Positions 1 to 64,000 of a DNA stretch of 64,000 nt are shown here, in pieces (position 1 is the stretch's first letter; the number at the start of each line of letters is the position of its first letter). Source of the DNA: Pricia mediterranea (GTDB lineage Bacteria; Bacteroidota; Bacteroidia; Flavobacteriales; Flavobacteriaceae); the NCBI RefSeq assembly GCF_032248455.1, contig NZ_JAVTTP010000001.1:2106501-2170500 (forward strand), written 5' to 3'. Both the position numbers and the translations under genes were made by a program. Below the pieces are notes generated by a model. It saw nothing but the letters and a program-made list of their open reading frames with translations. It was not told the DNA's origin and did no database searches.

Positions 1-397
1 GAATGACTATTTTAAATCGAAAGATGCCAATGCTGCCCATCATGAACAAATGACTCGTAGTTTTGTTGGTGATATCGCATCCGCTTTAAAGGCTTATGGT
101 CAAATTCGAGGATTAAAGCTACCAGATCAAAATGTGACCGATCTTTCTTTGAGAGGTTTAACAACTACTTCAGCACTTTCAAAGTTGTCCAAGCCTGAAA
201 GAGATAGGGTTCAAAATGTACTCTCTGTAGAACTTTCCGCTTACGACTTAAAGGAAGTAAAAAACCCAATTAGGCAAAAAAGCTGGCTGTTAATCAAGAA
301 AGTAAATATAAAAAATTTATCGAAAATTATCTATGGTTTTTTATACTCCTGCAATTTTACGCCTGTTCACCAAAAAATTACGGAAGTTTTTTACTGA
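1..397 (+). pseudogene. C-terminal end of an unrecognised protein, probably frameshifted
   Basis: The reading frame is already open at base 2 and runs to a stop at 395-397, so the start lies outside the window. Up to about residue 80 of the visible part it reads as ordinary soluble protein (LSKPERDRVQNVLSVEL and neighbours). After base 255 it becomes low-complexity and basic, which suggests the frame has been lost. Shifting to the other frame near 255 gives a natural-looking end, KGSKKPN, followed by a stop at 271-273. I think the original gene ended at 273 and a one-base indel shifted it. I do not recognise the family. The next reading frame downstream is also decayed. Confidence 0.4.
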
Positions 398-672
398 AAC
401 ATAATGGTGCAAATAAGGTAATTGTATCAGGCTCTCTAATTGACACTCAATTTAACAGAAAGACACCACAGAGTGGGATAGAATTGAATGATTCGGACTA
501 TCGAGCGGACCAAAATGGAAATTTTAACATTTCGCTTGACCCGGGTATATATTCTTTAACAGCGTTATAAATTAATTTAAAGCCAGTTCTAACCAAAGAA
601 TTTTCATTGGTAAAAGGAGATTCATTAAAACTAGTTTTATAGGTGAAACCTGATTCCGCCCGGCTTCGGTAA
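274..672 (+). pseudogene. Decayed small lipoprotein with a carboxypeptidase-regulatory-like domain
   Basis: In the frame starting at 274 there is a signal-peptide-like stretch WFFILLQFYAC (334-366), which is a good lipobox, and then a beta-rich domain with VSGSLIDTQ and YRADQNGNFNISLDPGIYS. The latter is typical of carboxypeptidase-regulatory-like surface domains. The frame is interrupted by in-frame stops at 568-570 and 640-642, yet sensible protein sequence (NLKPVLTKEFSLVKGDSLKL) continues between them and ends at 670-672. No ATG, GTG or TTG lies between the preceding stop (271) and the lipobox. Lost start plus two nonsense codons mark it as a pseudogene, unless the sequence itself carries errors. 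Confidence 0.5.
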
Positions 673-784
673 TTCTTAAATAAATGGAGTGGTTTAAACT
701 ATCTCCGTTCACGGAAAGATAAAATCACTTCATGTAAGTTTTCCGAATTCTAGGGAGGTTTTCAATACAATCCGATAATCCAAA

Positions 785-1420
785 TCATTTCCGCCCAAAA
801 TCCGCTGGAATCTCGCCCCAGGCCTTGGTCTCCCATTTCACGATGGGGGTGTTGTAAGAGTTGTTTTTCAGCCAGTCGAGGGCGCGGCGTATGAGGTCGA
901 ACAGGGCTTTGTTCTTTGGGGTTTCCTTGAGCTTCGTGTTGCAGGTCCGTTTCCGTACCCAGCTCATCGCGGTACGGGAATCGGTGTAGATGATGCGGTC
1001 GCTATTGTTTTGCTTGAGAAAGGCGAGGCCGTGTACCAAGGCCAAAAACTCCCCGATATTGTTGGTGCCCTGTTCAAAAGGCCCTTGACGAAATAGTTTT
1101 TTGCCCGTCTTGGTATCGACTCCCTGATATTCCATCTTCCCGGGGTTTCCGCTGGAGGCGGCATCTACGGAGATGGAATGGTAGTTGGGCGTACCGAATT
1201 TCAGGGCTTGCACCGGGGTAAGCGATGGCTCCCCTTTTTTCTTCCCCTTATATTCCTCATAACTCCCGTTATACGCTTTCTTGGCGGCCGCAAAACTGGG
1301 AAAGGATTTGTACTGCGCGCCCTTGTACCCCGTAATGGCGGCTTTGCAGTCTTTCCATGTATCGTAGATTCCGGGGCGTTTCCCTTTCCACACGGTGTAG
1401 AATTTTTGTTTTTTAGCCAT
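785..1420 (-). CDS. rnhA: Ribonuclease HI with N-terminal viroplasmin-type domain
   Basis: 211 aa. Cleaves the RNA strand of RNA:DNA hybrids (R-loops, primers) in the cytoplasm. Residues about 5-48 form the small caulimovirus-viroplasmin/RNase H N-terminal hybrid-binding domain (FYTVWKGKRPGIYDTW, then a conserved KSFPSFAAAKKAY). Residues 80-210 are the RNase H fold with the acidic catalytic set visible: D86 (SVDAASSG), E124 (NNIGEFLAL), D147 (YTDSRTA) and D207 (IPADFG). Length and order fit the two-domain RNase HI common in Bacteroidota. The gene is followed on the same strand, 79 bases upstream of its start, by the end of purN, so the two could be co-transcribed. Confidence 0.93.
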   Translation of the reverse strand: MAKKQKFYTVWKGKRPGIYDTWKDCKAAITGYKGAQYKSFPSFAAAKKAYNGSYEEYKGKKKGEPSLTPVQALKFGTPNYHSISVDAASSGNPGKMEYQGVDTKTGKKLFRQGPFEQGTNNIGEFLALVHGLAFLKQNNSDRIIYTDSRTAMSWVRKRTCNTKLKETPKNKALFDLIRRALDWLKNNSYNTPIVKWETKAWGEIPADFGRK

Positions 1421-1499
1421 AAAATGAAGTTAATCAAGATTATCGTTCACCCCTTCTTGGGAGGGGTCGGAAATACCTTTTTCGGTATTTCCTGAAGGC

Positions 1500-2087
1500 T
1501 CAGTGCGAAGCCTCTGGGGAAGCTAAAAGCCTTTCGATGACCTTGGGAAAATGTTCATACTCCAAGGCATGGACCTTTTGGGTGATCTGCTCCACATTAT
1601 CATCTTCCGATATCGAGGTTACGGCTTGGTGGATGATGCCCCCTTCGTCATAATTTGCGTTGACGTAATGAATGGTGATGCCGGTTTCGCTATCCCCGTT
1701 CGCCTTTACCGCTTTGTGTACTTTACTACCGTACATGCCCTTACCACCATATTTCGGTAACAAGGCGGGATGGATGTTAATGATTTTATCCGGAAATGCC
1801 TGGATCAGCCTTGAAGGGATTTTCCAAAGGAATCCCGCCAGTACGATCAGGTCGGGATCTATAGCTTTCAAGATGTCGAGCACGCAGTCGCTATCATAAA
1901 AGGAAGTTCTATTGAAATATAGCCCGTTTATTTTCAGTCTATCACATCGCTCCAACACTTTAGCATCCTTTTTATTGCTGAGGACGGCGGAGATTACGAT
2001 GTCCGGCCTATCCTTGAAATAGAGCGCGATATTCTCCACGTTGGAGCCGGAGCCAGAGGCGAACAGGACGATTTTTTTTGATTTCAA
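1500..2087 (-). CDS. purN: Phosphoribosylglycinamide formyltransferase
   Basis: 195 aa. Third step of purine synthesis: transfers the formyl group of 10-formyl-THF to GAR. The N-terminal nucleotide/phosphate loop is GSGSNVENI (10-19 approx.). The catalytic core is NIHPALLPKY with N104 and H106, and the third catalytic residue is D147 in NYDEGGIIHQ. The SETGITIHYV stretch preceding it is also a family signature. Full length for the family. It is divergent from acpP, the usual neighbourhood in Flavobacteria. A 57-bp palindromic repeat sits directly upstream of the start codon (2104-2160), so promoter and leader lie in or beyond that repeat. Confidence 0.95.
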   Translation of the reverse strand: MKSKKIVLFASGSGSNVENIALYFKDRPDIVISAVLSNKKDAKVLERCDRLKINGLYFNRTSFYDSDCVLDILKAIDPDLIVLAGFLWKIPSRLIQAFPDKIINIHPALLPKYGGKGMYGSKVHKAVKANGDSETGITIHYVNANYDEGGIIHQAVTSISEDDNVEQITQKVHALEYEHFPKVIERLLASPEASH

Positions 2088-2103
2088 GATAAAATCTGGA
2101 TTA

Positions 2104-2160
2104 AGAGACTATTTTAAATTCCCTTTATAAACTTTAATCATACATCTCAAAACAGTCGTG
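2104..2160. repeat. 57-bp palindromic repeat (degenerate copy)
   Basis: Begins AGAGACTATTTTAAATT and ends CTCAAAACAGTCGTG, an imperfect terminal inverted repeat. It has exactly the length (57 bases) and terminal sequence of the perfect-ended copy at 45343-45399, so I read it as a degraded member of the same small palindromic family. The interior is not conserved. It lies 17 bases upstream of the purN start codon. Confidence 0.45.
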
Positions 2161-2263
2161 AAAGTTTGTAAAATGGAAAAAGCAAAATAACCACAATCGA
2201 CCGAAATACAAATTACAAATAGTAAAAATCTTGTTCGGAGTATAGGCGAAGGTTTAAACTCTT

Positions 2264-2287
2264 ACGCTTCCGAAGTCTCGGAAGCGT
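2264..2287. other. Perfect 10-bp stem hairpin
   Basis: ACGCTTCCGA, a 4-base loop AGTC, then TCGGAAGCGT: a perfect 10-bp stem. There is no long T-run after it on either strand, so it is not a textbook intrinsic terminator. On the minus strand it lies just beyond the U-run at the end of the candidate RNA at 2305-2425 and could be a back-up terminator or processing site. Confidence 0.4.
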
Positions 2288-2304
2288 TTGTAAACAGTAA
2301 AAAA

Positions 2305-2425
2305 AGATGGTTGCGGCGGTAGTTTCAACAAACGGGTTTAAGTCTTCGACCCGGTTCAGGACCTGCACACTGCCATCCGCTAAGGGTTACTGTTAGGCCT
2401 AACCGCCGCCCTCCACTATTTTCCC
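2305..2425 (-). ncRNA. Candidate structured RNA, unclassified, about 110 nt
   Basis: The 461-base purN-acpP gap contains a GC-rich island that stands out from AT-rich flanks. Its ends pair: on the minus strand GGCGGCGGTTAG near 2397-2409 with CTACCGCCGC near 2312-2322, enclosing about 75 nt with further internal pairing (CGGGT/ACCCG and CAGG/CCTG). On the minus strand a run of seven T (2305-2311 region) follows the closing stem, as at an intrinsic termination site, and TAGTTTTC (one base off TAnnTTTG) lies upstream near 2427-2434. Size and end-pairing resemble small SRP RNA, but I do not see the GGAA tetraloop or AGCAG motif. Orientation and identity are uncertain. Confidence 0.35.
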
Positions 2426-2508
2426 GTGAAAACTAGGTGACTTATCCATTTATTCCTTAAATTACCGTACATTTTAACGGCAAATGATTTTATTACGACA
2501 AAGTTTTT

Positions 2509-2516
2509 TACTTTTG
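2509..2516 (+). promoter_or_regulatory. Promoter -7 element of acpP
   Basis: TACTTTTG, an exact match to the Bacteroidetes -7 consensus TAnnTTTG, 33 bases before the acpP start codon. An obvious -33 TTG is not present at the canonical spacing. Confidence 0.6.
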
Positions 2517-2548
2517 CCAACAATTTAAATTTTAAAACCAATATTATT

Positions 2549-2782
2549 ATGTCAGACATTGCATCAAGAGTAAAAGCTATCATCGTTGATAAATTGGGTG
2601 TTGATGAGAATGAAGTAGTAAGCGAAGCTAGCTTTACGAACGACCTAGGCGCAGATTCATTGGATACCGTGGAATTGATCATGGAATTCGAAAAGGAATT
2701 TGACATTCAGATTCCCGATGACCAAGCCGAAAACATCGCAACCGTTGGCCAAGCTATCAGTTATATAGAAGAAGCGAAGTAA
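2549..2782 (+). CDS. acpP: Acyl carrier protein
   Basis: 77 aa. Carries growing fatty acyl chains on a phosphopantetheine arm. The attachment serine is S37 in the invariant DSLDTVELI motif (GADSLDT). The four-helix acidic pattern and length are exactly those of type II FAS ACP. The next gene is the condensing enzyme FabF, the classical acpP-fabF pair. Here they are separated by a strong terminator (2814-2850) and a 193-bp palindromic element, so fabF may depend on read-through or its own promoter. Confidence 0.97.
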
Positions 2783-2813
2783 TCGTTATGATTTCTTGAA
2801 GAAATTTTAAATT

Positions 2814-2850
2814 ATCCATGCGGTACTCCTATCGCATGGATATTTTTTTT
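2814..2850 (+). terminator. Rho-independent terminator after acpP
   Basis: ATCCATGCG pairs with CGCATGGAT across a short loop and is followed by a run of eight T. It starts 31 bases after the acpP stop codon. Confidence 0.8.
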
Positions 2851-2864
2851 AATTTACGCGGGTA

Positions 2865-3057
2865 ATACTCGTGCCATCCGATAAGCCGAAAATTTTGGGA
2901 ATTTTATTTTTTTTCTCTGCCTAGGCACGACACAGCGAAAGCTGTGGGCGAGGCGAAGCGTTGGCAAAACATAGCCGTGGCTACGGTTGATAGTTTTAAC
3001 GACGGCATAGGAAAAAAGAAAGACACAAAAATTCGGGTTCTCATGTGGCAGGAGTAT
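2865..3057. repeat. 193-bp imperfect palindrome, MITE-like, between acpP and fabF
   Basis: The left end ATACTCGTGCCA and the right end TGGCAGGAGTAT are inverted copies differing at one position. Pairing continues inward for about 60 bases per arm with mismatches (AATTTT tract, poly-T/poly-A tracts, GCCTAGGC against GGCATAGG). The centre holds small hairpins (ACAGCGAAAGCTGT at 2931-2944, CCGTGGCTACGG near 2983-2994). No open reading frame. The shape is that of a miniature inverted-repeat element or a long extended hairpin. Confidence 0.5.
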
Positions 3058-3087
3058 AAGCTAGTTTAACAACCAAAACCAAGATTG

Positions 3088-4341
3088 ATGGAGTTAAAGC
3101 GAGTTGTGGTTACCGGGTTGGGCGCCTTAACGCCCATTGGCAACACTATAGAGGAATATTGGGAAGGTCTCAAGAATGGAAAGAGCGGCTCCGCTCCCGT
3201 GACCTATTACGATACCGAAAAATTCAAGGTCAAATTCGCCTGTGAACTTAAGGATTATAATCCGCAAGACCATTTTGAGCGCAAGGAAGCGCGGAAACTA
3301 GATCGCTTTGCACAATATGCTCTCATCTCTTCCGACGAGGCGATAGCCGATTCAAAATTGGACTTGGACGTGGTTGACAAATTCAAGGTAGGGGTCATCT
3401 GGGGAGCCGGAATCGGCGGACTCGAAACCTTCCAGAACGAAGTAATGAATTTTGCCGAAGGCGATGGAACACCGCGTTTCAACCCTTTTTTTATCCCAAA
3501 AATGATTGCCGACATCGCCCCGGGCCATATCTCGATAAGACATGGTTTTATGGGACCCAATTATACTACGGTCTCCGCATGTGCATCTGCCGCGAACGCC
3601 ATGATCGACGCCTTGAACTATATTCGTTTGGGGTATTGCGACGTAATAGTGACAGGTGGTAGCGAGGCGGCGGTAACCATTGCCGGCATGGGTGGCTTTG
3701 GGGCCATGCACGCCCTGAGCACTAGAAACGACAGTCCCGAAACGGCATCCCGTCCCTTCGATGCGACCCGGGATGGATTCGTATTAGGGGAAGGGGCCGG
3801 TGCCCTTGTACTCGAGGAATACGAACATGCCAAAGCGCGTGGAGCCAAAATATATGCCGAGGTGGCCGGTGGAGGACTTTCAAGCGATGCCTATCATATG
3901 ACCGCTCCCCATCCGGACGGAATCGGAGTCGTACAGGTGATGAAAAACTGTCTGCGCGATGCGGGACTTGAGCCCAAGGATGTCGATGCCATTAACACCC
4001 ATGGCACCTCAACCCCTCTGGGGGATGTGGCCGAACTCAAGGCAATCGTCGAAGTGTTCGGCGAACATGCGCCGGATATCAACATCAATTCGACCAAGTC
4101 AATGACAGGACATCTCTTGGGCGCAGCGGGCGCCATCGAGGCTATTGCATCGATATTGGCCATGAAACACAATATAGTACCTCCTACCATCAACCACAGC
4201 ACGGTCGATGAAAATATCGACCCAAAATTAAACCTGACCCTGAACAAAGCGCAAAAGCGGGAAGTGAACGTTGCCCTGAGCAACACTTTCGGATTCGGCG
4301 GCCATAATGCCTGTGTGATATTCAAAAAAATTAGCGAGTAA
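3088..4341 (+). CDS. fabF: 3-oxoacyl-ACP synthase II (beta-ketoacyl-ACP synthase)
   Basis: 417 aa from the ATG at 3088; a TTG one codon earlier is a less likely start. Condenses malonyl-ACP with acyl-ACP during elongation. Catalytic Cys165 is in TTVSACASAANA, the two histidines are H305 (NTHGTSTPLGD) and H342 (STKSMTGHLLGAAG), and the C-terminal GFGGHNA signature is intact. Full length for KAS II. It is followed after only 5 bases by rnc, an arrangement (acpP-fabF-rnc) common in bacteria and seen across Bacteroidota, so fabF and rnc are surely one transcript. Confidence 0.96.
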   Translation: MELKRVVVTGLGALTPIGNTIEEYWEGLKNGKSGSAPVTYYDTEKFKVKFACELKDYNPQDHFERKEARKLDRFAQYALISSDEAIADSKLDLDVVDKFKVGVIWGAGIGGLETFQNEVMNFAEGDGTPRFNPFFIPKMIADIAPGHISIRHGFMGPNYTTVSACASAANAMIDALNYIRLGYCDVIVTGGSEAAVTIAGMGGFGAMHALSTRNDSPETASRPFDATRDGFVLGEGAGALVLEEYEHAKARGAKIYAEVAGGGLSSDAYHMTAPHPDGIGVVQVMKNCLRDAGLEPKDVDAINTHGTSTPLGDVAELKAIVEVFGEHAPDININSTKSMTGHLLGAAGAIEAIASILAMKHNIVPPTINHSTVDENIDPKLNLTLNKAQKREVNVALSNTFGFGGHNACVIFKKISE

Positions 4342-4346
4342 CTACG

Positions 4347-5084
4347 ATGGGGTTTGCATCCAAAATATTCGGTTCCCATTCTAAAAAGGATGGGGATTTT
4401 TTTATGGGGATGATCAAAATTCTCGGTTTTAAGCCGAAGCGACTCCACTTCTACAAAAAAGCATTTCTTCATCGGTCCGTCAATGAGAAAGACCAGGCCG
4501 GAAATCCGATGAATTATGAGCGTTTGGAATTTTTGGGCGATTCAATGCTCGGCACTATTATTTCGCAGCATCTTTTTATCGAGGTGCCCGAAGGCGATGA
4601 AGGCTACCTGACCAAAATGAGATCTAAGATCGTGAGCCGCAAGCACCTCAACCAACTGGGCAGAGATCTCGGGCTCATAGCTTTCGTAGAGAGCCGAATT
4701 CCTAAAACCCATTTTGGTGAAAACATTCACGGCAACGTTTTCGAAGCGCTTATCGGGGCCATCTATATGGACCGTGGCTACAGGTATTGTCAGAAATTCA
4801 TCCTTGAAAAGGTCATCGATCCCTATGTCGATATCGAACAGCTCGAAGGCAAGGTCATCAGTTATAAAAGTCTGATTATCGAATGGTGCCAAAAACAAAA
4901 GAAGGCGTTCGATTACCAAGTGTACGACGATACGGGCAAAGACGCCCTGAAACACTTTGCCGTCAAGCTGAGGATCGAAAATCAAGTTGTGGCTAAAGCA
5001 AGGGCGACCTCAAAGAAGAAAGCTGAAGAAAAGGCGTCGAAACGTGCCTATTACGCATTGCAGGACAAAATGAACCAATCGTGA
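4347..5084 (+). CDS. rnc: Ribonuclease III
   Basis: 245 aa. Double-strand-specific endoribonuclease for rRNA and mRNA processing. The signature NYERLEFLGDSMLG (56-69) supplies catalytic E61 and D65; the second acidic pair appears as GNVFEALIGA, where the first position is Asn (N130) rather than Asp and E133 is kept. The C-terminal 75 residues are the dsRNA-binding domain (SYKSLIIEWCQKQ, ending in ATSKKKAEEKASKRAYYAL). It has an N-terminal extension of about 20 residues. Translationally close to fabF upstream. Confidence 0.95.
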   Translation: MGFASKIFGSHSKKDGDFFMGMIKILGFKPKRLHFYKKAFLHRSVNEKDQAGNPMNYERLEFLGDSMLGTIISQHLFIEVPEGDEGYLTKMRSKIVSRKHLNQLGRDLGLIAFVESRIPKTHFGENIHGNVFEALIGAIYMDRGYRYCQKFILEKVIDPYVDIEQLEGKVISYKSLIIEWCQKQKKAFDYQVYDDTGKDALKHFAVKLRIENQVVAKARATSKKKAEEKASKRAYYALQDKMNQS

Positions 5085-5135
5085 GCGATACGCCGTTTGA
5101 CGGAAAGAGATACTGACATTGGCCTAAAAAATCCA

Positions 5136-5143
5136 TATATTTG
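5136..5143 (+). promoter_or_regulatory. Promoter -7 element before the IPExxxVDY gene
   Basis: TATATTTG, exact TAnnTTTG match, 13 bases before the ATG at 5157. A TTG at 5119-5121 is a possible -33 element at slightly short spacing. It would drive the IPExxxVDY-pyk pair and give a very short leader. Confidence 0.55.
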
Positions 5144-5156
5144 CGGTTTTACCTAA

Positions 5157-5636
5157 ATGGCGGCAGTACACAAACTTACAGAAGACTTTTACGATGACTG
5201 CTTCGACTTGATTGCCCTGCATAGCAGCCTTGAAAACTATGCGCTTGCCTATGCCCTGAACAACACGCTGAAGTCGTCCTTTAGAAGACGTCGCAAAGAC
5301 CTCGAGATTTTAGGTCACGTTACCGTTCCTATTTTTGAATGGAAAGACGATTTAAACGATCGATACTGGACATTCTTTACCAATAAGGGAGTGCATAGAG
5401 ATTCGGAATCCCAAAACAATCTCTTTAAAGAAGAACCGTCCTTTAGCAGCCATTACCTGGTGACCGAGTACCGTGAAGTCGATTATTTTTTAAAGATTGA
5501 ACTAGACGGTTGCGACGGGAATCGCCAAACAGTGAAAACAAATACCGTCGAGAAGTTGCTCGGCATTTCAAAGGTAATTACCGCATACCCCATAGACACG
5601 CAAAAACTAAAATCAAAAAATAATCTAATTTTTTAA
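5157..5636 (+). CDS. IPExxxVDY family protein
   Basis: 159 aa, soluble, function unknown. Contains the family-type motif YREVDYFLKIE (about 104-114) and a C-terminal KLLGISKVITAYPID segment. This is a Bacteroidota-specific family usually found next to pyruvate kinase, as here: the pyk start lies 4 bases after this stop codon, so the two are co-translated. The linkage suggests a role near glycolysis or in Pyk regulation, but that is inference. The start chosen is the first ATG after a good promoter element. Confidence 0.8.
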   Translation: MAAVHKLTEDFYDDCFDLIALHSSLENYALAYALNNTLKSSFRRRRKDLEILGHVTVPIFEWKDDLNDRYWTFFTNKGVHRDSESQNNLFKEEPSFSSHYLVTEYREVDYFLKIELDGCDGNRQTVKTNTVEKLLGISKVITAYPIDTQKLKSKNNLIF

Positions 5637-5640
5637 ACCA

Positions 5641-7083
5641 ATGCTAACACAGAAAAAGACCAAGATAGTAGCTACCCTTGGGCCGGCTACCAGCAAGAAA
5701 GAAGTGCTTCGCAAGATGATCGAGGCCGGGGTAGATGTCTTTCGCATCAATTTCTCACATGCCAAATATGAGGATGTCACGGCACGGATCAATATGATCC
5801 GCGAACTCAATACAGAACTGGGCACGAATACATCGATTTTGGGTGATCTTCAGGGGCCCAAGCTACGCGTAGGTATCATGGCCGGTGAAGTAGTCGTTTC
5901 CCCAGGTGATGAAATCACGTTCGTAACCGGAAAACCTTTTGAAGGAAACTCGGAAAGAGTGTATATGAACTACGATACCTTTCCCCAAGACGTTCAGGCA
6001 GGGGAGCGTATTCTATTGGATGATGGAAAATTGATTTTCGAAGTTGTTTCCAGCGACGGGGAAGCAGAGGTAAAGGCAAAGGTCATTCAAGGCGGCCCCT
6101 TAAAATCGAATAAAGGGGTCAACTTGCCCAACACGAACATCTCGCTACCTGCCTTGACCGAAAAAGACATAAAGGATGCGGAATTCGCAGTTTCACAACA
6201 GGTAGATTGGATAGCTCTTTCCTTCGTTCGGTTTAGCCAAGACCTGATCGATCTTCAGGAAATCATAAGTCAGCATTCGGAACATAAAATTCCGATTATC
6301 GCCAAAATCGAAAAGCCTGAGGCGGTAGAAAATATCGATAAAATTGTCGCCTATTGTGATGGTTTAATGGTAGCGCGCGGTGATTTGGGCGTTGAAGTAC
6401 CCGCTCAAGAAGTACCACTTATTCAAAAACAACTCGTACTCCGGGCAAAAAAGGCCCGAATTCCTGTCATTATCGCCACCCAGATGATGGAAACTATGAT
6501 TACCAGTCTTACCCCTACCCGTGCCGAGGTGAACGACGTAGCCAACTCCGTAATGGACGGAGCCGATGCGGTGATGCTATCGGGCGAAACCTCAGTGGGC
6601 AATTACCCGGTAGCGGTAATTGAAAAAATGGCCGGCATCTTAATGAGTGTCGAAAATTCAAATCTGATACAGGTTCCCCACGATCCACCGCATATCCGCA
6701 CCAAACGTTATATTACCAAAGCGGTCTGTTATCATGCAGCCACTATGGCCAACGAAATTCAAGCCAAGGCGATATCTACTTTGACCAATAGTGGCTATAC
6801 CGCATTTCAAATATCCGCTTGGCGGCCAAGTGCCCATATTTTGGTCTTTACATCCAACAAGCGTATCTTGACCCAATTGAATCTGCTTTGGGGCGTCAAG
6901 GCCTTTTATTATGATCGCTATGTCACTACGGACGAAACCATCGAAGACGTCAATAGAATTGCATATCAAAAAGGATTTTTGGAAATCGGGGATATGTTGA
7001 TCAGTCTGGCCGCGATGCCGATCAAGGATAAGGGAATGGTCAATACCTTGAGGGTGTCGGAAATCGAAGATGAAAAAAGTTAG
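5641..7083 (+). CDS. pyk: Pyruvate kinase
   Basis: 480 aa. Converts PEP and ADP to pyruvate and ATP, the last step of glycolysis. N-terminal KTKIVATLGPATS and FRINFSHA substrate loops; active-site lysine region PIIAKIEKPEAVEN; metal-binding GLMVARGDLGVEVP; MLSGETSVGNYP before the C-terminal domain. Residues 355-480 form the allosteric C-terminal domain. Full length. It sits in a two-gene unit with the IPExxxVDY protein. Confidence 0.97.
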   Translation: MLTQKKTKIVATLGPATSKKEVLRKMIEAGVDVFRINFSHAKYEDVTARINMIRELNTELGTNTSILGDLQGPKLRVGIMAGEVVVSPGDEITFVTGKPFEGNSERVYMNYDTFPQDVQAGERILLDDGKLIFEVVSSDGEAEVKAKVIQGGPLKSNKGVNLPNTNISLPALTEKDIKDAEFAVSQQVDWIALSFVRFSQDLIDLQEIISQHSEHKIPIIAKIEKPEAVENIDKIVAYCDGLMVARGDLGVEVPAQEVPLIQKQLVLRAKKARIPVIIATQMMETMITSLTPTRAEVNDVANSVMDGADAVMLSGETSVGNYPVAVIEKMAGILMSVENSNLIQVPHDPPHIRTKRYITKAVCYHAATMANEIQAKAISTLTNSGYTAFQISAWRPSAHILVFTSNKRILTQLNLLWGVKAFYYDRYVTTDETIEDVNRIAYQKGFLEIGDMLISLAAMPIKDKGMVNTLRVSEIEDEKS

Positions 7084-7138
7084 AGGCTGAAACCAAGGTT
7101 TTAGTGCTTCCGGGGGCTTCGGATTACTGGTCAGTCAA

Positions 7139-7651
7139 CTAGGCCACTACTTTTTCGTAGGCGATAAAGTTTACGAGTTCTCCGGAAGTATCGAAAATCG
7201 GGCCTCCTTTGATCCAACAATTGTAGGCAGTTCCGTCTTTTTTATAATTGAGCACGACAGCTTCGAACGGTGATTGATTTTTCAAAGCCTTTCGTATCTC
7301 AAACGTATCCTTTTCGTTGGTATCGGCACCTTGGAACATCGTAGGTCTTCTCCCCTTTACCTCGTGGGGCAGATAGCCGTTCATCGCAACCATGTTTTGG
7401 GTAGCATGAACGATTTTCTGCTTTACGTCCGTAACTAAAATTACCAGTTCATTTTCTATTAGGGCTTTGTTCAAATTGGGTACGTCCATCCATTTATTCT
7501 GGTCGGACAAGCGTTTTAAAGATACCAGATCCTCATAGTTCTTGCATAAGGTGTCAAAATAAAGGCCGTAGACATCCCATGACATCAAAGGAAGCATTTT
7601 TAAATCTGAAGGACCGTAATACCGATATGCTGCGTTATCGTACTCTTTCAT
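7139..7651 (-). CDS. PAS protein of the LOV type lacking the flavin-adduct cysteine
   Basis: 170 aa from the ATG at 7651 (MKEYDNAAYRYY). A 23-residue in-frame extension to 7720 would be nearly leaderless relative to the promoter at 7731-7738, so I prefer the shorter form. The C-terminal 105 residues are a PAS domain with clear LOV features: GRRPTMFQGADT matches the LOV core GRNCRFLQGPDT, and LNYKKDGTAYNCW matches LLNYRKDGTPFWN. The photoactive Cys of GRNC is Pro here, so classic blue-light adduct chemistry is not expected. There is no output domain, so it may be a stand-alone sensor or ligand-binding module. The N-terminal 55 residues are unrecognised. Confidence 0.75.
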   Translation of the reverse strand: MKEYDNAAYRYYGPSDLKMLPLMSWDVYGLYFDTLCKNYEDLVSLKRLSDQNKWMDVPNLNKALIENELVILVTDVKQKIVHATQNMVAMNGYLPHEVKGRRPTMFQGADTNEKDTFEIRKALKNQSPFEAVVLNYKKDGTAYNCWIKGGPIFDTSGELVNFIAYEKVVA

Positions 7652-7730
7652 GGGCTGTTTTAGAATGGCCACGCCAAGTTTTTTTGAGCAAGGCAGAATT
7701 ACCAATGATACAAAAACCATCTTTGTTTAA

Positions 7731-7738
7731 CAAATATA
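7731..7738 (-). promoter_or_regulatory. Promoter -7 element of the PAS gene
   Basis: TATATTTG on the minus strand (CAAATATA on plus), exact TAnnTTTG match, about 80 bases upstream of the preferred start codon at 7651. Confidence 0.5.
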
Positions 7739-7829
7739 AGATATCGATTAACACTTGCATCATCACGTACTGCCATTTATTTTAGTTATTTTTTGTGATT
7801 TGGCACTATTTTTTCATCATCGGTAGCAG

Positions 7830-7837
7830 TACTTTTG
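7830..7837 (+). promoter_or_regulatory. Promoter -7 element of the small multidrug export gene
   Basis: TACTTTTG, exact TAnnTTTG match. A transcription start 5-7 bases later would fall at the TTG at 7842, supporting translation from the ATG at 7854 or 7860 instead. Confidence 0.5.
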
Positions 7838-7853
7838 CATTTTGGATCAGCCT

Positions 7854-8312
7854 ATGCTAATGGACCTTATCATTGCGATGCTTTGGAGCCTGTCTCCCTT
7901 TGGGGAGGCCAAGGTAGGGATTCCCTATGGCATGCTCAACGGTTTAAATATATATCTTGTATTTGCAACTTGTTTTTTGGCGAACTTGTTGGTCTTTCCC
8001 ATGATGATGTTTTTTTTGGAACGGATAAACCGTTATTTTCTACGCTGGGTCTTTTATAAAAAATCCGCCATTTTCGTTGCGCGACGGGCAAAGACGGGAT
8101 CTGGAGCCAAAATACAACGCTTCGGTTTTTGGGGACTAATTCTATTCGTGATGATTCCTTTGCCCGGTACCGGGGTCTATGCGGGAAGTATCGCTACCTA
8201 TCTTTTTAAAATTGAAAAACAGAAGGCATTTTGGGCGAATGCCATTGGAATCTTCTTCTCATCTGTCATTATCTGGTCGGCTACCCTGGCCTCGATGCAA
8301 GGGATGGCCTAA
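7854..8312 (+). CDS. Small multi-drug export family membrane protein
   Basis: About 152 aa, very hydrophobic, with four to five predicted membrane segments. It matches the small multidrug export family (Sm_multidrug_ex): SPFGEAKVGIPYGML near the N-terminus, then a long hydrophobic stretch, a basic loop, and MIPLPGTGVYAGS followed by the last helices. The PLPGTG segment is the most recognisable part. The substrate is unknown, and the family name rests on thin evidence. The stop codon overlaps the end of the convergent dehydratase gene by 4 bases. The start is chosen at ATG 7854 because the promoter element makes the TTG at 7842 leaderless. Confidence 0.7.
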   Translation: MLMDLIIAMLWSLSPFGEAKVGIPYGMLNGLNIYLVFATCFLANLLVFPMMMFFLERINRYFLRWVFYKKSAIFVARRAKTGSGAKIQRFGFWGLILFVMIPLPGTGVYAGSIATYLFKIEKQKAFWANAIGIFFSSVIIWSATLASMQGMA

Positions 8313-10030
8313 TGTAGGTCGCGCTCCACTTTGGACCCCGAACCGCCTACCAGAAAATTAAGGTCCGCTCCCTTATCGGCCTGTTCTACGTGATCGACAT
8401 ACATCTTAACATAACCTCTATCCGCCATTGGCGCTGGTGGTTTCCAGGCCGCTTTCCGTTTATTCAATTCCTCCTCCGGAATATCTAGATGGAGTTTTCT
8501 CTTTTCTACATCGAGCTCGATACAATCCCCATTTTTCACAAAGGCCAATGTCCCGCCCACCGTAGATTCAGGGGAAACGTGTAGGACTACTGTTCCCGCC
8601 GCTGTACCGCTCATGCGTCCGTCTGAAATACGTACCATGTCCGTTACCCCCTTCATGATCATTTTTTTTGGAAGATCGACATTCCCAACTTCAGGCATGC
8701 CGGGATAGCCTTTGGGCCCGACTCCCTTCAACACGATAACGCTGTTTTCATCAATTTCAAGATCGGGATCATCGATTCGTTCGTGATAATCTTCCATACT
8801 CTCAAAGACCACGGCTGCGCCTTTGTGCTTCATGAGTTCTTCAGACGCTGCCGAAGGTTTGATTACCGCTCCGTTCTCGCAAAGATTGCCTCGTAAGACA
8901 GCGATTCCGGCTTCTTTTTGGAAAGGTGTTTTTAAGGATGCAATAACGTCGTCGTCGTAACAGACCGCATCCTTGTAATTATCGGTAAGACTATTTCCAT
9001 TCACGGTGACGGTATCGCGATGCAGCCGTTCTTTTAACTCGTTCAGGACCACCGGAAGACCGCCGGCGTAGAAAAAATCTTCCATCAGGTATTTGCCCGA
9101 AGGCTTGAGACTGACCAGCAAAGGGACCTTACTGCCCAAGGTATCGAAATCGTCTAGCTTGAGATCGACTCCGATTCTACCCGCTATCGCGGTAAGATGA
9201 ATAATTAGATTGGTCGACCCCCCTACCGCGGCATTGGTCACAATGGCATTTTCAAACGCCTTTCGTGTAAGTATTTTTGAAAGCTTCAGATCTTCCCGGA
9301 CCATTTCGACGATGCGCCTTCCGCTTAACTGGGCGAAACGTTTTTTCCGGGAATCCGCGGCGGGAACGGATGAAAATCCCGGTAAGGTGAGTCCCAAGGC
9401 CTCTACCATCGTAGCCATTGTGGAGGCGGTGCCCATCGTATTGCAGTGTCCGATACTACGGGCCACACAGGTCTCGGCCTCAGTGAAATCTGCAGCAGTG
9501 TAACCTTCCCTATGGTGCTTTTCCTTGATCATCCAATTCATGGAGCCCGAACCTACTTTCTCGCCGCGAAACCTCCCGCTCAACATGGGGCCTCCCGGCA
9601 CGACAATGGTCGGCAGATCAACACTGCAGGCCCCCATGACCGTGCTGGGGGTAGTTTTGTCGCAACCGGTCAACAGCACGATCCCGTCCAACGGATTGGC
9701 CCGAATGGATTCCTCGGTGTCCATACTCGCTAAATTTCGGAACAACATGGTCGTGGGTCGCATCAAGGTCTCCCCCAATGACATGACGGGAAATTCCATA
9801 GGAAATCCGCCTGCTTCGAGAATGCCCCTTTTGACCACCTCGGCAAAATCGCGCAAATGGCCGTTACAGGGCGTCAGTTCCGACCAAGTGTTACAAATAC
9901 CGATTACGGGTTTCCCTTCGAAATAGTCATCGGGATAACCTTGGTTCCGCAACCAGGAACGGTGTACGAAACCCATTTTATCTTTGCCGCCGAACCATTC
10001 GGCGCTGCGTAGGGACTTCTTTTTTGCCAT
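8309..10030 (-). CDS. IlvD/Edd family dehydratase, probably sugar-acid (L-arabinonate-type) dehydratase
   Basis: 573 aa from the ATG at 10030 (MAKKKSLRSAEWFG); the longer frame to 10096 adds 22 atypical residues. Dehydrates a sugar acid to a 2-keto-3-deoxy acid using an Fe-S cluster and Mg2+. Cluster-ligand cysteines are in GICNTWSELTPCNGH, LTGCDKTTPS and GHCNTMGTAST. The catalytic-serine region is SDGRMSGTAAGTVVLHVSPE. The opening RSAEWFGG...FVHRSWLRNQGYP is characteristic of the aldonate branch (arabinonate, xylonate, gluconate) rather than IlvD proper. It is solitary, with no aldolase or kinase next to it. A DapA/NanA-type aldolase occurs 50 kb away in the same window. Confidence 0.85.
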   Translation of the reverse strand: MAKKKSLRSAEWFGGKDKMGFVHRSWLRNQGYPDDYFEGKPVIGICNTWSELTPCNGHLRDFAEVVKRGILEAGGFPMEFPVMSLGETLMRPTTMLFRNLASMDTEESIRANPLDGIVLLTGCDKTTPSTVMGACSVDLPTIVVPGGPMLSGRFRGEKVGSGSMNWMIKEKHHREGYTAADFTEAETCVARSIGHCNTMGTASTMATMVEALGLTLPGFSSVPAADSRKKRFAQLSGRRIVEMVREDLKLSKILTRKAFENAIVTNAAVGGSTNLIIHLTAIAGRIGVDLKLDDFDTLGSKVPLLVSLKPSGKYLMEDFFYAGGLPVVLNELKERLHRDTVTVNGNSLTDNYKDAVCYDDDVIASLKTPFQKEAGIAVLRGNLCENGAVIKPSAASEELMKHKGAAVVFESMEDYHERIDDPDLEIDENSVIVLKGVGPKGYPGMPEVGNVDLPKKMIMKGVTDMVRISDGRMSGTAAGTVVLHVSPESTVGGTLAFVKNGDCIELDVEKRKLHLDIPEEELNKRKAAWKPPAPMADRGYVKMYVDHVEQADKGADLNFLVGGSGSKVERDLH

Positions 10031-10350
10031 AGGAAAGTCAAATGAAGGATTAAAATAGGCATTTGCGGGAAGAACTGCAAGGTGTTTCGAAGACAAGGCC
10101 CACCGTCCCTTGCTTTCTAGCGCGGAAAATTCGACATCTATAAAGCTAAAGCGAATTTGATGAGTTTAGACAAGCACTTTAGTAGTCTAGCCAATTTTAG
10201 TCAGCTACCTCGGGTAAAGCCCGAGGTATTCGTAAGGAAAAACATTAGCGTTTCGAGGCAAGCCTCGGAGCATTCAAATCTCGATTACCGAGTCAAACCT
10301 ATCCTGTGGCCGGGAATCGAAATTTAAAAATCCAATAAAAAAAGATTCGG
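10031..10350. other. 320-base gap with two short hairpins
   Basis: No credible gene. It holds two compact GC-rich hairpins, CCTCGGG/CCCGAGG at 10208-10226 and CGAGGC/GCCTCG at 10254-10267, neither followed by a T-run. No exact TAnnTTTG element is seen upstream of the dehydratase start. The left part is remnant-like sequence in frame with the dehydratase, without a good start. Confidence 0.5.
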
Positions 10351-11703
10351 TTACTCTTCCGCCTCCGGTTTCATCTTAAAGCTTTCCATAAACGCGGTGG
10401 TGTAATTGCCCGCCAGATAGTCGGGATGCTCCATAAGCTGTCTGTGAAAGGGGATGGTGGTCTTGATGCCCTCGATGACAAACTCGTCAAGCGCGCGCTT
10501 CATTTTGTTGATGGCCTCCTCACGGGTCTGTGCCGTGGTAATAAGTTTGGCAATCATGGAGTCGTAATGCGGGGGGATGATATAGCCGCTATACACGTGG
10601 GTATCCATCCGGACCCCGTGACCTCCGGGGGTGTGTAAGGTCGTAATCCTACCTGGGGAAGGCCTAAAGTTATTGTAGGGGTCTTCGGCGTTTATTCGGC
10701 ATTCGATGGAGTGCAATTTTGGCAGATAGTTCTTTCCGGATATGGGCACTCCCCCGGCGACCAATATCTGCTCGCGAATGAGGTCGTAATCGATGACCTG
10801 CTCGGTAATCGGATGCTCGACCTGGATACGCGTATTCATTTCCATGAAATAGAAATTGCGGTGCTTGTCGACCAAAAATTCTATGGTGCCCGCCCCCTCA
10901 TACTTGATGTACTCCGCAGCCTTGACCGCTGCCTTTCCCATAGCATCCCGAAGCTTATCGGTCATGAAGGGCGAGGGCGTTTCTTCAGTCAATTTTTGGT
11001 GACGGCGTTGAATAGAGCAGTCCCTTTCCGACAGATGACAGGCTTTTCCGTACTGGTCTCCTACAATTTGGATTTCGATATGCCTTGGCTCTTCGATGAG
11101 CTTCTCCATGTACATGTCTCCGTTTCCAAAGGCGGCAGAGGCTTCTTTGACGGCACTCTCGAACAGCGCTTCCATGTCTTCTTCTTTCTTGACTGCGCGC
11201 ATGCCCTTTCCACCGCCCCCGGCCGTCGCCTTTATCATCACGGGATAACCCATTTTTTTGGCCACCTTTTTGGCGTCGGCAAGATCTTTCAGCAAGCCAT
11301 CGGATCCGGGCACCGTAGGCACCCCTGCTTTCTTCATCGTCGCTTTGGCCTGGGCCTTATCGCCCATGCGGTCGATGTGCTCGCCCGATGCGCCGATGAA
11401 TTTTATCTCATGTTCGGCGCAAATTTTTGAGAATTTGGAGTTTTCGGACAAAAATCCATAGCCGGGGTGTATCGCGTCGGCATTGGTGATTTCCGCGGCA
11501 GCTATGATATTGGGGATTTTGAGATAGGATTCACTGCTCGCCGCAGGTCCGATACAGACCGCTTCATCGGCAAAACGTACGTGCAGGCTTTCCTCGTCGG
11601 CCTTAGAGTAGACCGCAACCGTTTTGATGCCCATCTCTTTGCAGGTGCGGATGACCCGTAGGGCAATTTCTCCCCTGTTAGCTATCAGTATTTTTTTGAA
11701 CAT
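10351..11703 (-). CDS. accC: Acetyl-CoA carboxylase, biotin carboxylase subunit
   Basis: 450 aa. Carboxylates the biotin on AccB using bicarbonate and ATP, the first half-reaction of malonyl-CoA synthesis. N-terminal [22 protein letters not shown]-grasp glycine loop [12 protein letters not shown] (about 163-174); [16 protein letters not shown]; and the catalytic [15 protein letters not shown]. Full length for bacterial AccC. It is the last gene of the yceD-rpmF-fabH-accB-accC block, 85 bases downstream of accB. Confidence 0.97.
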
Positions 11704-11788
11704 GTCTTAAAATTTAAATTCCAAATTCCGAGCGCTACAATCCAATTCCTCACTTGGGAATTTAGGATTTGGGATTTGGGATTTTCCG

Positions 11789-12283
11789 CTAGGACGGATC
11801 AACTAAAAATAAGGGTTGATCGAATTCTACGGGAGAAGAATCTTCCACCAGTATTTTTACGATTTTACCGGAAACTTCGGATTCTATATCGTTGAAAAGT
11901 TTCATCGCCTCGATTACGCAGAGTACATCGCCCTCTTTGATCGCGCTCCCCACTTCCACAAAGGCATCTTTCTCGGGCGAAGGCTTACGATAGAACGTTC
12001 CGATAATGGGCGACTTGATCGTAATGTATTTCGAATCGTCCTCTTTCTTTTCCTCCTTTGGCTTTTCCGCAGTAGCCGGTTCTGCGGTCGGGGCCTGGGG
12101 TTGCGCGGGTTGCGTCATTTGAGGCTGTCCAACGGGAATTTGTTGGATGTACTGGGTTTCGCGCTCTGATTCGGGAGTGCCCGTTCTGATGGTAATCTTG
12201 AGATCGTCAGTCTCTAATTTCACCTCCCTGGCTCCCGATTTCGCAACGAACTTGATAAGACTTTGAATTTCTTTTATATCCAT
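11789..12283 (-). CDS. accB: Acetyl-CoA carboxylase, biotin carboxyl carrier protein
   Basis: 164 aa. Carries the biotin that shuttles CO2 between AccC and the carboxyltransferase. The C-terminal 80 residues are the biotinyl domain with the modified lysine in [14 protein letters not shown]. The centre is a Pro/Ala/Glu-rich flexible linker ([14 protein letters not shown]). The N-terminal [17 protein letters not shown] is the conserved AccB start. Lies between fabH (43 bases) and accC. Confidence 0.96.
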
Positions 12284-12326
12284 GGAATTTCAATTTTATA
12301 CTGTTACGGATATGGCTCCGGTTTAA

Positions 12327-13322
12327 TTAGTTATATGCCCAAGTCAAATAGACCGACCCCCAGGTAAATCCTCCGCCAAAGGCGGCGAAAACCAGCTTAT
12401 CTCCTTTTTTGAGCTGTTTTTCATAATCCGACAACAAGAGCGGCAAGGTTCCCGAGGTGGTGTTCCCGTAGCGCTGTATATTCATCATGACTTTTGAATT
12501 ATCCAGGCCCATGCGATTTGCCGTGGCATCGATGATCCGTTTATTGGCCTGATGGGGAACCAGCCAAGACACGTCGTTATGGTCCAGGTTGTTCTGCTGC
12601 ATGATACGTTCGGCTACATCGGCCATATTCGAAACGGCGAATTTAAATACCGTTTTCCCATCCTGGTAAATGTAATGCTTGCGGTTCTTAACCGTTTCTT
12701 CCGTGGCCGGCATGAGCGAACCTCCGGCGTCCATACCTAAATATTGCCTTCCACTGCCGTCTGCGCGAAGATATTCATCTTGCAGTCCGAGGCCCTCATC
12801 ATTGGGCTCAAAAAGTACCGCGCCGGCCCCGTCCCCAAAAATGATGCAGGTGGTACGATCGGTATAATCGATGATCGACGACATTTTGTCCGCCCCTACC
12901 AGCAGCACTTTTTTGTATTTACCGGACTGAATGTAGCTCGCGGCGGACGACATCCCGAACAGAAAACTGGAACAGGCGGCCAGCAAATCATAGGCAAACG
13001 CATTATCGGCTCCTATTTCGGAAGCTATGTAAGCGGCAGTCGAGGCAACCATGCTGTCGGGGGTAGCGGTAGCCACGATGACCAGGTCGATTTCCTTAGG
13101 GTCTATATTTTTTTTCCGGATCAAATCTTCGGCAGCCTTAATTCCTAGATAAGAAGTACCTTCCCCCTCTTCAGGTTTCAAAATGCGCCTTTCCCTTATT
13201 CCGGTTCTGGAGACGATCCAATCATCGTTGGTGTCCACCATCTCTTCCAACATCTTATTGGTCAGCACAAATTCTGGTACGTAACCACCTACGGCCGTAA
13301 TCGCCGCCGTTGTTTTACCCAT
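12327..13322 (-). CDS. fabH: 3-oxoacyl-ACP synthase III (FabH)
   Basis: 331 aa. Starts fatty acid synthesis by condensing acyl-CoA with malonyl-ACP. The catalytic triad is complete: Cys117 in DLLAACSSFLFG, His in LVPHQANKRIID, and Asn in RYGNTTSGTLP. The C-terminal FGGGFTWGS is typical. Compare the paralogue at 44277-45263, which has lost the His and Asn. A terminator separates it from rpmF upstream, so fabH-accB-accC expression is at least partly uncoupled from L32. Confidence 0.97.
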   Translation of the reverse strand: MGKTTAAITAVGGYVPEFVLTNKMLEEMVDTNDDWIVSRTGIRERRILKPEEGEGTSYLGIKAAEDLIRKKNIDPKEIDLVIVATATPDSMVASTAAYIASEIGADNAFAYDLLAACSSFLFGMSSAASYIQSGKYKKVLLVGADKMSSIIDYTDRTTCIIFGDGAGAVLFEPNDEGLGLQDEYLRADGSGRQYLGMDAGGSLMPATEETVKNRKHYIYQDGKTVFKFAVSNMADVAERIMQQNNLDHNDVSWLVPHQANKRIIDATANRMGLDNSKVMMNIQRYGNTTSGTLPLLLSDYEKQLKKGDKLVFAAFGGGFTWGSVYLTWAYN

Positions 13323-13543
13323 TTTAATGTCAGTTTGGTCTTTAATCCTTCAGAAATCCCTTAAAATTCGTGAAAAATAATCAATTTCCATGAAAATCGT
13401 CCTAAAAAACCCGTGTTTAAAATTATTTTGGCGATACCATCGGCCCCATAGTGCCAATGGTTCGATACGACCCGTGCTTTCAACATTACGGAAACTGCCC
13501 CCCGCGGCCCAAGCCAAAAGTTGGCCAACCAAGATATTCGGCC

Positions 13544-13574
13544 AAAAAAAACTCCCGTTAACTGTTACGGGAGT
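13544..13574 (-). terminator. Intrinsic terminator after rpmF
   Basis: On the minus strand ACTCCCGT, an 8-base loop, ACGGGAGT, then a run of T (plus-strand A-run 13544-13551). It lies 33 bases after the rpmF stop codon and within the rpmF-fabH gap. Confidence 0.8.
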
Positions 13575-13606
13575 GTTTAGAAAGAGTATTCGGCATAATT
13601 GTAGGA

Positions 13607-13804
13607 TTATGCTTCGATTTCCTCCGTTTTATCGACCAAAACCTGGCCTCTGTAGTACAGTTTACCTTCGTGCCAGTGCGCCCTGTGAAACAAATGGATT
13701 TCACCGGTTGTGGAATCGGTCGCCAACGTAGGGGCAACCGCCTTGTAATGCGTTCTTCTTTTGTCTCTTCTGGTTTTCGAAATTTTTCTCTTGGGATGTG
13801 CCAT
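13607..13804 (-). CDS. rpmF: 50S ribosomal protein L32
   Basis: 65 aa, highly basic. [20 protein letters not shown] is the canonical N-terminus of L32, and [15 protein letters not shown] replaces the zinc-finger cysteines seen in some bacteria, so this is the zinc-free form. Immediately downstream of yceD (6 bases), the standard yceD-rpmF couple. Followed by a terminator at 13544-13574. Confidence 0.97.
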
Positions 13805-13810
13805 CGTAAC

Positions 13811-14344
13811 TTATTTATCCGTTAAAAGCTTCTTTAGTTCGTCCCATCTGGGATCGTTTTCCTGTGTATTTTCTTTTGTTTCTTTAGGTTGTAGCTCTTC
13901 CAATCTTTTCAGGGCTTCCGACTGCAAACTACCGTCAAGCACCCCGGGGTGAACGCGTTTTTGCGGCACGGCTAGCACCAACATTTCGTAAACATATTGG
14001 GCGATATTGACTTGGTACGTTCCGTGCGGAACAATCAAAATGTCATCGTCTTCATCGTTATATTCATCGCCAAACTTCACCACCAGCTCAAGCTCACCCT
14101 CGATCGGTTGATCATACGGCTCATCGGTCAAGTCGCCATTCACGTTGACCGTACCTGTGGCCTCCAACTCGAATTCGAGCATGGTGCTCGATTTCATTAA
14201 GGATACATTCAGAACGATATGTGCAGCATTGAACTCATCATAGCCATACGTCTCAAAGAATGCGTTGTCAACCGTATATTCGAAATTGTGTTTTCCCTGC
14301 TTTAATCCTGAGAAAGCTATACTGAACTTCTCTTGCTTCATCAT
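13811..14344 (-). CDS. YceD/DUF177 family protein
   Basis: 177 aa. Members of this family sit upstream of rpmF in most bacteria and are implicated in 23S rRNA accumulation (established for E. coli YceD). The middle region FELEATGTVNVNGDLTDEPYDQPIEGEL corresponds to the DUF177 core. The usual CxRC cysteine motif near TVxV.CDR is absent here (VNVNGDLTDE), as in many Bacteroidota. An acidic EYNDEDDD stretch follows. It heads the operon, with a good promoter at 14391-14398. Confidence 0.85.
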   Translation of the reverse strand: MMKQEKFSIAFSGLKQGKHNFEYTVDNAFFETYGYDEFNAAHIVLNVSLMKSSTMLEFELEATGTVNVNGDLTDEPYDQPIEGELELVVKFGDEYNDEDDDILIVPHGTYQVNIAQYVYEMLVLAVPQKRVHPGVLDGSLQSEALKRLEELQPKETKENTQENDPRWDELKKLLTDK

Positions 14345-14390
14345 GTCAACACTATTTACAGTATACTCGCCCTTTCATCAAAGGCGGGGG

Positions 14391-14398
14391 CAAAGTTA
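14391..14398 (-). promoter_or_regulatory. Promoter -7 element of yceD-rpmF
   Basis: TAACTTTG on the minus strand, exact TAnnTTTG match, 47 bases before the yceD start codon. Confidence 0.6.
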
Positions 14399-14518
14399 CT
14401 ATTATTTTCATAAATACCAAGCGCTCACGGGCAATCTTATCAACGTTCCCAAAAGACCGGATAATTATAGCGCGAATACTCAATCTTACGTACCTTTAAG
14501 CCATTCAAAACGCAGTAC

Positions 14519-14977
14519 ATGGAAAAAATTGAGCGCATTACCGCTTCTTTGGAACAGTCGCCCGTCGATTGGCAAGAATTACTTTCCGAGTGCATTACCT
14601 CTTTTGGATGTTCGACCGGAACCCTCCATTTTTTGGAGACGGACACCGACATATTGAAACTACAGGCCCAAATCGGCATCCCTGAGTTCTTGATGCCCAA
14701 GGTATCGAAAATTCCAATAGGAAAGGGGATGGCCGGAATAGCGGCCGAGAGACAGGAGCCAGTGGAGCTATGCAATTTACAGACCGACACTTCAGGAATC
14801 GCCCGACCGGCGGCCAAGGAAACCAAGGTAGAAGGTTCGATTGCAGTGCCGATGATGTTCAATGGTGCCTTGTACGGCACATTGGGAATCGCAAAGCCCG
14901 TACCCTATGACTTTACGGAAGAAGAAAAGAATAATCTTATGGCCATAGGGGAAGCTATAGCGAGGACCTTGGCCTAG
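14519..14977 (+). CDS. Stand-alone GAF domain protein
   Basis: 152 aa and essentially a single GAF domain: IPIGKGMAGIAAERQEPVELCNL, then VEGSIAVPMMFNGALYGTLGIAKP, ending in the usual helix. No signal peptide and no effector domain. It may bind a small ligand or act as a partner of a sensor protein. It is wedged between pdxA and yceD on the opposite strand and is the odd one out in this housekeeping block. A near-match promoter (TACCTTTA, 7 of 8) lies about 30 bases upstream. It is not obviously a free-methionine-sulfoxide reductase, because the expected cysteine trio is not visible. Confidence 0.75.
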   Translation: MEKIERITASLEQSPVDWQELLSECITSFGCSTGTLHFLETDTDILKLQAQIGIPEFLMPKVSKIPIGKGMAGIAAERQEPVELCNLQTDTSGIARPAAKETKVEGSIAVPMMFNGALYGTLGIAKPVPYDFTEEEKNNLMAIGEAIARTLA

Positions 14978-15054
14978 AACGATGTCGCTATCGCAGTACA
15001 TCATTGCCGACAGCGGTCCATAGCGTCGCGGCCCATACGATGACCTGATTTTGT

Positions 15055-16101
15055 CTACCGCCGAGCCCTTTGCGGCTTTAAAGGGTTTTCGGTCAGTTCT
15101 AGGTATTCGCGACGGTTTTCTACGATAGAGATGGCCGTAAATACAGCTTCCCTGAACGAGCTATGGTCGGCCTTTCCCTGGCCGGCAATTTCGTAGGCCG
15201 TGCCGTGATCTGGGGAAGTGCGTACCTTCGAAAGCCCGGCCGTAAAGTTCACGCCCTTCCCAAAAGAAAGCGTCTTAAAGGGAATTAGGCCCTGATCGTG
15301 GTACGCGGCCAGAATGGCATCAAAATTTTTATAGTTGTCGGACCCAAAAAAACTGTCCGCGGAATACGGACCGAAGACCAAATGCCTGGCATTGGCCATT
15401 TCCTCGATGACCGGCCGCAGCACCTCATCGTCTTCCTTCCCGATTACACCGTTATCGCCGCTATGGGGATTGATGCCCAAGAGGGCCACTTTAGGTGCGC
15501 GGATCCCGAAATCCATTCGCAGTGATTTTTCGATGGTCCGGACCTTGCTGCGAATCAGGATCGGATTGATTGCCGAAGACACGTCCTTGACCGCAAGATG
15601 GTCGGTCAGCAGTCCCACCTTAAGACCTTCGGTGACCATGAACATTAAGCTTTCCCCTTCCAGCTCCTGCTCCAGAAAATCGGTATGTCCGGGAAACCTA
15701 AAATCTTCCGTCTGAATATTGTTCTTGTTGACGGGCGCGGTGACCAAGGCATCGATATCGTCTTTTTTCAAGGCATCTACCGCGGCACGCAAGGATTTCA
15801 AGGCGTACTTTCCGCCTTCTTCGGTGGCTTCGCCGAATTTTACATTGGGAACTTCTTTCCATACATTGACCACGTTGACCTTCCCGTCAATAGCCTTTGA
15901 GGCTTCTTGCACCCCATTGTATTTGATGTTGAGGTTCAGTTGCTTTTGCTGGAAGCCAATGGTCTTGTTCGAGGCGAAAATTACCGGAGTGCAAAAATCA
16001 AGCATCCGAGAATCCTCGAAAGTCTTTAAAACGACCTCGCAGCCGATGCCGTTAAGGTCCCCTATCGAAATGCCCAATTTTATTTTAACGTCTTCCTGCA
16101 T
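15055..16101 (-). CDS. pdxA: 4-hydroxythreonine-4-phosphate dehydrogenase
   Basis: 348 aa. NAD-dependent oxidation in DXP-dependent pyridoxal phosphate synthesis. Family motifs: GISIGDLNGIGCEV at the N-terminus, TAPVNKNNI, the metal-binding FPGHTDFLE, GINPHSGDNGVIG, and LAAYHDQGLIPFK with the metal-site His. Full length. Divergent from ribE with overlapping promoter space, a pairing also found in other Flavobacteria. Confidence 0.96.
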   Translation of the reverse strand: MQEDVKIKLGISIGDLNGIGCEVVLKTFEDSRMLDFCTPVIFASNKTIGFQQKQLNLNIKYNGVQEASKAIDGKVNVVNVWKEVPNVKFGEATEEGGKYALKSLRAAVDALKKDDIDALVTAPVNKNNIQTEDFRFPGHTDFLEQELEGESLMFMVTEGLKVGLLTDHLAVKDVSSAINPILIRSKVRTIEKSLRMDFGIRAPKVALLGINPHSGDNGVIGKEDDEVLRPVIEEMANARHLVFGPYSADSFFGSDNYKNFDAILAAYHDQGLIPFKTLSFGKGVNFTAGLSKVRTSPDHGTAYEIAGQGKADHSSFREAVFTAISIVENRREYLELTENPLKPQRARR

Positions 16102-16109
16102 GTTATGTC

Positions 16110-16117
16110 TATCTTTG
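16110..16117 (+). promoter_or_regulatory. Possible ribE promoter -7 element
   Basis: TATCTTTG, exact TAnnTTTG match, 109 bases before the ribE start codon, in the divergent pdxA-ribE gap. Confidence 0.35.
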
Positions 16118-16201
16118 TAGGGATTTGAATTTGTTTTTCATTCTATAATCTCCCAGATATTGGGGTTCCATGGTCAACCAAAAGTCAAAATCACATCGGA
16201 A

Positions 16202-16209
16202 CAAAACTA
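16202..16209 (-). promoter_or_regulatory. pdxA promoter -7 element
   Basis: TAGTTTTG on the minus strand (CAAAACTA on plus), exact TAnnTTTG match, about 100 bases before the pdxA start. Confidence 0.45.
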
Positions 16210-16226
16210 CTTAAATTTAACGGAAC

Positions 16227-16811
16227 ATGTTTACGGGCATCATCGAAACTTTGGGCGAAGTACTGCGCTTGGAACGGGAAGGCGGCAACCTGCACATCAC
16301 GCTAAAATCAGGGTTGGCGCCCGAGCTTAAAATCGACCAGAGCGTAGCACACAACGGCGCCTGCCTGACCGTAGTTGCCGTGTGGGAGAACACCTATACG
16401 GTAACCGCCATTGCCGAGACCCTTCAAAAGACCAATCTCGGCCAACTCAAAGTAGGCGAAAAGGTAAATCTCGAGCGGGCCATGATCTTGGGTAGCCGAT
16501 TGGACGGGCACATCGTTCAGGGCCACGTCGATCAAACTGGTGTTTGTACCGCTATCGAGAAGGAAAACGGAAGCTGGATATTTACTTTTCATTATGATTC
16601 CGGAACGGGAAATCCAACCATCCAAAAGGGATCGATTACCATTGATGGAACCAGTCTGACCGTCGTCGATTCGGGCACGGATTCGTTCAGTGTGGCCATC
16701 ATTCCCTACACTTACGAACATACCCGGTTCAATGCGTACGAAGTGGGAACCGTCGTGAATCTGGAATTCGACGTCATCGGGAAATACGTGGCGAAGTTAA
16801 TGGGCAACTAG
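16227..16811 (+). CDS. ribE: Riboflavin synthase, alpha chain
   Basis: 194 aa. Dismutates two 6,7-dimethyl-8-ribityllumazine molecules to riboflavin. Two tandem lumazine-binding halves are visible: MFTGIIETLGEV at the start, and DGHIVQGHVDQTG opening the second half, followed by GTSLTVVDSGTDSFSVAIIP mirroring the first half's GACLTVVAVWENTYTV. Normal length. No other rib gene or FMN-riboswitch-like sequence is seen nearby. Confidence 0.96.
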   Translation: MFTGIIETLGEVLRLEREGGNLHITLKSGLAPELKIDQSVAHNGACLTVVAVWENTYTVTAIAETLQKTNLGQLKVGEKVNLERAMILGSRLDGHIVQGHVDQTGVCTAIEKENGSWIFTFHYDSGTGNPTIQKGSITIDGTSLTVVDSGTDSFSVAIIPYTYEHTRFNAYEVGTVVNLEFDVIGKYVAKLMGN

Positions 16812-16846
16812 GGCAACTCCAGCTTCCCGCGACCTATCTGAAATTG

Positions 16847-18043
16847 TTACTTTTCAAAAAAACTGATTGAAGAACCGACCCAGGTTTCATTGCTTTGGTG
16901 CGAAACGTTGATCATTTCACCCTTGCTCAGCCGGGTCAGGTTGATGACAGGTTTGAATTGGTCTTCCCCTTCGCTCCATATGTATAGCATACGAAGTTCG
17001 ACCTTTGAATTTTTTTCGGTATTCGTCTTCACCAGGGAGGCGTACTTCACCTTTTGCTGCAAAATGTAGTTCTGCTTGTCATCAATAGCATCAATGGTCG
17101 CTTGGTCGGGATGCAAGTTTACGCCCTGGCCTGCAAATGAAAATAGGGGTTTCAATACATAGTCCTCCAAATTCAGGCCTTTGGGATAGTCGGTCAAATA
17201 ATAGGACGCCGGTACATTCTTGTGCTTCAGCAACGGCATGATACATTTCGAGATGACAAAGAACCAATCGGGATGGGTCACCCATTGCACATCAAGATCA
17301 TCGCTTAAATTGAAGGCAAGATCAAGGTTTTCGTTACGTTGCAGCTCGTCGAAAATGACCCTATTATAGATACGGTGGATGGGTATCTTCTCGCCGTCTT
17401 TTTCGTAGAACAGCTTTTTGCCCTCCTTAATAACCTTCGTCATACAGACCGTTTCGATACCCAGGGCTTTTTCCGTCGCCCAAAAGTCGATACGCGTTCT
17501 TTGTTTTTCGGGGTACAACTCCAGTAAAACGACATTCTCGGGGCTCTCGTGCCCCAGAATAACTTCCCTGATTTCTTTCCGATAGCTTTTATCGTCCAAG
17601 CCGCTGAAATAGTAATCGAAACCCTCTTTCGGCAGGTTCGGATAGCATTTGCGAAAGGCCTTCCCCAAAAAAGGTTGGTAGAAGAACAAGGTCGGGAACG
17701 CTTGGAGTTCGATAAGTTGCGGCGTTATCCCCCCCCGACCGTCATCGCATAGTCCGAAATCAATGGCCAAAAAATGGGGATGGCCCATCGGCTGTGGGGC
17801 CTGTAGTTCGTTCGGGACGAACCTATCCCTCACTTGCTGAAAATCGATTGCCGATAATTGTTCGATTATGGAATCGCAAGCGGAAAACATCCTTTTACCG
17901 AGGGTCTGATCGATGAAAACGGGGGTTTCCGAAATCCGGAACGCACTGGGCGCGGAAAAGGTATCTTCTACATGTTGCAACAAGTTTTCGTAATATTCCT
18001 GTTTGAACTCCTCATTGAAATTTTTCCGGGTATCTGGTATCAT
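16847..18043 (-). CDS. ATP-grasp-like ligase of uncharacterised type
   Basis: 398 aa, soluble. The C-terminal third carries ATP-grasp-like features: YVLKPLFSFAGQGVNL (Lys plus glycine loop), NYILQQKVKY (adenine-binding hinge position), and VELRMLYIW. The N-terminal two thirds contains FLAIDFGLCDDGRGGITPQLIELQAFPT, with conserved acidic and aromatic residues of unknown role. The overall style recalls circularly permuted ATP-grasp amidoligases such as glutathionylspermidine-synthase-like enzymes, but I cannot name a substrate. Its start codon overlaps the stop of the amidotransferase gene (4-base overlap), so the two are co-translated and probably work on the same molecule. Confidence 0.55.
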   Translation of the reverse strand: MIPDTRKNFNEEFKQEYYENLLQHVEDTFSAPSAFRISETPVFIDQTLGKRMFSACDSIIEQLSAIDFQQVRDRFVPNELQAPQPMGHPHFLAIDFGLCDDGRGGITPQLIELQAFPTLFFYQPFLGKAFRKCYPNLPKEGFDYYFSGLDDKSYRKEIREVILGHESPENVVLLELYPEKQRTRIDFWATEKALGIETVCMTKVIKEGKKLFYEKDGEKIPIHRIYNRVIFDELQRNENLDLAFNLSDDLDVQWVTHPDWFFVISKCIMPLLKHKNVPASYYLTDYPKGLNLEDYVLKPLFSFAGQGVNLHPDQATIDAIDDKQNYILQQKVKYASLVKTNTEKNSKVELRMLYIWSEGEDQFKPVINLTRLSKGEMINVSHQSNETWVGSSISFFEK

Positions 18044-18876
18044 ACGGACTGCAGTTTATTCTTTCCGATGGCCGCAGCGGCCAACATAAGAAAACGGGGA
18101 ATTATGGTATGGTTGGTCTTCATGATTTTTTCGTCATCGACCAACTGTTCCAACATATTGAGGTACTTTCTTTTCCCATATTTCTTAATGATCTTGTTTC
18201 GCTTTTCCTCTTTTTTAAAATGCCGCAGCATCCCTTCCGAGTCCGCCTCTGGATGAAACTGCACCCCGAAAATCTCCCTGCTGTACCGAATGGCCATAAC
18301 CGCCCTTTCCAGGGGTACATGGGGACGCACCTTTTCCCTGCAAAGCACTTTGCCGTCCAGGGTATCCAGCTTCCATTCCGCGGGGCCGACTACTTGGTAG
18401 TCCCTTGAATCCACCGCAAAAAAGGGATTGGCCAGTCCTTCGAACAAGGTCTCGTGCTCCCCGCTTTTGGTTTTGAATATAGGATAAATACCGAAAGATG
18501 TCGAACGTCGTTTGGAAACCTTGGCCAAATCCCAATGCACGCAGGCCAACTGAAAGGAATGGCAGATTAAAAAAAGATGTTTTTTATTGGGTTTTGAGAG
18601 GTTGTGCAATAGAAGACCATCCAAAAACCCAAAATACTTGTACTCCCATTCCGCACCGCTCACCAATGGCGATCCGGGCCCTCCGGAAGAGAGAAAGATA
18701 TCGAACTCATCCAAAAGCGGAACTTCCCCCTTAACACGTACGTCGAACACTTCATAGTGCCCCTGCATTCCGTCTTGCGCCAAAAAATCGCCCGCCAACA
18801 TCTTAAGGCATCGCATGCCTTCGTTCGGCTCCCCGGCGTTCATGTCCAATAGCGCTATTCTTATTTGAGAACTCAT
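18040..18876 (-). CDS. Class I glutamine amidotransferase-like protein
   Basis: 278 aa. The catalytic triad is intact: Cys105 in FLICHSFQLACVHW, His208 and Glu210 in GVQFHPEADS. The oxyanion-side motif FLSSGGPGSP is also present. The residues after 220 form an extra basic helical tail not found in simple GATases. Such stand-alone domains either deliver ammonia from glutamine to a partner or hydrolyse gamma-glutamyl amides. Coupling to the downstream ligase by a 4-base overlap and to a YbdK-like ligase upstream argues for a role in the same amide-forming or amide-breaking cycle. Confidence 0.8.
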   Translation of the reverse strand: MSSQIRIALLDMNAGEPNEGMRCLKMLAGDFLAQDGMQGHYEVFDVRVKGEVPLLDEFDIFLSSGGPGSPLVSGAEWEYKYFGFLDGLLLHNLSKPNKKHLFLICHSFQLACVHWDLAKVSKRRSTSFGIYPIFKTKSGEHETLFEGLANPFFAVDSRDYQVVGPAEWKLDTLDGKVLCREKVRPHVPLERAVMAIRYSREIFGVQFHPEADSEGMLRHFKKEEKRNKIIKKYGKRKYLNMLEQLVDDEKIMKTNHTIIPRFLMLAAAAIGKNKLQSV

Positions 18877-18984
18877 GATTTCTTTTCATTGACAATTGCG
18901 ACCGAACTGAAGCAATCTGCTTCATAACGTAGAAAGCCACAATGGATTGTTTCGCTTTTCCATCTTCACTTCAAATATTCGCAA

Positions 18985-20082
18985 TTACAGTCCCTTACGC
19001 GTCTGCTCTACGATATATTTGGCCACTTCGGACAGATCCCCGGTTTCTTCAAAGACTTTCAATTGTCGATCGGCTCCCGAACCCTGCTCCAACATCTGGT
19101 AGACGTAGTTCACCTCAGGGCGGCATCCGAGGTCATCGACCACATCGTCGATAAATTCCAAAAGCTCGTTCATCAACTGGTTGAAAGGAACCTCCTCTTC
19201 CTTACCAAAGTCGATCAGTTTGGCCTCTACGCCCCAGCGCGCGGCACGCCATTTGTTCTCGTTCAGGAGCAGGCGGCGGTAGTTCTTAAAGGTCTGGTTC
19301 TTTTGGTGCAGCTTGTGCAGTTTGGCCACGATACATTGCATCAGGGCCGCGATACAGGTCACCTCGTCGACTGTCATTACCACGTCGCAGATCCTGAACT
19401 CTATCGTGGGATAGAACGGATGCAGACGGATGTCCCACCAAATTTTCTTGGCATTATCGAGACATCTGGTCTTGACCAAAATCTCCACAAACTTGTCATA
19501 CTCCCCGACACTGCTGAAAAACGGCGGTATGCCAGTTCGTGGAAACTTGTCGAACACCTTGCTTCGGAACGATTTAAAGCCGGTCTCCCGCCCCTCCCAG
19601 AAAGGACTGTTCGTAGAGAGTGCGTAAAGATGCGGTAAAAAATATCGGGCCACGTTCAATATTTCCAAACCTTCTTCGCGACTGGGAATGGCCACGTGTA
19701 CGTGCATTCCGAAAATCAGGTTGCCGCGGGCAACATCTTTCATCTCTTCGACAATCTCATCGTATCGGGGATTCGAAGTAATCAGTTGCTCGTGCCAAAA
19801 GGAGCTGGGATGCGTACCCGAGGCCGCCACTTTGAGTCCTTCCCCATCGGCCAGTTTAATGATCTCTTGCCTGAGATACGAGACCTCGTCCCTCACCTGA
19901 TTGATGTTCTCACATACATTGGTGCCCATTTCCACCATCGACTGGTGCATTTCTTCCTTGATCCGTTCTTGCAACAATACCTTACCTCCATCAATGATCT
20001 TCGACATCTGCGAACGCAATTTGAACGTATCGCCGTCGAGCACCTGGAACTCTTCCTCAATACCTAATGTGAATTTATGCAT
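18985..20082 (-). CDS. Carboxylate-amine ligase, YbdK/GCS2 (COG2170) family
   Basis: 365 aa. Glutamine-synthetase-fold amidoligase related to glutamate-cysteine ligase. Motifs: GIEEEFQVLD (metal-binding glutamates) at residue 7, VEMGTNVCENI, AASGTHPSS, GMHVHVAIPS, STNSPFWEGRETG, and PTIEFRICDVVMTVDE. All positions expected for ATP/metal binding are kept. The family catalyses ATP-dependent amide formation on a carboxylate; E. coli YbdK shows weak gamma-glutamylcysteine ligase activity. Preceded by the basic-tailed ATP-grasp gene (27 bases) and followed by the amidotransferase, all on one strand. Confidence 0.88.
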   Translation of the reverse strand: MHKFTLGIEEEFQVLDGDTFKLRSQMSKIIDGGKVLLQERIKEEMHQSMVEMGTNVCENINQVRDEVSYLRQEIIKLADGEGLKVAASGTHPSSFWHEQLITSNPRYDEIVEEMKDVARGNLIFGMHVHVAIPSREEGLEILNVARYFLPHLYALSTNSPFWEGRETGFKSFRSKVFDKFPRTGIPPFFSSVGEYDKFVEILVKTRCLDNAKKIWWDIRLHPFYPTIEFRICDVVMTVDEVTCIAALMQCIVAKLHKLHQKNQTFKNYRRLLLNENKWRAARWGVEAKLIDFGKEEEVPFNQLMNELLEFIDDVVDDLGCRPEVNYVYQMLEQGSGADRQLKVFEETGDLSEVAKYIVEQTRKGL

Positions 20083-20109
20083 GATGGTGGTTTCGTGTGA
20101 ACGGATAGG

Positions 20110-21294
20110 TTATTTGCTCTTTTTGGCGGAGCTTTTGCCCCGAATTTTCCCTTTGGCCGGAGCTTTTGCAGTTGATTTATTTGCCGCGGCGGACTTCGAT
20201 TTCGCCGCTGCCTTAGGTTTGACAGGAGCTTTTCCGGAGTCTGTTTTTTTCTTCGTGGTAGTTGTCCTTTTTCTGGTCGCTGCGGCTTTTTTGACCTCAT
20301 CGGCAGTCTTCAGGTTGACCTTGCCTCTTTTGCGACCGGCCGGGGAAATCGAATTTTTAACAAAGCTGCCCCAAGAGGTATTATTCTGTTTGGCCTTGTG
20401 CGTTTCTGCCTTTTCGATAGCGTATTTGGCGGAGTGCTCCACGATCCAATCGAAATTTTCCTGCCCTACGGAGTGTACATCCGCATCGGGAGCGGGGTTG
20501 CAGAAGTCGATGGCATAGGGAATTCCATCCCTGACGGCGAATTCCACCGTGTTGAAATCATACCCGAGGGCCTGATTCAATTTCAGGGTATAGTCATGTA
20601 CCTTTTCCAATAATTTTTTCCGTTCTTCGCCCGTAGCCTTGATTTCACTGACGTAACGCTCGTGAAACGGTTTTCTGGGATCGTAGGGCATGATATGCAC
20701 GTATTTTTGACCAAGACAGTACACGCGGAAATAATCGTCGAAAACAATTTCTTCCTGCAACATCATCACCAACTGACCGGTTTCGGCATGACTGGCGAAA
20801 AGGGAATCGGGATTTTCGACCTTATATACATCTTTCCATCCTCCGCCATCAAAAGGCTTCATATAGGCGGGAAATCCGATGTAGTTAAAAATATAGTCCC
20901 AATCCAGAGGTCCGGCCAGGTTACGGAACGATTTCTCGGTCGTATCGTCAGGCCTGACGTTCGAGGGCAGCAACACCGTCTTTGGTACGGGCACACCCAA
21001 CTCCATGGCCAAACAGTTATTGAAGAATTTTTCATCGGCACTGAACCAGAACGGGTTGTTGATGACCGCCGTACCCATGAGGGCGGCGTTCTTCAAGTAC
21101 GAACGATAGAAAGGCACGCCCTGGGACATACGGTCGATGATGACATGGTAACCGTAATCGATACCTTGTTGCACCTTGTCGATCTTCACAGGTTCGGCGA
21201 CGACCTTACCGTTGCCCAATTCGTTCACTTTGTCTATAAAAGCCCAAGGAAAGGTGTCTTCCTGACCAAATATTATACCTACTTTTTTTGCCAT
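20110..21294 (-). CDS. RimK-like ATP-grasp ligase with a lysine/alanine-rich tail
   Basis: 394 aa. Residues 1-310 are an ATP-grasp ligase: FPAYMKPFDGGGWKDVY (phosphate-binding loop), VMMLQEEIVFDDYFRVYCLG (hinge and following strand), FNTVEFAVRDGIPYAIDFCNPAPDAD (metal-binding acidic and Asn residues). The family makes amide bonds between a carboxylate and an amine. Residues 311-394 are a disordered basic tail of repeated K, A, T, S and P resembling a histone-H1/HupB-type tail (GRKRGKVNLK, TKKKTDSGKAPVKPKAAAKS, ending AKKSK). The tail could bind nucleic acid or polyanions, or could be the amine-rich substrate itself. Leads into the YbdK-like gene on the same strand. Confidence 0.78.
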   Translation of the reverse strand: MAKKVGIIFGQEDTFPWAFIDKVNELGNGKVVAEPVKIDKVQQGIDYGYHVIIDRMSQGVPFYRSYLKNAALMGTAVINNPFWFSADEKFFNNCLAMELGVPVPKTVLLPSNVRPDDTTEKSFRNLAGPLDWDYIFNYIGFPAYMKPFDGGGWKDVYKVENPDSLFASHAETGQLVMMLQEEIVFDDYFRVYCLGQKYVHIMPYDPRKPFHERYVSEIKATGEERKKLLEKVHDYTLKLNQALGYDFNTVEFAVRDGIPYAIDFCNPAPDADVHSVGQENFDWIVEHSAKYAIEKAETHKAKQNNTSWGSFVKNSISPAGRKRGKVNLKTADEVKKAAATRKRTTTTKKKTDSGKAPVKPKAAAKSKSAAANKSTAKAPAKGKIRGKSSAKKSK

Positions 21295-21505
21295 AATTTT
21301 TAGAGTGTGTTTGTTATTCCCGAATAATCGGGAGTTTCTTTAATTTGTTTGCTCTCTGTTGCGGTAAGGGTTCAAAGTTTCATTGCTACTTCGTAGCTCT
21401 TCAAGGTTTAAGGTCGATACCTTTCAAACCTTGAACCTTGAAGCCGCCGAGGCGGAATTGAACTTTATAGCGTTTCGGGACCGATCTTCAACTATGGGCG
21501 GCAGC
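21295..21505. other. Gap with an imperfect hairpin upstream of the ATP-grasp gene
   Basis: 211 bases, AT-rich. It contains TCAAGGTTT (21401-21409) and AAACCTTGA (21426-21434), a 9-bp inverted repeat with a 16-base loop, plus a further ACCTTGAAG copy beside it. It could terminate the esterase transcript upstream or be a regulatory hairpin. No exact promoter consensus was found. Confidence 0.35.
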
Positions 21506-22216
21506 TCAAAAAAGCTTGTCAATATACTCCGGGAACATCATTTTCCAGAGCGGCCAATCGTGCGGCGTCCATTTTTTTTCATCGTACCAGTGGTCTATTC
21601 CCTTGGCTTTTAGAATGCCGGACATGTGCAGGTTCTTGTCCCTACAAATATCCCAATCCGACGTACCAAGCACGATTTGCATATGATGGTACTTCCATCC
21701 CTCTTCATTTTGCATAAACTCATCGGGACAATTATAATAAATTCTCATATCGTCGCTTAGCTGGGCCATGTTGCGAATGTTGAAAGCGGCGCTCATGGCG
21801 ATCAGATGCGAAACCAGGTCGGGAAAGCGAAACGCCGTGTTCGCGGCGTGAAACCCACCGAAACTTACCCCGGCAACCGCTATGCGATGGGTATTGCATT
21901 CGTTCTGAATATACGGAATCATTTCGTTCCGCAAAAACTGCATGTACAATTCGTAGTTGTGAATCTTCTCTTCGGTGATCATGTGGTCGTGATAGAACGA
22001 CAGCATATCCAAAGTCTCGATATTGTACAACTTGATGCGCCCTTCCTCCACAAATTTCATCACGGCCCCGGTCAGTCCGAAATCCGTATTTTGGGTGAAC
22101 TGGCCGCCCGAAGAGGGAAACATCAATATAGGATGCCCCCAATGCCCCGTCACCTCCACATTGATATTGCGGCCCAAGGTGTTGGAATAATAAGGTATGT
22201 GCTCGGTTTTCGCCAT
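21506..22216 (-). CDS. Esterase-like alpha/beta hydrolase
   Basis: 236 aa, cytoplasmic (no signal peptide). Alpha/beta-hydrolase fold with the nucleophile S118 in VAGVSFGGFHAAN, an oxyanion-region motif MFPSSGGQFTQN, an acid candidate in GTSDWDICRDKN, and the His candidate in TPHDWPLWKMMFPEY. It belongs to the putative-esterase/EstD-like group. It is on the same strand and directly upstream of the ATP-grasp gene, so I treat it as part of the amidoligase cluster, where it could hydrolyse the product or an ester intermediate. Substrate unknown. Confidence 0.8.
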   Translation of the reverse strand: MAKTEHIPYYSNTLGRNINVEVTGHWGHPILMFPSSGGQFTQNTDFGLTGAVMKFVEEGRIKLYNIETLDMLSFYHDHMITEEKIHNYELYMQFLRNEMIPYIQNECNTHRIAVAGVSFGGFHAANTAFRFPDLVSHLIAMSAAFNIRNMAQLSDDMRIYYNCPDEFMQNEEGWKYHHMQIVLGTSDWDICRDKNLHMSGILKAKGIDHWYDEKKWTPHDWPLWKMMFPEYIDKLF

Positions 22217-22340
22217 GTCTTGAAAATAATCTAAATATAGTAGTCCTTAGCGGATTAAGGCGGTAAAAGTAAAATATTTTCTAAGACAACGTGCTATAAT
22301 TTGTTGGATTCGCTATACTTGCAGGTTTTTAGCGATTTCT

Positions 22341-23153
22341 ATGCAGTTTCAATTCGATTTTATAAGCGCCAAGGGCCGTTTTGTTTCCAAACATTTAGAC
22401 CGGATCGTCAGCTTTCGCTTTATGGCACCTGCCAATTACTGGGAAACGGACCTCAAGTTTCCCGTGCTTCTTATGAACGATGGGCAGGATTTTACAGCCA
22501 TGAAGCTCGAAAAGACCTTTTCGGAGGCCTACACTTTAAATTCCATACGCCCCTTTGTGTACATCGGACTGGAATGTAACCAAAACCGTATGCACGAATA
22601 CGGCACGGCATCCTCGGCCGATTTCAAGGGACGCGGCGGTAGGGCCCTCGAATATTCGAGATTTGTCATCGAGGAGTTTATCCCCTTTCTTAAAAAGGAT
22701 TTCAAGGTTTCTTCGGAAGGAATGGATTGGGTGTACTGCGGGATGTCCTTGGGAGGATTATCGGCCTTCGACATCGGCTTTCGACATTCAGACATTTTTG
22801 GGAAAATAGGCGTTTTCAGCGGCTCGTTCTGGTGGCGAAAGAAAGCCTACGCAAAGAAGGATGTCGCCGACCGCAGCCGCATCTTGCTCGATGTCATTAA
22901 AAATGCGAAAAAGGCGCCGCATCTAAAATTTTGGCTGCAGACGGGCACGCAAGACGAAAAGGCCGATCGCAACAACAATGGCGTAATCGACTCCATCGAC
23001 GACACCCTTGACGTCATCAAGGAGCTCCGAGCCAAGGGCTATTCGTACCCGGGGGATATCACCTATGTCGAAATCAAGGGCGGCAAACACGACCTTCCCA
23101 CCTGGGGGAAGGTTTTTCCTCAGTTCGTTTTATGGGCGTTCGGAAAGGCTTAG
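22341..23153 (+). CDS. Esterase-like alpha/beta hydrolase with an EF-hand-like loop
   Basis: 270 aa, no signal peptide. Second putative esterase, divergent from the one at 21506-22216. Nucleophile S136 in YCGMSLGGLSAFD; His candidate in IKGGKHDLPTW; NDGQDF near the N-terminus is the usual esterase-D oxyanion motif. Between strand and helix there is DRNNNGVIDSIDDT (about 214-227), which matches the calcium-binding EF-hand/dockerin loop pattern D-x-N-x-N-G-x-I-x-x-x-D. It is unusual to find this inside an esterase, though cytoplasmic Ca2+ use is not certain. Convergent overlap of 4 bases with the DUF2237 gene. Confidence 0.78.
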   Translation: MQFQFDFISAKGRFVSKHLDRIVSFRFMAPANYWETDLKFPVLLMNDGQDFTAMKLEKTFSEAYTLNSIRPFVYIGLECNQNRMHEYGTASSADFKGRGGRALEYSRFVIEEFIPFLKKDFKVSSEGMDWVYCGMSLGGLSAFDIGFRHSDIFGKIGVFSGSFWWRKKAYAKKDVADRSRILLDVIKNAKKAPHLKFWLQTGTQDEKADRNNNGVIDSIDDTLDVIKELRAKGYSYPGDITYVEIKGGKHDLPTWGKVFPQFVLWAFGKA

Positions 23154-23515
23154 TGCTTATACTCCAACAAAGTCTCAAAATCAGTATATTCCAACGCCTT
23201 TTGATGGGTGGCCTCCAATACAATTTGCGGGGCCTTGCCCGCTTTTTCGGCTTCGAGCCAACGGGAGATGCAGAGACACCACTTGTCGCCCGGTTTCAAG
23301 CCAGGAAACTGCCATTCCGGTCGGGGCGTGGAAAGGTCGTTGCCTTTGGATTTTGTGTACTCCAAAAATTCGGGGGTCATAACGGCGCAGACCACATGGG
23401 TGCCGATGTCTTGGTCACCTGTCTTGCATAGCCCGTCGCGGTAGAAGCCCGTTATCGGGTCGAGGCAACAAGGCTGTAATTCGTTACCCAATACATTCAG
23501 CAGGTTTTTATCCAT
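23150..23515 (-). CDS. DUF2237 family protein
   Basis: 121 aa, soluble, function unknown. Typical features: NVLGNELQPCCLDPITGFYRDG, CKTGDQDIGTHVVCAVMT, FLEYTKSKGNDLSTP and the C-terminal GDKWCLCISRWLEA. The conserved cysteines (C16, C17, C30, C43 and the CLC motif) suggest metal or redox chemistry. The family is common in marine bacteria and cyanobacteria. Its own promoter lies just upstream (23537-23544), so it appears to be a single-gene unit. Confidence 0.85.
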   Translation of the reverse strand: MDKNLLNVLGNELQPCCLDPITGFYRDGLCKTGDQDIGTHVVCAVMTPEFLEYTKSKGNDLSTPRPEWQFPGLKPGDKWCLCISRWLEAEKAGKAPQIVLEATHQKALEYTDFETLLEYKH

Positions 23516-23536
23516 TTATATTACATCGTTTAGATA

Positions 23537-23544
23537 CAAATATA
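23537..23544 (-). promoter_or_regulatory. Promoter -7 element of the DUF2237 gene
   Basis: TATATTTG on the minus strand, exact TAnnTTTG match, 22 bases before the start codon. Confidence 0.55.
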
Positions 23545-23630
23545 CCAAATGGCATTCAAGAAAAGAATGATTCCGAGGTCGTGGGTCTCGTGTCGATGGC
23601 ACCGTGATTTTGGACCAGGACCAGTTCAGG

Positions 23631-24719
23631 CTATACCTTGAAAAAGATCTTCCGATGATATAGCACATAGGCCAACCAACAGTAAAACGCCACCACGGTA
23701 AGCGCATAGAGCAAGGATGACATGGATAGGGACATAAAATCGTGCACATAAACCGTTTCGAACAGCCATCCGTGCAGCGAGGTATCGCCATCCACTTTAA
23801 TCATTCCCATCACTTTTGCAATAAAACTGGATAAGAAGTAGAGGATGATGGCGTTCGCGCCCGCATACCGGAAAATGCTCCCGAACTCTATGCCTTTGAC
23901 ATCGGTGAGGTAATAGATCAAGGCGAGGACGAGGTTGGCCCATCCAGCGGTGACCAGCACGAAACTGCTGGTCCACAGCGCCTTGTTGATCGGGAAAACC
24001 ACATCCCATACATAACCGAGAATCAATAGAGCACCCCCGATGCCCATTAGAATCCTAGCTTTTTGGGGCTGTTTCGAGGTCAATATCAATCCCGTAAAAA
24101 TGCCTAAAAGCGAACTTACGATGGCAGGGAGGGTACTGAGCAAGCCTTCGGGGTCGTAATCTTCCTTATAGTTGTGGGTGCCGAACACCTGTACATCCAG
24201 ATAGTTGGCCAAGTTGTTGGGCGCACGATCGAAAGTGGATTCCATTCCGTTCACAGGAACGAACCCCATCAAAATCCAGTAGCCTATCAGCAAGACCGCC
24301 GCAATAGCAACTAACGTCTTCCAATTGAAATTGATAAATAGGATGGATGCAAAAAAGAAGACTACCCCGATCCGTTGCAGCACGCCGGGAAACCGGATGT
24401 CGGCAAAATCCTTTATAAACGGAAAAGTTAAGGTAAAAGCCCCGAGAAAAAGCCCAAGGCCGATCAGTTTTAAGGTACGTACCGTGATTTTTTTATAGGT
24501 GCCGAGATCGATCGGCTTGTTCTTGTAGGCAAAAACAATGGACGTGCCCACGATGAACAGGAAAAACGGAAACACCAAATCCGTGGGGGTGTAGCCGTGC
24601 CATTCGGCATGCCTGAACGGCGGATACACGGCGGCCCATGTGCCGGGGGTATTGACCAGGATCATCAGTACGATGGTCATACCGCGAAAAATATCTACGG
24701 AGAGGATGCGCTCTTTCAT
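23631..24719 (-). CDS. HGSNAT/NagX-like membrane acyltransferase
   Basis: 362 aa, about ten membrane helices. Resembles heparan-alpha-glucosaminide N-acetyltransferase-like proteins (COG4299, DUF5009): LSVDIFRGMTIVLMILVNTPG, then FRHAEWHGYTPTDLVFPFFLFIVG carrying the conserved histidines (H37, H41) and Asp, and GVLQRIGVVF. In other bacteria such proteins (NagX) accompany N-acetylglucosamine uptake. It overlaps the start of the symporter gene by 4 bases (ATGA), so the symporter and acyltransferase are one transcription and translation unit, which supports a role in acetylating or handling a sugar taken up by that transporter. Confidence 0.85.
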   Translation of the reverse strand: MKERILSVDIFRGMTIVLMILVNTPGTWAAVYPPFRHAEWHGYTPTDLVFPFFLFIVGTSIVFAYKNKPIDLGTYKKITVRTLKLIGLGLFLGAFTLTFPFIKDFADIRFPGVLQRIGVVFFFASILFINFNWKTLVAIAAVLLIGYWILMGFVPVNGMESTFDRAPNNLANYLDVQVFGTHNYKEDYDPEGLLSTLPAIVSSLLGIFTGLILTSKQPQKARILMGIGGALLILGYVWDVVFPINKALWTSSFVLVTAGWANLVLALIYYLTDVKGIEFGSIFRYAGANAIILYFLSSFIAKVMGMIKVDGDTSLHGWLFETVYVHDFMSLSMSSLLYALTVVAFYCWLAYVLYHRKIFFKV

Positions 24720-26524
24720 AAAATATCCTCCTTCATCCTATTCCAGGCTTTTATCAAAAGAAAGGCCGACACGATAGCTATTCCCGTGAGCACCATGGCC
24801 GGGGTGGTGCGGCCGTAAATCCAATACCCGGTGGCGAACATGATGGTATAGATCAGCACACAGCCCAAAAGCATAGCGGTGATACCTTGGGGGACACTCC
24901 ATTTTTCATCCTTAGCAATTTTTTCACCGTCGGTTTGGGCGTCATTGACCACTTTCGACCATCCGGGTCCACCAGGCTGTATTTTTCGGTAAAAGGAACG
25001 GAGTACGTCGGGCGATTCGGGCTGGGTCATATAGGTGGCCGCCAACCAGATGGTGGTAGTTACAACGACCACAAAGGGATATTCGGCCCAATCGGGAAAA
25101 ACACCTGTCTCGGGTGCGAAAAGAAACGGACCGAGGGATGTCGTCTTTAAAGCAATCGATAAAATACCGGAGGCAAACATGGCGGTAATCTCGCTCCAGG
25201 CATTGATACGCCACCAAAACCAGCGTAAGATAAAAATGAGCCCGGTACCCGCTCCAAATGTGAGCAGTATCTCGAATATTTGTAAGGCGTTCTCCAAGGC
25301 CAAGGCCAAAATGGCACTTAAGACCATCAGCACCACGGTTGAAATCCGCCCCATGGCCACCATTTGTTTTTCCGTGGCATCGGGATTCACCTGTTGTTTA
25401 TAAAAATCAAAAACAATGTACGACGACCCCCAGTTCAGTTGAGTGGATATCGTACTCATATAGGCCGCTACCAAAGAAGCCAAAACCACCCCCAACAGTC
25501 CGCTTGGAAGCTTGGTCAACATAGCGGAATAGGCCAGATCCTGCCCCAATTTACTTTCCGCGATATTGGGAAAAGCCTCTTGAATGCTGGCCACATCGGG
25601 AAAAACCACTAAGGAGGCCAAGGCTACCAATATCCAGGGCCAGGGCCGGATGGCATAGTGCATAATATTGAAGAAAAACGTGGCCCCGATCGCGTGGTTC
25701 TCATCTTTGGAGGCCAGCATCCTTTGTGCAATATAGCCACCACCACCGGGTTCGGCCCCGGGATACCACGAACTCCACCACTGCACGGCAAGGGGAATGA
25801 TAAAAAGCATGATAAGGGCGTTCTTACTGCTGAAGTCGGGCAGAATATCGAGCTTTCCCTGTACGTTATTGTGGCTTATCAAGGCTTCGATTCCGCCCAC
25901 TTCAGGGATATTGACCAGATAATAGGCCGCTCCGATTGCGCCGGACATGGCTACGAAAAACAATAGAAAATCGGTATATACCACCCCTTTAAATCCGCCC
26001 AAAGCGCTAAAGGTAACAGTAATCAATCCCGCCCCGACAACGGTTTCCCAAGGCTCCAGGCCCAACATGATTCCGCCGATCTTAATGGCGGCAAGGGTAA
26101 CCGAGGCCATCGTAATAATATTAAAAAGGGCACCGAGGTAGATGGCACGGAACTTTCTCAAAAAACTGGCCGGTTTCCCACCATAGCGCAGTTCATAAAA
26201 TTCCAAATCTGTGTTCACATTCGACCTTCTCCACAACTTTGCGTAAACAAATACGGTCAAGAGCCCCGTTAATAGGAAGGCCCACCAGACCCAATTGCCG
26301 GAAACCCCGTGGGTTCGAACGATATCGGTTACCAGATTGGGGGTATCGGTAGAAAAGGTAGTGGCTACCATGGAAAGGCCCAGTAGCCACCAGGGCATGT
26401 TCCGGCCGGAAAGAAAAAATTCGGAGGAGTTCTTCCCTGATTTTTTGGAGACGAAGACCCCGATGCCGAGTACAATTGAAAAAAATACTATAATAAAGCC
26501 GTAGTCGAGGGTTGATAGTTCCAT
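24716..26524 (-). CDS. Sodium:solute symporter (SSS family), sugar-type
   Basis: 602 aa with about 14 membrane helices. SSS signatures: DYGFIIVFFSIVLGIGVFVSKKSGKNSSEFFLSGR style N-terminus, GRNMPWWLLGLSMVATTFSTDTPN, the core NLVTDIVRTHGVSGNW, and a long C-terminal cytoplasmic segment. Imports a solute with Na+; the sugar/inositol SGLT-like subgroup is most similar by eye. Co-translated with the HGSNAT-like acyltransferase downstream. No periplasmic enzyme gene is adjacent, so the substrate remains open. Confidence 0.85.
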   Translation of the reverse strand: MELSTLDYGFIIVFFSIVLGIGVFVSKKSGKNSSEFFLSGRNMPWWLLGLSMVATTFSTDTPNLVTDIVRTHGVSGNWVWWAFLLTGLLTVFVYAKLWRRSNVNTDLEFYELRYGGKPASFLRKFRAIYLGALFNIITMASVTLAAIKIGGIMLGLEPWETVVGAGLITVTFSALGGFKGVVYTDFLLFFVAMSGAIGAAYYLVNIPEVGGIEALISHNNVQGKLDILPDFSSKNALIMLFIIPLAVQWWSSWYPGAEPGGGGYIAQRMLASKDENHAIGATFFFNIMHYAIRPWPWILVALASLVVFPDVASIQEAFPNIAESKLGQDLAYSAMLTKLPSGLLGVVLASLVAAYMSTISTQLNWGSSYIVFDFYKQQVNPDATEKQMVAMGRISTVVLMVLSAILALALENALQIFEILLTFGAGTGLIFILRWFWWRINAWSEITAMFASGILSIALKTTSLGPFLFAPETGVFPDWAEYPFVVVVTTTIWLAATYMTQPESPDVLRSFYRKIQPGGPGWSKVVNDAQTDGEKIAKDEKWSVPQGITAMLLGCVLIYTIMFATGYWIYGRTTPAMVLTGIAIVSAFLLIKAWNRMKEDIL

Positions 26525-26689
26525 TAATGGTCAGCTTAATAATGGTTATTGGTTAGTAATAGATGTGATTGAAAAAAGAACGCATGGAAAATCAACGTAC
26601 CTAACGGTAAAGCTGCTTGGGCCTACCGGCTACGTCACACTTCCAACATATATGTTTTTAACAATTTCTAAAGATATTATTTTTTAGGA

Positions 26690-26697
26690 TACTTTTG
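26690..26697 (+). promoter_or_regulatory. Promoter -7 element of the TauE/SafE gene
   Basis: TACTTTTG, exact TAnnTTTG match, 25 bases before the TTG start at 26723. Confidence 0.55.
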
Positions 26698-26722
26698 CCA
26701 TCCTATCGTTAAAACCTTCGAT

Positions 26723-27478
26723 TTGTTCTCAGCAGAAACCCTCGACATTTCAATCACCGCGTGGCTCTTTGCCTCCACCGCGGCCTTCGTAGTGGGCCTC
26801 TCAAAAGCCGGTATCAAGGGTATTTCCATCGTCAACGTGACGCTGATGGCGCTGGCCTTCGAGGCGAAGGCTTCGACCGGGCTGGTGGTTCCGCTGTTGA
26901 TAGTTGGGGACATCATCGCCGTCGTGTATTACCACCGCCACGCCAATTGGTGGTATATCGTTCGGTTTCTACCTTGGATGATCGTTGGCATTCTTGTGGG
27001 GGTGTATGCGGGGAACGACCTCGATGAGGATGTCTTTAAAATCTATATGGCCATCATCATTCTGGTCAGCGTGGGCATGATGTACTGGTGGGATCGGCGA
27101 AAATCGGTTTCCGTGCCCACCCACTGGGCCTTTGCGGGCCTGGTCGGTTCGCTGGCGGGAATTACGACCATGATCGGCAATCTGGGCGGACCGTTCAGCA
27201 ACTTGTATTTCTTGGCCATGCGCGTTCAAAAAAACGAATTTATCGGGACGGCGGCATGGCTCTTTCTCATCATCAACCTGATCAAGCTCCCCTTTCATAT
27301 CTTCGTTTGGGAAACCGTTACTGCAGATACCCTGCTCTTTAACCTCAAGCTGGTGCCCGGCATCCTCTTGGGTATGTTGGTAGGCGTGCGGTTGATCAAA
27401 ATTATCAAGGACGACTTCTATCGAAAAATGATTTTGGTACTGACGGCCCTAGGGGCGGTGTTGATCATGGTTCGATAG
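26723..27478 (+). CDS. TauE/SafE family membrane exporter
   Basis: 251 aa, about eight membrane helices. The N-terminal half begins with AFVVGLSKAGIKGISI and the C-terminal half repeats the family pattern at GITTMIGNLGGPFSNLYFLAMR, the internal duplication of TauE/SafE (sulfite or anion exporters). The start must be the TTG at 26723 (no ATG in frame upstream, and the promoter is directly before it); starting later would remove the first helix. Monocistronic. The substrate could be sulfite, sulfoacetate or another organic anion; context does not decide. Confidence 0.83.
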   Translation: MFSAETLDISITAWLFASTAAFVVGLSKAGIKGISIVNVTLMALAFEAKASTGLVVPLLIVGDIIAVVYYHRHANWWYIVRFLPWMIVGILVGVYAGNDLDEDVFKIYMAIIILVSVGMMYWWDRRKSVSVPTHWAFAGLVGSLAGITTMIGNLGGPFSNLYFLAMRVQKNEFIGTAAWLFLIINLIKLPFHIFVWETVTADTLLFNLKLVPGILLGMLVGVRLIKIIKDDFYRKMILVLTALGAVLIMVR

Positions 27479-27747
27479 CGATAAGCACACTTACCTCATC
27501 GAGATATCTAAAATTCTTAAGAAGGCTTTCCACCGATAAAATTGAAGAATTATTCTTAAAATGTAGTGAAAATCCGGCATTTTAAGACGTTCGTGGTTGA
27601 TTTCCGCAATCTAGAATCGTATATTGCTCTTGTCAATTTTGATTTCATAGGATACAACCGACCGCCATTGTTGAGATATTCCACGAAATGCACAAGTTAT
27701 CCGCCCACTCCCATACTAAACCAAAAAATGAAACGTTGGCTAATTAT

Positions 27748-30312
27748 ATGAAGCACCTTTTCACATGTTTAGGACTACTTCTATTGGTAAGCTCGTGCGG
27801 TGTTTTAGGAATTACCGGCAAGACGGATGCCAAGAACAAGTCCAAGAGTCTATCCCAAAACAGTTCGAAGGTCTACGACAAATTGATCGGCGAGAAGGCC
27901 GTTACCCAGAACGGCCTGTTCGACGTACACAAGGTCGGCGGCAAATACTACTTTGAGATACCGGACAGTCTGCTCAACCGCGAAATGCTCGTGGTCACCC
28001 GGTTTATAAAAACGCCTTCGGGTGCAAGAAACTACGGTGGGGAAAAAATTTCGGAAAACACCATTACTTTCGAGAAGGGGCCGACGAACAATATCTTCCT
28101 TCGGATCGCCACCTTGGTCAGTACCGCGAACGAAGACGATGCCATCTCAAAAGCGGTGAATAATTCCAATATTACCCCGATATTGGAAGCCTTCGATATC
28201 AAGGCCAAGAACGAGGATGAAAACGCTTCGGTCATTGACGTTACCGATTTTATTAACGGGGAAAATCCTTTGTTGGCCCTGGGTGACGAACAGAAGAGCG
28301 ATTATAAGTTGAGGTCGTTGGAAAAGGATAAATCCTACATCAAAGAGATCCTTTCCTTCCCGATGAATACCGAAATCAAGACGGTAAAGACCTATAAGGC
28401 GAACGTGGGGACGAACAAACGCAAAGAGCTTCCGGCCGCTATTCTGGCCGGTGTGGTCACCTTGGAAATCAACAATTCCTTTATTCTTCTTCCAAAAGAA
28501 CCCATGCAAAAAAGGCTGTACGATGCTCGGGTGGGCTATTTCGCCAGTTCGTATTTAGAATATGGCGATGACCAGCAGAAAGTTGACCGCAATACCTACA
28601 TCCATAGATGGCGATTGGAGCCCAGGCCCGAAGATTCGCTGAAATGGAAGCGGGGCGAACTCGTGGTGCCTAAAAAGCCAATCGTCTACTATATCGATCC
28701 GGCCACTCCTAAAAAATGGCGCCCCTATCTCATTCAGGGCATCAACGACTGGCGGGTCGCTTTTGAGCAGGCCGGTTTCAAGGATGCCATTATCGGGGTG
28801 GAATGGCCCGAAAACGATCCTAGCATGAGTCTGGAAGATTCCAGATTCTCGGTCTTGCGCTATTTTGCCTCTCCCTTTAAAAACGCATACGGGCCGAACA
28901 TCGTAGATCCCCGTAGCGGCGAGATACTCGAAAGCCATATTGGCTGGTACCACAACCTGATGAGCCTGTTGCATAATTGGTACATGGTACAGGCGGGCGC
29001 GGTCGACGAAAGGGCCCAAAAAATGAAATTCGACACCCGGCTTATGGGTGAGCTTATCCGCTTTGTAGCCTCCCACGAGGTCGGGCACACCTTGGGACTA
29101 CGCCACAATATGGGGGCCAGCTACGCCACCCCCGTTGAAAACCTGCGGGATGCGGAATGGCTGAAAAAACACGGCCACACAAGTTCTATAATGGACTACG
29201 CACGCTTCAACTACGTGGCCCAACCCGAGGATAGCATCCCTACGAAAGATTTGATGCCGCGTATCGGCGACTATGACAAATGGGCCATTCAGTGGGGCTA
29301 TTCCCGTTTTCCGGAAGAGATGGACCTTTCCGAAGAAAAAGAAATGCTAAGTCAAATGGTAGTCGATAGCGTGGCGAACAATCCGAGGCTTTGGTTCGGT
29401 GGCGAAGGCCGTGATTTCGATCCCCGTTCGCAAACCGAAGACCTCGGCAACGATGCAATGCAGGCCAGCATGTACGGCATTCTAAACTTACAGCGCATTG
29501 CCCCGTTTCTGAAGAAATGGACCAAGCAGAACAATAGCGATGATTACACCAACCTTGATCAGCTATACAAGGCTCTTGTCGACCAATATAAAGACTATAT
29601 ATTTCACGTGACGCGGAACATCGGGGGCATTTATGTCACGCCGAAGACCATGGGCGAGGAAGGCGAAGTGTACCGACCTGTAGACCGGATGAAGCAAAAA
29701 CAGGCCTTGGTCTTTCTCAACGACTACATTTTCAAAGAGCCAGAATGGCTGCTGCGCAATGACATCCTGAACGCGATTCAGTCCCCCCGATCCAAAGAAG
29801 CGGTCACCAAGACCATGGAAAGCGTAATGATGAACCTCCTAGGCGGCAGCCGGTTAAGCCGAATGACTTTTATCGCCGAACGCTACGAGAACGAAAATCC
29901 GTATACGCCCGAGGCCTACATGGACGATCTCGCCCAAACGGTCTGGGGCGACATGAACGTTTTTTATCAGACCACCGCCTACAGAAGAAAGTTACAAAAG
30001 GCCTATGTTTCGAACCTCATCGCTCTATACAAACCGGACGAGGCGGTCGGCCTGGTCGGAGGAATCTTGGCCAAGCTCTCGGAGAGCTATACCATAAACA
30101 CCGATGTCCGTTCGTTGGCACTGGACAATCTTTTGACCCTGCAAGGAAAAATCAAACGAACCCTCCCGGTGATGACAGACCGGCTGACCATTGCCCACTT
30201 GAACTACCTGAAACGTGAAATTGCTACCGTGGTCGGTGACACCAAGGATGTTGACCCCCTGTTTATTCCATTCCGACGGGATGTTTCTATCAAGGAAAGC
30301 AGTGGGGAGTAA
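27748..30312 (+). CDS. Large lipoprotein zinc metalloprotease (DUF5117/DUF4953 type)
   Basis: 854 aa from the ATG at 27748, which gives a clean lipoprotein signal MKHLFTCLGLLLLVSSCG; the longer frame from 27688 would bury it. Zinc-binding HEVGHTLGLRHNMG lies at about 443-456. The preceding region (residues 50-300) corresponds to the all-beta DUF5117-like part, and the C-terminal part is the DUF4953-type helical region. Probably exported and anchored in a membrane, degrading proteins or peptides at the cell surface or periplasm. It stands alone, with about 270 bases of upstream non-coding sequence. Confidence 0.87.
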   Translation: MKHLFTCLGLLLLVSSCGVLGITGKTDAKNKSKSLSQNSSKVYDKLIGEKAVTQNGLFDVHKVGGKYYFEIPDSLLNREMLVVTRFIKTPSGARNYGGEKISENTITFEKGPTNNIFLRIATLVSTANEDDAISKAVNNSNITPILEAFDIKAKNEDENASVIDVTDFINGENPLLALGDEQKSDYKLRSLEKDKSYIKEILSFPMNTEIKTVKTYKANVGTNKRKELPAAILAGVVTLEINNSFILLPKEPMQKRLYDARVGYFASSYLEYGDDQQKVDRNTYIHRWRLEPRPEDSLKWKRGELVVPKKPIVYYIDPATPKKWRPYLIQGINDWRVAFEQAGFKDAIIGVEWPENDPSMSLEDSRFSVLRYFASPFKNAYGPNIVDPRSGEILESHIGWYHNLMSLLHNWYMVQAGAVDERAQKMKFDTRLMGELIRFVASHEVGHTLGLRHNMGASYATPVENLRDAEWLKKHGHTSSIMDYARFNYVAQPEDSIPTKDLMPRIGDYDKWAIQWGYSRFPEEMDLSEEKEMLSQMVVDSVANNPRLWFGGEGRDFDPRSQTEDLGNDAMQASMYGILNLQRIAPFLKKWTKQNNSDDYTNLDQLYKALVDQYKDYIFHVTRNIGGIYVTPKTMGEEGEVYRPVDRMKQKQALVFLNDYIFKEPEWLLRNDILNAIQSPRSKEAVTKTMESVMMNLLGGSRLSRMTFIAERYENENPYTPEAYMDDLAQTVWGDMNVFYQTTAYRRKLQKAYVSNLIALYKPDEAVGLVGGILAKLSESYTINTDVRSLALDNLLTLQGKIKRTLPVMTDRLTIAHLNYLKREIATVVGDTKDVDPLFIPFRRDVSIKESSGE

Positions 30313-30593
30313 AAGGGTGTCGCTTGCCTTGGACCAGACCTTGTCACCCGATTCCGAAGCCGCTCCGAACTGCTTTTCCAATTACAAACGTTTGGTATTA
30401 ACTGCCAATTGTTTTTTCCGGAAGCCGCAATTAATTTCAGCCCAAATAATGTTTGCTTCCATCAAGATGCCATTAGGTTTTTGACTAAATTGCAGGTTGG
30501 GAACGCCCTTGGATTCGCCCAATCGCAAATTTCTCCACATCCCCTGAAAAGGAAGCTACCAACCTTAAAGGAAAATTCTTTAACAGACCGCTA

Positions 30594-31037
30594 ATGTCTC
30601 GGGAAAAAAATAAAATACCGCAAAACCCGGTCGAGTTCTTGAATAACAGGAACGTACGCCCAACAGCCATGCGTATTTTGATATTCAGATATTTGGCGGA
30701 AAAAGAGGTTGCGGTCGCCCTGACCGATATCGAAAACGCATTTGTCAGAGCAGAACGGACCACCCTGTACAGGACCATGAAGAAATTCGAGCAAAACGGA
30801 ATCGTACACCAGATCGATGATGGAACGGGAATAGCCAAATACGCACTATGCGAGCCGGACTGTAATTGTGACCTCGACCAAGACCTGCACCTTCATTTTC
30901 ACTGTGACCACTGCGATGAAACGGTGTGTCTGACCGAGCATAAAATTCCTCATATCAACTTACCGGAAGGCTATATTGCGGAGGATGCCAATCTGGTGTT
31001 AACCGGAATCTGCGAAAAATGTAGCGGGCCGAGCTGA
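30594..31037 (+). CDS. Fur family transcriptional regulator (zinc-type)
   Basis: 147 aa. Winged-helix N-terminal half (RPTAMRILIFRYLAEKE, DIENAFVRAERTTLYRTMKKFEQNGIVHQI) and a metal-rich C-terminal half (LHLHFHCDHCDETVCL and a final ICEKC), so structural zinc sites CxxC are present. The neighbour is a heavy-metal P-type ATPase gene starting 94 bases downstream on the same strand. This arrangement suggests a zinc-responsive regulator controlling metal efflux or uptake. Whether it represses or activates is not visible, and I did not find a clear operator palindrome. Confidence 0.85.
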   Translation: MSREKNKIPQNPVEFLNNRNVRPTAMRILIFRYLAEKEVAVALTDIENAFVRAERTTLYRTMKKFEQNGIVHQIDDGTGIAKYALCEPDCNCDLDQDLHLHFHCDHCDETVCLTEHKIPHINLPEGYIAEDANLVLTGICEKCSGPS

Positions 31038-31130
31038 TGACCCCTGCGTCATCTCGATCCAGAAGACTGATTCTAAGGCCTAGCCTTTGCACTTCCATTG
31101 CACCCAAAAACGGGCCATCTTGCACCCTGT

Positions 31131-33212
31131 ATGGGAACGGAAAAAACAGTACAAAAAAAAACAACTGCGACTACGGAATGCTGTAGTTGGGATGACGATC
31201 ATAGTCAAGCTCAGGATTCGCATAATCGTGAGGACCAGAACAATGAAGGCCCTAACCACGGCGGACATGAACATTCTGGGGGCGCAAGTGGTTTCAAGAC
31301 CTATATTCCCGCTATTTTCAGCTTCGTAATGTTGGTGGCGGGCATCGCTTTTGACTATTTCGACACCTTTGCTTTTTTTAAAGGATGGCCGAGACTAATC
31401 TGGTATGTGGTAGCTTACCTTCCCGTGGGGCTTCCCGTTATCAAATCGGGGTGGAACAGTATTCGAAACGGGGATTTCTTTACGGAGTTTCTGTTGATGT
31501 CCATTGCCACCCTGGGCGCGTTCGCGCTGAAGGAATACCCCGAGGGAGTGGCCGTGATGCTGTTCTACACCGTGGGGGAACTCTTTCAGGCCGCAGCGGT
31601 CAAAAAATCGAAGGGCAACATTAAAGCCTTGTTGGATGTTCGCCCCAATGAGGCCTTGGTCTATAGGAACTCCGATTATGTTTCCGTCGATCCCGAGTCA
31701 GTAGGTATCGGAGAGAAAATACAGGTTCGTGTAGGGGAAAAGGTTCCTTTGGATGGCATTTTACTCTCGCCTAAGGCTTCCCTGAATACCGCGGCCATTA
31801 CCGGCGAAAGCAAACCTGACACCGTAGCAGAAGGTGAAAAGGTATTTGCGGGAAGTATCAATCTCGATGCCGTCATCGAAATCGAGACCACGGCGGAATT
31901 CAAGGACAGTTCCATCGCCCGAATTTTAGATCTGATACAGAACGCTACCGCGAGAAAGTCAAAGACCGAGCTCTTTATCCGGAAGTTTGCCCGTGTCTAT
32001 ACCCCCATCGTAGTGTTTTTGGCCATCGGGCTTACGCTACTTCCTTATTTCTTCGTCGATACCTATGTCTTTGGCGATTGGCTGTATCGGGCGTTGATCT
32101 TTCTGGTCATTTCCTGCCCTTGTGCGCTGGTCATTTCCATTCCCTTGGGATATTTCGGGGGATTGGGAGCGGCCTCCCGAAACGGCATCCTCTTTAAAGG
32201 CGCTTCCTTTCTCGATGCGATAACCAAGGTGAACACGGTGGTGATGGACAAAACCGGAACGGTGACCAAAGGGATCTTCAAGATCAAGGACATCCAGTCC
32301 AAAACCCTCGCCGAACCGGAGTTTATGACCTACCTGATGGCGATGGAAGAACAGTCCACCCACCCCATCGCCAAAGCGATCATGGCGTACGGATCGGATG
32401 GTGTGAAATTGAAATCGAACATCTCGAAGCCCGGGTCGAACGGTTCGGAAATCGAGCCTGCCCTAAGGAAAGCAACGGCGAGCGAAGTATCCGAAATCGC
32501 GGGAAAGGGCCTTAAAGGAAAGGTGAACGGAAAAACGGTCTTAGTAGGTAATAAAGCCCTGATGGTTTCACAGAACATTGACGCCCCCGCGGAAACGGAG
32601 AGCATTGTGGAATCCATCGTCATGATGGCCATCGGGGGAACATTTGCAGGCTACGTAATCATTGCCGACGAGATGAAAGATGACGCCCAAGACGCGGTGC
32701 GGCAAATCCGAAAATCCGGCATCTCCAATATCATCATGTTGTCGGGCGATAAGGATTCCATCACCCAAGAGGTGGCCAGGGAACTGGACATCGACAGCGC
32801 TAAAGGGGGACTGCTCCCGGAGGACAAACTGGACGAGGTCGAACGGCTCAAGGAAAAACGGGATACCAAGGTGGCCTTCGTCGGTGACGGCATCAACGAC
32901 GCGCCCGTACTCGCGATAAGCGATGTAGGCATCGCCATGGGAGGCCTTGGCAGCGACGTGGCCATCGAGACCGCGGATGTCATCATTCAGACGGACCAAC
33001 CCAGCAAAATTGCGAGGGCCATGGCCATTGGTCGTTCCACCCGGCATATCGTCTGGCAGAATATCGCCCTGGCCTTTGGGGTCAAAGCTATTGTGCTGGT
33101 ACTGGGCGCCGGGGGACTCGCCACCATGTGGGAGGCCGTCTTCGCCGATGTAGGGGTAGCCTTGCTCGCAATCTTAAACGCGATGCGGTTGCAGCGCATG
33201 AAGTGGTATTGA
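31131..33212 (+). CDS. Heavy-metal translocating P-type ATPase (Zn/Cd/Co type)
   Basis: 693 aa from the ATG at 31131. P1B-type ATPase that exports divalent metal cations. The N-terminus is short and metal-rich (ECCSWDDDHSQ, then HGGHEHSGG) rather than a full heavy-metal-associated domain. Core motifs: ITGESKPD, the membrane CPC site in ISCPCALVISIPLGYFGG, phosphorylation D in VVMDKTGTVTK, STHPIAKAI, and VGDGINDAPVLAISDVG. The CPC plus a downstream D/K pattern matches Zn2+/Cd2+ rather than Cu+ pumps. The preceding Fur-family gene likely regulates it. Confidence 0.92.
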   Translation: MGTEKTVQKKTTATTECCSWDDDHSQAQDSHNREDQNNEGPNHGGHEHSGGASGFKTYIPAIFSFVMLVAGIAFDYFDTFAFFKGWPRLIWYVVAYLPVGLPVIKSGWNSIRNGDFFTEFLLMSIATLGAFALKEYPEGVAVMLFYTVGELFQAAAVKKSKGNIKALLDVRPNEALVYRNSDYVSVDPESVGIGEKIQVRVGEKVPLDGILLSPKASLNTAAITGESKPDTVAEGEKVFAGSINLDAVIEIETTAEFKDSSIARILDLIQNATARKSKTELFIRKFARVYTPIVVFLAIGLTLLPYFFVDTYVFGDWLYRALIFLVISCPCALVISIPLGYFGGLGAASRNGILFKGASFLDAITKVNTVVMDKTGTVTKGIFKIKDIQSKTLAEPEFMTYLMAMEEQSTHPIAKAIMAYGSDGVKLKSNISKPGSNGSEIEPALRKATASEVSEIAGKGLKGKVNGKTVLVGNKALMVSQNIDAPAETESIVESIVMMAIGGTFAGYVIIADEMKDDAQDAVRQIRKSGISNIIMLSGDKDSITQEVARELDIDSAKGGLLPEDKLDEVERLKEKRDTKVAFVGDGINDAPVLAISDVGIAMGGLGSDVAIETADVIIQTDQPSKIARAMAIGRSTRHIVWQNIALAFGVKAIVLVLGAGGLATMWEAVFADVGVALLAILNAMRLQRMKWY

Positions 33213-33326
33213 TGATAATGGATTCCTGACCCTGTAATTTTTCGAGGAAGCTCAGGCCACGGTCGCTAATCAGGCCTTCGGTGTCCAGAACCATGCTCTC
33301 GTCCAAAATCATCCCATAAAGTAGTA

Positions 33327-34553
33327 TTATTGTCCCTTCATCTTCTTAAGCCGATCCAAGGCCTCGATATAAAAATAATCGGCATAGATCAGGGCCACGT
33401 CAATTTCATGGCCCAAGGATTTTGCGCCCGTGGAATGCAGCAGGAACGAATCGGCCTTGCCCACTCCGGAATAGGCCGGCGAACTGAGGGATTTGAGCAT
33501 GTTCAGGGCGGCGTTGTAATAGCGTTCCCGGTCTCTTTCGTTTTCGATCAAGGTGCTCAATTCCAACAGCCCTGAGGCGACGATTGCCGCTGCCGAAGCG
33601 TCACGGTCATCGTCTTGGGTGGTGTCGATGTCGAAATCCCAATGGGGGATATAATCCTCAGGGAGCAGTTTTAAATAGGCATCGGTTATTTTTTTTGCGA
33701 AGTCGAGAAACTTTTTGTCGCCGGTCTCGCGATAGACCATGGTATAGCCATAGATGCCCCAGGCCTGGCCGCGGGACCAACGGCTGTCGTCATTCAACCC
33801 CTGTTTGGTATGCCGGTTCAGGACATCGCCGGTAATCGAATCGTATTCGATAACATGCCAGGAGGTGCCGTCGTCGCGAAAGTGGTTTTTCATGGTTGTC
33901 TCGGCGTGGGTTACGGCGATATCTTTATAAACAGGTCCGCCCCCGTAGTCCGAGGCCCAGAACAGGAGTTCGAGATTCAACATGTTGTCGATAATGGTGA
34001 TATGCTGTTTCCAGCGCGGATGCATCTTGTTGGACCAAGATCGGATGGTGCCCACCTTGGGATTAAAACGGGAGGCCAGGGATTCCGCGGAAGTCAGGAG
34101 TATGTCCTTATATTCGGTCATCCCTCCCAGCTCGTAGCCAAGCCCGTATGCAGGAAACATCATAAACCCGATATCATGGTGCTCGGTAATGGTCTTAAAA
34201 TCCTCGAAGACCTCGGTCCTTTTGATGGCCTCTTGCTTCCATTTATCCTCCTTGGTGATATCGTACATATACCAAAGGATACCGGGATAGAAGCCCGATG
34301 TCCATCGTAACCTATGGTTTTCCAGTTCTTTCCACTCGTTTTCCCCAGTCTCGATCAATCGGGGATGCTTGGTGAGGTCGGTCAGTTTCGGCACCGAAAT
34401 TTCCAGCTGGTCCTCACAGTCTTCTATGGCCTCATCAAGGTCAAAATCAACCTCTTTGACCGCCGTAGCCTGCGCTATCTCCTCAGTATTTTCATTTTTC
34501 TGGTCTTTACAACCTACTAAACATATCAGAAGGACAATTATAATTAGTCTCAT
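33327..34553 (-). CDS. GH88 unsaturated glucuronyl hydrolase-like lipoprotein
   Basis: 408 aa. The SPII signal peptide MRLIIIVLLICLVGC is followed by a linker and an (alpha/alpha)6-barrel of glycoside hydrolase family 88. Signs: RLRWTSGFYPGILWYMY, SRWSRGQAWGIYGYTMVYRETGD, PHWDFDID and RDASAAAIVASGLLEL with the catalytic aspartates. GH88 enzymes remove unsaturated uronic acid from oligosaccharides made by polysaccharide lyases. No lyase or SusCD lies next to it. Its stop faces the end of the P-type ATPase gene. Confidence 0.88.
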   Translation of the reverse strand: MRLIIIVLLICLVGCKDQKNENTEEIAQATAVKEVDFDLDEAIEDCEDQLEISVPKLTDLTKHPRLIETGENEWKELENHRLRWTSGFYPGILWYMYDITKEDKWKQEAIKRTEVFEDFKTITEHHDIGFMMFPAYGLGYELGGMTEYKDILLTSAESLASRFNPKVGTIRSWSNKMHPRWKQHITIIDNMLNLELLFWASDYGGGPVYKDIAVTHAETTMKNHFRDDGTSWHVIEYDSITGDVLNRHTKQGLNDDSRWSRGQAWGIYGYTMVYRETGDKKFLDFAKKITDAYLKLLPEDYIPHWDFDIDTTQDDDRDASAAAIVASGLLELSTLIENERDRERYYNAALNMLKSLSSPAYSGVGKADSFLLHSTGAKSLGHEIDVALIYADYFYIEALDRLKKMKGQ

Positions 34554-34658
34554 AATAAGGATGGGTTTTAATAGATTATGGTTTGAATGCCTCCTTGAAA
34601 AGTAATTAGGGGACGCTGATGGGAAGATAGGGTATTATTCGGCAACCTCATCTTCAAA

Positions 34659-35717
34659 TTAATTAACTTCTCCCAGCCCTGACGCCCCCGTCGGGTACAA
34701 GATGCCCTTCTTCAAACGGAAAAGCCCCATAAAGGGGTCATCGACCACATCGAGATGTCCGTCGAGATCGGCGAACCGGATATTGGGACGGGAAAGGGCA
34801 AAATGGAGTCCCGCTGAAATTCCCAACGCGCATTCATCGTTACAGCCGACCATGCATTCGAGTCCCGCTGCCTTGGCCACGGAATTGATGTGCATGCCCT
34901 CTAAAATACCCCCGACCTTCATCAATTTGATATTGACCATATCGACACGTTCGTTCTGCGCCAACCGGAACACATCGGTCAGGGTCTTTAGGCTTTCATC
35001 GGCCATGACAGGAATACCGACCAGATCGGTCACCTCGCCCAAACGCTCTTCTTTTTCCATTTTGGTGGGTTGTTCGAATATCTCTATTCCGATATGTGCC
35101 GTAGCCTTAACGAAAGCTACCGAATCGATGACCGAATAACCCTGATTGCCGTCAAAGCGAAGCCGTACCTGGGGGTGTCTTTCGTGCAATCTGGACATTT
35201 TTTCAATGTCTTCCTGTAGGCTGCGGCCCCCTTTAATTTTTAGTATGGAAAAACCTTTTTGAACAAAATCATCGGCTTGACGCAAGGTCTCATCCACAGG
35301 AAGTATTCCGATAGTAATACTGGTCGGAATACACGTTCGAAAGCCTCCCAGATAACGGTATAACGGCACCCCTGCCTTTTTTGAAATAAGGTCGTGCAGG
35401 GCCATATCGACCATAGTCAAGGCCGATGCTTTTTTTTGGAGTTCGGCTTTGAGTTCCATCATGATCAGCGCATAGGAAAAGGGGTCCTTCCCGATCAGAT
35501 AGGGCGAAATCACGTTCTTGATGGCATCTTCTACTTCCGCGGGATATTCCCCTGTCACCGCTTTGTCGGGAGCACCGCAGCCATAGCCGACGTGACTGCC
35601 ATCGGTCTCTACCTTCAGAATGAAATTGGTGGAGCTATCAATGGTCTCGTAGGCGATGGTGTAGGGTTCGGCGAGCTTTAGGTCAAGCCGTTCGAAGCTT
35701 ACTTTTGTGATTTTCAT
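34659..35717 (-). CDS. Enolase-superfamily epimerase/racemase (dipeptide epimerase or DgcA-like)
   Basis: 352 aa. Muconate-lactonizing/enolase-superfamily enzyme. The acid/base lysines are K160 and K162 in SILKIKGG, with metal ligands D189 (FDGNQGY), E215 (IFEQPT), D240 (MADES) and the second base K264 (VNIKLMKVGG). The family is usually annotated as L-Ala-D/L-Glu epimerase. Next to a DUF1611/DgcN protein (the following entry) it more likely is DgcA, which racemises N-acetyl-D-glutamate in marine bacteria. The two genes are about 55 bases apart on one strand. Confidence 0.88.
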   Translation of the reverse strand: MKITKVSFERLDLKLAEPYTIAYETIDSSTNFILKVETDGSHVGYGCGAPDKAVTGEYPAEVEDAIKNVISPYLIGKDPFSYALIMMELKAELQKKASALTMVDMALHDLISKKAGVPLYRYLGGFRTCIPTSITIGILPVDETLRQADDFVQKGFSILKIKGGRSLQEDIEKMSRLHERHPQVRLRFDGNQGYSVIDSVAFVKATAHIGIEIFEQPTKMEKEERLGEVTDLVGIPVMADESLKTLTDVFRLAQNERVDMVNIKLMKVGGILEGMHINSVAKAAGLECMVGCNDECALGISAGLHFALSRPNIRFADLDGHLDVVDDPFMGLFRLKKGILYPTGASGLGEVN

Positions 35718-35772
35718 CCGATTTTTTTTTGGTAGCTCGGGGCGACAGGTGGGAAAGCGCGTTATGCGAGAT

Positions 35773-36843
35773 TCACAATTTTTCCTTCAATAGTTCGATC
35801 AGTTCTTCCGGTCCATACTTCAATACGTCGAAGGCGGGCAATTTGGTTTCGAGGGTTACCTGTTTGCAGGCTTCCAAAATCTCGTCTTCGGCCATGTTTT
35901 CGTGGTTTATGGTAATGGCAATCACTTTTTTATCGGAAATCACCTCGATGGCATGAATCTGTTCGGGCAGGGAATGCAATTTGTATCCGGGGAAGCCATC
36001 GTATTCCGTTCGGGTCGGGGCGTGCTGTAAGATGATGTAGTCCGGTCTGCCTGCGGCAAGTATCTCGAAACCGCCGGGGTAGGCCGGGTTCATCAAACTG
36101 CCCTGTCCCTCGATGACCAAGACATCCGGCTTCTCGTTCTTATAGGCGCTTACCACGGCATGCTCGATCTCCCCCGACACGAAATCGTTGATACAGCTGT
36201 CCATCACCATACTATATTTGGCGCCCTGCATCCAAGCGGTCTGGCCCGTACCGATCATTTCGGCCTTAAGACCGGCATCCCGGAAGCCATGGACCAACAA
36301 CCAGGCGGTGGTTCGTTTTCCCAGAGCGGAATCCGTACCGAGTACGGCCAGCTTCAGACAGTCTACTTTCTCAATTTCGCCGGTGAAAAAGTGGAGCTTG
36401 TCGCGGTCCGGGGTCTTGCGTACATCGCGTATCCGGCAATTGTTCTCCACGGCGAGACGGGTCAGTTCCTTGTCGCTGGTCAAAAAATCGTGCAGCCCGC
36501 TATCGACGTTCCAGCCCATTAGCAAAGCTTTTTTTATAACCGTTCTGGCCGTGTCGGGCAATCGTCCGCCATCAGGGGCAAGACCTATGACCAGGGTCCC
36601 AGGCAAGTTGCCGCTGCCCGTAAGTGTCTCGATGGCATCTTCCAAATTTTTAAAAATCGGAATCCCATAGGGCTTTCGGTCGAGGGCTTCCCCTGCGTCC
36701 TGTCCCGCATATTTGCTATCCAGGACACCTACAATTTCGTAGCGTTCGGTAAAACGTACCAGGCCATGCGCGGTTTTGCCGTTGGGCGTAGTGAAGGCGC
36801 CTTCGCAATATACGAGCGCCTTTCCGTCAATTGATTGTTTCAT
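35773..36843 (-). CDS. DUF1611 protein, probable DgcN-like N-acetyltransferase
   Basis: 356 aa. The N-terminal Rossmann-like half is joined to a P-loop-containing C-terminal half: P-loop VLGTDSALGKRTTAW (about 167-181), LVIEGQGSLMNPAYPGG, and ILQHAPTRTEYDGFP. DUF1611 proteins were shown in Pseudoalteromonas to be DgcN, which acetylates D-glutamate before DgcA racemises the product. The adjacent enolase-superfamily gene and PLP enzyme make that assignment likely here. No signal peptide; cytoplasmic. Confidence 0.83.
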   Translation of the reverse strand: MKQSIDGKALVYCEGAFTTPNGKTAHGLVRFTERYEIVGVLDSKYAGQDAGEALDRKPYGIPIFKNLEDAIETLTGSGNLPGTLVIGLAPDGGRLPDTARTVIKKALLMGWNVDSGLHDFLTSDKELTRLAVENNCRIRDVRKTPDRDKLHFFTGEIEKVDCLKLAVLGTDSALGKRTTAWLLVHGFRDAGLKAEMIGTGQTAWMQGAKYSMVMDSCINDFVSGEIEHAVVSAYKNEKPDVLVIEGQGSLMNPAYPGGFEILAAGRPDYIILQHAPTRTEYDGFPGYKLHSLPEQIHAIEVISDKKVIAITINHENMAEDEILEACKQVTLETKLPAFDVLKYGPEELIELLKEKL

Positions 36844-36984
36844 AAATTATCGGTCTATTTATTTTAATTGAACAGTACTGGTGTTCCATGTCTCCAAGAG
36901 ACGGGAAACAAGAATCAATATTTGTAAAATCAACCCCACCTTTCAGTCTTGTCTCTTGGCTCTTACATCTTGATTCTACTCCTC

Positions 36985-38046
36985 TTAGTTCTTCGCCGTT
37001 AGCACCGCCACAAACCGACCCGGTTCGAAATCCATTTTTCCATCCAATTCCAAAAGGGCTATCAATCCCGCCGTCGCCGCAGGAAGTATTCGTAAGCCTT
37101 CCTTTTTGGCCAAGAGCGAGGTCATTGCCCTTAGTTTTTTATCGCTGATGTTGAACGCCTCCCCTTGGGATTGCCGTAGGGCGTACAGGGCTTCATCCCC
37201 GTCGAAACTGTGCCAATTGATCAGAGGTTCGTTGTATTTGGTCTCTCTGATCGTTTCGGGGTTCAAATCATTGCAGTGGTCCGAACCTTGTAAAAAGGAT
37301 TGCACAATCGGATTTTTCCGACTTGATGACGCAGCTATCATTTTCGGGATACGCGACGTCTTTCCCCGTTTGTACAAACTCACGAAACCCCGATAGATAC
37401 CTGCGAAAAGAGTACCGTTCGATACCGGTACGGCACAGTATTCGGGAGCATCGCCCAGTTCGTCAAAAATTTCGACGGCAATGTGCGAATAGGCTGAAAT
37501 CTGCAAGGGCGTGTTCGCGCTTCCGGGATTGGCATCGTACCAGCCCTCTTTCTTTGCTAGTTCGCTGCTATTTTTCACTACTTCTTCGTAACTGCCGGGC
37601 AATCGGATGATTTCCGAGCCCAAACCTTGCATCTCCGAAACGCGTTCGGTGTGGTAGCTTTCGGGGATATAAATCTTGCATCGCAGACCGGCCAGGTTGG
37701 CGGCCAAAGCCATGGCGACCCCGTAATTGCCACAGGTCGCCAGGGCAGTGGCTGAAAACCCGCGTCGCAAGGCATCGTAGACCTGAGCGAAGGCAATTCG
37801 GTCTTTCTGGGTACCCGACGGGTTGTCTCCCTCATATTTTACATAGAGCTGACGAATACCGAACTCCCGCTCCAAGGTTTTTGCGCGCTGCAGCCCCGTA
37901 TCACCCACTTCTAGGTTAATGATGTCTTCATAGCACTCCAGACGGTCTACGAGGGACTTCTTTTCGTCTTTAACGAACTCGGCCAATTTCTTAGCCTCTA
38001 AAGACACTTTGTTTTCGGCGGTCTTGACACCATCCTTTAGGTTCAT
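36985..38046 (-). CDS. PLP-dependent beta-family enzyme, threonine-synthase-like
   Basis: 353 aa. Fold-type II PLP enzyme (tryptophan synthase beta superfamily). Schiff-base lysine K81 in NPSGTQKDRIAF; phosphate-binding and substrate loops ATCGNYGVAMA and VPVSNGTLFAG. It is shorter and more divergent than threonine synthase, with a C-terminal RILPAATAGLIALLEL. Its own TAnnTTTG promoter (38066-38073) heads a probable transcript through DgcN and DgcA. The reaction is not clear: an amino acid lyase, ammonia-lyase or racemase linked to D-amino-acid use would fit the neighbours. Confidence 0.8.
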   Translation of the reverse strand: MNLKDGVKTAENKVSLEAKKLAEFVKDEKKSLVDRLECYEDIINLEVGDTGLQRAKTLEREFGIRQLYVKYEGDNPSGTQKDRIAFAQVYDALRRGFSATALATCGNYGVAMALAANLAGLRCKIYIPESYHTERVSEMQGLGSEIIRLPGSYEEVVKNSSELAKKEGWYDANPGSANTPLQISAYSHIAVEIFDELGDAPEYCAVPVSNGTLFAGIYRGFVSLYKRGKTSRIPKMIAASSSRKNPIVQSFLQGSDHCNDLNPETIRETKYNEPLINWHSFDGDEALYALRQSQGEAFNISDKKLRAMTSLLAKKEGLRILPAATAGLIALLELDGKMDFEPGRFVAVLTAKN

Positions 38047-38065
38047 GTGCCGTTTATCTTTTGTT

Positions 38066-38073
38066 CAAATATA
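38066..38073 (-). promoter_or_regulatory. Promoter -7 element of the PLP-enzyme/DgcN/DgcA group
   Basis: TATATTTG on the minus strand, exact TAnnTTTG match, 20 bases before the start of the PLP-enzyme gene. Confidence 0.55.
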
Positions 38074-38115
38074 GTGCGTTTTGCGGGCCACTAATTCTTT
38101 TGACCCCTTCATTTT

Positions 38116-39585
38116 TTAGAGTTGTCCGGTTTGTATGCACACATTCACCTGGTCGAGTACATCTTGGGTGTCGGAAAGTACGATCAATACGTCATCTGCC
38201 TCGATTTGGGTAGAACCGTTCGGTATTACGTAACTGCCGTTGCGTTTTATCATGGCAATAATGGCATTGTCGGGGAAGTTAAGCCGCACAATTTTCTTAT
38301 CGACCGCATAACAGCCTTCCCCTACCTTGATTTCTTTCATAGCCGTTTTTGGGTTTTCTGCCATAAGCACGTCCGTAGGATAGGGTATTTTGGCCTTGTC
38401 GGGGAGCGCCACATTCAACCATTTGGCCAGCACCCCCAATGTGGTGCCTTGAATCAGGACGGAGGTCACCGATATAAAAAAAACAATGTTAAAGATCATC
38501 CCCGCTTTTTCGACGCCCGCCAATAATGGATACGTAGCAAATACAATGGGGGCCGCCCCCCGTAACCCGACCCAAGAGATATAAAAACGTCGCCCGGGCT
38601 TCATCTTGAAGAACAATAAACTGAGAAAGACCCCTATAGGCCGGGCCACCAAAATCAAAAAAATGGAAATCAACATCCCCAGTCCGAGAACCGGAACGAT
38701 TTCCGAGGGAAACACCAGCAAACCCAAGGTAAGGAACAGCACGATCTGCATCAACCAGGCCAGTCCATCGTACATCTGTATGATGGTCTTCTTATGGATC
38801 AGGTCTTGATTGCCCAGATAGACCGCGCAGATATAAATGGCGAGGAAACCGTTGCCGCCCACAAAGTCGGTGGCCGAGAAGGTAATGAACATCAGGGCGA
38901 TTACCATCACGGGGTAAAGCCCTTCGAAACCAAGTTGAAGCCTATTGATAATCAATTTGGTCAGCTTGCCGAAGCCAAAACCTGCCAGACCGCCCACCAC
39001 CATCTGCAGGAGAAAAAAGGGAAGTATGGAGAGCAGGTTCTGTTCCGGGTTGAGCACTAAGGTCAGAAAACTGATTGTCAGCACATAGGCCATCGGGTCG
39101 TTACTTCCGCTCTCCAGCTCCAGCGTCGGTCTCAGGTTGGTTTTCAAGGCTAAACTTTTGGCCCGTAAAATGGAGAATACCGCCGCTGCATCGGTCGAGG
39201 ATACGATCGAGCCCAACAACATGCTTTCATAAATGGTAAAATCGGTCAGGATCCAGACAAAGGTTCCAAGCGAGGTAGCAGTCAGCAGCACCCCGATGGT
39301 CGATAAGGCAATGCCTTCCCTTAGAATAGGCTTTACGGTCTTCCAATTGGTATCGAGGCCTCCGGAGAACAGGATGAAGTTGAGGGACACCACCCCGACG
39401 AACTGGGCCATTCTGGGGTCGTTAAAATCGATATCGCCGATACCCTCCGAACCTGCGAGCATCCCAATAACCAAAAAAATCAAGAGGGTAGGCACCCCGT
39501 ATTTGAAGGCTCTTTTCCCAATGACGATGCTCATAAAAAGTAGCACCGAGCCAATCAACAGGATGTTTTCAATGGTTATAGTCAC
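38116..39585 (-). CDS. K+/H+ (CPA1-type) antiporter with RCK_C domain
   Basis: 489 aa: twelve or so membrane helices (residues 1-390) and a cytoplasmic TrkA-C/RCK_C domain (about 405-489; VGEGCYAVDKKIVRLNFPDNA, ADDVLIVLSD). Resembles NhaP2/CvrA antiporters that exchange K+ or Na+ for H+ in osmotic and pH adaptation. Core helix motifs are SIVSSTDAAAVFSILRA and ELESGSNDPMAYVLTI. It begins 6 bases after the nhaA stop, so it is co-transcribed with nhaA. Confidence 0.88.
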   Translation of the reverse strand: MTITIENILLIGSVLLFMSIVIGKRAFKYGVPTLLIFLVIGMLAGSEGIGDIDFNDPRMAQFVGVVSLNFILFSGGLDTNWKTVKPILREGIALSTIGVLLTATSLGTFVWILTDFTIYESMLLGSIVSSTDAAAVFSILRAKSLALKTNLRPTLELESGSNDPMAYVLTISFLTLVLNPEQNLLSILPFFLLQMVVGGLAGFGFGKLTKLIINRLQLGFEGLYPVMVIALMFITFSATDFVGGNGFLAIYICAVYLGNQDLIHKKTIIQMYDGLAWLMQIVLFLTLGLLVFPSEIVPVLGLGMLISIFLILVARPIGVFLSLLFFKMKPGRRFYISWVGLRGAAPIVFATYPLLAGVEKAGMIFNIVFFISVTSVLIQGTTLGVLAKWLNVALPDKAKIPYPTDVLMAENPKTAMKEIKVGEGCYAVDKKIVRLNFPDNAIIAMIKRNGSYVIPNGSTQIEADDVLIVLSDTQDVLDQVNVCIQTGQL

Positions 39586-39591
39586 TTGAAC

Positions 39592-40902
39592 CTAGGTTTT
39601 GATATCTTTCCCTTTTCCGTTCCATCGTAAAATTAGATATCCGACCACCCCCGAAACGACCGAACCTAGAATGATTCCCACCTTGGACGAATCGATAAGC
39701 ATCGCATTTCCCGTAAAGGCCAAATTAGCGACAAAAATAGACATTGTAAAACCTACCCCGGCCAAGACGGCGACCCCGGCGACCTGCCTGAAATTCATAC
39801 CATCGGGCAGGGCCGCAAGTTTCAATTTCACCCCGAGGAACGCCATTAACGTAACACCGATTCCTTTACCGAGAAAAAGGGCGATAGCGATGTTCATCAC
39901 CAAGGATACATCGAGTTGCATATCCGCACTAAAGACCACCCCTGCGTTGGCCAAGGCGAAGATCGGCATAATAAAATAGGCCACCCAGCCGTGCAGACCG
40001 TTCTCTAAGCGCTGTAAGGGCGAATTGAACTTTTCGGTCAGATCCTCGAGGTCATCCATATATTGATACTGTTCCTTCGATAATATAGGAAGGCCGTCGC
40101 GTTCGGTTTTCCTAAGACCTTGGGCGATATAAGTCAGGTTTTCGGTAAAGTCCCTTATGTTTATCTTTTGGCCAATGGGGATGGTAAAGGCCATAAGTAC
40201 CCCGGCTATCGTAGGATGAATCCCCGATTTCAAAAACAGGAACCATACGACTACGGCAAAGGCAATCGATAGATACTTAAGATAAAAGCCCCGGTACGAG
40301 AGGAAAAACAAAATGGCCAAGGGTATCATGGCATACCCGATCATGAGCCAATCAATTCCGGAACTGTAAAAAATGGCAATGACCAAGACAGCTACCAAAT
40401 CGTCGACAATGGCAAAGGCGGTCAGGAAAATCTTTAGGCTCAGCGGCACCCGGTTTCCCAAGATTTTGAGAATCGCCAAGGTAAAGGCGATGTCGGTCGC
40501 CATGGGAATTCCCCAGCCATTTACCGTTTCTGGAGACTGGTTCAGAAAGAGGAACAACCCAAGCGGAAATACAACCCCCCCTATGGCCGCGACCAAAGGA
40601 AATGCCGCTTTTTTCAGGCTGTTCAGTTCCCCGATTGCAAGTTCTCTCTTGATCTCGAGGCCGATCAAAAAGAAAAATATGGCCATCAGACCGTCGTTGA
40701 CCCACAGAATAAGCGGTTTGTTGAGCTCAAAATTCTCCGTATCAAATCCGACATTGTAGCTCCAAAGAGCCTGATAACTGTCGCTGAAACCCGAATTGGC
40801 CCAAACCATAGCGATTACGGTCGCCCCGAACAGGAGGATTCCGCTGAAACTTTCAATTTTGACGAACTTTTGAAAAGGGGTGACGATAATTCTTTCTATC
40901 AT
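39592..40902 (-). CDS. nhaA: Na+/H+ antiporter NhaA
   Basis: 436 aa. Electrogenic Na+/H+ exchange and pH homeostasis. The ion-binding Asp pair is in FAIVDDLVAVLVIAIF, and the family motifs WVNDGLMAIFFFLIGLEIKREL and PMATDIAFTLAILKILG are intact. There is an extra cytoplasmic segment (about 230-290) typical of the longer Bacteroidota form. First gene of a two-gene unit with the CPA1 antiporter, as expected for a marine, Na+-rich lifestyle. Confidence 0.94.
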   Translation of the reverse strand: MIERIIVTPFQKFVKIESFSGILLFGATVIAMVWANSGFSDSYQALWSYNVGFDTENFELNKPLILWVNDGLMAIFFFLIGLEIKRELAIGELNSLKKAAFPLVAAIGGVVFPLGLFLFLNQSPETVNGWGIPMATDIAFTLAILKILGNRVPLSLKIFLTAFAIVDDLVAVLVIAIFYSSGIDWLMIGYAMIPLAILFFLSYRGFYLKYLSIAFAVVVWFLFLKSGIHPTIAGVLMAFTIPIGQKINIRDFTENLTYIAQGLRKTERDGLPILSKEQYQYMDDLEDLTEKFNSPLQRLENGLHGWVAYFIMPIFALANAGVVFSADMQLDVSLVMNIAIALFLGKGIGVTLMAFLGVKLKLAALPDGMNFRQVAGVAVLAGVGFTMSIFVANLAFTGNAMLIDSSKVGIILGSVVSGVVGYLILRWNGKGKDIKT

Positions 40903-40985
40903 ATACGTGTGTTATAGCGGCCTTGCTTATGAAAGCACGATGAAAACCTTTATCATGTAAAAATAGTAAAAAGCGACGCATTACT

Positions 40986-42167
40986 TCACACCTTTCCCGG
41001 TCTGGCCGCTCCCAGGCCCATCCTCAGTTTAAGGGCGGCGATTACGAAGAGAAAGATCAGGGAATAGGTCCAATTCCCCGAAAGATCAAAAATACTGCCG
41101 AAGATCATCGGACCGGTAGCCGCAACCAGATATCCGATGGACTGTGCCATGCCCGAGAGTTCCGTGGCGGATTCCGCGTTGTGGGAGCGGAGCACGATAA
41201 AGAGCAACGCAAGTCCGAATGTACCTCCCAATACAAAACCGATAAGCGAGACCCACAGGGCGATCCATCCTATATCGGGCAGCAGCAGGCCCACTAGGCC
41301 AACGATTTCCACAAGCATCAAAAACCAGACAATGCCGCGCTGATCTCTCTTTTTTCCCGCTACAAAAGGAACGATCAAAGACCCTAGTATTCCCGTGGCC
41401 TGGGAGAGGGAAAGCATCCACCCGGAAAACGAGGGATCATATCCCCTGCCCTGAAGAATGGAAGGCAGCCAGGCGAGAATGACATAAAAGGTCATGGACT
41501 GCAAACCCATGAACAAGGCGACCTTCCATGCCAATCGGGATTTTCCCAAACTTTTCATGGCGTCTCGGTAGCTTTGCTTGGCCCTTGCCCGGGTCAACCG
41601 CGACACTTGTGGCATCCAAACGAAAAAAGCAATTAGGGCCAGAATCGACCAGACCGCGAGCGAACCCCGCCATCCGAGACCCGCATTTTGGGCTAGCGGC
41701 ACACTGACCCCCGCGGCCAAAGATGCTCCCACCGCCATGACGGAAGAATACATACTCGTTATAAACCCGGAGTTGGAGGCGAAATTACGTTTGGTCAATC
41801 CGGGCAAGAGCACATTGCCGAAAGCGATGGCAATACCGAACAAAAACGTACCAAAATACAGCGCCGGCATCCAAGTAAGGGAACGGATACCGATACCGAT
41901 CGCTAACAACGCCATGGCACCCCACAACGTGCCGCCGATACCGAACCTACGTGTAAACAAGGGGGTGAGCGTAGATACGACCCCGAACATCAGGAGCGGG
42001 AGGGTGGTCAAAACACCCAGCAGGGTGTTCGAAAGTCCGGTCGCGGCCCTGATATCCTCGATAAGGGGACCCACGCTGGCCAAGGCCGGTCGCAGGTTGA
42101 TGGCAATGAATAGAATGCCTGTGATCAGAAAGACATTCTTCGGTTTAGTTAGTTTTTCCAGGAACAG
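40986..42167 (-). CDS. MFS transporter (CynX/NimT type), start codon unclear
   Basis: About 390 aa, twelve membrane helices. CynX/NimT-like: FIAINLRPALASVGPLIEDIRAATGLSN in the first helix region, LLPDIGWIALWVSLIGFVLGGTFGLALLF later. The first helix is in frame upstream of the first ATG/GTG/TTG-type codon, and the region between the preceding in-frame stop (42174-42176) and that helix contains no ATG, GTG or TTG; CTG codons at 42165-42167 and 42159-42161 are the only alternatives. So either a non-standard start is used or the start has been lost by mutation. The family moves small anions such as cyanate or nitroimidazole-like compounds; the substrate here is unknown. Confidence 0.7.
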   Translation of the reverse strand: MFLEKLTKPKNVFLITGILFIAINLRPALASVGPLIEDIRAATGLSNTLLGVLTTLPLLMFGVVSTLTPLFTRRFGIGGTLWGAMALLAIGIGIRSLTWMPALYFGTFLFGIAIAFGNVLLPGLTKRNFASNSGFITSMYSSVMAVGASLAAGVSVPLAQNAGLGWRGSLAVWSILALIAFFVWMPQVSRLTRARAKQSYRDAMKSLGKSRLAWKVALFMGLQSMTFYVILAWLPSILQGRGYDPSFSGWMLSLSQATGILGSLIVPFVAGKKRDQRGIVWFLMLVEIVGLVGLLLPDIGWIALWVSLIGFVLGGTFGLALLFIVLRSHNAESATELSGMAQSIGYLVAATGPMIFGSIFDLSGNWTYSLIFLFVIAALKLRMGLGAARPGKV

Positions 42168-42381
42168 GGGATTTTAATACTATTGCGGAATACCCTCGAC
42201 TAGGGTAGTATTGAGTCAGCGGTGGCGATTCCGGCTTTGCCACGACCGGTTTCCGTTCGTAATTCCGTTTTAGTCGTGACAATGTCATGATAATAATAAA
42301 TTACGGCAAAAAAGAAACCGATGGCCATTACGACTATCGGTTTGCTTTATCCGTCATGGTCAGGACTTGAGTCCTTTCCTT

Positions 42382-42594
42382 TTAGTTCGAAAGACCGGGA
42401 ATAGGCTCCATTTTACCGTCCTTTAGTTTTCCAAGCACGGTAACGTCCTTGGTCTTTTTATATTCATCTATGGCCATCTCCAATTGTTGTTTGGTTTCCC
42501 TAACAATCTTGATACCGGATTTTTGATTTTTATTGCGGACCTCGATATAATATCCATCGCGAAGTGCCGTCGGTTTTGTGGCAGGTCTTCCCAT
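42382..42594 (-). CDS. Small conserved hypothetical protein
   Basis: 70 aa, basic and mostly helical after residue 35 (KIVRETKQQLEMAIDEYKKTKDV). Contains no motif I recognise. It has an ATG start and a clear stop, and short proteins of this type with an MGRPATKP start occur in Flavobacteria. It may be a nucleic-acid-binding or regulatory protein, but there is no direct evidence. The MFS gene lies downstream on the same strand and the acyl-CoA synthetase gene upstream, with about 105 bases on that side. Confidence 0.6.
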   Translation of the reverse strand: MGRPATKPTALRDGYYIEVRNKNQKSGIKIVRETKQQLEMAIDEYKKTKDVTVLGKLKDGKMEPIPGLSN

Positions 42595-42699
42595 AATACT
42601 ACTGTCTTAACTGTTTAAAACTTAAATTAACGATAAACATAGGCAAATTAACCTAAACAGCTGAACAAACTAGGGTTAAGCTAACGTTAAAGTGTCGGA

Positions 42700-44190
42700 T
42701 TAGTCTGGGATACCCTTTAAATAGTCCCGTTGGATTTTTTTGCGGTCGATTTTGCCCGTGTCCCCTTTGGGAATCTTATCGAGGAAATGAAATTGGAAGG
42801 GCACCTTGAATTTGGCCAGATTCTCCAGACAGTGGCCTTTGATATCCTTTTCGGAAATTTTGGTGCCGCTCACTAAAAACGCGATCCCACATTCCCCCCA
42901 CTTTTCATGTGGGGCCGCGATGACCACCGCTTCCTTTACGTTCGGGTGCGCCAACAAGGCCCGCTCGACCTCGGCGGGATAGACGTTTTCGCCTCCGCTG
43001 ATATACATGTTCTTTTTCCGGTCCAAAACATAAATAAATCCTTCCGCATCGATTTTTCCGATATCGCCGGTGCAAAGCCAGCGGCCCTGTTTTGCTCGAT
43101 GGGTAGCGGCTTCATTCTGCCAATAGCCGGGCGTGACCATTGGACCGCCGATCAGGATTTCCCCGGGGACATCGGGCTCGGCGGTCTCCCCGCTCTCGTC
43201 CAGAATTTTTACGTCCACATAAAAGTTGGGTTTGCCGATGGAACCCTGCTTCCGTTCGGCATCGTTTTGATGCAAAGAGGTCAGGTTAGGACCGACTTCA
43301 GTAAGGCCGTAGCCCTGTCGGATGGGCACTTTTTTACAATGGAAAATCGCGATAAGCTTTAACGGCATGCTCTCGCCCCCGACCACAATATAGTTCAGAC
43401 AACCGATGTCAGTTGTGTCGAATTCGGGCAATTCAGTCATCATCTTAAGCATGGTGGGCACGGCCATAAACAGGTCCAATTTCTCCTCGACGATACAGTT
43501 CAGTACGGCCAAGGCATCGAATTTCTTGAATAGGATGATGGTTCCCCCGCGATGCAGCACCGGGGTCAGCAGCACGTTCCATCCGCCCGTATGGAAGAGC
43601 GGCATACAATTAAGGGTAACGGTATCATTATTGATCGAGAGGCTCTGGGTGGTGTTAATACTGTTCCAAAATAGCATCTTATGGGTGTAGAGCGCACCCT
43701 TGGGTAGGCCCGTAGTGCCGCTGGTGTATAGGATAAAGACCGGGGCATTCTCCGTCAGTTCGGGCTCCGCAACCGCGGGGGCTTCTTTTCGGACAAAGCC
43801 GTACACCGAGGCCAAATCCTTGAAAACGGTATCCACTTTGAGTTCCTTCGTAGGGACACAACCATCGGTATAGGCCAATTTGCACTCGGAATCAGTGAGC
43901 AGGACCTCGATTTCCCTTGGGGCCAATCTGAAATTTATGGGAACGAGAATGATACCTGTCTTTTGGGCAACGGCAAAAAGGATGACTTGGGCCAAGTGGT
44001 TTTCAGCAACGATCGCCACCCGGTCGCCCATGACAATCCCGTGGTTCTCCCTTAAATGCGCGGCCAGGGCATTACCAGCGGTATCGATATCGCCATAGGA
44101 TAGACTCCTCCCGGACATCGCGTCCTTGACCGCCGTTTTATCGGGCTGGTAGTCCGCCCATTTTCGAAACCAATCCAAAGTGTTGTTCAT
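42700..44190 (-). CDS. AMP-forming acyl-CoA synthetase
   Basis: 496 aa. Adenylate-forming enzyme that activates a carboxylic acid with ATP and then makes the CoA thioester. The P-loop-like motif is FILYTSGTTGLPKGALYTH; further motifs are QGYGLTEVGPNL, the ATP-binding DIGKIDAEGFIYVLDRKKNMYISGGENVYPAEVE and the catalytic lysine region PKGDTGKIDRKKI. Length and motifs suit a short- to medium-chain or aromatic acid-CoA ligase. It lies next to an atypical KAS III and, further upstream on the strand, a TonB receptor, an exported hydrolase and a symporter. Confidence 0.9.
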   Translation of the reverse strand: MNNTLDWFRKWADYQPDKTAVKDAMSGRSLSYGDIDTAGNALAAHLRENHGIVMGDRVAIVAENHLAQVILFAVAQKTGIILVPINFRLAPREIEVLLTDSECKLAYTDGCVPTKELKVDTVFKDLASVYGFVRKEAPAVAEPELTENAPVFILYTSGTTGLPKGALYTHKMLFWNSINTTQSLSINNDTVTLNCMPLFHTGGWNVLLTPVLHRGGTIILFKKFDALAVLNCIVEEKLDLFMAVPTMLKMMTELPEFDTTDIGCLNYIVVGGESMPLKLIAIFHCKKVPIRQGYGLTEVGPNLTSLHQNDAERKQGSIGKPNFYVDVKILDESGETAEPDVPGEILIGGPMVTPGYWQNEAATHRAKQGRWLCTGDIGKIDAEGFIYVLDRKKNMYISGGENVYPAEVERALLAHPNVKEAVVIAAPHEKWGECGIAFLVSGTKISEKDIKGHCLENLAKFKVPFQFHFLDKIPKGDTGKIDRKKIQRDYLKGIPD

Positions 44191-44276
44191 GAGTAATCTT
44201 AGGCTAATGATAATTTTTCGCGGGTGCCAAGGGCAATTTGTGCCGGCATCTCAGGGCTCCCGCCATGAAGTCGATA

Positions 44277-45263
44277 TTATAAAATAAACGCGTTCGCTGC
44301 AAAGGCAAGTCCCCCGCCAGAACCAATGAAAAAAACGAGGTCGTCCTCCTTTATTTTCTTTTGTTCCCAGGCCTCGTGAAAGGCCATCGGGATGCAGGCC
44401 GATCCCGTATAGCCGTAATCGTGCATCACGGTGTGGGCCTTATTTTTATCAACATCCAAGATACGAAGGGTTTCCCATATGGCGTTGATATTGATCTGGG
44501 TGATAAAAAATTGGTCCACTTCGCTTATCCCGACCTTCATTCGATGGGAAAGCTCCCTCGCAAGGTCGCTCCACATTTGGGGATTGAGTTCGGCGGGGAA
44601 TTTTTTAACGAACTTAAGTTTATGATCGTTTCGCTCCAGCACGTCCTTAGAAACGGGATTTTTGGTACCGCCGCCATAAATGCCCATCCAATCCGCATAT
44701 TGTCCTTGGGAAGCTAGTTTTCCGGCTTGGTGGCCCCTGTTCATTTCCTCCGTGGAAGTAAGGACCATCGCCCCCGCCCCGTCGGCAAAAAGGGTAACGG
44801 TTTTTTTGTCCGCCTTGTCCAGATACTTGCTCATGGCGTAGGCGCCAACGACCAGCACGTTGTTTACCGAACCGCTGCGGATGTAGTGCGTGGCGGTCTC
44901 CGTGGCCGTGACGAACCCGGCACAGGCGGCGTTGAGGTCGAAGGTGCCGGCGTTCTCGTTCCCCAACCGGTACTGTAAGACGGCTGCCGTAGAGGGAGAC
45001 ACGTATTCGGGGGTGTCCGTCGCTACGATGATCAGGTCAATGTCATCCGGTTTTAGCTGGGCATTTTTTAAAGCCGACAAAGCGGCACTTTCGCAAAGAT
45101 CTGCCGTAGACTCGTTCTCCTTGCACCATCGACGTTCGTAAATATGGACGTTCTCGCGAAGCCAGGTATCGACATCCTCGCCCAGCAACTCATTGAAATA
45201 AGCGTTGGGCAAGGTGAGCTCGGGGACGTACATCCCCGAGGAAATTATTTTTGCATTCTTCAT
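44277..45263 (-). CDS. KAS III-like protein lacking the catalytic His and Asn
   Basis: 328 aa from the ATG at 45263; the longer frame adds 19 Arg/Cys-rich residues that do not look natural. FabH fold with the active-site Cys114 kept in LNAACAGFVTATE and the C-terminal FFIGSGGGLAFAAN. In FabH the next residues are PHQAN and YGNTTSG; here they are TQININ (Gln256) and YGYTGS (Tyr285), so the decarboxylating His and Asn are gone. Such proteins are usually acyltransferases or chain-handling partners, not true ketosynthases. Next to the acyl-CoA synthetase it may take the acyl group from that enzyme. Confidence 0.85.
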   Translation of the reverse strand: MKNAKIISSGMYVPELTLPNAYFNELLGEDVDTWLRENVHIYERRWCKENESTADLCESAALSALKNAQLKPDDIDLIIVATDTPEYVSPSTAAVLQYRLGNENAGTFDLNAACAGFVTATETATHYIRSGSVNNVLVVGAYAMSKYLDKADKKTVTLFADGAGAMVLTSTEEMNRGHQAGKLASQGQYADWMGIYGGGTKNPVSKDVLERNDHKLKFVKKFPAELNPQMWSDLARELSHRMKVGISEVDQFFITQININAIWETLRILDVDKNKAHTVMHDYGYTGSACIPMAFHEAWEQKKIKEDDLVFFIGSGGGLAFAANAFIL

Positions 45264-45342
45264 GTAACTAATTTGTTTTCCGGTCAAGGCATGCCTACGG
45301 CACCTTGGGCAGCGTTTCAACTTGGACTTGCCACTGGCCCTT

Positions 45343-45399
45343 AGAGACTGTTTTGAATTGTGTGATTAGAGCTTTTATAGGTCGTTCAAAACAGTCTCT
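45343..45399. repeat. 57-bp palindromic repeat at the end of the TonB receptor gene
   Basis: The left arm AGAGACTGTTTTGAA and the right arm TTCAAAACAGTCTCT are perfect inverted copies (15 bp) around a 27-base loop. It sits exactly at the 3' end of the TonB receptor gene and overlaps its stop codon by one base, so it may also serve as a terminator. Same family as 2104-2160 and, at the termini, 54869-55031. Confidence 0.6.
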
Positions 45400-47855
45400 T
45401 AATCCAAATGGATTTTTGTTTCCAAAACATAGAGTCCTTTTGTCGGCGGGGCGGCGGTAAATTCGCGCAGCTCATTGTTGAATAGGTTGGTGGCGGCCAG
45501 GGAGATCGTCACCTTATCGCTGACCTTGTACCCGATGTTGAGATCGAAGGTTACGAATCCGCCTAAGGGACCGTAGTTATAGGAATCTCCGCTAGGGGCA
45601 TCCTCAACAATGGGCACGCCCCTATAGGTCATCCCCGGAATGGTCTCGGAAGCGATCTGGAAACTGGAAAAATAGTTGTACTGCTGAACCGCCCGTCCGA
45701 AGATCGATCCAAAAAACCGAGATCCGTAATAGTTCAATCCCAGACCGCCTTTGTTTTTCGGTGCATTGACCAAGAAATCCAGGAAATTCACCTCCCCGTC
45801 ATTATTGAAATCGTTGTCGGAATTGTCTTCGTCGAACGAATAGTCAAAATAGGAGTAGTTGGCCGTCATGCTCCATTCCGGCGAAATGGAATAGGTAAGG
45901 CTAAGATCGGCCCCGTAGGTGTTGACCTCGCCGAAGTTGATGTAGGTGGCGACCAAGCCGTTCAGGCCTGCATAACCCGCCTGCACCTCCTCAATTGGGG
46001 TGTCGCCGCGTTCGGTGGCCACACCAATTACCGTAACGGGACTCAAAAAGTCTTTGTTGACGTTATAGTAGGCGTTCACATCGGTGTACAGGTTTTCTGC
46101 CAGAGTACCGCGATAACCGATTTCGTATGTGGTTACTTTCTCGACATCCTGGGGATCGATCTTTGAGCCGTCGGCCAGGGTAAATCCTTCGGCGTTTCCG
46201 AGAATCAGGCCGGAGAAAAGGTTCCCATACATATTCAAAATGGTCGGGGCGGCAATGCCTTGCCCGTAAGTCAATCTAAAACTCCCTTTTTCCAGCTCCT
46301 TCGACAGCCCTAGCTTTGGAATAAAATTGGTGCCGTAAATATCGTGGTTGTCCACTCGAGCCGCGGCCAAGGCCTTGAAACCGCTGCCGAAATCGTAGTT
46401 CAAATGCAGATATCCGCCGATTTGAGATACGTCGATACTATCGTCCTCATTTTGGTCTAACAAGTAAGTGCCCAAACTGTTGGCCATATCCTTTTGATAC
46501 TGGAGGCCGGTAATCAGCTCCAAACTTTCGAAGAAGGTGTTGTTATACTGAACCTCGGCGTTCCATCTTTTGGAGTCGTCCTTAAAACGCGCCCCCGTTT
46601 CGTAGGAATACTCGCCAGCGGCTTCCTCCGGACTCAAGCCCGCATCGATACCGGCATAGTATCTTTTGGTACGATCATCAATGGAGTAGGTGTCATCGGT
46701 CTTACTGGTGGTCAAATAGGTCTGCGCAAAAAAGTTCTTGGTGTTGAACCGCAGCTGGAATACGTTGATACGCCAGTCGATGATCTGGTTCCTGCCCACG
46801 TTCGTCGGCGAAAGGTAGGTACTGTTGCTATGGCCGTAGGTGGCAATCAGGTCGGTACCCGCCTTCGGGGTGAAGTAAGCGCTGGCCTCGGTCTTGAAGA
46901 ACTCGACGTCATTGTCAAGCTCCAGTTCCCGATACGCCTCCTTCACGCCATCGGCCCCAGGGCTGCCGTCCGCCGCTTTTCTATCGATATAGACCGAATC
47001 GGCGTAGATGAATTCCGTAGCCTTGGTATATTCCCCGGTAGCCTTGAAGGCCCATTTATCGTTGAATTTTTTGGCATAGCGTAACCTGCCGGAGTAATAG
47101 GCATTGCCATCGCCGTTCACGCCAATATTTCCTGCCACCGTAAGACCTTGGTGTCTTCTGGGGTCTTTAGTGATGGTATTGATCAGTCCGTTATGCGCAT
47201 TGGGACCGTAGAGGGTCGCATTCGGACCCAAAATCAGTTCGACCTGTTCGATATCTTCCTTAATGGTCGTAGTCAGCGGGCCCATTGGGAGTCCCGTTGC
47301 GATAAGCGATGAAATCCGATTATCGACCACCTGTAGGTTCTTTGAATTGAAATTGGAATTAAACCCCCTAATGTTAAAGGCCGGGGCGGCAATTCCCGCC
47401 CTAAAGTAATCGACTCCTTTTTTACGGGCCAAAAGTTCTGCCGGATTTCCAGCGTAGCGTTCGATTTCACGGGCCCCGATGGTAATGACCGTGGCGGTGG
47501 AATTAGTCAGTTTTTCGGCTTTTTTGGAGCCGGAATAGACCACCACCTCTTCGAGGGCCTGCCCCTGTGACAGTGTGAAATCCACGGTAACACCTTCCGA
47601 CACCTCCACGTTCTTCGAGGAAGGTGAAAAGCCTACGTAGGAAGCCTCGATCAGAAGATTGCCCGCGGGAACGGTCAGTTGGTAATTCCCGTCCATATCG
47701 GCGGTCGCACCCACGCTGATTTCAACGGCATAGACCGTAGCGCCGGCGAGTCCGGCCCCATCTTGGTCGATTACTTTTCCGGTGACCGTCACTTGCTGTG
47801 CGTTCATGGCGATACAGCTGGCCAAGAACATCACGATTACTGCTACATGTTTCAT
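45399..47855 (-). CDS. TonB-dependent receptor with N-terminal CarboxypepD-like domain
   Basis: 818 aa. Signal peptide (MKHVAVIVMFLASCIAMNAQ), a beta-sandwich carboxypeptidase-regulatory-like domain (about 21-110), then plug and 22-stranded beta-barrel. The plug begins at GSKKAEKLTNSTATVITIGAREI, and FNIRGFNSNFNSKNLQVVDNR and VELILGPNATLYGPNAHNGLINTITKDP are typical plug sequences. The C-terminus ends in an aromatic-poor LETKIHLD. A DFNNDGEVNFLD segment around residue 690-705 looks like an EF-hand-type calcium loop in an extracellular region. The substrate is unknown, and no SusD partner is encoded next to it. Confidence 0.92.
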   Translation of the reverse strand: MKHVAVIVMFLASCIAMNAQQVTVTGKVIDQDGAGLAGATVYAVEISVGATADMDGNYQLTVPAGNLLIEASYVGFSPSSKNVEVSEGVTVDFTLSQGQALEEVVVYSGSKKAEKLTNSTATVITIGAREIERYAGNPAELLARKKGVDYFRAGIAAPAFNIRGFNSNFNSKNLQVVDNRISSLIATGLPMGPLTTTIKEDIEQVELILGPNATLYGPNAHNGLINTITKDPRRHQGLTVAGNIGVNGDGNAYYSGRLRYAKKFNDKWAFKATGEYTKATEFIYADSVYIDRKAADGSPGADGVKEAYRELELDNDVEFFKTEASAYFTPKAGTDLIATYGHSNSTYLSPTNVGRNQIIDWRINVFQLRFNTKNFFAQTYLTTSKTDDTYSIDDRTKRYYAGIDAGLSPEEAAGEYSYETGARFKDDSKRWNAEVQYNNTFFESLELITGLQYQKDMANSLGTYLLDQNEDDSIDVSQIGGYLHLNYDFGSGFKALAAARVDNHDIYGTNFIPKLGLSKELEKGSFRLTYGQGIAAPTILNMYGNLFSGLILGNAEGFTLADGSKIDPQDVEKVTTYEIGYRGTLAENLYTDVNAYYNVNKDFLSPVTVIGVATERGDTPIEEVQAGYAGLNGLVATYINFGEVNTYGADLSLTYSISPEWSMTANYSYFDYSFDEDNSDNDFNNDGEVNFLDFLVNAPKNKGGLGLNYYGSRFFGSIFGRAVQQYNYFSSFQIASETIPGMTYRGVPIVEDAPSGDSYNYGPLGGFVTFDLNIGYKVSDKVTISLAATNLFNNELREFTAAPPTKGLYVLETKIHLD

Positions 47856-47988
47856 TGTTTTTGTATTTAGTGGTTAATAGACTTTATTGTTTTAATCGAG
47901 TTGCGGCGAGGTTTGCTTTTTCGCTTCATCGGCTACACTGCTGCTAACGGACTCGAGAAAGCGCGTCGCATAAAGCATTCGGACTTCC

Positions 47989-48912
47989 CTATTTTTCAAT
48001 TTCTTCCAGGATAAAATCGTTCACGGCATCGTTGCGGTCCCAGAGCACAAAATGGCCGGCCCGGTCGAGTTGTTCCGTTTTAATATTAGGATAATCCTCT
48101 TTTAATTTCTTCAGGATTTTTTCCAAGGATAATTGGGGATGTAGGATTTTATTCGGAATCAACATATCGTTCTTGCCGTAGACCACCAGTACGGGCACTT
48201 GGATATCCGGAATTTTATCGTACGCCGGCTCGGCCAGCATAGCGTGGATGCTTTTTACGATGGTGGACACATACTCCCTGTATCTTTCGGCACCCTCTTT
48301 TAATTCGAGCCTGTCCCGTAGCATAAACCGGGCGTCCTCGGGAAGTTTGTTTCCGAAAAAGTTCAAATTGAAATTCTGTTCTATCTGGACATCCGTCATG
48401 TTCAGGTAAAGCCGATCGTTGATCGTGGTATGGAACCATTGCTTCTCATCCTCGGTAAATTGCTCGAGGCCCGCTGGAGCCAAAAGCACTAGGTTTGTCA
48501 ACCAAGAAGGCTGTTGCACCGCGGCCAGATACATGGCAATCTGTCCGCCCATGGAATGCCCGACCAAAGTGACATTTTCCAGTTTTTTTAGTTCGATGAA
48601 TTCCGCTATGACTTTGGCGTAGTTGGCCATCCCGGGAACAAAACTACCGAGTTCCGTCGCGCCATACCCGGGAAGGTCGGGGGCAACTACGACCGCTTTT
48701 TCGGCCAAGGCGGACAGGTTCTTTCTAAAAGCCTTGGAATTGCTTCCCAGCCCGTGGATCAGTACGATGGTGTTGTCCCCGTCCCCCGTCTGTCGGTAGT
48801 TCAGGGTAATATTGCTTTTCGGCAGCGACAGTTCCGAGTGTTCGATATTTTGGCTCATGAGGGGCATAGCGGTTAAAACGATGATGGTCAAAAGAAGGAG
48901 TCTAACTTGCAT
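47989..48912 (-). CDS. Exported alpha/beta hydrolase
   Basis: 307 aa. The N-terminal signal peptide (MQVRLLLLTIIVLTAMPLMSQN) sends it to the periplasm. Catalytic Ser120 in LVGHSMGGQIAMYLA, oxyanion motif LIHGLGSNSKAF, acid in VYGKNDMLIPNK, and His in DRAGHFVLWDRND. It overlaps the start of the symporter gene by 11 bases, so it is translationally coupled to it. Probably hydrolyses an ester or amide that the symporter then imports. Substrate class not visible. Confidence 0.88.
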   Translation of the reverse strand: MQVRLLLLTIIVLTAMPLMSQNIEHSELSLPKSNITLNYRQTGDGDNTIVLIHGLGSNSKAFRKNLSALAEKAVVVAPDLPGYGATELGSFVPGMANYAKVIAEFIELKKLENVTLVGHSMGGQIAMYLAAVQQPSWLTNLVLLAPAGLEQFTEDEKQWFHTTINDRLYLNMTDVQIEQNFNLNFFGNKLPEDARFMLRDRLELKEGAERYREYVSTIVKSIHAMLAEPAYDKIPDIQVPVLVVYGKNDMLIPNKILHPQLSLEKILKKLKEDYPNIKTEQLDRAGHFVLWDRNDAVNDFILEEIEK

Positions 48913-50404
48913 AGGCCTTGGTTTTCATGGGTTTGACAACATAGATGGCCGTGCCGACCGCTGTGGAGGCCATCAGGGCGATGGCCGACGCCACGGCCGG
49001 ATTTCTTACCGTGGCCCCCTCCATATAGGGGGTCAACTCTAAATAATAAATCCCGAAATGGGTGGCTATTGCGACTATGGAGCCGACAATCGGAATAAAT
49101 CGATTCGTGGTCGTGGTAAAAATGCCGAAGAACACGGGTACGAAAGCCGCCGAAAAAAAAGCATAGACCCCGTTTTGGGCAAAAATTCCCACGCTCAGGC
49201 TGGGGTTGACCAGCTGTTCGTAAGACAGACCTATGGCCGCAAGGGCAACAAAGAGGGTAACGCCCAAATTAATGTGAATCGGTTTGAGGTTTTTCCCATA
49301 CCGTCCTAAGACCGGCATGATCAGGTCATTGGTCAAGGTAGTCGGGATGGCTTGTATCAAGCCTTCCAAGGTGGAGAGTCCCGCTGCGATCAATCCCAAA
49401 ATGACCAAAATGCCCACATAAATAGGAAACCGATCTACCACGTAAGCGGGAATGATTCCGTCCATATTCAATACTTCTCCCCCGTGCATCAGATCGGGAA
49501 AGCTCAACCGGGCATATAAACCGGTAATCACCACGGAAAAGAAAACCACCAACAAGAGGATGGAATACATCAAAAACCGGTTGACCTGGGCATCCCTTTT
49601 TATAAGTAGGGATTTCGTCAAAATGTGGGGTTGACAAACGATGGCGATACCGACAATTGCATTACAGACCACCACTTCGAAAAAATCCCGGAAAAGCGGA
49701 CTCGATTTGTTAAAGGTCTTGACCAGATGCGGGTCGATGGCGCTAAGCCTTGCCATGATGGATTCCTGTCCGGCAGCCATAAAATATTCCGCCCCCGAGC
49801 CCAGAAGCAAAACCGCTACCACGATCATCATGACCGCCTGCAACGAGTTGGTATAGACCATGGAATTGGCGCCCCCGGCCAACATGTACGTAAAAACAAC
49901 GACCACTAGAATAATAAGGATGGTCAGTTCATCGGCGGACAGGGCCTTGGCGATCACTTTGGTAATTCCCACACAGATCAACACGATAAACGTAATCAGC
50001 AGGGCGCTCAGCAATCCAAAAAACACCTTTAAGAACGACGATCCGTAGCGTTTGCCCACCCAATCGGCTATGGTCAACGACTTTACATTGATACCATATT
50101 GCCTAAAGCGTTTCATCAATACCACCAACGCCACAAAAATTGCGAGCGGCATGACCACCCCAAAAGCCAGATAGGCACTGACCCCGTATAAGGCGATAAA
50201 CCCGGGATTAATGATAAAAGTGGCGGCACTGGTCAAGGATGCCGCCAAGGAAAGGGCTACGGAAAACGATGAAAACGATTTACTGCCCAAGGCATAGGTC
50301 TCGATACTTTCGTCTTTTGCCCTTGACTTTATGACCAAATAGCACAGGATGCCCACAAAAACGACCAAAGAGGTCAGCGTCAGTATCGGATAATATTCGT
50401 TCAT
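48902..50404 (-). CDS. Sodium:solute symporter (SSS family, PutP/PanF-like)
   Basis: 500 aa, about 13 helices. SSS motifs are AASLTSAATFIINPGFIALYGVSAYLAF (the conserved second-helix and following region), LAGGANSMVYTNSLQAVMM and a C-terminal ILGLIAAGLSTLEGLIQAIPT. Shorter than the sugar-type symporter at 24716-26524 and closer to proline/pantothenate-type transporters, so an organic acid or amino acid is plausible. Translationally coupled to the exported alpha/beta hydrolase downstream. Confidence 0.87.
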   Translation of the reverse strand: MNEYYPILTLTSLVVFVGILCYLVIKSRAKDESIETYALGSKSFSSFSVALSLAASLTSAATFIINPGFIALYGVSAYLAFGVVMPLAIFVALVVLMKRFRQYGINVKSLTIADWVGKRYGSSFLKVFFGLLSALLITFIVLICVGITKVIAKALSADELTILIILVVVVFTYMLAGGANSMVYTNSLQAVMMIVVAVLLLGSGAEYFMAAGQESIMARLSAIDPHLVKTFNKSSPLFRDFFEVVVCNAIVGIAIVCQPHILTKSLLIKRDAQVNRFLMYSILLLVVFFSVVITGLYARLSFPDLMHGGEVLNMDGIIPAYVVDRFPIYVGILVILGLIAAGLSTLEGLIQAIPTTLTNDLIMPVLGRYGKNLKPIHINLGVTLFVALAAIGLSYEQLVNPSLSVGIFAQNGVYAFFSAAFVPVFFGIFTTTTNRFIPIVGSIVAIATHFGIYYLELTPYMEGATVRNPAVASAIALMASTAVGTAIYVVKPMKTKAYAS

Positions 50405-50800
50405 AAGGGGATTGGACTTTTTTTGACGGTAATCCGTTCAATCGGTTGACCAATATAGAGACAATCCCTTCCATTTTGATACTTGTAAATTCAGATTTAT
50501 GATATGGACTTTTTTAACGCCGATGCCAAAGCGAGACCACAAGCCATCCCTTTTTGTCGCTAAAAGCGTGTTTTTGGGCACAACATCCTGCGGAGCGAGT
50601 AGTTTTATCAATTTATTCCTTCAGGTCAAGCCAGTTTCTTTAAGTTTGTCCACATCCTTTTAAAATATTGCAACCACCTAATATATAGATATATAACGCC
50701 CTTTTTATAATTATACCAATTAAAGTCAATCCCAATAAATTAATAATGCCTAATTTAACCGTACGAAAATAGCGATAGCTTTGGTTCAAAACGTATACAA
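50405..50800. other. 396-base intergenic region between the symporter and SDR genes
   Basis: AT-rich, no gene and no long repeat that I can see. The right end holds the SDR promoter element (50776-50783). No exact promoter match was found for the symporter on the minus strand. Confidence 0.5.
50776..50783 (+). promoter_or_regulatory. Promoter -7 element of the SDR gene
   Basis: TAGCTTTG, exact TAnnTTTG match, 17 bases before the start codon at 50801; a TTT near 50754 is a weak -33 candidate. Confidence 0.55.
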
Positions 50801-51538
50801 ATGGAAAGACTAAAGGACAAAGTAGCCGTTATAACCGGTGGAGCGAACGGAATAGGAAAAATCACCGTTGACAAATTTCTGGACGAGGGCGCCCAGGTCA
50901 TCTGCTGGGATATCAACGCCGATGCCGGAAAAAAGCTGCTGGCCGAAAACGAGGGCAAGGCCCTAAAGTTCGAAAAAGTCAACACCGTGAACAAGGCCGA
51001 GGTCGATCAGGCGGTGAACGACATTATCACCACTTATGGGCGTATTGACATTTTGATCAACAATGCCGGAATCACCCGGGACGCAACCCTTAAAAAGATG
51101 ACCCCGGATCAATGGCAGTCCGTTTTAGACGTCAACCTGACCGGCGTTTTTAACTGTACGCAGTCCATCTCGGCCCATATGGTCGAAAAAGGATCCGGAA
51201 AGATTGTCAACGCCTCGTCGGTAGTCGGGCTGTACGGGAATTTCGGACAGAGCAACTATGTGGCTACCAAATCAGGCGTAATCGGTCTTACCAAGGTATG
51301 GGCCAGGGAGCTTGGCAGAAAGGGTATCAATGTAAACGCCGTGGCCCCAGGATTTATCGCCACCGAAATGGTAGAGACCATCCCAAAAAAGGTGATTGCG
51401 GACCTGGAATCGAAAACTCCTTTGGGCCGTCTGGGGAAGCCTGAGGATATCGCCAATGCCTATGTCTTTTTATCCTCCGAAGAGGCCAGTTTTATTAACG
51501 GAACGACCTTGAGTGTAGACGGGGGGCTAGTGATGTAG
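50801..51538 (+). CDS. Short-chain dehydrogenase, acetoacetyl-CoA/3-oxoacyl-ACP reductase type
   Basis: 245 aa. Classical NAD(P)-dependent SDR: GGANGIGK cofactor loop, NNAG, and the catalytic Asn112, Ser140, Tyr153 and Lys157 (QSNYVATKSG). Ends in SVDGGLVM. It resembles FabG/PhaB, so a beta-ketoacyl or acetoacetyl thioester is the likely substrate. Divergently oriented at the edge of the acyl-CoA synthetase/KAS III/TonB receptor locus, where reversible hydroxyacyl/ketoacyl conversion would fit. Confidence 0.92.
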   Translation: MERLKDKVAVITGGANGIGKITVDKFLDEGAQVICWDINADAGKKLLAENEGKALKFEKVNTVNKAEVDQAVNDIITTYGRIDILINNAGITRDATLKKMTPDQWQSVLDVNLTGVFNCTQSISAHMVEKGSGKIVNASSVVGLYGNFGQSNYVATKSGVIGLTKVWARELGRKGINVNAVAPGFIATEMVETIPKKVIADLESKTPLGRLGKPEDIANAYVFLSSEEASFINGTTLSVDGGLVM

Positions 51539-51630
51539 CGTAGCCGCCATCCAACAGTAAGCGAGCATACGACCGTCATTTAGATTGTATTGAGTTATTA
51601 AGGCAGCTAGGCTATGTTGAATCTGGTGCA

Positions 51631-53019
51631 ATGAAACTAAAGAAGTTTACCGAATTCTCTGACTCACTGCTCCCCCACGAGGCGCTGTTATTGGAGAATT
51701 CCGTCCAGTTTCAGGATTCCGACCGCGTTGCTATTTTTAAAATCGTAAAACACAATGCCCTTTCAAAGGATACAAAAAGGGCGTTCGACCTCGGCATCGA
51801 CAAGCGCAAGTATTCGCACCTCATGAACTGGATGCAGGCGCGGCTTGAGGACCACTGTACCGACAAGTACTACAAACGTCTTAACTATTTCGACAACCAG
51901 ATCAAGACCGACGCCATCTCCTCGGCCGAGGAAAAAGAACTGCTCAAGCTTATCAAAGACTATCAACCACATCGTTTTCACTTTATCCGGTTCTATGAAG
52001 TGGTCAAAAACTACCTGAATTTTCTATTGGTGCGGGTTCGGTTAAACGATTACGGACTTATCAACCGTTTCGTTCATAATTATCACGACGACTACATCCG
52101 CAATAAGGATATCAGCAACCGGATGACCCAGGCGACCTCCGATATCGTCACCGAGTATCACGGCAACCAACTCTCCCAAAACTCGCTTAAATGGGCCCCT
52201 TGGCTAAAACGCCTGTTCGAGGACGCGGAAATCGACGGGTCGAACCGGTACCAAACCTTGATCTTGCTATCCTATCTCGCCCTGCTCAAGAACGACCTAC
52301 TACACGCGACCATTGCATGCTACGACGCGCTGGAGCCCCGACTGACCGATGGTTCGTACTACTCCAGAAAGCTATTGCTCAACTTTTACGGCAACAGGCA
52401 GTTGATCTTAATGAAACTAAATCGATATGACCAGGCCCTCCACTTCGGACGTCTGTCCATTATGGAGCAAGGGAACGACTACATCATGTACCTCAACAAT
52501 TATTGTTTTAATCTCTTAAAGCTCGGGCGGCCCGAAGAAGCCTTGCGCATTCTCAAGGAGGCCCTACCGTTCGCCCGGCAGATGTCGAACAAATACAACA
52601 AATCGCTTTTCATCTCATCGCTGGTCAAATGCTATAACGACAACGGAGAGTTCGCTACAGCCCGCCAATATGCCGAAAACCAGCTCGCCCTGAACGAAAA
52701 GGATATTGTGGAGCACAATTGGAACAAATTCTTTAGAACTTATCTGGAAACCCTGCTTCACCTGTATGAATACCGACAGGCCAAGCGGACTCTAAAACGG
52801 TATGGACTTTTGGAACGGGAAAGCGGACTTTTAAAAACCTATGCCGGTTTTCCGTATTTTAGGTGGTTCAAGGCGTTTATTGATTACAAGGAAGGGAATA
52901 CGAGCGGCATCCAATTCAGAAAATCGATCCTTCGCGAGAGGGAAAGAATGGCCCTGGTACACGATGCCAAACCTTCTGAAAGCGTGATGTTGTTGTTGAA
53001 GGATGCCCTGCGAGGGTGA
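51631..53019 (+). CDS. Helical-repeat (TPR-like) protein of unknown function
   Basis: 462 aa, almost entirely alpha-helical with alternating aromatic and charged residues. Residues about 270-400 contain TPR-like helices (NYCFNLLKLGRPEEALRIL, NGEFATARQYAENQLALN). No signal peptide and no catalytic motif that I can recognise. It follows the SDR gene by about 90 bases without an obvious promoter. TPR-like scaffolds often organise protein complexes; what it does here is unknown. Confidence 0.75.
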   Translation: MKLKKFTEFSDSLLPHEALLLENSVQFQDSDRVAIFKIVKHNALSKDTKRAFDLGIDKRKYSHLMNWMQARLEDHCTDKYYKRLNYFDNQIKTDAISSAEEKELLKLIKDYQPHRFHFIRFYEVVKNYLNFLLVRVRLNDYGLINRFVHNYHDDYIRNKDISNRMTQATSDIVTEYHGNQLSQNSLKWAPWLKRLFEDAEIDGSNRYQTLILLSYLALLKNDLLHATIACYDALEPRLTDGSYYSRKLLLNFYGNRQLILMKLNRYDQALHFGRLSIMEQGNDYIMYLNNYCFNLLKLGRPEEALRILKEALPFARQMSNKYNKSLFISSLVKCYNDNGEFATARQYAENQLALNEKDIVEHNWNKFFRTYLETLLHLYEYRQAKRTLKRYGLLERESGLLKTYAGFPYFRWFKAFIDYKEGNTSGIQFRKSILRERERMALVHDAKPSESVMLLLKDALRG

Positions 53020-53060
53020 CAATCTTTCCTATAATTTATAAACCAAACCCATTTTAATTC

Positions 53061-53390
53061 ATGTTTAAAAACAATCTCTCTATGCTATTGTTCCTGCTGA
53101 GTGCATCTTGCATCGGGCAGGAACTAAAGCTAGACAGCCTACTTGCTGACTTTTATGACCGTCCGGAAATTATAATGGTCGCCGCGCATCGGGCGGCACA
53201 CCAAAGGCATCCTGAAAATTCATTGGCGGCCGTACAGGAGAGCATACGACTCGGTATCGACATTATCGAAATCGACCTAAGAATGAGCAAGGACGGTAAA
53301 TTTGTTTTAATGCACGATAGCACAGTCGATAGAACAACCAATGGCACTGGCAGCGTAAGCGACCTCAGGGCACACAAGCTGCACCGTTAG
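53061..53390 (+). pseudogene. Truncated glycerophosphodiester phosphodiesterase
   Basis: 109 aa only, against roughly 250-300 for an intact family member. It has a signal-peptide-like start (MFKNNLSMLLFLLSASCIG) and the conserved N-terminal catalytic elements: AAHRAAHQRHPENSL (HR and EN), IIEIDLRMSKDGKF (E and D) and MHDSTVDRTTNGTGSV. The reading frame then stops, and the C-terminal half of the barrel is missing. It abuts the end of a convergent phosphatase gene, so a deletion at this junction is the likely cause. Confidence 0.72.
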
Positions 53391-53430
53391 CTGTTCTCGA
53401 GCGCTCTTCTACTCTTTTTTACGGAAGAAC

Positions 53431-54855
53431 TCAGTCCTCCTCCTTTGCAAAATTGCTTTCCAATCGAATTGGGCTGTCCGGTATCTTGTTGATCAGTTGT
53501 TTCTTGCCGTTTTTCTTGCTAAGTTCAAAAGCATCATAAAGGGTTCCAATAGGTGTATAGGCCCCGTATTTAATCGTGTCTTTAGATACCGTTAGTATCT
53601 GAAAGAGCTGGGTGTACTCGCCCCGTCTTACCATCCATTCCTGTTCTTCGGAATTATACATCTTTGGTCCTGCGACTGAAACTGCATAAATAGTGCCGGC
53701 ATCGTTGACTACGGTAAGCCCCTTACCTTTGTTCTCGGCATAGCCTCTGGCGTAGGTGTGGTCATGCCCTTGTAAAACCAGGTCCACCTTGTATTTGTCG
53801 ATCAAAGGTTTGATGGCCTCCCTTAATTCCCAATTATCCCTGCCCTCGACCGTTGAGTACACCGGGTAATGTGTAGTAATTACGGTCCATTTTTTCGTAT
53901 TGGTCGCAAGTACGGAATCCAACCATTTGGTCTGGGCCTTACGGCTATCCATATGCTCATCGAAACTTTCCGAATCGAACGATATCAGTTTCATGTCTTG
54001 GTAATCGATAGCGTAGCAGGCTTCCTTCAGCTCTTCCATCGGGCCGTTTTCCGGTAAGGTGAATTGGGGTCTCCACAGTGACGTTAGTACACCATCGCGG
54101 TACTCGTGGTTGCCGGGCGTCATCATACTGGGTACGGTAGCATGGATAAAGCTGCCCGCGTGAAACCATTCGCCCCACTCCAAGTTCGCATCCCGATCGT
54201 TGATAAGGTCGCCCGCGTGCAGCATAAAGTCCACCTGAGGAAATTGCCTGTAGGAACTACGGATGACCCGCGACCACAGCGACTTTACATTGTTCTGGGC
54301 ATCCCCAAAATAGATGAAACTGAAAGGTTCTTCCATATCGGTTCGCGCGGTCTTAAGCTGAAACCATTCGCTCCAATAGGCATTGTCGTCCGAGCCGTTT
54401 CCCACCCTGTAGACATAAGTCGTATTCGGTTCGAGACCGGAAACTACGGCCGAGTGATAGGTCGCCTTCACCAAGGGTTCTTTTCTGTTCCGGTTCTCGA
54501 ACACCTCGGTCTTGGCTTCGATCTTTCTTAGGTTTCCCAACAAAAACTCGGGACCGTCGGTTGCAACGGCCACCTCTACGATCCCCTGTTTTATTTGCTG
54601 ATCCGTACGCCAGTTGACGGCAAAACTATGGGCGGGGTCTAGCGTCAGGTTGGCTATAATTCGATCCGGGGTCCTGGAGGGGAACATTAATTTATGTGCG
54701 GCTACGGAATCGTGTTCGGTATAGTGGCTGTGCCCGTGATCGTGGTCGTTTTCGTGGTTGTGACTATGGTGTTGCCCGACCGACGATTCTTGCGCACTCA
54801 TTGCAAAATTGAAAGCTAAAAAAAGTAAGGCTACCATCCTTTTTTGAATTCTCAT
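53431..54855 (-). CDS. Purple acid phosphatase-like metallophosphoesterase
   Basis: 474 aa, secreted (MRIQKRMVALLFLAFNFAMSAQ). A His/Asp-rich stretch (HHSHNHENDHDHGHSHY) follows the signal; then an N-terminal fibronectin/PAP domain (residues 60-170, VSGLEPNTTYVYRVGNG), and a calcineurin-type core: YFGDAQNN, MLHAGDLINDRD, MTPGNHEYRDG, TTHYPVYST and LQGHDHTYARG. Probably hydrolyses phosphate esters outside the cell for phosphate acquisition. The histidine-rich tract may bind metal. It converges with the truncated GDPD, another phosphodiesterase. Confidence 0.9.
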   Translation of the reverse strand: MRIQKRMVALLFLAFNFAMSAQESSVGQHHSHNHENDHDHGHSHYTEHDSVAAHKLMFPSRTPDRIIANLTLDPAHSFAVNWRTDQQIKQGIVEVAVATDGPEFLLGNLRKIEAKTEVFENRNRKEPLVKATYHSAVVSGLEPNTTYVYRVGNGSDDNAYWSEWFQLKTARTDMEEPFSFIYFGDAQNNVKSLWSRVIRSSYRQFPQVDFMLHAGDLINDRDANLEWGEWFHAGSFIHATVPSMMTPGNHEYRDGVLTSLWRPQFTLPENGPMEELKEACYAIDYQDMKLISFDSESFDEHMDSRKAQTKWLDSVLATNTKKWTVITTHYPVYSTVEGRDNWELREAIKPLIDKYKVDLVLQGHDHTYARGYAENKGKGLTVVNDAGTIYAVSVAGPKMYNSEEQEWMVRRGEYTQLFQILTVSKDTIKYGAYTPIGTLYDAFELSKKNGKKQLINKIPDSPIRLESNFAKEED

Positions 54856-54868
54856 AAGCTGTTCTTTT

Positions 54869-55031
54869 AGAGATTGTATTAAATTATATCAACTATTTTT
54901 TTAAAGCTCCTTTTGCACATTTCTTCGTTAAAATTTTTGACCATAGCTACTGCTATGCTAAAAAGTTTTGCATAAAACTGCATCAAAAATGGCTTATGAA
55001 AATTCTAACCACATATTTCTAAACAGTCTCT
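54869..55031. repeat. 163-bp palindromic element, MITE-like
   Basis: Starts AGAGATTGTATTAAATT and ends TTTCTAAACAGTCTCT. The termini match the 57-bp repeats and are inverted relative to each other (AGAGAYTGT). The two halves pair imperfectly along their length, and the centre is the perfect palindrome CATAGCTACTGCTATG (54942-54957). No gene. Lies in the phosphatase/Gfo-Idh gap. Confidence 0.5.
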
Positions 55032-55060
55032 TTGTTGTTAGTGTAAACTGTTATTGTTCA

Positions 55061-56068
55061 TTATTGTCCTGGTTCGTTCATGCCGATCCGTTTACCTATT
55101 TCATAGCTTTCCCTCAGTTTTTCGATGACCTTCATATTGTTTACGCCATCACTTATAGCCGTTGGAACCTCAGTATTCCCTAGAATAGCATGCGCAAAGG
55201 CATCTGCCTGTAAGGTGTATTGGTCACAAGGGTCTAACTTTATCTGTTCAGTGTTCTCCTTTCCCGTGAACCAAATTTTCGCGGATCTGTCTTTCGGGGG
55301 GTTAAAAGGAAATTCAAAACTTATCCTTCCTTTCGTTCCATAAATATGTGCCTGTTGGTCTTCGGCCAATTGGGTGGCACAAAAAAAGGTCGATACACCT
55401 TCATCGAATTCGAGTATCCCCGAGGCCAGGACATCTACCTCAAACCCTGGATGATTTTCGATGTTCGCCATCACGTATGTCGGCTCTGTTCCGAAAAGGT
55501 ATCGGGCAATTGAAATAGAATAGCATCCGATATCCATTAGACTGCCGCCCCCGTACGCCTTGCTATTTACGATGCTGTCCGGATGGTCATCATAGAAGGA
55601 AAAAGACGACTGAACCATTCTCAGTTTGCCGATTTCGCCGGCTTCTACCAGCCGTTTCGCCTTGGTCCATTGGGGATGGAACCGGTACATAAAACCTTCC
55701 ATTACCTTTAGTTCGGAATGCTTCTTTGATGCTTCCATCAAACGCCTGGCCTCAACAACACTAAGGGCGATCGGTTTCTCGACAAGTACGTGCTTGCCTG
55801 CATTCAAGGCTTTGATGGCCCATTCAACATGCAGGTGGTTGGGAAGCGGTATGTAGACCGCCTGGATATCGGCATTCTCCAGCAACTCTTGATAGCTTCC
55901 ATAATATGTAGGGATGTTGAATTTTTTAGAGACAGCCTCTGCCCTGTCCGCCTTTCTTGAGGCAATGGCCCTTACCGTCGCATACCTACTTTTGAAAAGT
56001 GCAGATATCATCTGCTCTACTGCAATGGTGGCGGTGCCCAAGACTCCCCATTTTATTTTCTCGTCCAT
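55061..56068 (-). CDS. Gfo/Idh/MocA family oxidoreductase
   Basis: 335 aa. NAD(P)-binding Rossmann fold (WGVLGTATIAVEQMIS) and the active-site motif VEKPIALS with Lys98. The sequence YIPLPNHLHVEWAIKALNAGKHVLVEKP is typical of the dihydrodiol dehydrogenase/D-xylose dehydrogenase subgroup. Oxidises or reduces a sugar or polyol. It is the last gene of a group with a symporter and AraC regulator (right edge), so it likely acts on the imported sugar. Confidence 0.9.
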   Translation of the reverse strand: MDEKIKWGVLGTATIAVEQMISALFKSRYATVRAIASRKADRAEAVSKKFNIPTYYGSYQELLENADIQAVYIPLPNHLHVEWAIKALNAGKHVLVEKPIALSVVEARRLMEASKKHSELKVMEGFMYRFHPQWTKAKRLVEAGEIGKLRMVQSSFSFYDDHPDSIVNSKAYGGGSLMDIGCYSISIARYLFGTEPTYVMANIENHPGFEVDVLASGILEFDEGVSTFFCATQLAEDQQAHIYGTKGRISFEFPFNPPKDRSAKIWFTGKENTEQIKLDPCDQYTLQADAFAHAILGNTEVPTAISDGVNNMKVIEKLRESYEIGKRIGMNEPGQ

Positions 56069-56097
56069 GGCCGACTCTTATCGATAAAATCCAAGTA

Positions 56098-57582
56098 TTA
56101 ATTTTCCTTTTTGCGTTTATTAAAGCCCACAAAAACAAGGGCCAATGCAATCAGTCCGGCTGTCGCGACGGCCCCTACGATAATAGGGTCCAAAGTGCAC
56201 TCTAACCAAGCGTAACCCGATGGCAAATCTCTTAAAAATGTCCCCCAAATTATAATCAGGATGCTGAAGACTACCGAAATGATGCCTTGTAAAAGTTTTA
56301 TCTTGACATTAAAGATAGCCAGCAGGAACAAGCCCAGGATCCCCCCTCCGAAAATGCCTGAAATTTGCCACCAAATATCGAGCGCGCTTTCGGCATCGAT
56401 CAATAAGAGGGCGAATCCGATTCCTAGAAACCCCCAAAGAACTGTCGTGAGGCGCAAGAACCCGATATTGTTTCTTTCGGAGGCTTTTGGCTTGAAATAT
56501 CTTTTATAGAAGTCCAGAAACAACACGGTGGCCGAGGAGTTGAGGGCAGAATCGACCGTACTCATCGAGGCGGCCAAAATGGCTGCAATGATCAATCCTT
56601 TCAAGCCTACGGGCAGTTCAGTGGCAATAAAAAAGGGAAAGACCTCATCCCCCTTTACAATGGATGGGTCTAAGACGTTACCCCCACCGGAATAAAATGC
56701 AAATAAGGCGGTACCGATATAGAGGAAAATTACCGTTAAGGGCAAGTAGATCAGCATGGCCACCCATACGGAACGTTTGGCTTTTTTCTCGGTAGCAACG
56801 GCGCTGTATTTTTGGGTATAGTTTTGATCCGCCATCAAGTTTCTGATGTTCTCGGTCACGCCATAAATAATCATGACCCAAATCGTTCGGCCTTCCAAGG
56901 AAAATGAAGTGTCGCCCAAGCTGAACTTGTTTGCATCTAAAGCGTTCTGAACGAGAAAATCGGGTTTTTCAAATATCTCGGTCGTTAACAGATAGGCACT
57001 GAACAACAGGCCCCCGATCATTACGATGGACTGTAGAACATCTGTCCATATCACGGCTTCCATACCTCCCATTAAAGTATACGCAATCGTTGCCATACCT
57101 ATAATCAAGATCAGGGTGCGGATATCGACATCGACAAAGCTGGTGAGCAATAAAGAAGAAAGATAGAGAATTACCGCGGTTCGACCTATCATGAACAACA
57201 CAAAGGACAAGGCTGCGTAAATTCGCCCCCAATCCCCAATTTTATCCTCGAGATACTTGTAGACCGAAATGATATTATGCTTACGGTAATGGGGAATCAC
57301 ATATTCTGCCACGAACCATGTGACGGGCAGGGCCGTAAGCGCGAAAATCAGGGGATGCCAGTTTTCATCGAACGCCTTGCCCGGGACGGCGATATACGAT
57401 ATGCTGCTGGTATAGGCACTCATTACCGCTATACCCGCGGCCCAAGCGGGTATGCCCCTGCCCGCCACCATGAAGTCATCGGAGGTCTTGGTTTTTCTCA
57501 AAAAATAAATGCCCATTGCGACCATTACCAATCCGTAAAGTACCAGAATGGCAGTATCGAGGGTTCCTAGTTGGTAGTTCAT
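56098..57582 (-). CDS. Sodium:solute symporter (SSS family)
   Basis: 494 aa from the ATG at 57582; the upstream 14 residues do not belong to the family. N-terminal LDTAILVLYGLVMVAMGIYFLRKTKTSDDFMVAGRG is the usual first helix and GRG motif. Further SSS elements are MSAYTSSISYIAVPGKAFDENW, the SSSLLL-like helix 4 region, MGGMEAVIWTDVLQSIVM and AAILAASMSTVDSALNSSATV. A third SSS transporter in this window. Its gene lies 29 bases upstream of the Gfo/Idh gene on the same strand, and the two probably act together on one sugar or sugar acid. Confidence 0.9.
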   Translation of the reverse strand: MNYQLGTLDTAILVLYGLVMVAMGIYFLRKTKTSDDFMVAGRGIPAWAAGIAVMSAYTSSISYIAVPGKAFDENWHPLIFALTALPVTWFVAEYVIPHYRKHNIISVYKYLEDKIGDWGRIYAALSFVLFMIGRTAVILYLSSLLLTSFVDVDIRTLILIIGMATIAYTLMGGMEAVIWTDVLQSIVMIGGLLFSAYLLTTEIFEKPDFLVQNALDANKFSLGDTSFSLEGRTIWVMIIYGVTENIRNLMADQNYTQKYSAVATEKKAKRSVWVAMLIYLPLTVIFLYIGTALFAFYSGGGNVLDPSIVKGDEVFPFFIATELPVGLKGLIIAAILAASMSTVDSALNSSATVLFLDFYKRYFKPKASERNNIGFLRLTTVLWGFLGIGFALLLIDAESALDIWWQISGIFGGGILGLFLLAIFNVKIKLLQGIISVVFSILIIIWGTFLRDLPSGYAWLECTLDPIIVGAVATAGLIALALVFVGFNKRKKEN

Positions 57583-57740
57583 TGTTAGTAGGTCTGGAAC
57601 AACATTTTTTATCCCGTAACACAAAGTAAACTGAAGAAAATTGGATATACCACAACTATATTACAAAAAGGCTGTGATATATTAACTTTAGAACTCGAAA
57701 AAATTATGTATTATTGAAAAACGGGTTAATATCCTTCGAC

Positions 57741-58589
57741 ATGGAATTCGTTTGCGAAAAAATATTTGTGCCTACCAATCACTCGTTCATCACCCGGAGG
57801 CTGCCTCTGTCATCGAATGCCAGAATTCATTCGCACAAAAATTTTGAACTCAATTATATTGTATCGGGTGCTGGCAGGAGAATCGTAGGGGACAACATCT
57901 CGGGTTTTGAAAAAGGGGATTTGGTGCTCATGGGGCCTGAATTACCGCACTGCTGGGAAGTACTCGATGATCGGGACGAAACAACACCAGCTAGTATTGT
58001 CACGCACTTTTCGGAAAACATCACCGAATCGGACTTCTTTAAAATGCCCGAACTTGAAACAGTCCTTAGACTGCTAAAACAAGCGAACCGGGGAATTCGG
58101 TTTAAGCCTGACAATGACCTGAAAATAAGGACAATTTTGACCGAAATGGCTTCCAGCAAAGGACTTGAATATTATATCGGGCTTCTAAGGATATTCAATC
58201 TTTTAATTAAAATCGAAGATCGGGAACGGCTTTCCAACCCGATAAACCAATCTTCGGTCTTTTCGAAGAATATCGAGAAAATAAACAAGGTCTACGAATA
58301 TGTTTTTCAGAACATACATGAAGGTATTCGACTTAACGATGCGGCTGCGGTACTGAACATGGCTCCCAGTTCTTTCTGTCGGTTTTTTAAAAAGAAGACG
58401 GGGAATACGTTTATGGAATACGTAAAAAACGTGAGAGTCGGTATTGCTGCCAAACTATTGGCGGAGACGGATAAACAGATTACCCAAATCTGTTTCGAAA
58501 GCGGCTATAACAATCTGGCCAATTTCAACCATTATTTTAAGGCCAATATGGGGAAAACCCCTTCGGAGTACCGTAAAAACTTTCAGTGA
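57741..58589 (+). CDS. AraC family transcriptional regulator
   Basis: 282 aa from the ATG at 57741; the ORF could start at a TTG at 57714. N-terminal cupin-like sugar-binding half (HSHKNFELNYIVSGAGRRIVG, DLVLMGPELPHCWE) and C-terminal double helix-turn-helix (IRLNDAAAVLNMAPSSFCRFFKKKTGNTFMEYVKNVRV, then KQITQICFESGYNNLANFNHYFKANMGKTPSEY). It is encoded opposite to and between the symporter and the membrane PHP gene, in a locus for sugar uptake, so it most likely controls that locus in response to its substrate. Confidence 0.9.
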   Translation: MEFVCEKIFVPTNHSFITRRLPLSSNARIHSHKNFELNYIVSGAGRRIVGDNISGFEKGDLVLMGPELPHCWEVLDDRDETTPASIVTHFSENITESDFFKMPELETVLRLLKQANRGIRFKPDNDLKIRTILTEMASSKGLEYYIGLLRIFNLLIKIEDRERLSNPINQSSVFSKNIEKINKVYEYVFQNIHEGIRLNDAAAVLNMAPSSFCRFFKKKTGNTFMEYVKNVRVGIAAKLLAETDKQITQICFESGYNNLANFNHYFKANMGKTPSEYRKNFQ

Positions 58590-58800
58590 CGGTACTTATT
58601 CGTATAGGCCATCTATTCTACCCATGTACCAGCTCCAAATGCCATCCAGCAATCAGAACAAGCCAGCGATCACGAAAAAAAGGTCTGGCTGACCGGTCGT
58701 GCCGGCCCATGCGACACCATGTTCAAGACCGAACTGGCCACGGACTGCCGAAGCCGTTGCAAGCGATAGTGCAACTACCACAATTTTATCCGCAAGACTT

Positions 58801-60273
58801 TTAGAAATTAATGGTAGTCTTTTCGTGTACTGAATCGCTCTTGGCACTTTTTCGCTTTGAAAACCTATAATAAGCAACGGCCAAAACGTACAACAGCAGC
58901 CCCAGACCAATTGGGCCCAATAATAGACTATATTCAGAATAGATATCGTTATAGCCGATTACCGCCTTTCCCCTGAGATAATAGTGAACGCCTATACCCA
59001 TCAAAAAGATGGCGCCTATGTTACTTAGGACTAAAAGCCCATTATTCCTTAAAAGAACCGACTTTTCAGTACGATTGACAATACTCTGAAAAAGGAATAT
59101 CCATAGGGCCCACGACAATATCTGGGCCCAATTCAAGGTTCTAAAATAGTTGACCGTCGTCAGAAAAGGACGAAAAACAAGATTAGCTTTCGGGTAAAAA
59201 GGACGGTCTTTGTATATTAAAATCTTAATTTTCTCCTGCGGACCTTCTTTTAGGATGTTCAGGACAGCTTGCTTTTTTCCGCTGTGACCCAGGATATCCC
59301 AATCCGGGATTTCAAAGGCATTGTATAGGGAACACGCTTTTCCGTAACCGTGAAAATCGAGGCCGCCGATCATGATAAGTCCGTTCTCCTCACAGAATTT
59401 CCGCAACTGTTTGAAAACATCCCGGTCATAATAGAGGTCTGTGCCGGTATTTTCTATTTCAAAACCATCCGCTCCAAGCGCTGCATAGACTTCTTTCCTT
59501 CTTCCCTTGCCATCGAACCAATGATTTATAATCACCGCACCACCGTATCGATGCACCGAATCAATTACCGCTTTATCCTCCATTCCCTTGGTTTCGAATT
59601 CCCCATTAAGCCCTAACAGGCTCATATGATTGGTGCCCGAGAATTCCTGGCCTACCAGCACTAAGGGATCTATAGGAAACTTTCCTTCTTTTTGCTCTTG
59701 GGAAAATTCAAGACTCTTTTTGTGGTTGGCATGGTCGGTAATGAAAAAGGCATCAAAACCGTTTCTCTTATGCCATTTCCACATATTTTCTTGGGATATC
59801 AGTCCATCATGGCTGAACTCGGTATGGGCATGCGAAGTTACCAAAACCGTATCGTCGGTGGTGTTCCTAATCGTATTGTTCGGTAAAGGGATAAACAGCA
59901 CCACAACGAAAAGCGCAAAGCAAAGGCCGATTATCAGGGGTAGGTTTGCCAGTTGTCGATAGAGCATGTCCCTTCTGAAACGGCTCCCTCTGAATTTTTT
60001 TACAGCACTATAGCCTACGTAAAAAATAAATCCCCAGAACAAGGCCAAGGGTAGCTCCTCCAAAACATATAGAGATCGGTTCAGATAGAGCAAAGGACCT
60101 AAAATCGGCTCGAAAATAATCCGCCAGATTGAAATATCGACCTTATACCCCGGGGCCGGACTTTGTAACAGAGCGTCCTCAAAATGTACTTTAAATTGAA
60201 AAACAGTGGACAGTATAATAATGGACAGCATTACAAGCGCAAGGAAGAGGTTTTGTTTTTTTGTCCTGTTCAT
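58801..60273 (-). CDS. Membrane-anchored PHP-domain (CehA-like) hydrolase
   Basis: 490 aa. Three hydrophobic N-terminal helices (about 10-140), then a soluble PHP domain at 145-360, then further helices to the C-terminus. PHP metal-site motifs: VTSHAHTEFSHDG, ITDHANH, INHWFDG and GGLDFHGYG. PHP proteins are metal-dependent phosphoesterases or related hydrolases (the CehA/McbA group). Here the domain is embedded between membrane helices, an unusual combination. It lies between the aldolase gene and the AraC gene in the right-hand sugar locus. The substrate is unknown. Confidence 0.82.
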   Translation of the reverse strand: MNRTKKQNLFLALVMLSIIILSTVFQFKVHFEDALLQSPAPGYKVDISIWRIIFEPILGPLLYLNRSLYVLEELPLALFWGFIFYVGYSAVKKFRGSRFRRDMLYRQLANLPLIIGLCFALFVVVLFIPLPNNTIRNTTDDTVLVTSHAHTEFSHDGLISQENMWKWHKRNGFDAFFITDHANHKKSLEFSQEQKEGKFPIDPLVLVGQEFSGTNHMSLLGLNGEFETKGMEDKAVIDSVHRYGGAVIINHWFDGKGRRKEVYAALGADGFEIENTGTDLYYDRDVFKQLRKFCEENGLIMIGGLDFHGYGKACSLYNAFEIPDWDILGHSGKKQAVLNILKEGPQEKIKILIYKDRPFYPKANLVFRPFLTTVNYFRTLNWAQILSWALWIFLFQSIVNRTEKSVLLRNNGLLVLSNIGAIFLMGIGVHYYLRGKAVIGYNDIYSEYSLLLGPIGLGLLLYVLAVAYYRFSKRKSAKSDSVHEKTTINF

Positions 60274-60294
60274 TACAAAGCTATCGAGATTTGG

Positions 60295-61218
60295 TTATAA
60301 CGGGGAGCGGATGTGTGTTACGCTTTCGAACTCTTGCAGGTATCCTTCGATTTTACTCCGTCTATTGCCGTTCAACCTAAACAGCGGAGCGGCCATGTGG
60401 TCTTCACAGATTCCCATAATCGACAGGGCACATTTTATGGCCTTGATACTTCTGGTAGGTGAATCTTCTACCTTATATATCGTGTCATGCATCCGTAAAA
60501 TCACTTTTTGGATTTTTGTGATACGCTGTTTGTCCTTGGATAGGGAGGCCTCGTACAGCGCCACGAATAATTTGGGGAACACATTGGCCCCTCCGGCAAC
60601 TGCACCATGACCGCCTTCCAAGACAGCGTTGGACAAAAAGAGCTCGTTCCCTACAATTACCGAAAAATCCGGAGTATCCTTAAAGGCCTCGATAAAGGCG
60701 TATAGCATCGCTTCGTCGCCCGAACTATCCTTTACTCCGATGGCGCCGAGTTCCTTGACACTTTTTACGGTTTTTGGAGAGAGGTTCAGTTTGGTGCAAC
60801 TGGGTATATTATAGATTAAAAAAGGTAAGGGCAGTAAGGGCGCGAGTGCTCGAAAATAATCGATTATTTCTTTTTCGGAAAGCGGAAAGTAATAAGGCGG
60901 TGCCACCACAAGGGCATCGGCCCCGGCCCTTTGGGCGTGATGTGCAATTTCCAGGCTTCCCCCAAAAGAAGTATCGGTTATCCCGACCAGGACCGGAACC
61001 CTTTTGTCCACGATATTACAGGCTTCGGAAATCAGTTGCTTTCGCAGCGCATAGCTCAAACTAGGGCCCTCACCATTGGTGCCCAACAGGAAGATTCCGC
61101 TTACACCTCCTTCCAGGAGATGTTCGATGAGATTTTTCAGACCCTTGCAGTCCAAGGTTTGGGCTTCCGACAAGGGAGTGACCATAGGCGGGATGATACC
61201 TTTCAGGGGCAATTTCAT
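60295..61218 (-). CDS. DapA/NanA superfamily aldolase
   Basis: 307 aa from the ATG at 61218; the longer form adds 26 residues without family features. Class I aldolase/dehydratase barrel: GTNGEGPSLS (substrate carboxylate loop), Y136 in FLIYNIPSCT and the Schiff-base K163 in IGVKDSSGDE. The family splits 2-keto-3-deoxy acids or sialic acid, or makes dihydrodipicolinate. In a SusC/SusD locus a catabolic role such as 2-keto-3-deoxy-sugar-acid or N-acylneuraminate cleavage is more likely than lysine synthesis. Confidence 0.88.
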   Translation of the reverse strand: MKLPLKGIIPPMVTPLSEAQTLDCKGLKNLIEHLLEGGVSGIFLLGTNGEGPSLSYALRKQLISEACNIVDKRVPVLVGITDTSFGGSLEIAHHAQRAGADALVVAPPYYFPLSEKEIIDYFRALAPLLPLPFLIYNIPSCTKLNLSPKTVKSVKELGAIGVKDSSGDEAMLYAFIEAFKDTPDFSVIVGNELFLSNAVLEGGHGAVAGGANVFPKLFVALYEASLSKDKQRITKIQKVILRMHDTIYKVEDSPTRSIKAIKCALSIMGICEDHMAAPLFRLNGNRRSKIEGYLQEFESVTHIRSPL

Positions 61219-61314
61219 AGGATTACATTTGGGTATCAGCAAATTAACAGGAAAGCCACGCCTTACACCACTATTATATTGTAAGAAACATATCAAATAT
61301 TAACCCTCCAAAGG

Positions 61315-62973
61315 TCAATACGGTTGATTCGTACCCTGTAGCAACCACATTTTAGACCACGCACTGTTGTTGCTGCTATCCTCACCCTTAAACGAGGTAG
61401 GTTGCAATTTTTCAATTGCGGATTCCGCATTGGCGCTGTTATTGTCTATCTCATCGATATGATAATAGAACCGCAAGGGCAATGCGGCACGTTTGGCAGT
61501 CGGTCCGGTCTGCAAATCGGGAAGGCCGGTTCTTCTATAATCGAACCAAGATTGGGCTGCGGACGACCAACTGGCAATCCATTTTTGTTCTATGATATCT
61601 TCCAAGGTTCCTCCGTAGGCCGCTTCCCCCGAAATGTAATCGTCATATTCACCTCCCACCCCCCAGGCCTCAAAGGATTGTTTTATACCCTGGTTATAGT
61701 GGCTCTCCGCGCCTCCCGATGCCCAGCCCTTCAGGGCCGCTTCCGCCCAAATAAAATGCACCTCGGCCGCAGAACTCAAACGGCTTTGCAACAAAGGCCC
61801 GCTGGCATCTTTATAGATATCGTTCAATTGCGAAACATGGGGGTTATAAGATCCCTGATTAAACTCTTTCTTTAGATTGAAGGCAGGGCCCAAGGTAATC
61901 TGGGTCGGCAAACCGACATAGTCCTTGTCAAAATCTACGGGCACCCCGACCACATCCAAATGATCATCGACCAGTTTTTGGGAGACGTGCCTTTCCCCAT
62001 CGATGATTTCGTCTCCCCCTGCGGCATTCGGATCCAATACGATGGGCGTCTCTACAGGATTCGCCCAAACGCCCAATCTCGGATCGTTGAGCGATTGTAG
62101 GGCATCTACCAAGGTGGCTGCCATTTTTATTCTAAAATAGCTGCCCTGTGGGTCGTCATCGAACTCCGTGTTGGTTGGCCATGCGTTATCCGGACTGGTT
62201 CCGACATAAGCCACGTTTGCGTCATCCGAGACATCCAAAATCAACGGAAATTGCTGCGGATTGCTCAAAATTCTTCTTAGGCCTTCCTCGGCAAGGCTTG
62301 GCTCCTTAGCGGACAATCGCATATAAAAGCGTACTGCCAAAGAATTGGCAAACTTTCTCCATTTCGAGGCGTCACCTGCGTACAAGATATCCTGACTCGC
62401 CTGAATGCCGGAATATGCATTCTGACCTTTGGACAATAAGGTGTTGGCCCTACCCAAATCCGCGAATATGCCGGTATAAATATCCATTTGATCATCGAAC
62501 GGCGCATCGAAAAACTCGGCTCCCTCGGATCCCCTTAAGGCATCGGAATACGGCGCATCTCCCCAAAGGTCGGTTACAAGACCGAATAAATAGGATTTCA
62601 TGACCAGGCCTACCCCTATATGGAATTCCAGGTTCTCTTCTTCCGCCTTTGCGATCAAGGTTCTGTTGTCAAGCAAAAGGCTGTAGTATCCGTTCCAACT
62701 ATGGGAATCGTTTCTCCAATCGTAGGCGTTATGGCCACCGGACCATCCGTCTTTTTGGGTATGCTGCATTACCCCGGCAATATCCCCAAAACCTAAATTT
62801 ACCGTACTTTTTGCAGCTTCGGCAATCACGTTGGCCAGTAAAAGATTAGGGTCCACGTTATCGGAGCCAATTTTATTCGGGTTCTCGTTCAATTCTTCCA
62901 AACCATGGCAGGAAACCAAAAGGATAAATGCCAAGGCACACGCCCCTATGCTATTTTTTAGACCATATTTCAT
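61315..62973 (-). CDS. SusD/RagB-like outer-membrane lipoprotein
   Basis: 552 aa. The SPII signal peptide MKYGLKNSIGACALAFILLVSC is followed by a SusD-type helical (TPR-like) glycan-binding protein. It captures an oligosaccharide at the surface and hands it to the SusC-like transporter encoded immediately upstream on the same strand (12 bases). Residues such as LNENPNKIGSDNVDPNLLLANV near the N-terminus are characteristic of the SusD_2 subgroup. The gene order SusC-SusD-aldolase is a polysaccharide utilisation locus. Confidence 0.92.
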   Translation of the reverse strand: MKYGLKNSIGACALAFILLVSCHGLEELNENPNKIGSDNVDPNLLLANVIAEAAKSTVNLGFGDIAGVMQHTQKDGWSGGHNAYDWRNDSHSWNGYYSLLLDNRTLIAKAEEENLEFHIGVGLVMKSYLFGLVTDLWGDAPYSDALRGSEGAEFFDAPFDDQMDIYTGIFADLGRANTLLSKGQNAYSGIQASQDILYAGDASKWRKFANSLAVRFYMRLSAKEPSLAEEGLRRILSNPQQFPLILDVSDDANVAYVGTSPDNAWPTNTEFDDDPQGSYFRIKMAATLVDALQSLNDPRLGVWANPVETPIVLDPNAAGGDEIIDGERHVSQKLVDDHLDVVGVPVDFDKDYVGLPTQITLGPAFNLKKEFNQGSYNPHVSQLNDIYKDASGPLLQSRLSSAAEVHFIWAEAALKGWASGGAESHYNQGIKQSFEAWGVGGEYDDYISGEAAYGGTLEDIIEQKWIASWSSAAQSWFDYRRTGLPDLQTGPTAKRAALPLRFYYHIDEIDNNSANAESAIEKLQPTSFKGEDSSNNSAWSKMWLLQGTNQPY

Positions 62974-62985
62974 AATGATTCTTTT

Positions 62986-64000
62986 TTAGAATGATACTCC
63001 AATTTTAATCCCGACGGGAACTACCCAAGGATCTACATTATAGCGTTCAATGCCCTGTTTAAACTGTGTTCCCCTATTGTCTGTACCGCTTTCCGCCTGG
63101 AATGCCCTTTCTGGATCTATTCCAAAATTGGAATCCTTGGTCCATAACATGATATTTCTACTGTACAGCGAGACACTTAGATTATCTAACCCGGCTCTTT
63201 CCACAAATTTGTAGGGAAGGTCATAGCTGAATGAAATCTCCCTTAACTTAATGTAATCCGCATCGAACATGTGGGTTACCCCAAAGTCCCAAGGGTTGGC
63301 CACCGAGAAAGGAAGAAAAGTGGTGCCTTCGTCACCAAGGTTTTCATGGTCTAAAATAAAGTTCCCATTTTCATCATGGGAACCGACTACGCCCGCATTA
63401 AAGATTCCATCGTAGACCACGTCACCACTGAACGATTCGGGGAATCCGCCGTTTCCGGGAGTTCCGCCAATGGAAATAAAATTTTCCCCATAAATATATT
63501 CATCCGCATTATCCAATACCCATTGTTTGAGTTCGGGGCCCGGTTCGGAAATTCCTGGATTTACGATATTGTCCAAAAGCTGCTGACCATAGCCATCTTC
63601 TACCATGTACCTTGAGGTCTGTGACATGTACTGCCCCCCTGAACGCCAGTCAAAGGTCAAGTTCAAGGTAAAGTTCCTGTACGAAAAACTGGACTGTAGG
63701 CCCATGATAAAATCGGGATTGTAATTGCCCACTTTATAGCGTTCCTCAGTGGCCAGCCATTCCGAATCCTCACCCTGGCCGATCAAAGGGTAGTTGAAAT
63801 AAGGAGAATTTTCGTCGGTCACTCTTAAAATTTTTGGGGAGTACAGATTTCCGACCAATCCGTCTTCCCCGGTGGCAAGATTTCTCACATAGCCCCTGGA
63901 AACACTTTTATTGTCGCTCCAGAATTCTATATAATCCACTCCCTCGGTCAAGGCCAAGATCTTTGATTCATTGGTGGTGAAATTAAGGTTCAGATCCCAA
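62986..64000 (-). CDS. SusC/RagA-type TonB-linked outer membrane protein (partial, C-terminal)
   Basis: Only the C-terminal part is inside the window; the coding frame stays open to base 64000 (visible part about 338 aa). Beta-barrel strands with aromatic-rich turns (NYNPDFIMGLQSSFSYRNFTLNLTFDWRSGGQYM) and the final VPVGIKIGVSF match SusC proteins. It exchanges substrate with the SusD-like lipoprotein encoded 12 bases downstream. The transported glycan is unknown. Confidence 0.92.
   Translation of the reverse strand, partial: WDLNLNFTTNESKILALTEGVDYIEFWSDNKSVSRGYVRNLATGEDGLVGNLYSPKILRVTDENSPYFNYPLIGQGEDSEWLATEERYKVGNYNPDFIMGLQSSFSYRNFTLNLTFDWRSGGQYMSQTSRYMVEDGYGQQLLDNIVNPGISEPGPELKQWVLDNADEYIYGENFISIGGTPGNGGFPESFSGDVVYDGIFNAGVVGSHDENGNFILDHENLGDEGTTFLPFSVANPWDFGVTHMFDADYIKLREISFSYDLPYKFVERAGLDNLSVSLYSRNIMLWTKDSNFGIDPERAFQAESGTDNRGTQFKQGIERYNVDPWVVPVGIKIGVSF

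Follow-up and report, generated by a model that had tools for sequence, protein, structure and literature searches.

The five genes at positions 16847-22216 of the window (the whole 64,000-nucleotide stretch of the Pricia mediterranea genome that was analysed) form an amidoligase operon that has been kept together as a unit in relatives, and support for this conservation is strong. A preliminary description made from the sequence alone had presented it as an uncharacterised amidoligase cluster, and with its genes conserved together in relatives it keeps that name. As to function, the moderately supported reading, which we hold with middling confidence, is that the operon encodes a self-contained set of cytosolic enzymes that make and salvage a small peptide or amide of non-ribosomal origin, of gamma-glutamyl type and following a glutathione-like logic. 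This reading draws on the folds of the ligases, on the active-site residues that are kept, on the conservation of the five genes, on the co-occurrence of the two ATP-grasp ligases ATPg1 and ATPg2, and on the peptidases that recur with them.

Gene organization

In the 4.57-Mb genome that carries the window, the cluster consists of five ORFs on the minus strand, whose coordinates were checked against the sequence. The operon's first gene, Est1 (21506-22216, 236 aa), encodes an alpha/beta hydrolase of family PF00756 and is followed by ATPg1 (20110-21294, 394 aa), an ATP-grasp ligase of Ddl/LysX/RimK fold with a basic C-terminal tail, by GCS2 (18985-20082, 365 aa), a YbdK/COG2170 carboxylate-amine ligase of the PRK13515 family with the glutamine-synthetase fold, by GAT1 (18040-18876, 278 aa), a protein of class I glutamine-amidotransferase fold, and by ATPg2 (16847-18043, 398 aa), an ATP-grasp ligase with the glutathione synthetase/GspS/YgiC fold. 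The reading frames of GAT1 and ATPg2 overlap by 4 bases (18040-18043). This overlap of the last two genes had already been reported, and the extent first given for the five same-strand genes is correct to the base.

A second PF00756 esterase, EstE (22341-23153, plus strand), is divergent from Est1 at a distance of 124 bp and is counted in the set, its divergent placement being kept in Maribacter-type, Chitinophaga and Cytophagales loci. Judging from the sequence, the 124-bp intergenic region (22217-22340) is likely the promoter region of both genes. EstE is adjoined by a DUF2237 protein (23150-23515), a placement kept within the same genus. According to sequence analysis, the spacer between Est1 and ATPg1 (21295-21505) contains hairpins and a dispersed repeat, without a conserved gene. 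The repeat (21330-21480), with strong predicted hairpins (z -3.0), has 10 further partial copies in the genome at 73-87% identity. A search for a graspetide precursor among ORFs of at least 60 aa found no conserved one in the operon, and the spacer harbors only short ORFs without known relatives. The comparison of neighbours across loci brought out no conserved extra gene family in the operon.

Folds and active sites

The profile searches suggested by the preliminary description matched the esterase family PF00756, the GCS2 family PF04107 and the GATase family PF00117, left ATPg1 without a Pfam match and gave for ATPg2 only a sub-threshold match to GSP_synth (21.3 vs a cut-off of 29.3). GCS2 matches PF04107 at 1.7e-63, stands above the NCBIfam cut-offs of both PRK13515 (530 bits vs 371) and TIGR02050 (302 bits vs 176), and matches YbdK in the PDB. 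In Est1, the nucleophile Ser118 lies within GVSFGG, and S118, H219 and D220 are invariant in an alignment of 8 sequences.

ATPg1 matches the NCBIfam model rimK_fam at 1.4e-5, and its predicted model (pLDDT 80 over the whole chain and about 90 for the greater part of the core, with a disordered tail) resembles Ddl, LysX/ArgX and RimK in fold comparison. The tail (about residues 320-394, window 20110-20340) is Lys/Ala/Pro-rich, basic and histone-H1-like. That this ligase is basic-tailed had been recognised at the outset, and it holds in the Pricia, Maribacter and Eudoraea relatives, where the tail measures 66-128 residues with about 30% K+R; its length is variable, being shorter in some Cytophagales, and the tail is missing in many other relatives. 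The predicted model of ATPg2 reaches a pLDDT of 94, and Foldseek returned as its top match 3n6x (7e-14), together with human GSS (3e-12) and YgiC (3e-12); among the proteins that the model resembles are also a putative glutathionylspermidine synthase, YjfC, the ligase Cp1B and glutathione synthetases of eukaryotes. With YgiC the TM score is about 0.57-0.61 at 18% identity, and a weak sequence match extends over the nucleotide-binding part. From this model comparison, the former label of a second ATP-grasp-like ligase is sound as far as the ATP-grasp is concerned and is amended to a glutathione synthetase/GspS fold.

GAT1 falls just over the cut-off of PF00117 (24.6 bits vs 22.8). Its Cys105-His208-Glu210 triad is intact and, like C105, S107 and Q109 of the nucleophile elbow LICHSFQ, invariant in 30 sequences; the usual elbow of class I GATases is GxCxGxQ. 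For none of the three proteins ATPg1, ATPg2 and GAT1 did the searches bring up a close homologue that has been characterised, a point that counts against the make-and-salvage reading.

Conservation and co-occurrence

When species genomes were scanned, at least 586 relatives of ATPg2 came up, and the 80 best were retained. In 80 of the 88 loci examined, the order and strand of all five genes are the same; the other 8 are truncated by a contig end or contain fewer of the genes. In order-level relatives this order and strand are kept and the tested flanking genes differ. The arrangement is more than chance, since it persists in so many loci and, at the level of the order, in relatives whose flanking genes are not conserved. 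The preliminary description had made its proposal hang on neighbours conserved together in related genomes, which is what the gene-neighbourhood survey found. Among the carriers of all five genes are cultivable species of Chryseobacterium, Elizabethkingia, Hymenobacter and Maribacter and cultivable Spirosoma-related species.

Among the genomes of 60 relatives, 9 have ATPg2; all 9 have ATPg1 as well, for which a tenth genome gave a marginal match. Across 393 sampled Bacteroidota genomes, ATPg2 is present in 115, ATPg1 in 135 and both in 111 (Fisher p 7e-68, ignoring phylogeny), and the two co-occur even when they lie apart on the chromosome, for example in genomes G085 and G101. Of the 53 genera represented by close relatives, 5 have the cluster, as do 75 of 175 genera of the phylum sample, a distribution that bears out the opinion, voiced from the first, that this is not a housekeeping locus. 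A housekeeping tie to the riboflavin synthase and pdxA genes nearby was rejected, since only loci of the Maribacter/Pricia group show this linkage. Plasmid carriage was looked for and none was found. Further points against the make-and-salvage reading are that stand-alone copies of ATPg2 occur beside unrelated genes and that the cluster has no transporter or regulator as a regular companion.

Variant clusters in other lineages

A block made of EstE, an M17 aminopeptidase and ATPg3, the third ATP-grasp ligase of the system, adjoins the five genes in most Weeksellaceae-type loci and in a few loci of Flavobacteriaceae; outside the Weeksellaceae type it was noted in L015, L017 and L093. Altogether the M17 aminopeptidase lies in or beside the cluster in 45 loci. 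The window's genome has no close ATPg3 and no M17 protein anywhere, so the M17 part of the extra block has not been relocated elsewhere in it.

In four distant clusters (L157, L172, L174, L175) an M29 aminopeptidase occupies the position of GAT1, and in some others GCS2 and ATPg2 are direct neighbours. Because of this M29 substitution we read GAT1 as a peptidase rather than an ammonia donor, and no obvious ammonia acceptor partner was seen in the cluster; the evidence suggests a peptidase, so that of the two roles first offered for this GATase, amide-cleaving or ammonia-delivering, the former is favoured over the latter. A further group (L194, L195, L200, L201) is ordered Est1, ATPg1, a CP_ATPgrasp_2-like protein, GAT1 and an esterase, in some cases followed by ATPg3, without GCS2 and ATPg2, and individual members miss one or other gene. 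Its CP_ATPgrasp_2 protein (L194:8643-10058) matches 3n6x, which is also the top fold match of ATPg2. Of the tagging systems that combine a circularly permuted ATP-grasp with alpha-E and transglutaminase proteins, the CP-ATP-grasp families PF04174 and PF14403 gave no Pfam match among the window's proteins, CP_ATPgrasp_2 being found only in the distant variant cluster. Taken together, the M29 protein in place of GAT1 and the CP-ATP-grasp clusters devoid of GCS2 and ATPg2 indicate that ligases and hydrolases are retained as a set and that individual enzymes are swapped.

Other neighbours were recorded in passing. In one distant family, histidine ammonia-lyase is encoded directly after ATPg1 (L206:8650-10185, L208:8726-10231), and an Amidohydro_3 protein directly precedes ATPg2 in the same family and in one other (L155:7957-9426; L156, L158, L159, L169, L171); neither neighbour was counted among the evidence. 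An ArgD-like aminotransferase lies after or near ATPg2 at L054:11210-12418 and in about a dozen other loci.

Discussion

The question arises as to what such a set of enzymes could make. GCS2 would most likely couple an amine to a carboxylate that it activates, probably the one at the gamma position of glutamate; ATPg2 would then put an amine-bearing unit on the free carboxylate of the dipeptide, in the manner of glutathione synthetase and GspS, and ATPg1 would add or supply a further unit. GAT1, as a thiol peptidase of gamma-glutamyl type, and the esterases, as hydrolases, would recycle the product, a task of which M17 or M29 aminopeptidases may take part in other lineages. The genes with their families, folds and active-site residues, their conservation and their co-occurrence are observed; the sequence of reactions, the gamma-glutamyl bond and the action of GAT1 as a peptidase are what we infer. 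Since GCS2 is replaced by a CP-ATP-grasp protein in one group of loci, the gamma-glutamyl step may not be universal. The build-and-remove logic advanced in the preliminary description fits well with ligases accompanied by peptidases that recur in or beside the cluster. The literature searched named no substrate for the system.

Other scenarios can be drawn from the same genes. In 8 loci, most of them from Cytophagales, the gene directly after ATPg2 encodes an ArgD-related aminotransferase of class III, and in a few more this gene is nearby, which recalls amine utilization of the Puu kind: GCS2 would gamma-glutamylate a diamine or an omega-amino acid, the aminotransferase would act on it and GAT1, which presumably shares its general fold with PuuD, would remove the glutamyl cap. 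We consider this unlikely, for two or three ATP-grasp ligases and the esterases would be left unexplained, and in the window's lineage the comparison of neighbouring gene families found neither aminotransferase, oxidase nor aldehyde dehydrogenase conserved beside the cluster.

The neighbourhood of Chryseobacterium-type loci invites another explanation, namely a side system of nitrogen storage, tied to cyanophycin, that would make or salvage beta-aspartyl or gamma-glutamyl dipeptides. In these loci (L013:11701-16392 and about 25 others) the cluster is bordered by cyanophycin synthetase cphA (TIGR02068, 1271 bits), cyanophycinase and a beta-aspartyl-peptidase homologue, and homologues of the latter also lie near the cluster in L016, L183, L194 and Hymenobacter loci. 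Against this, cphA, which adjoins the cluster in Chryseobacterium-type loci alone, is convergent to it and outside the operon, and it is present in 21 of 115 cluster genomes, barely over expectation (Fisher p 0.05, phylogeny uncorrected); moreover, the window's genome has no cphA, on which ground a dependence on cyanophycin was rejected for this genome. As a general account we hold it to be distinctly improbable.

One may also think of an auxiliary thiol system whose product would be a cysteine-containing analogue of glutathione, the esterases acting on thiol esters. The family PF00756 also includes S-formylglutathione hydrolase, and the pairing of GCS2 with a glutathione synthetase-fold ligase, the GATase-like peptidase, the M17 aminopeptidase of relatives and the PF00756 esterases all accord with such a product; however, neither Est1 nor EstE matched the S-formylglutathione hydrolase model in the NCBIfam search, and the bacillithiol enzyme BshC is encoded in 382 of 393 genomes, that of the window included, so that a second thiol is not needed. 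With BshC nearly universal in the phylum, the operon is not the main thiol pathway, its replacement of the main thiol was lowered among the candidates, and we give the auxiliary role little credence. We give just as little to the tagging of proteins or RNA-associated targets, in which the basic-tailed, RimK-like ATPg1 would add amino acids to a macromolecule and peptidases would remove them: the RimK/LysX/Ddl fold and the histone-like tail of many species speak for it, but the tail is missing from many relatives that retain the operon, neither a carrier protein nor a conserved ORF of at least 60 aa was found in the operon, and the characterised ligases of glutathione synthetase fold have small molecules as substrates.

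Returning to the make-and-salvage system, ligases that are conserved with matching peptidases point to the intracellular synthesis and recycling of a small metabolite. More tentatively, and with somewhat more doubt than belief, it is tempting to hypothesize that a pathway extending across the Bacteroidota leads to an intracellular metabolite not described so far, either a peptidyl-amine or a glutathione-like peptide of three or four residues, built by up to four ATP-dependent amidoligases from two fold superfamilies and handled by dedicated peptidases and esterases. The identification of this metabolite would bring to light a new compound, or else a known compound in a new role, and would assign a function to several large unnamed enzyme families.

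Comparison with known systems

The closest parallel is the synthesis of glutathione and glutathionylspermidine, which, like the cluster, combines a GCS-type ligase with an ATP-grasp ligase of GSS/GspS fold and may involve a GATase-like turnover peptidase. Compared with glutathione synthesis, the cluster has an extra ligase of Ddl/RimK fold and two esterases, and the window's ligases fail the models of the true glutathione and glutathionylspermidine enzymes (TIGR02048, 62 bits vs 249; GSP_synth, below the cut-off as reported above; GshB, no match). For YbdK, PMC2588565 cites a gamma-glutamyl:cysteine ligase activity (Lehmann 2004), and the same article describes a GCS2-sized proteobacterial ligase family, encoded beside a GATase-like thiol peptidase, for which the synthesis of glutathione or a related peptide is predicted. 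That family resembles the cluster in that a carboxylate-amine superfamily ligase and a class I GATase-like peptidase are encoded side by side; it is set apart from GCS2, and the passage describing it mentions no ATP-grasp ligases or esterases. The E. coli proteins YgiC and YjfC are peptidylpolyamine synthetases with peptide-spermidine ligase activity (PMC12568646) and share the fold of ATPg2, but the identity to YgiC is as low as stated above and ATPg2 stays under the cut-off of GSP_synth. A RimK-type ligase reported from a Maribacter proteome (PMC11036162) was set aside, as it belongs to a polysaccharide utilisation locus and not to the operon. Finally, PMC4431377 states that linked ligases often perform successive ligations toward peptide metabolites, and its summary of Iyer et al. 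2009 lets us liken the operon to the amidoligase operons of those authors, which embody the same concept of linked ATP-grasp and COOH-NH2 ligases accompanied by peptidases.
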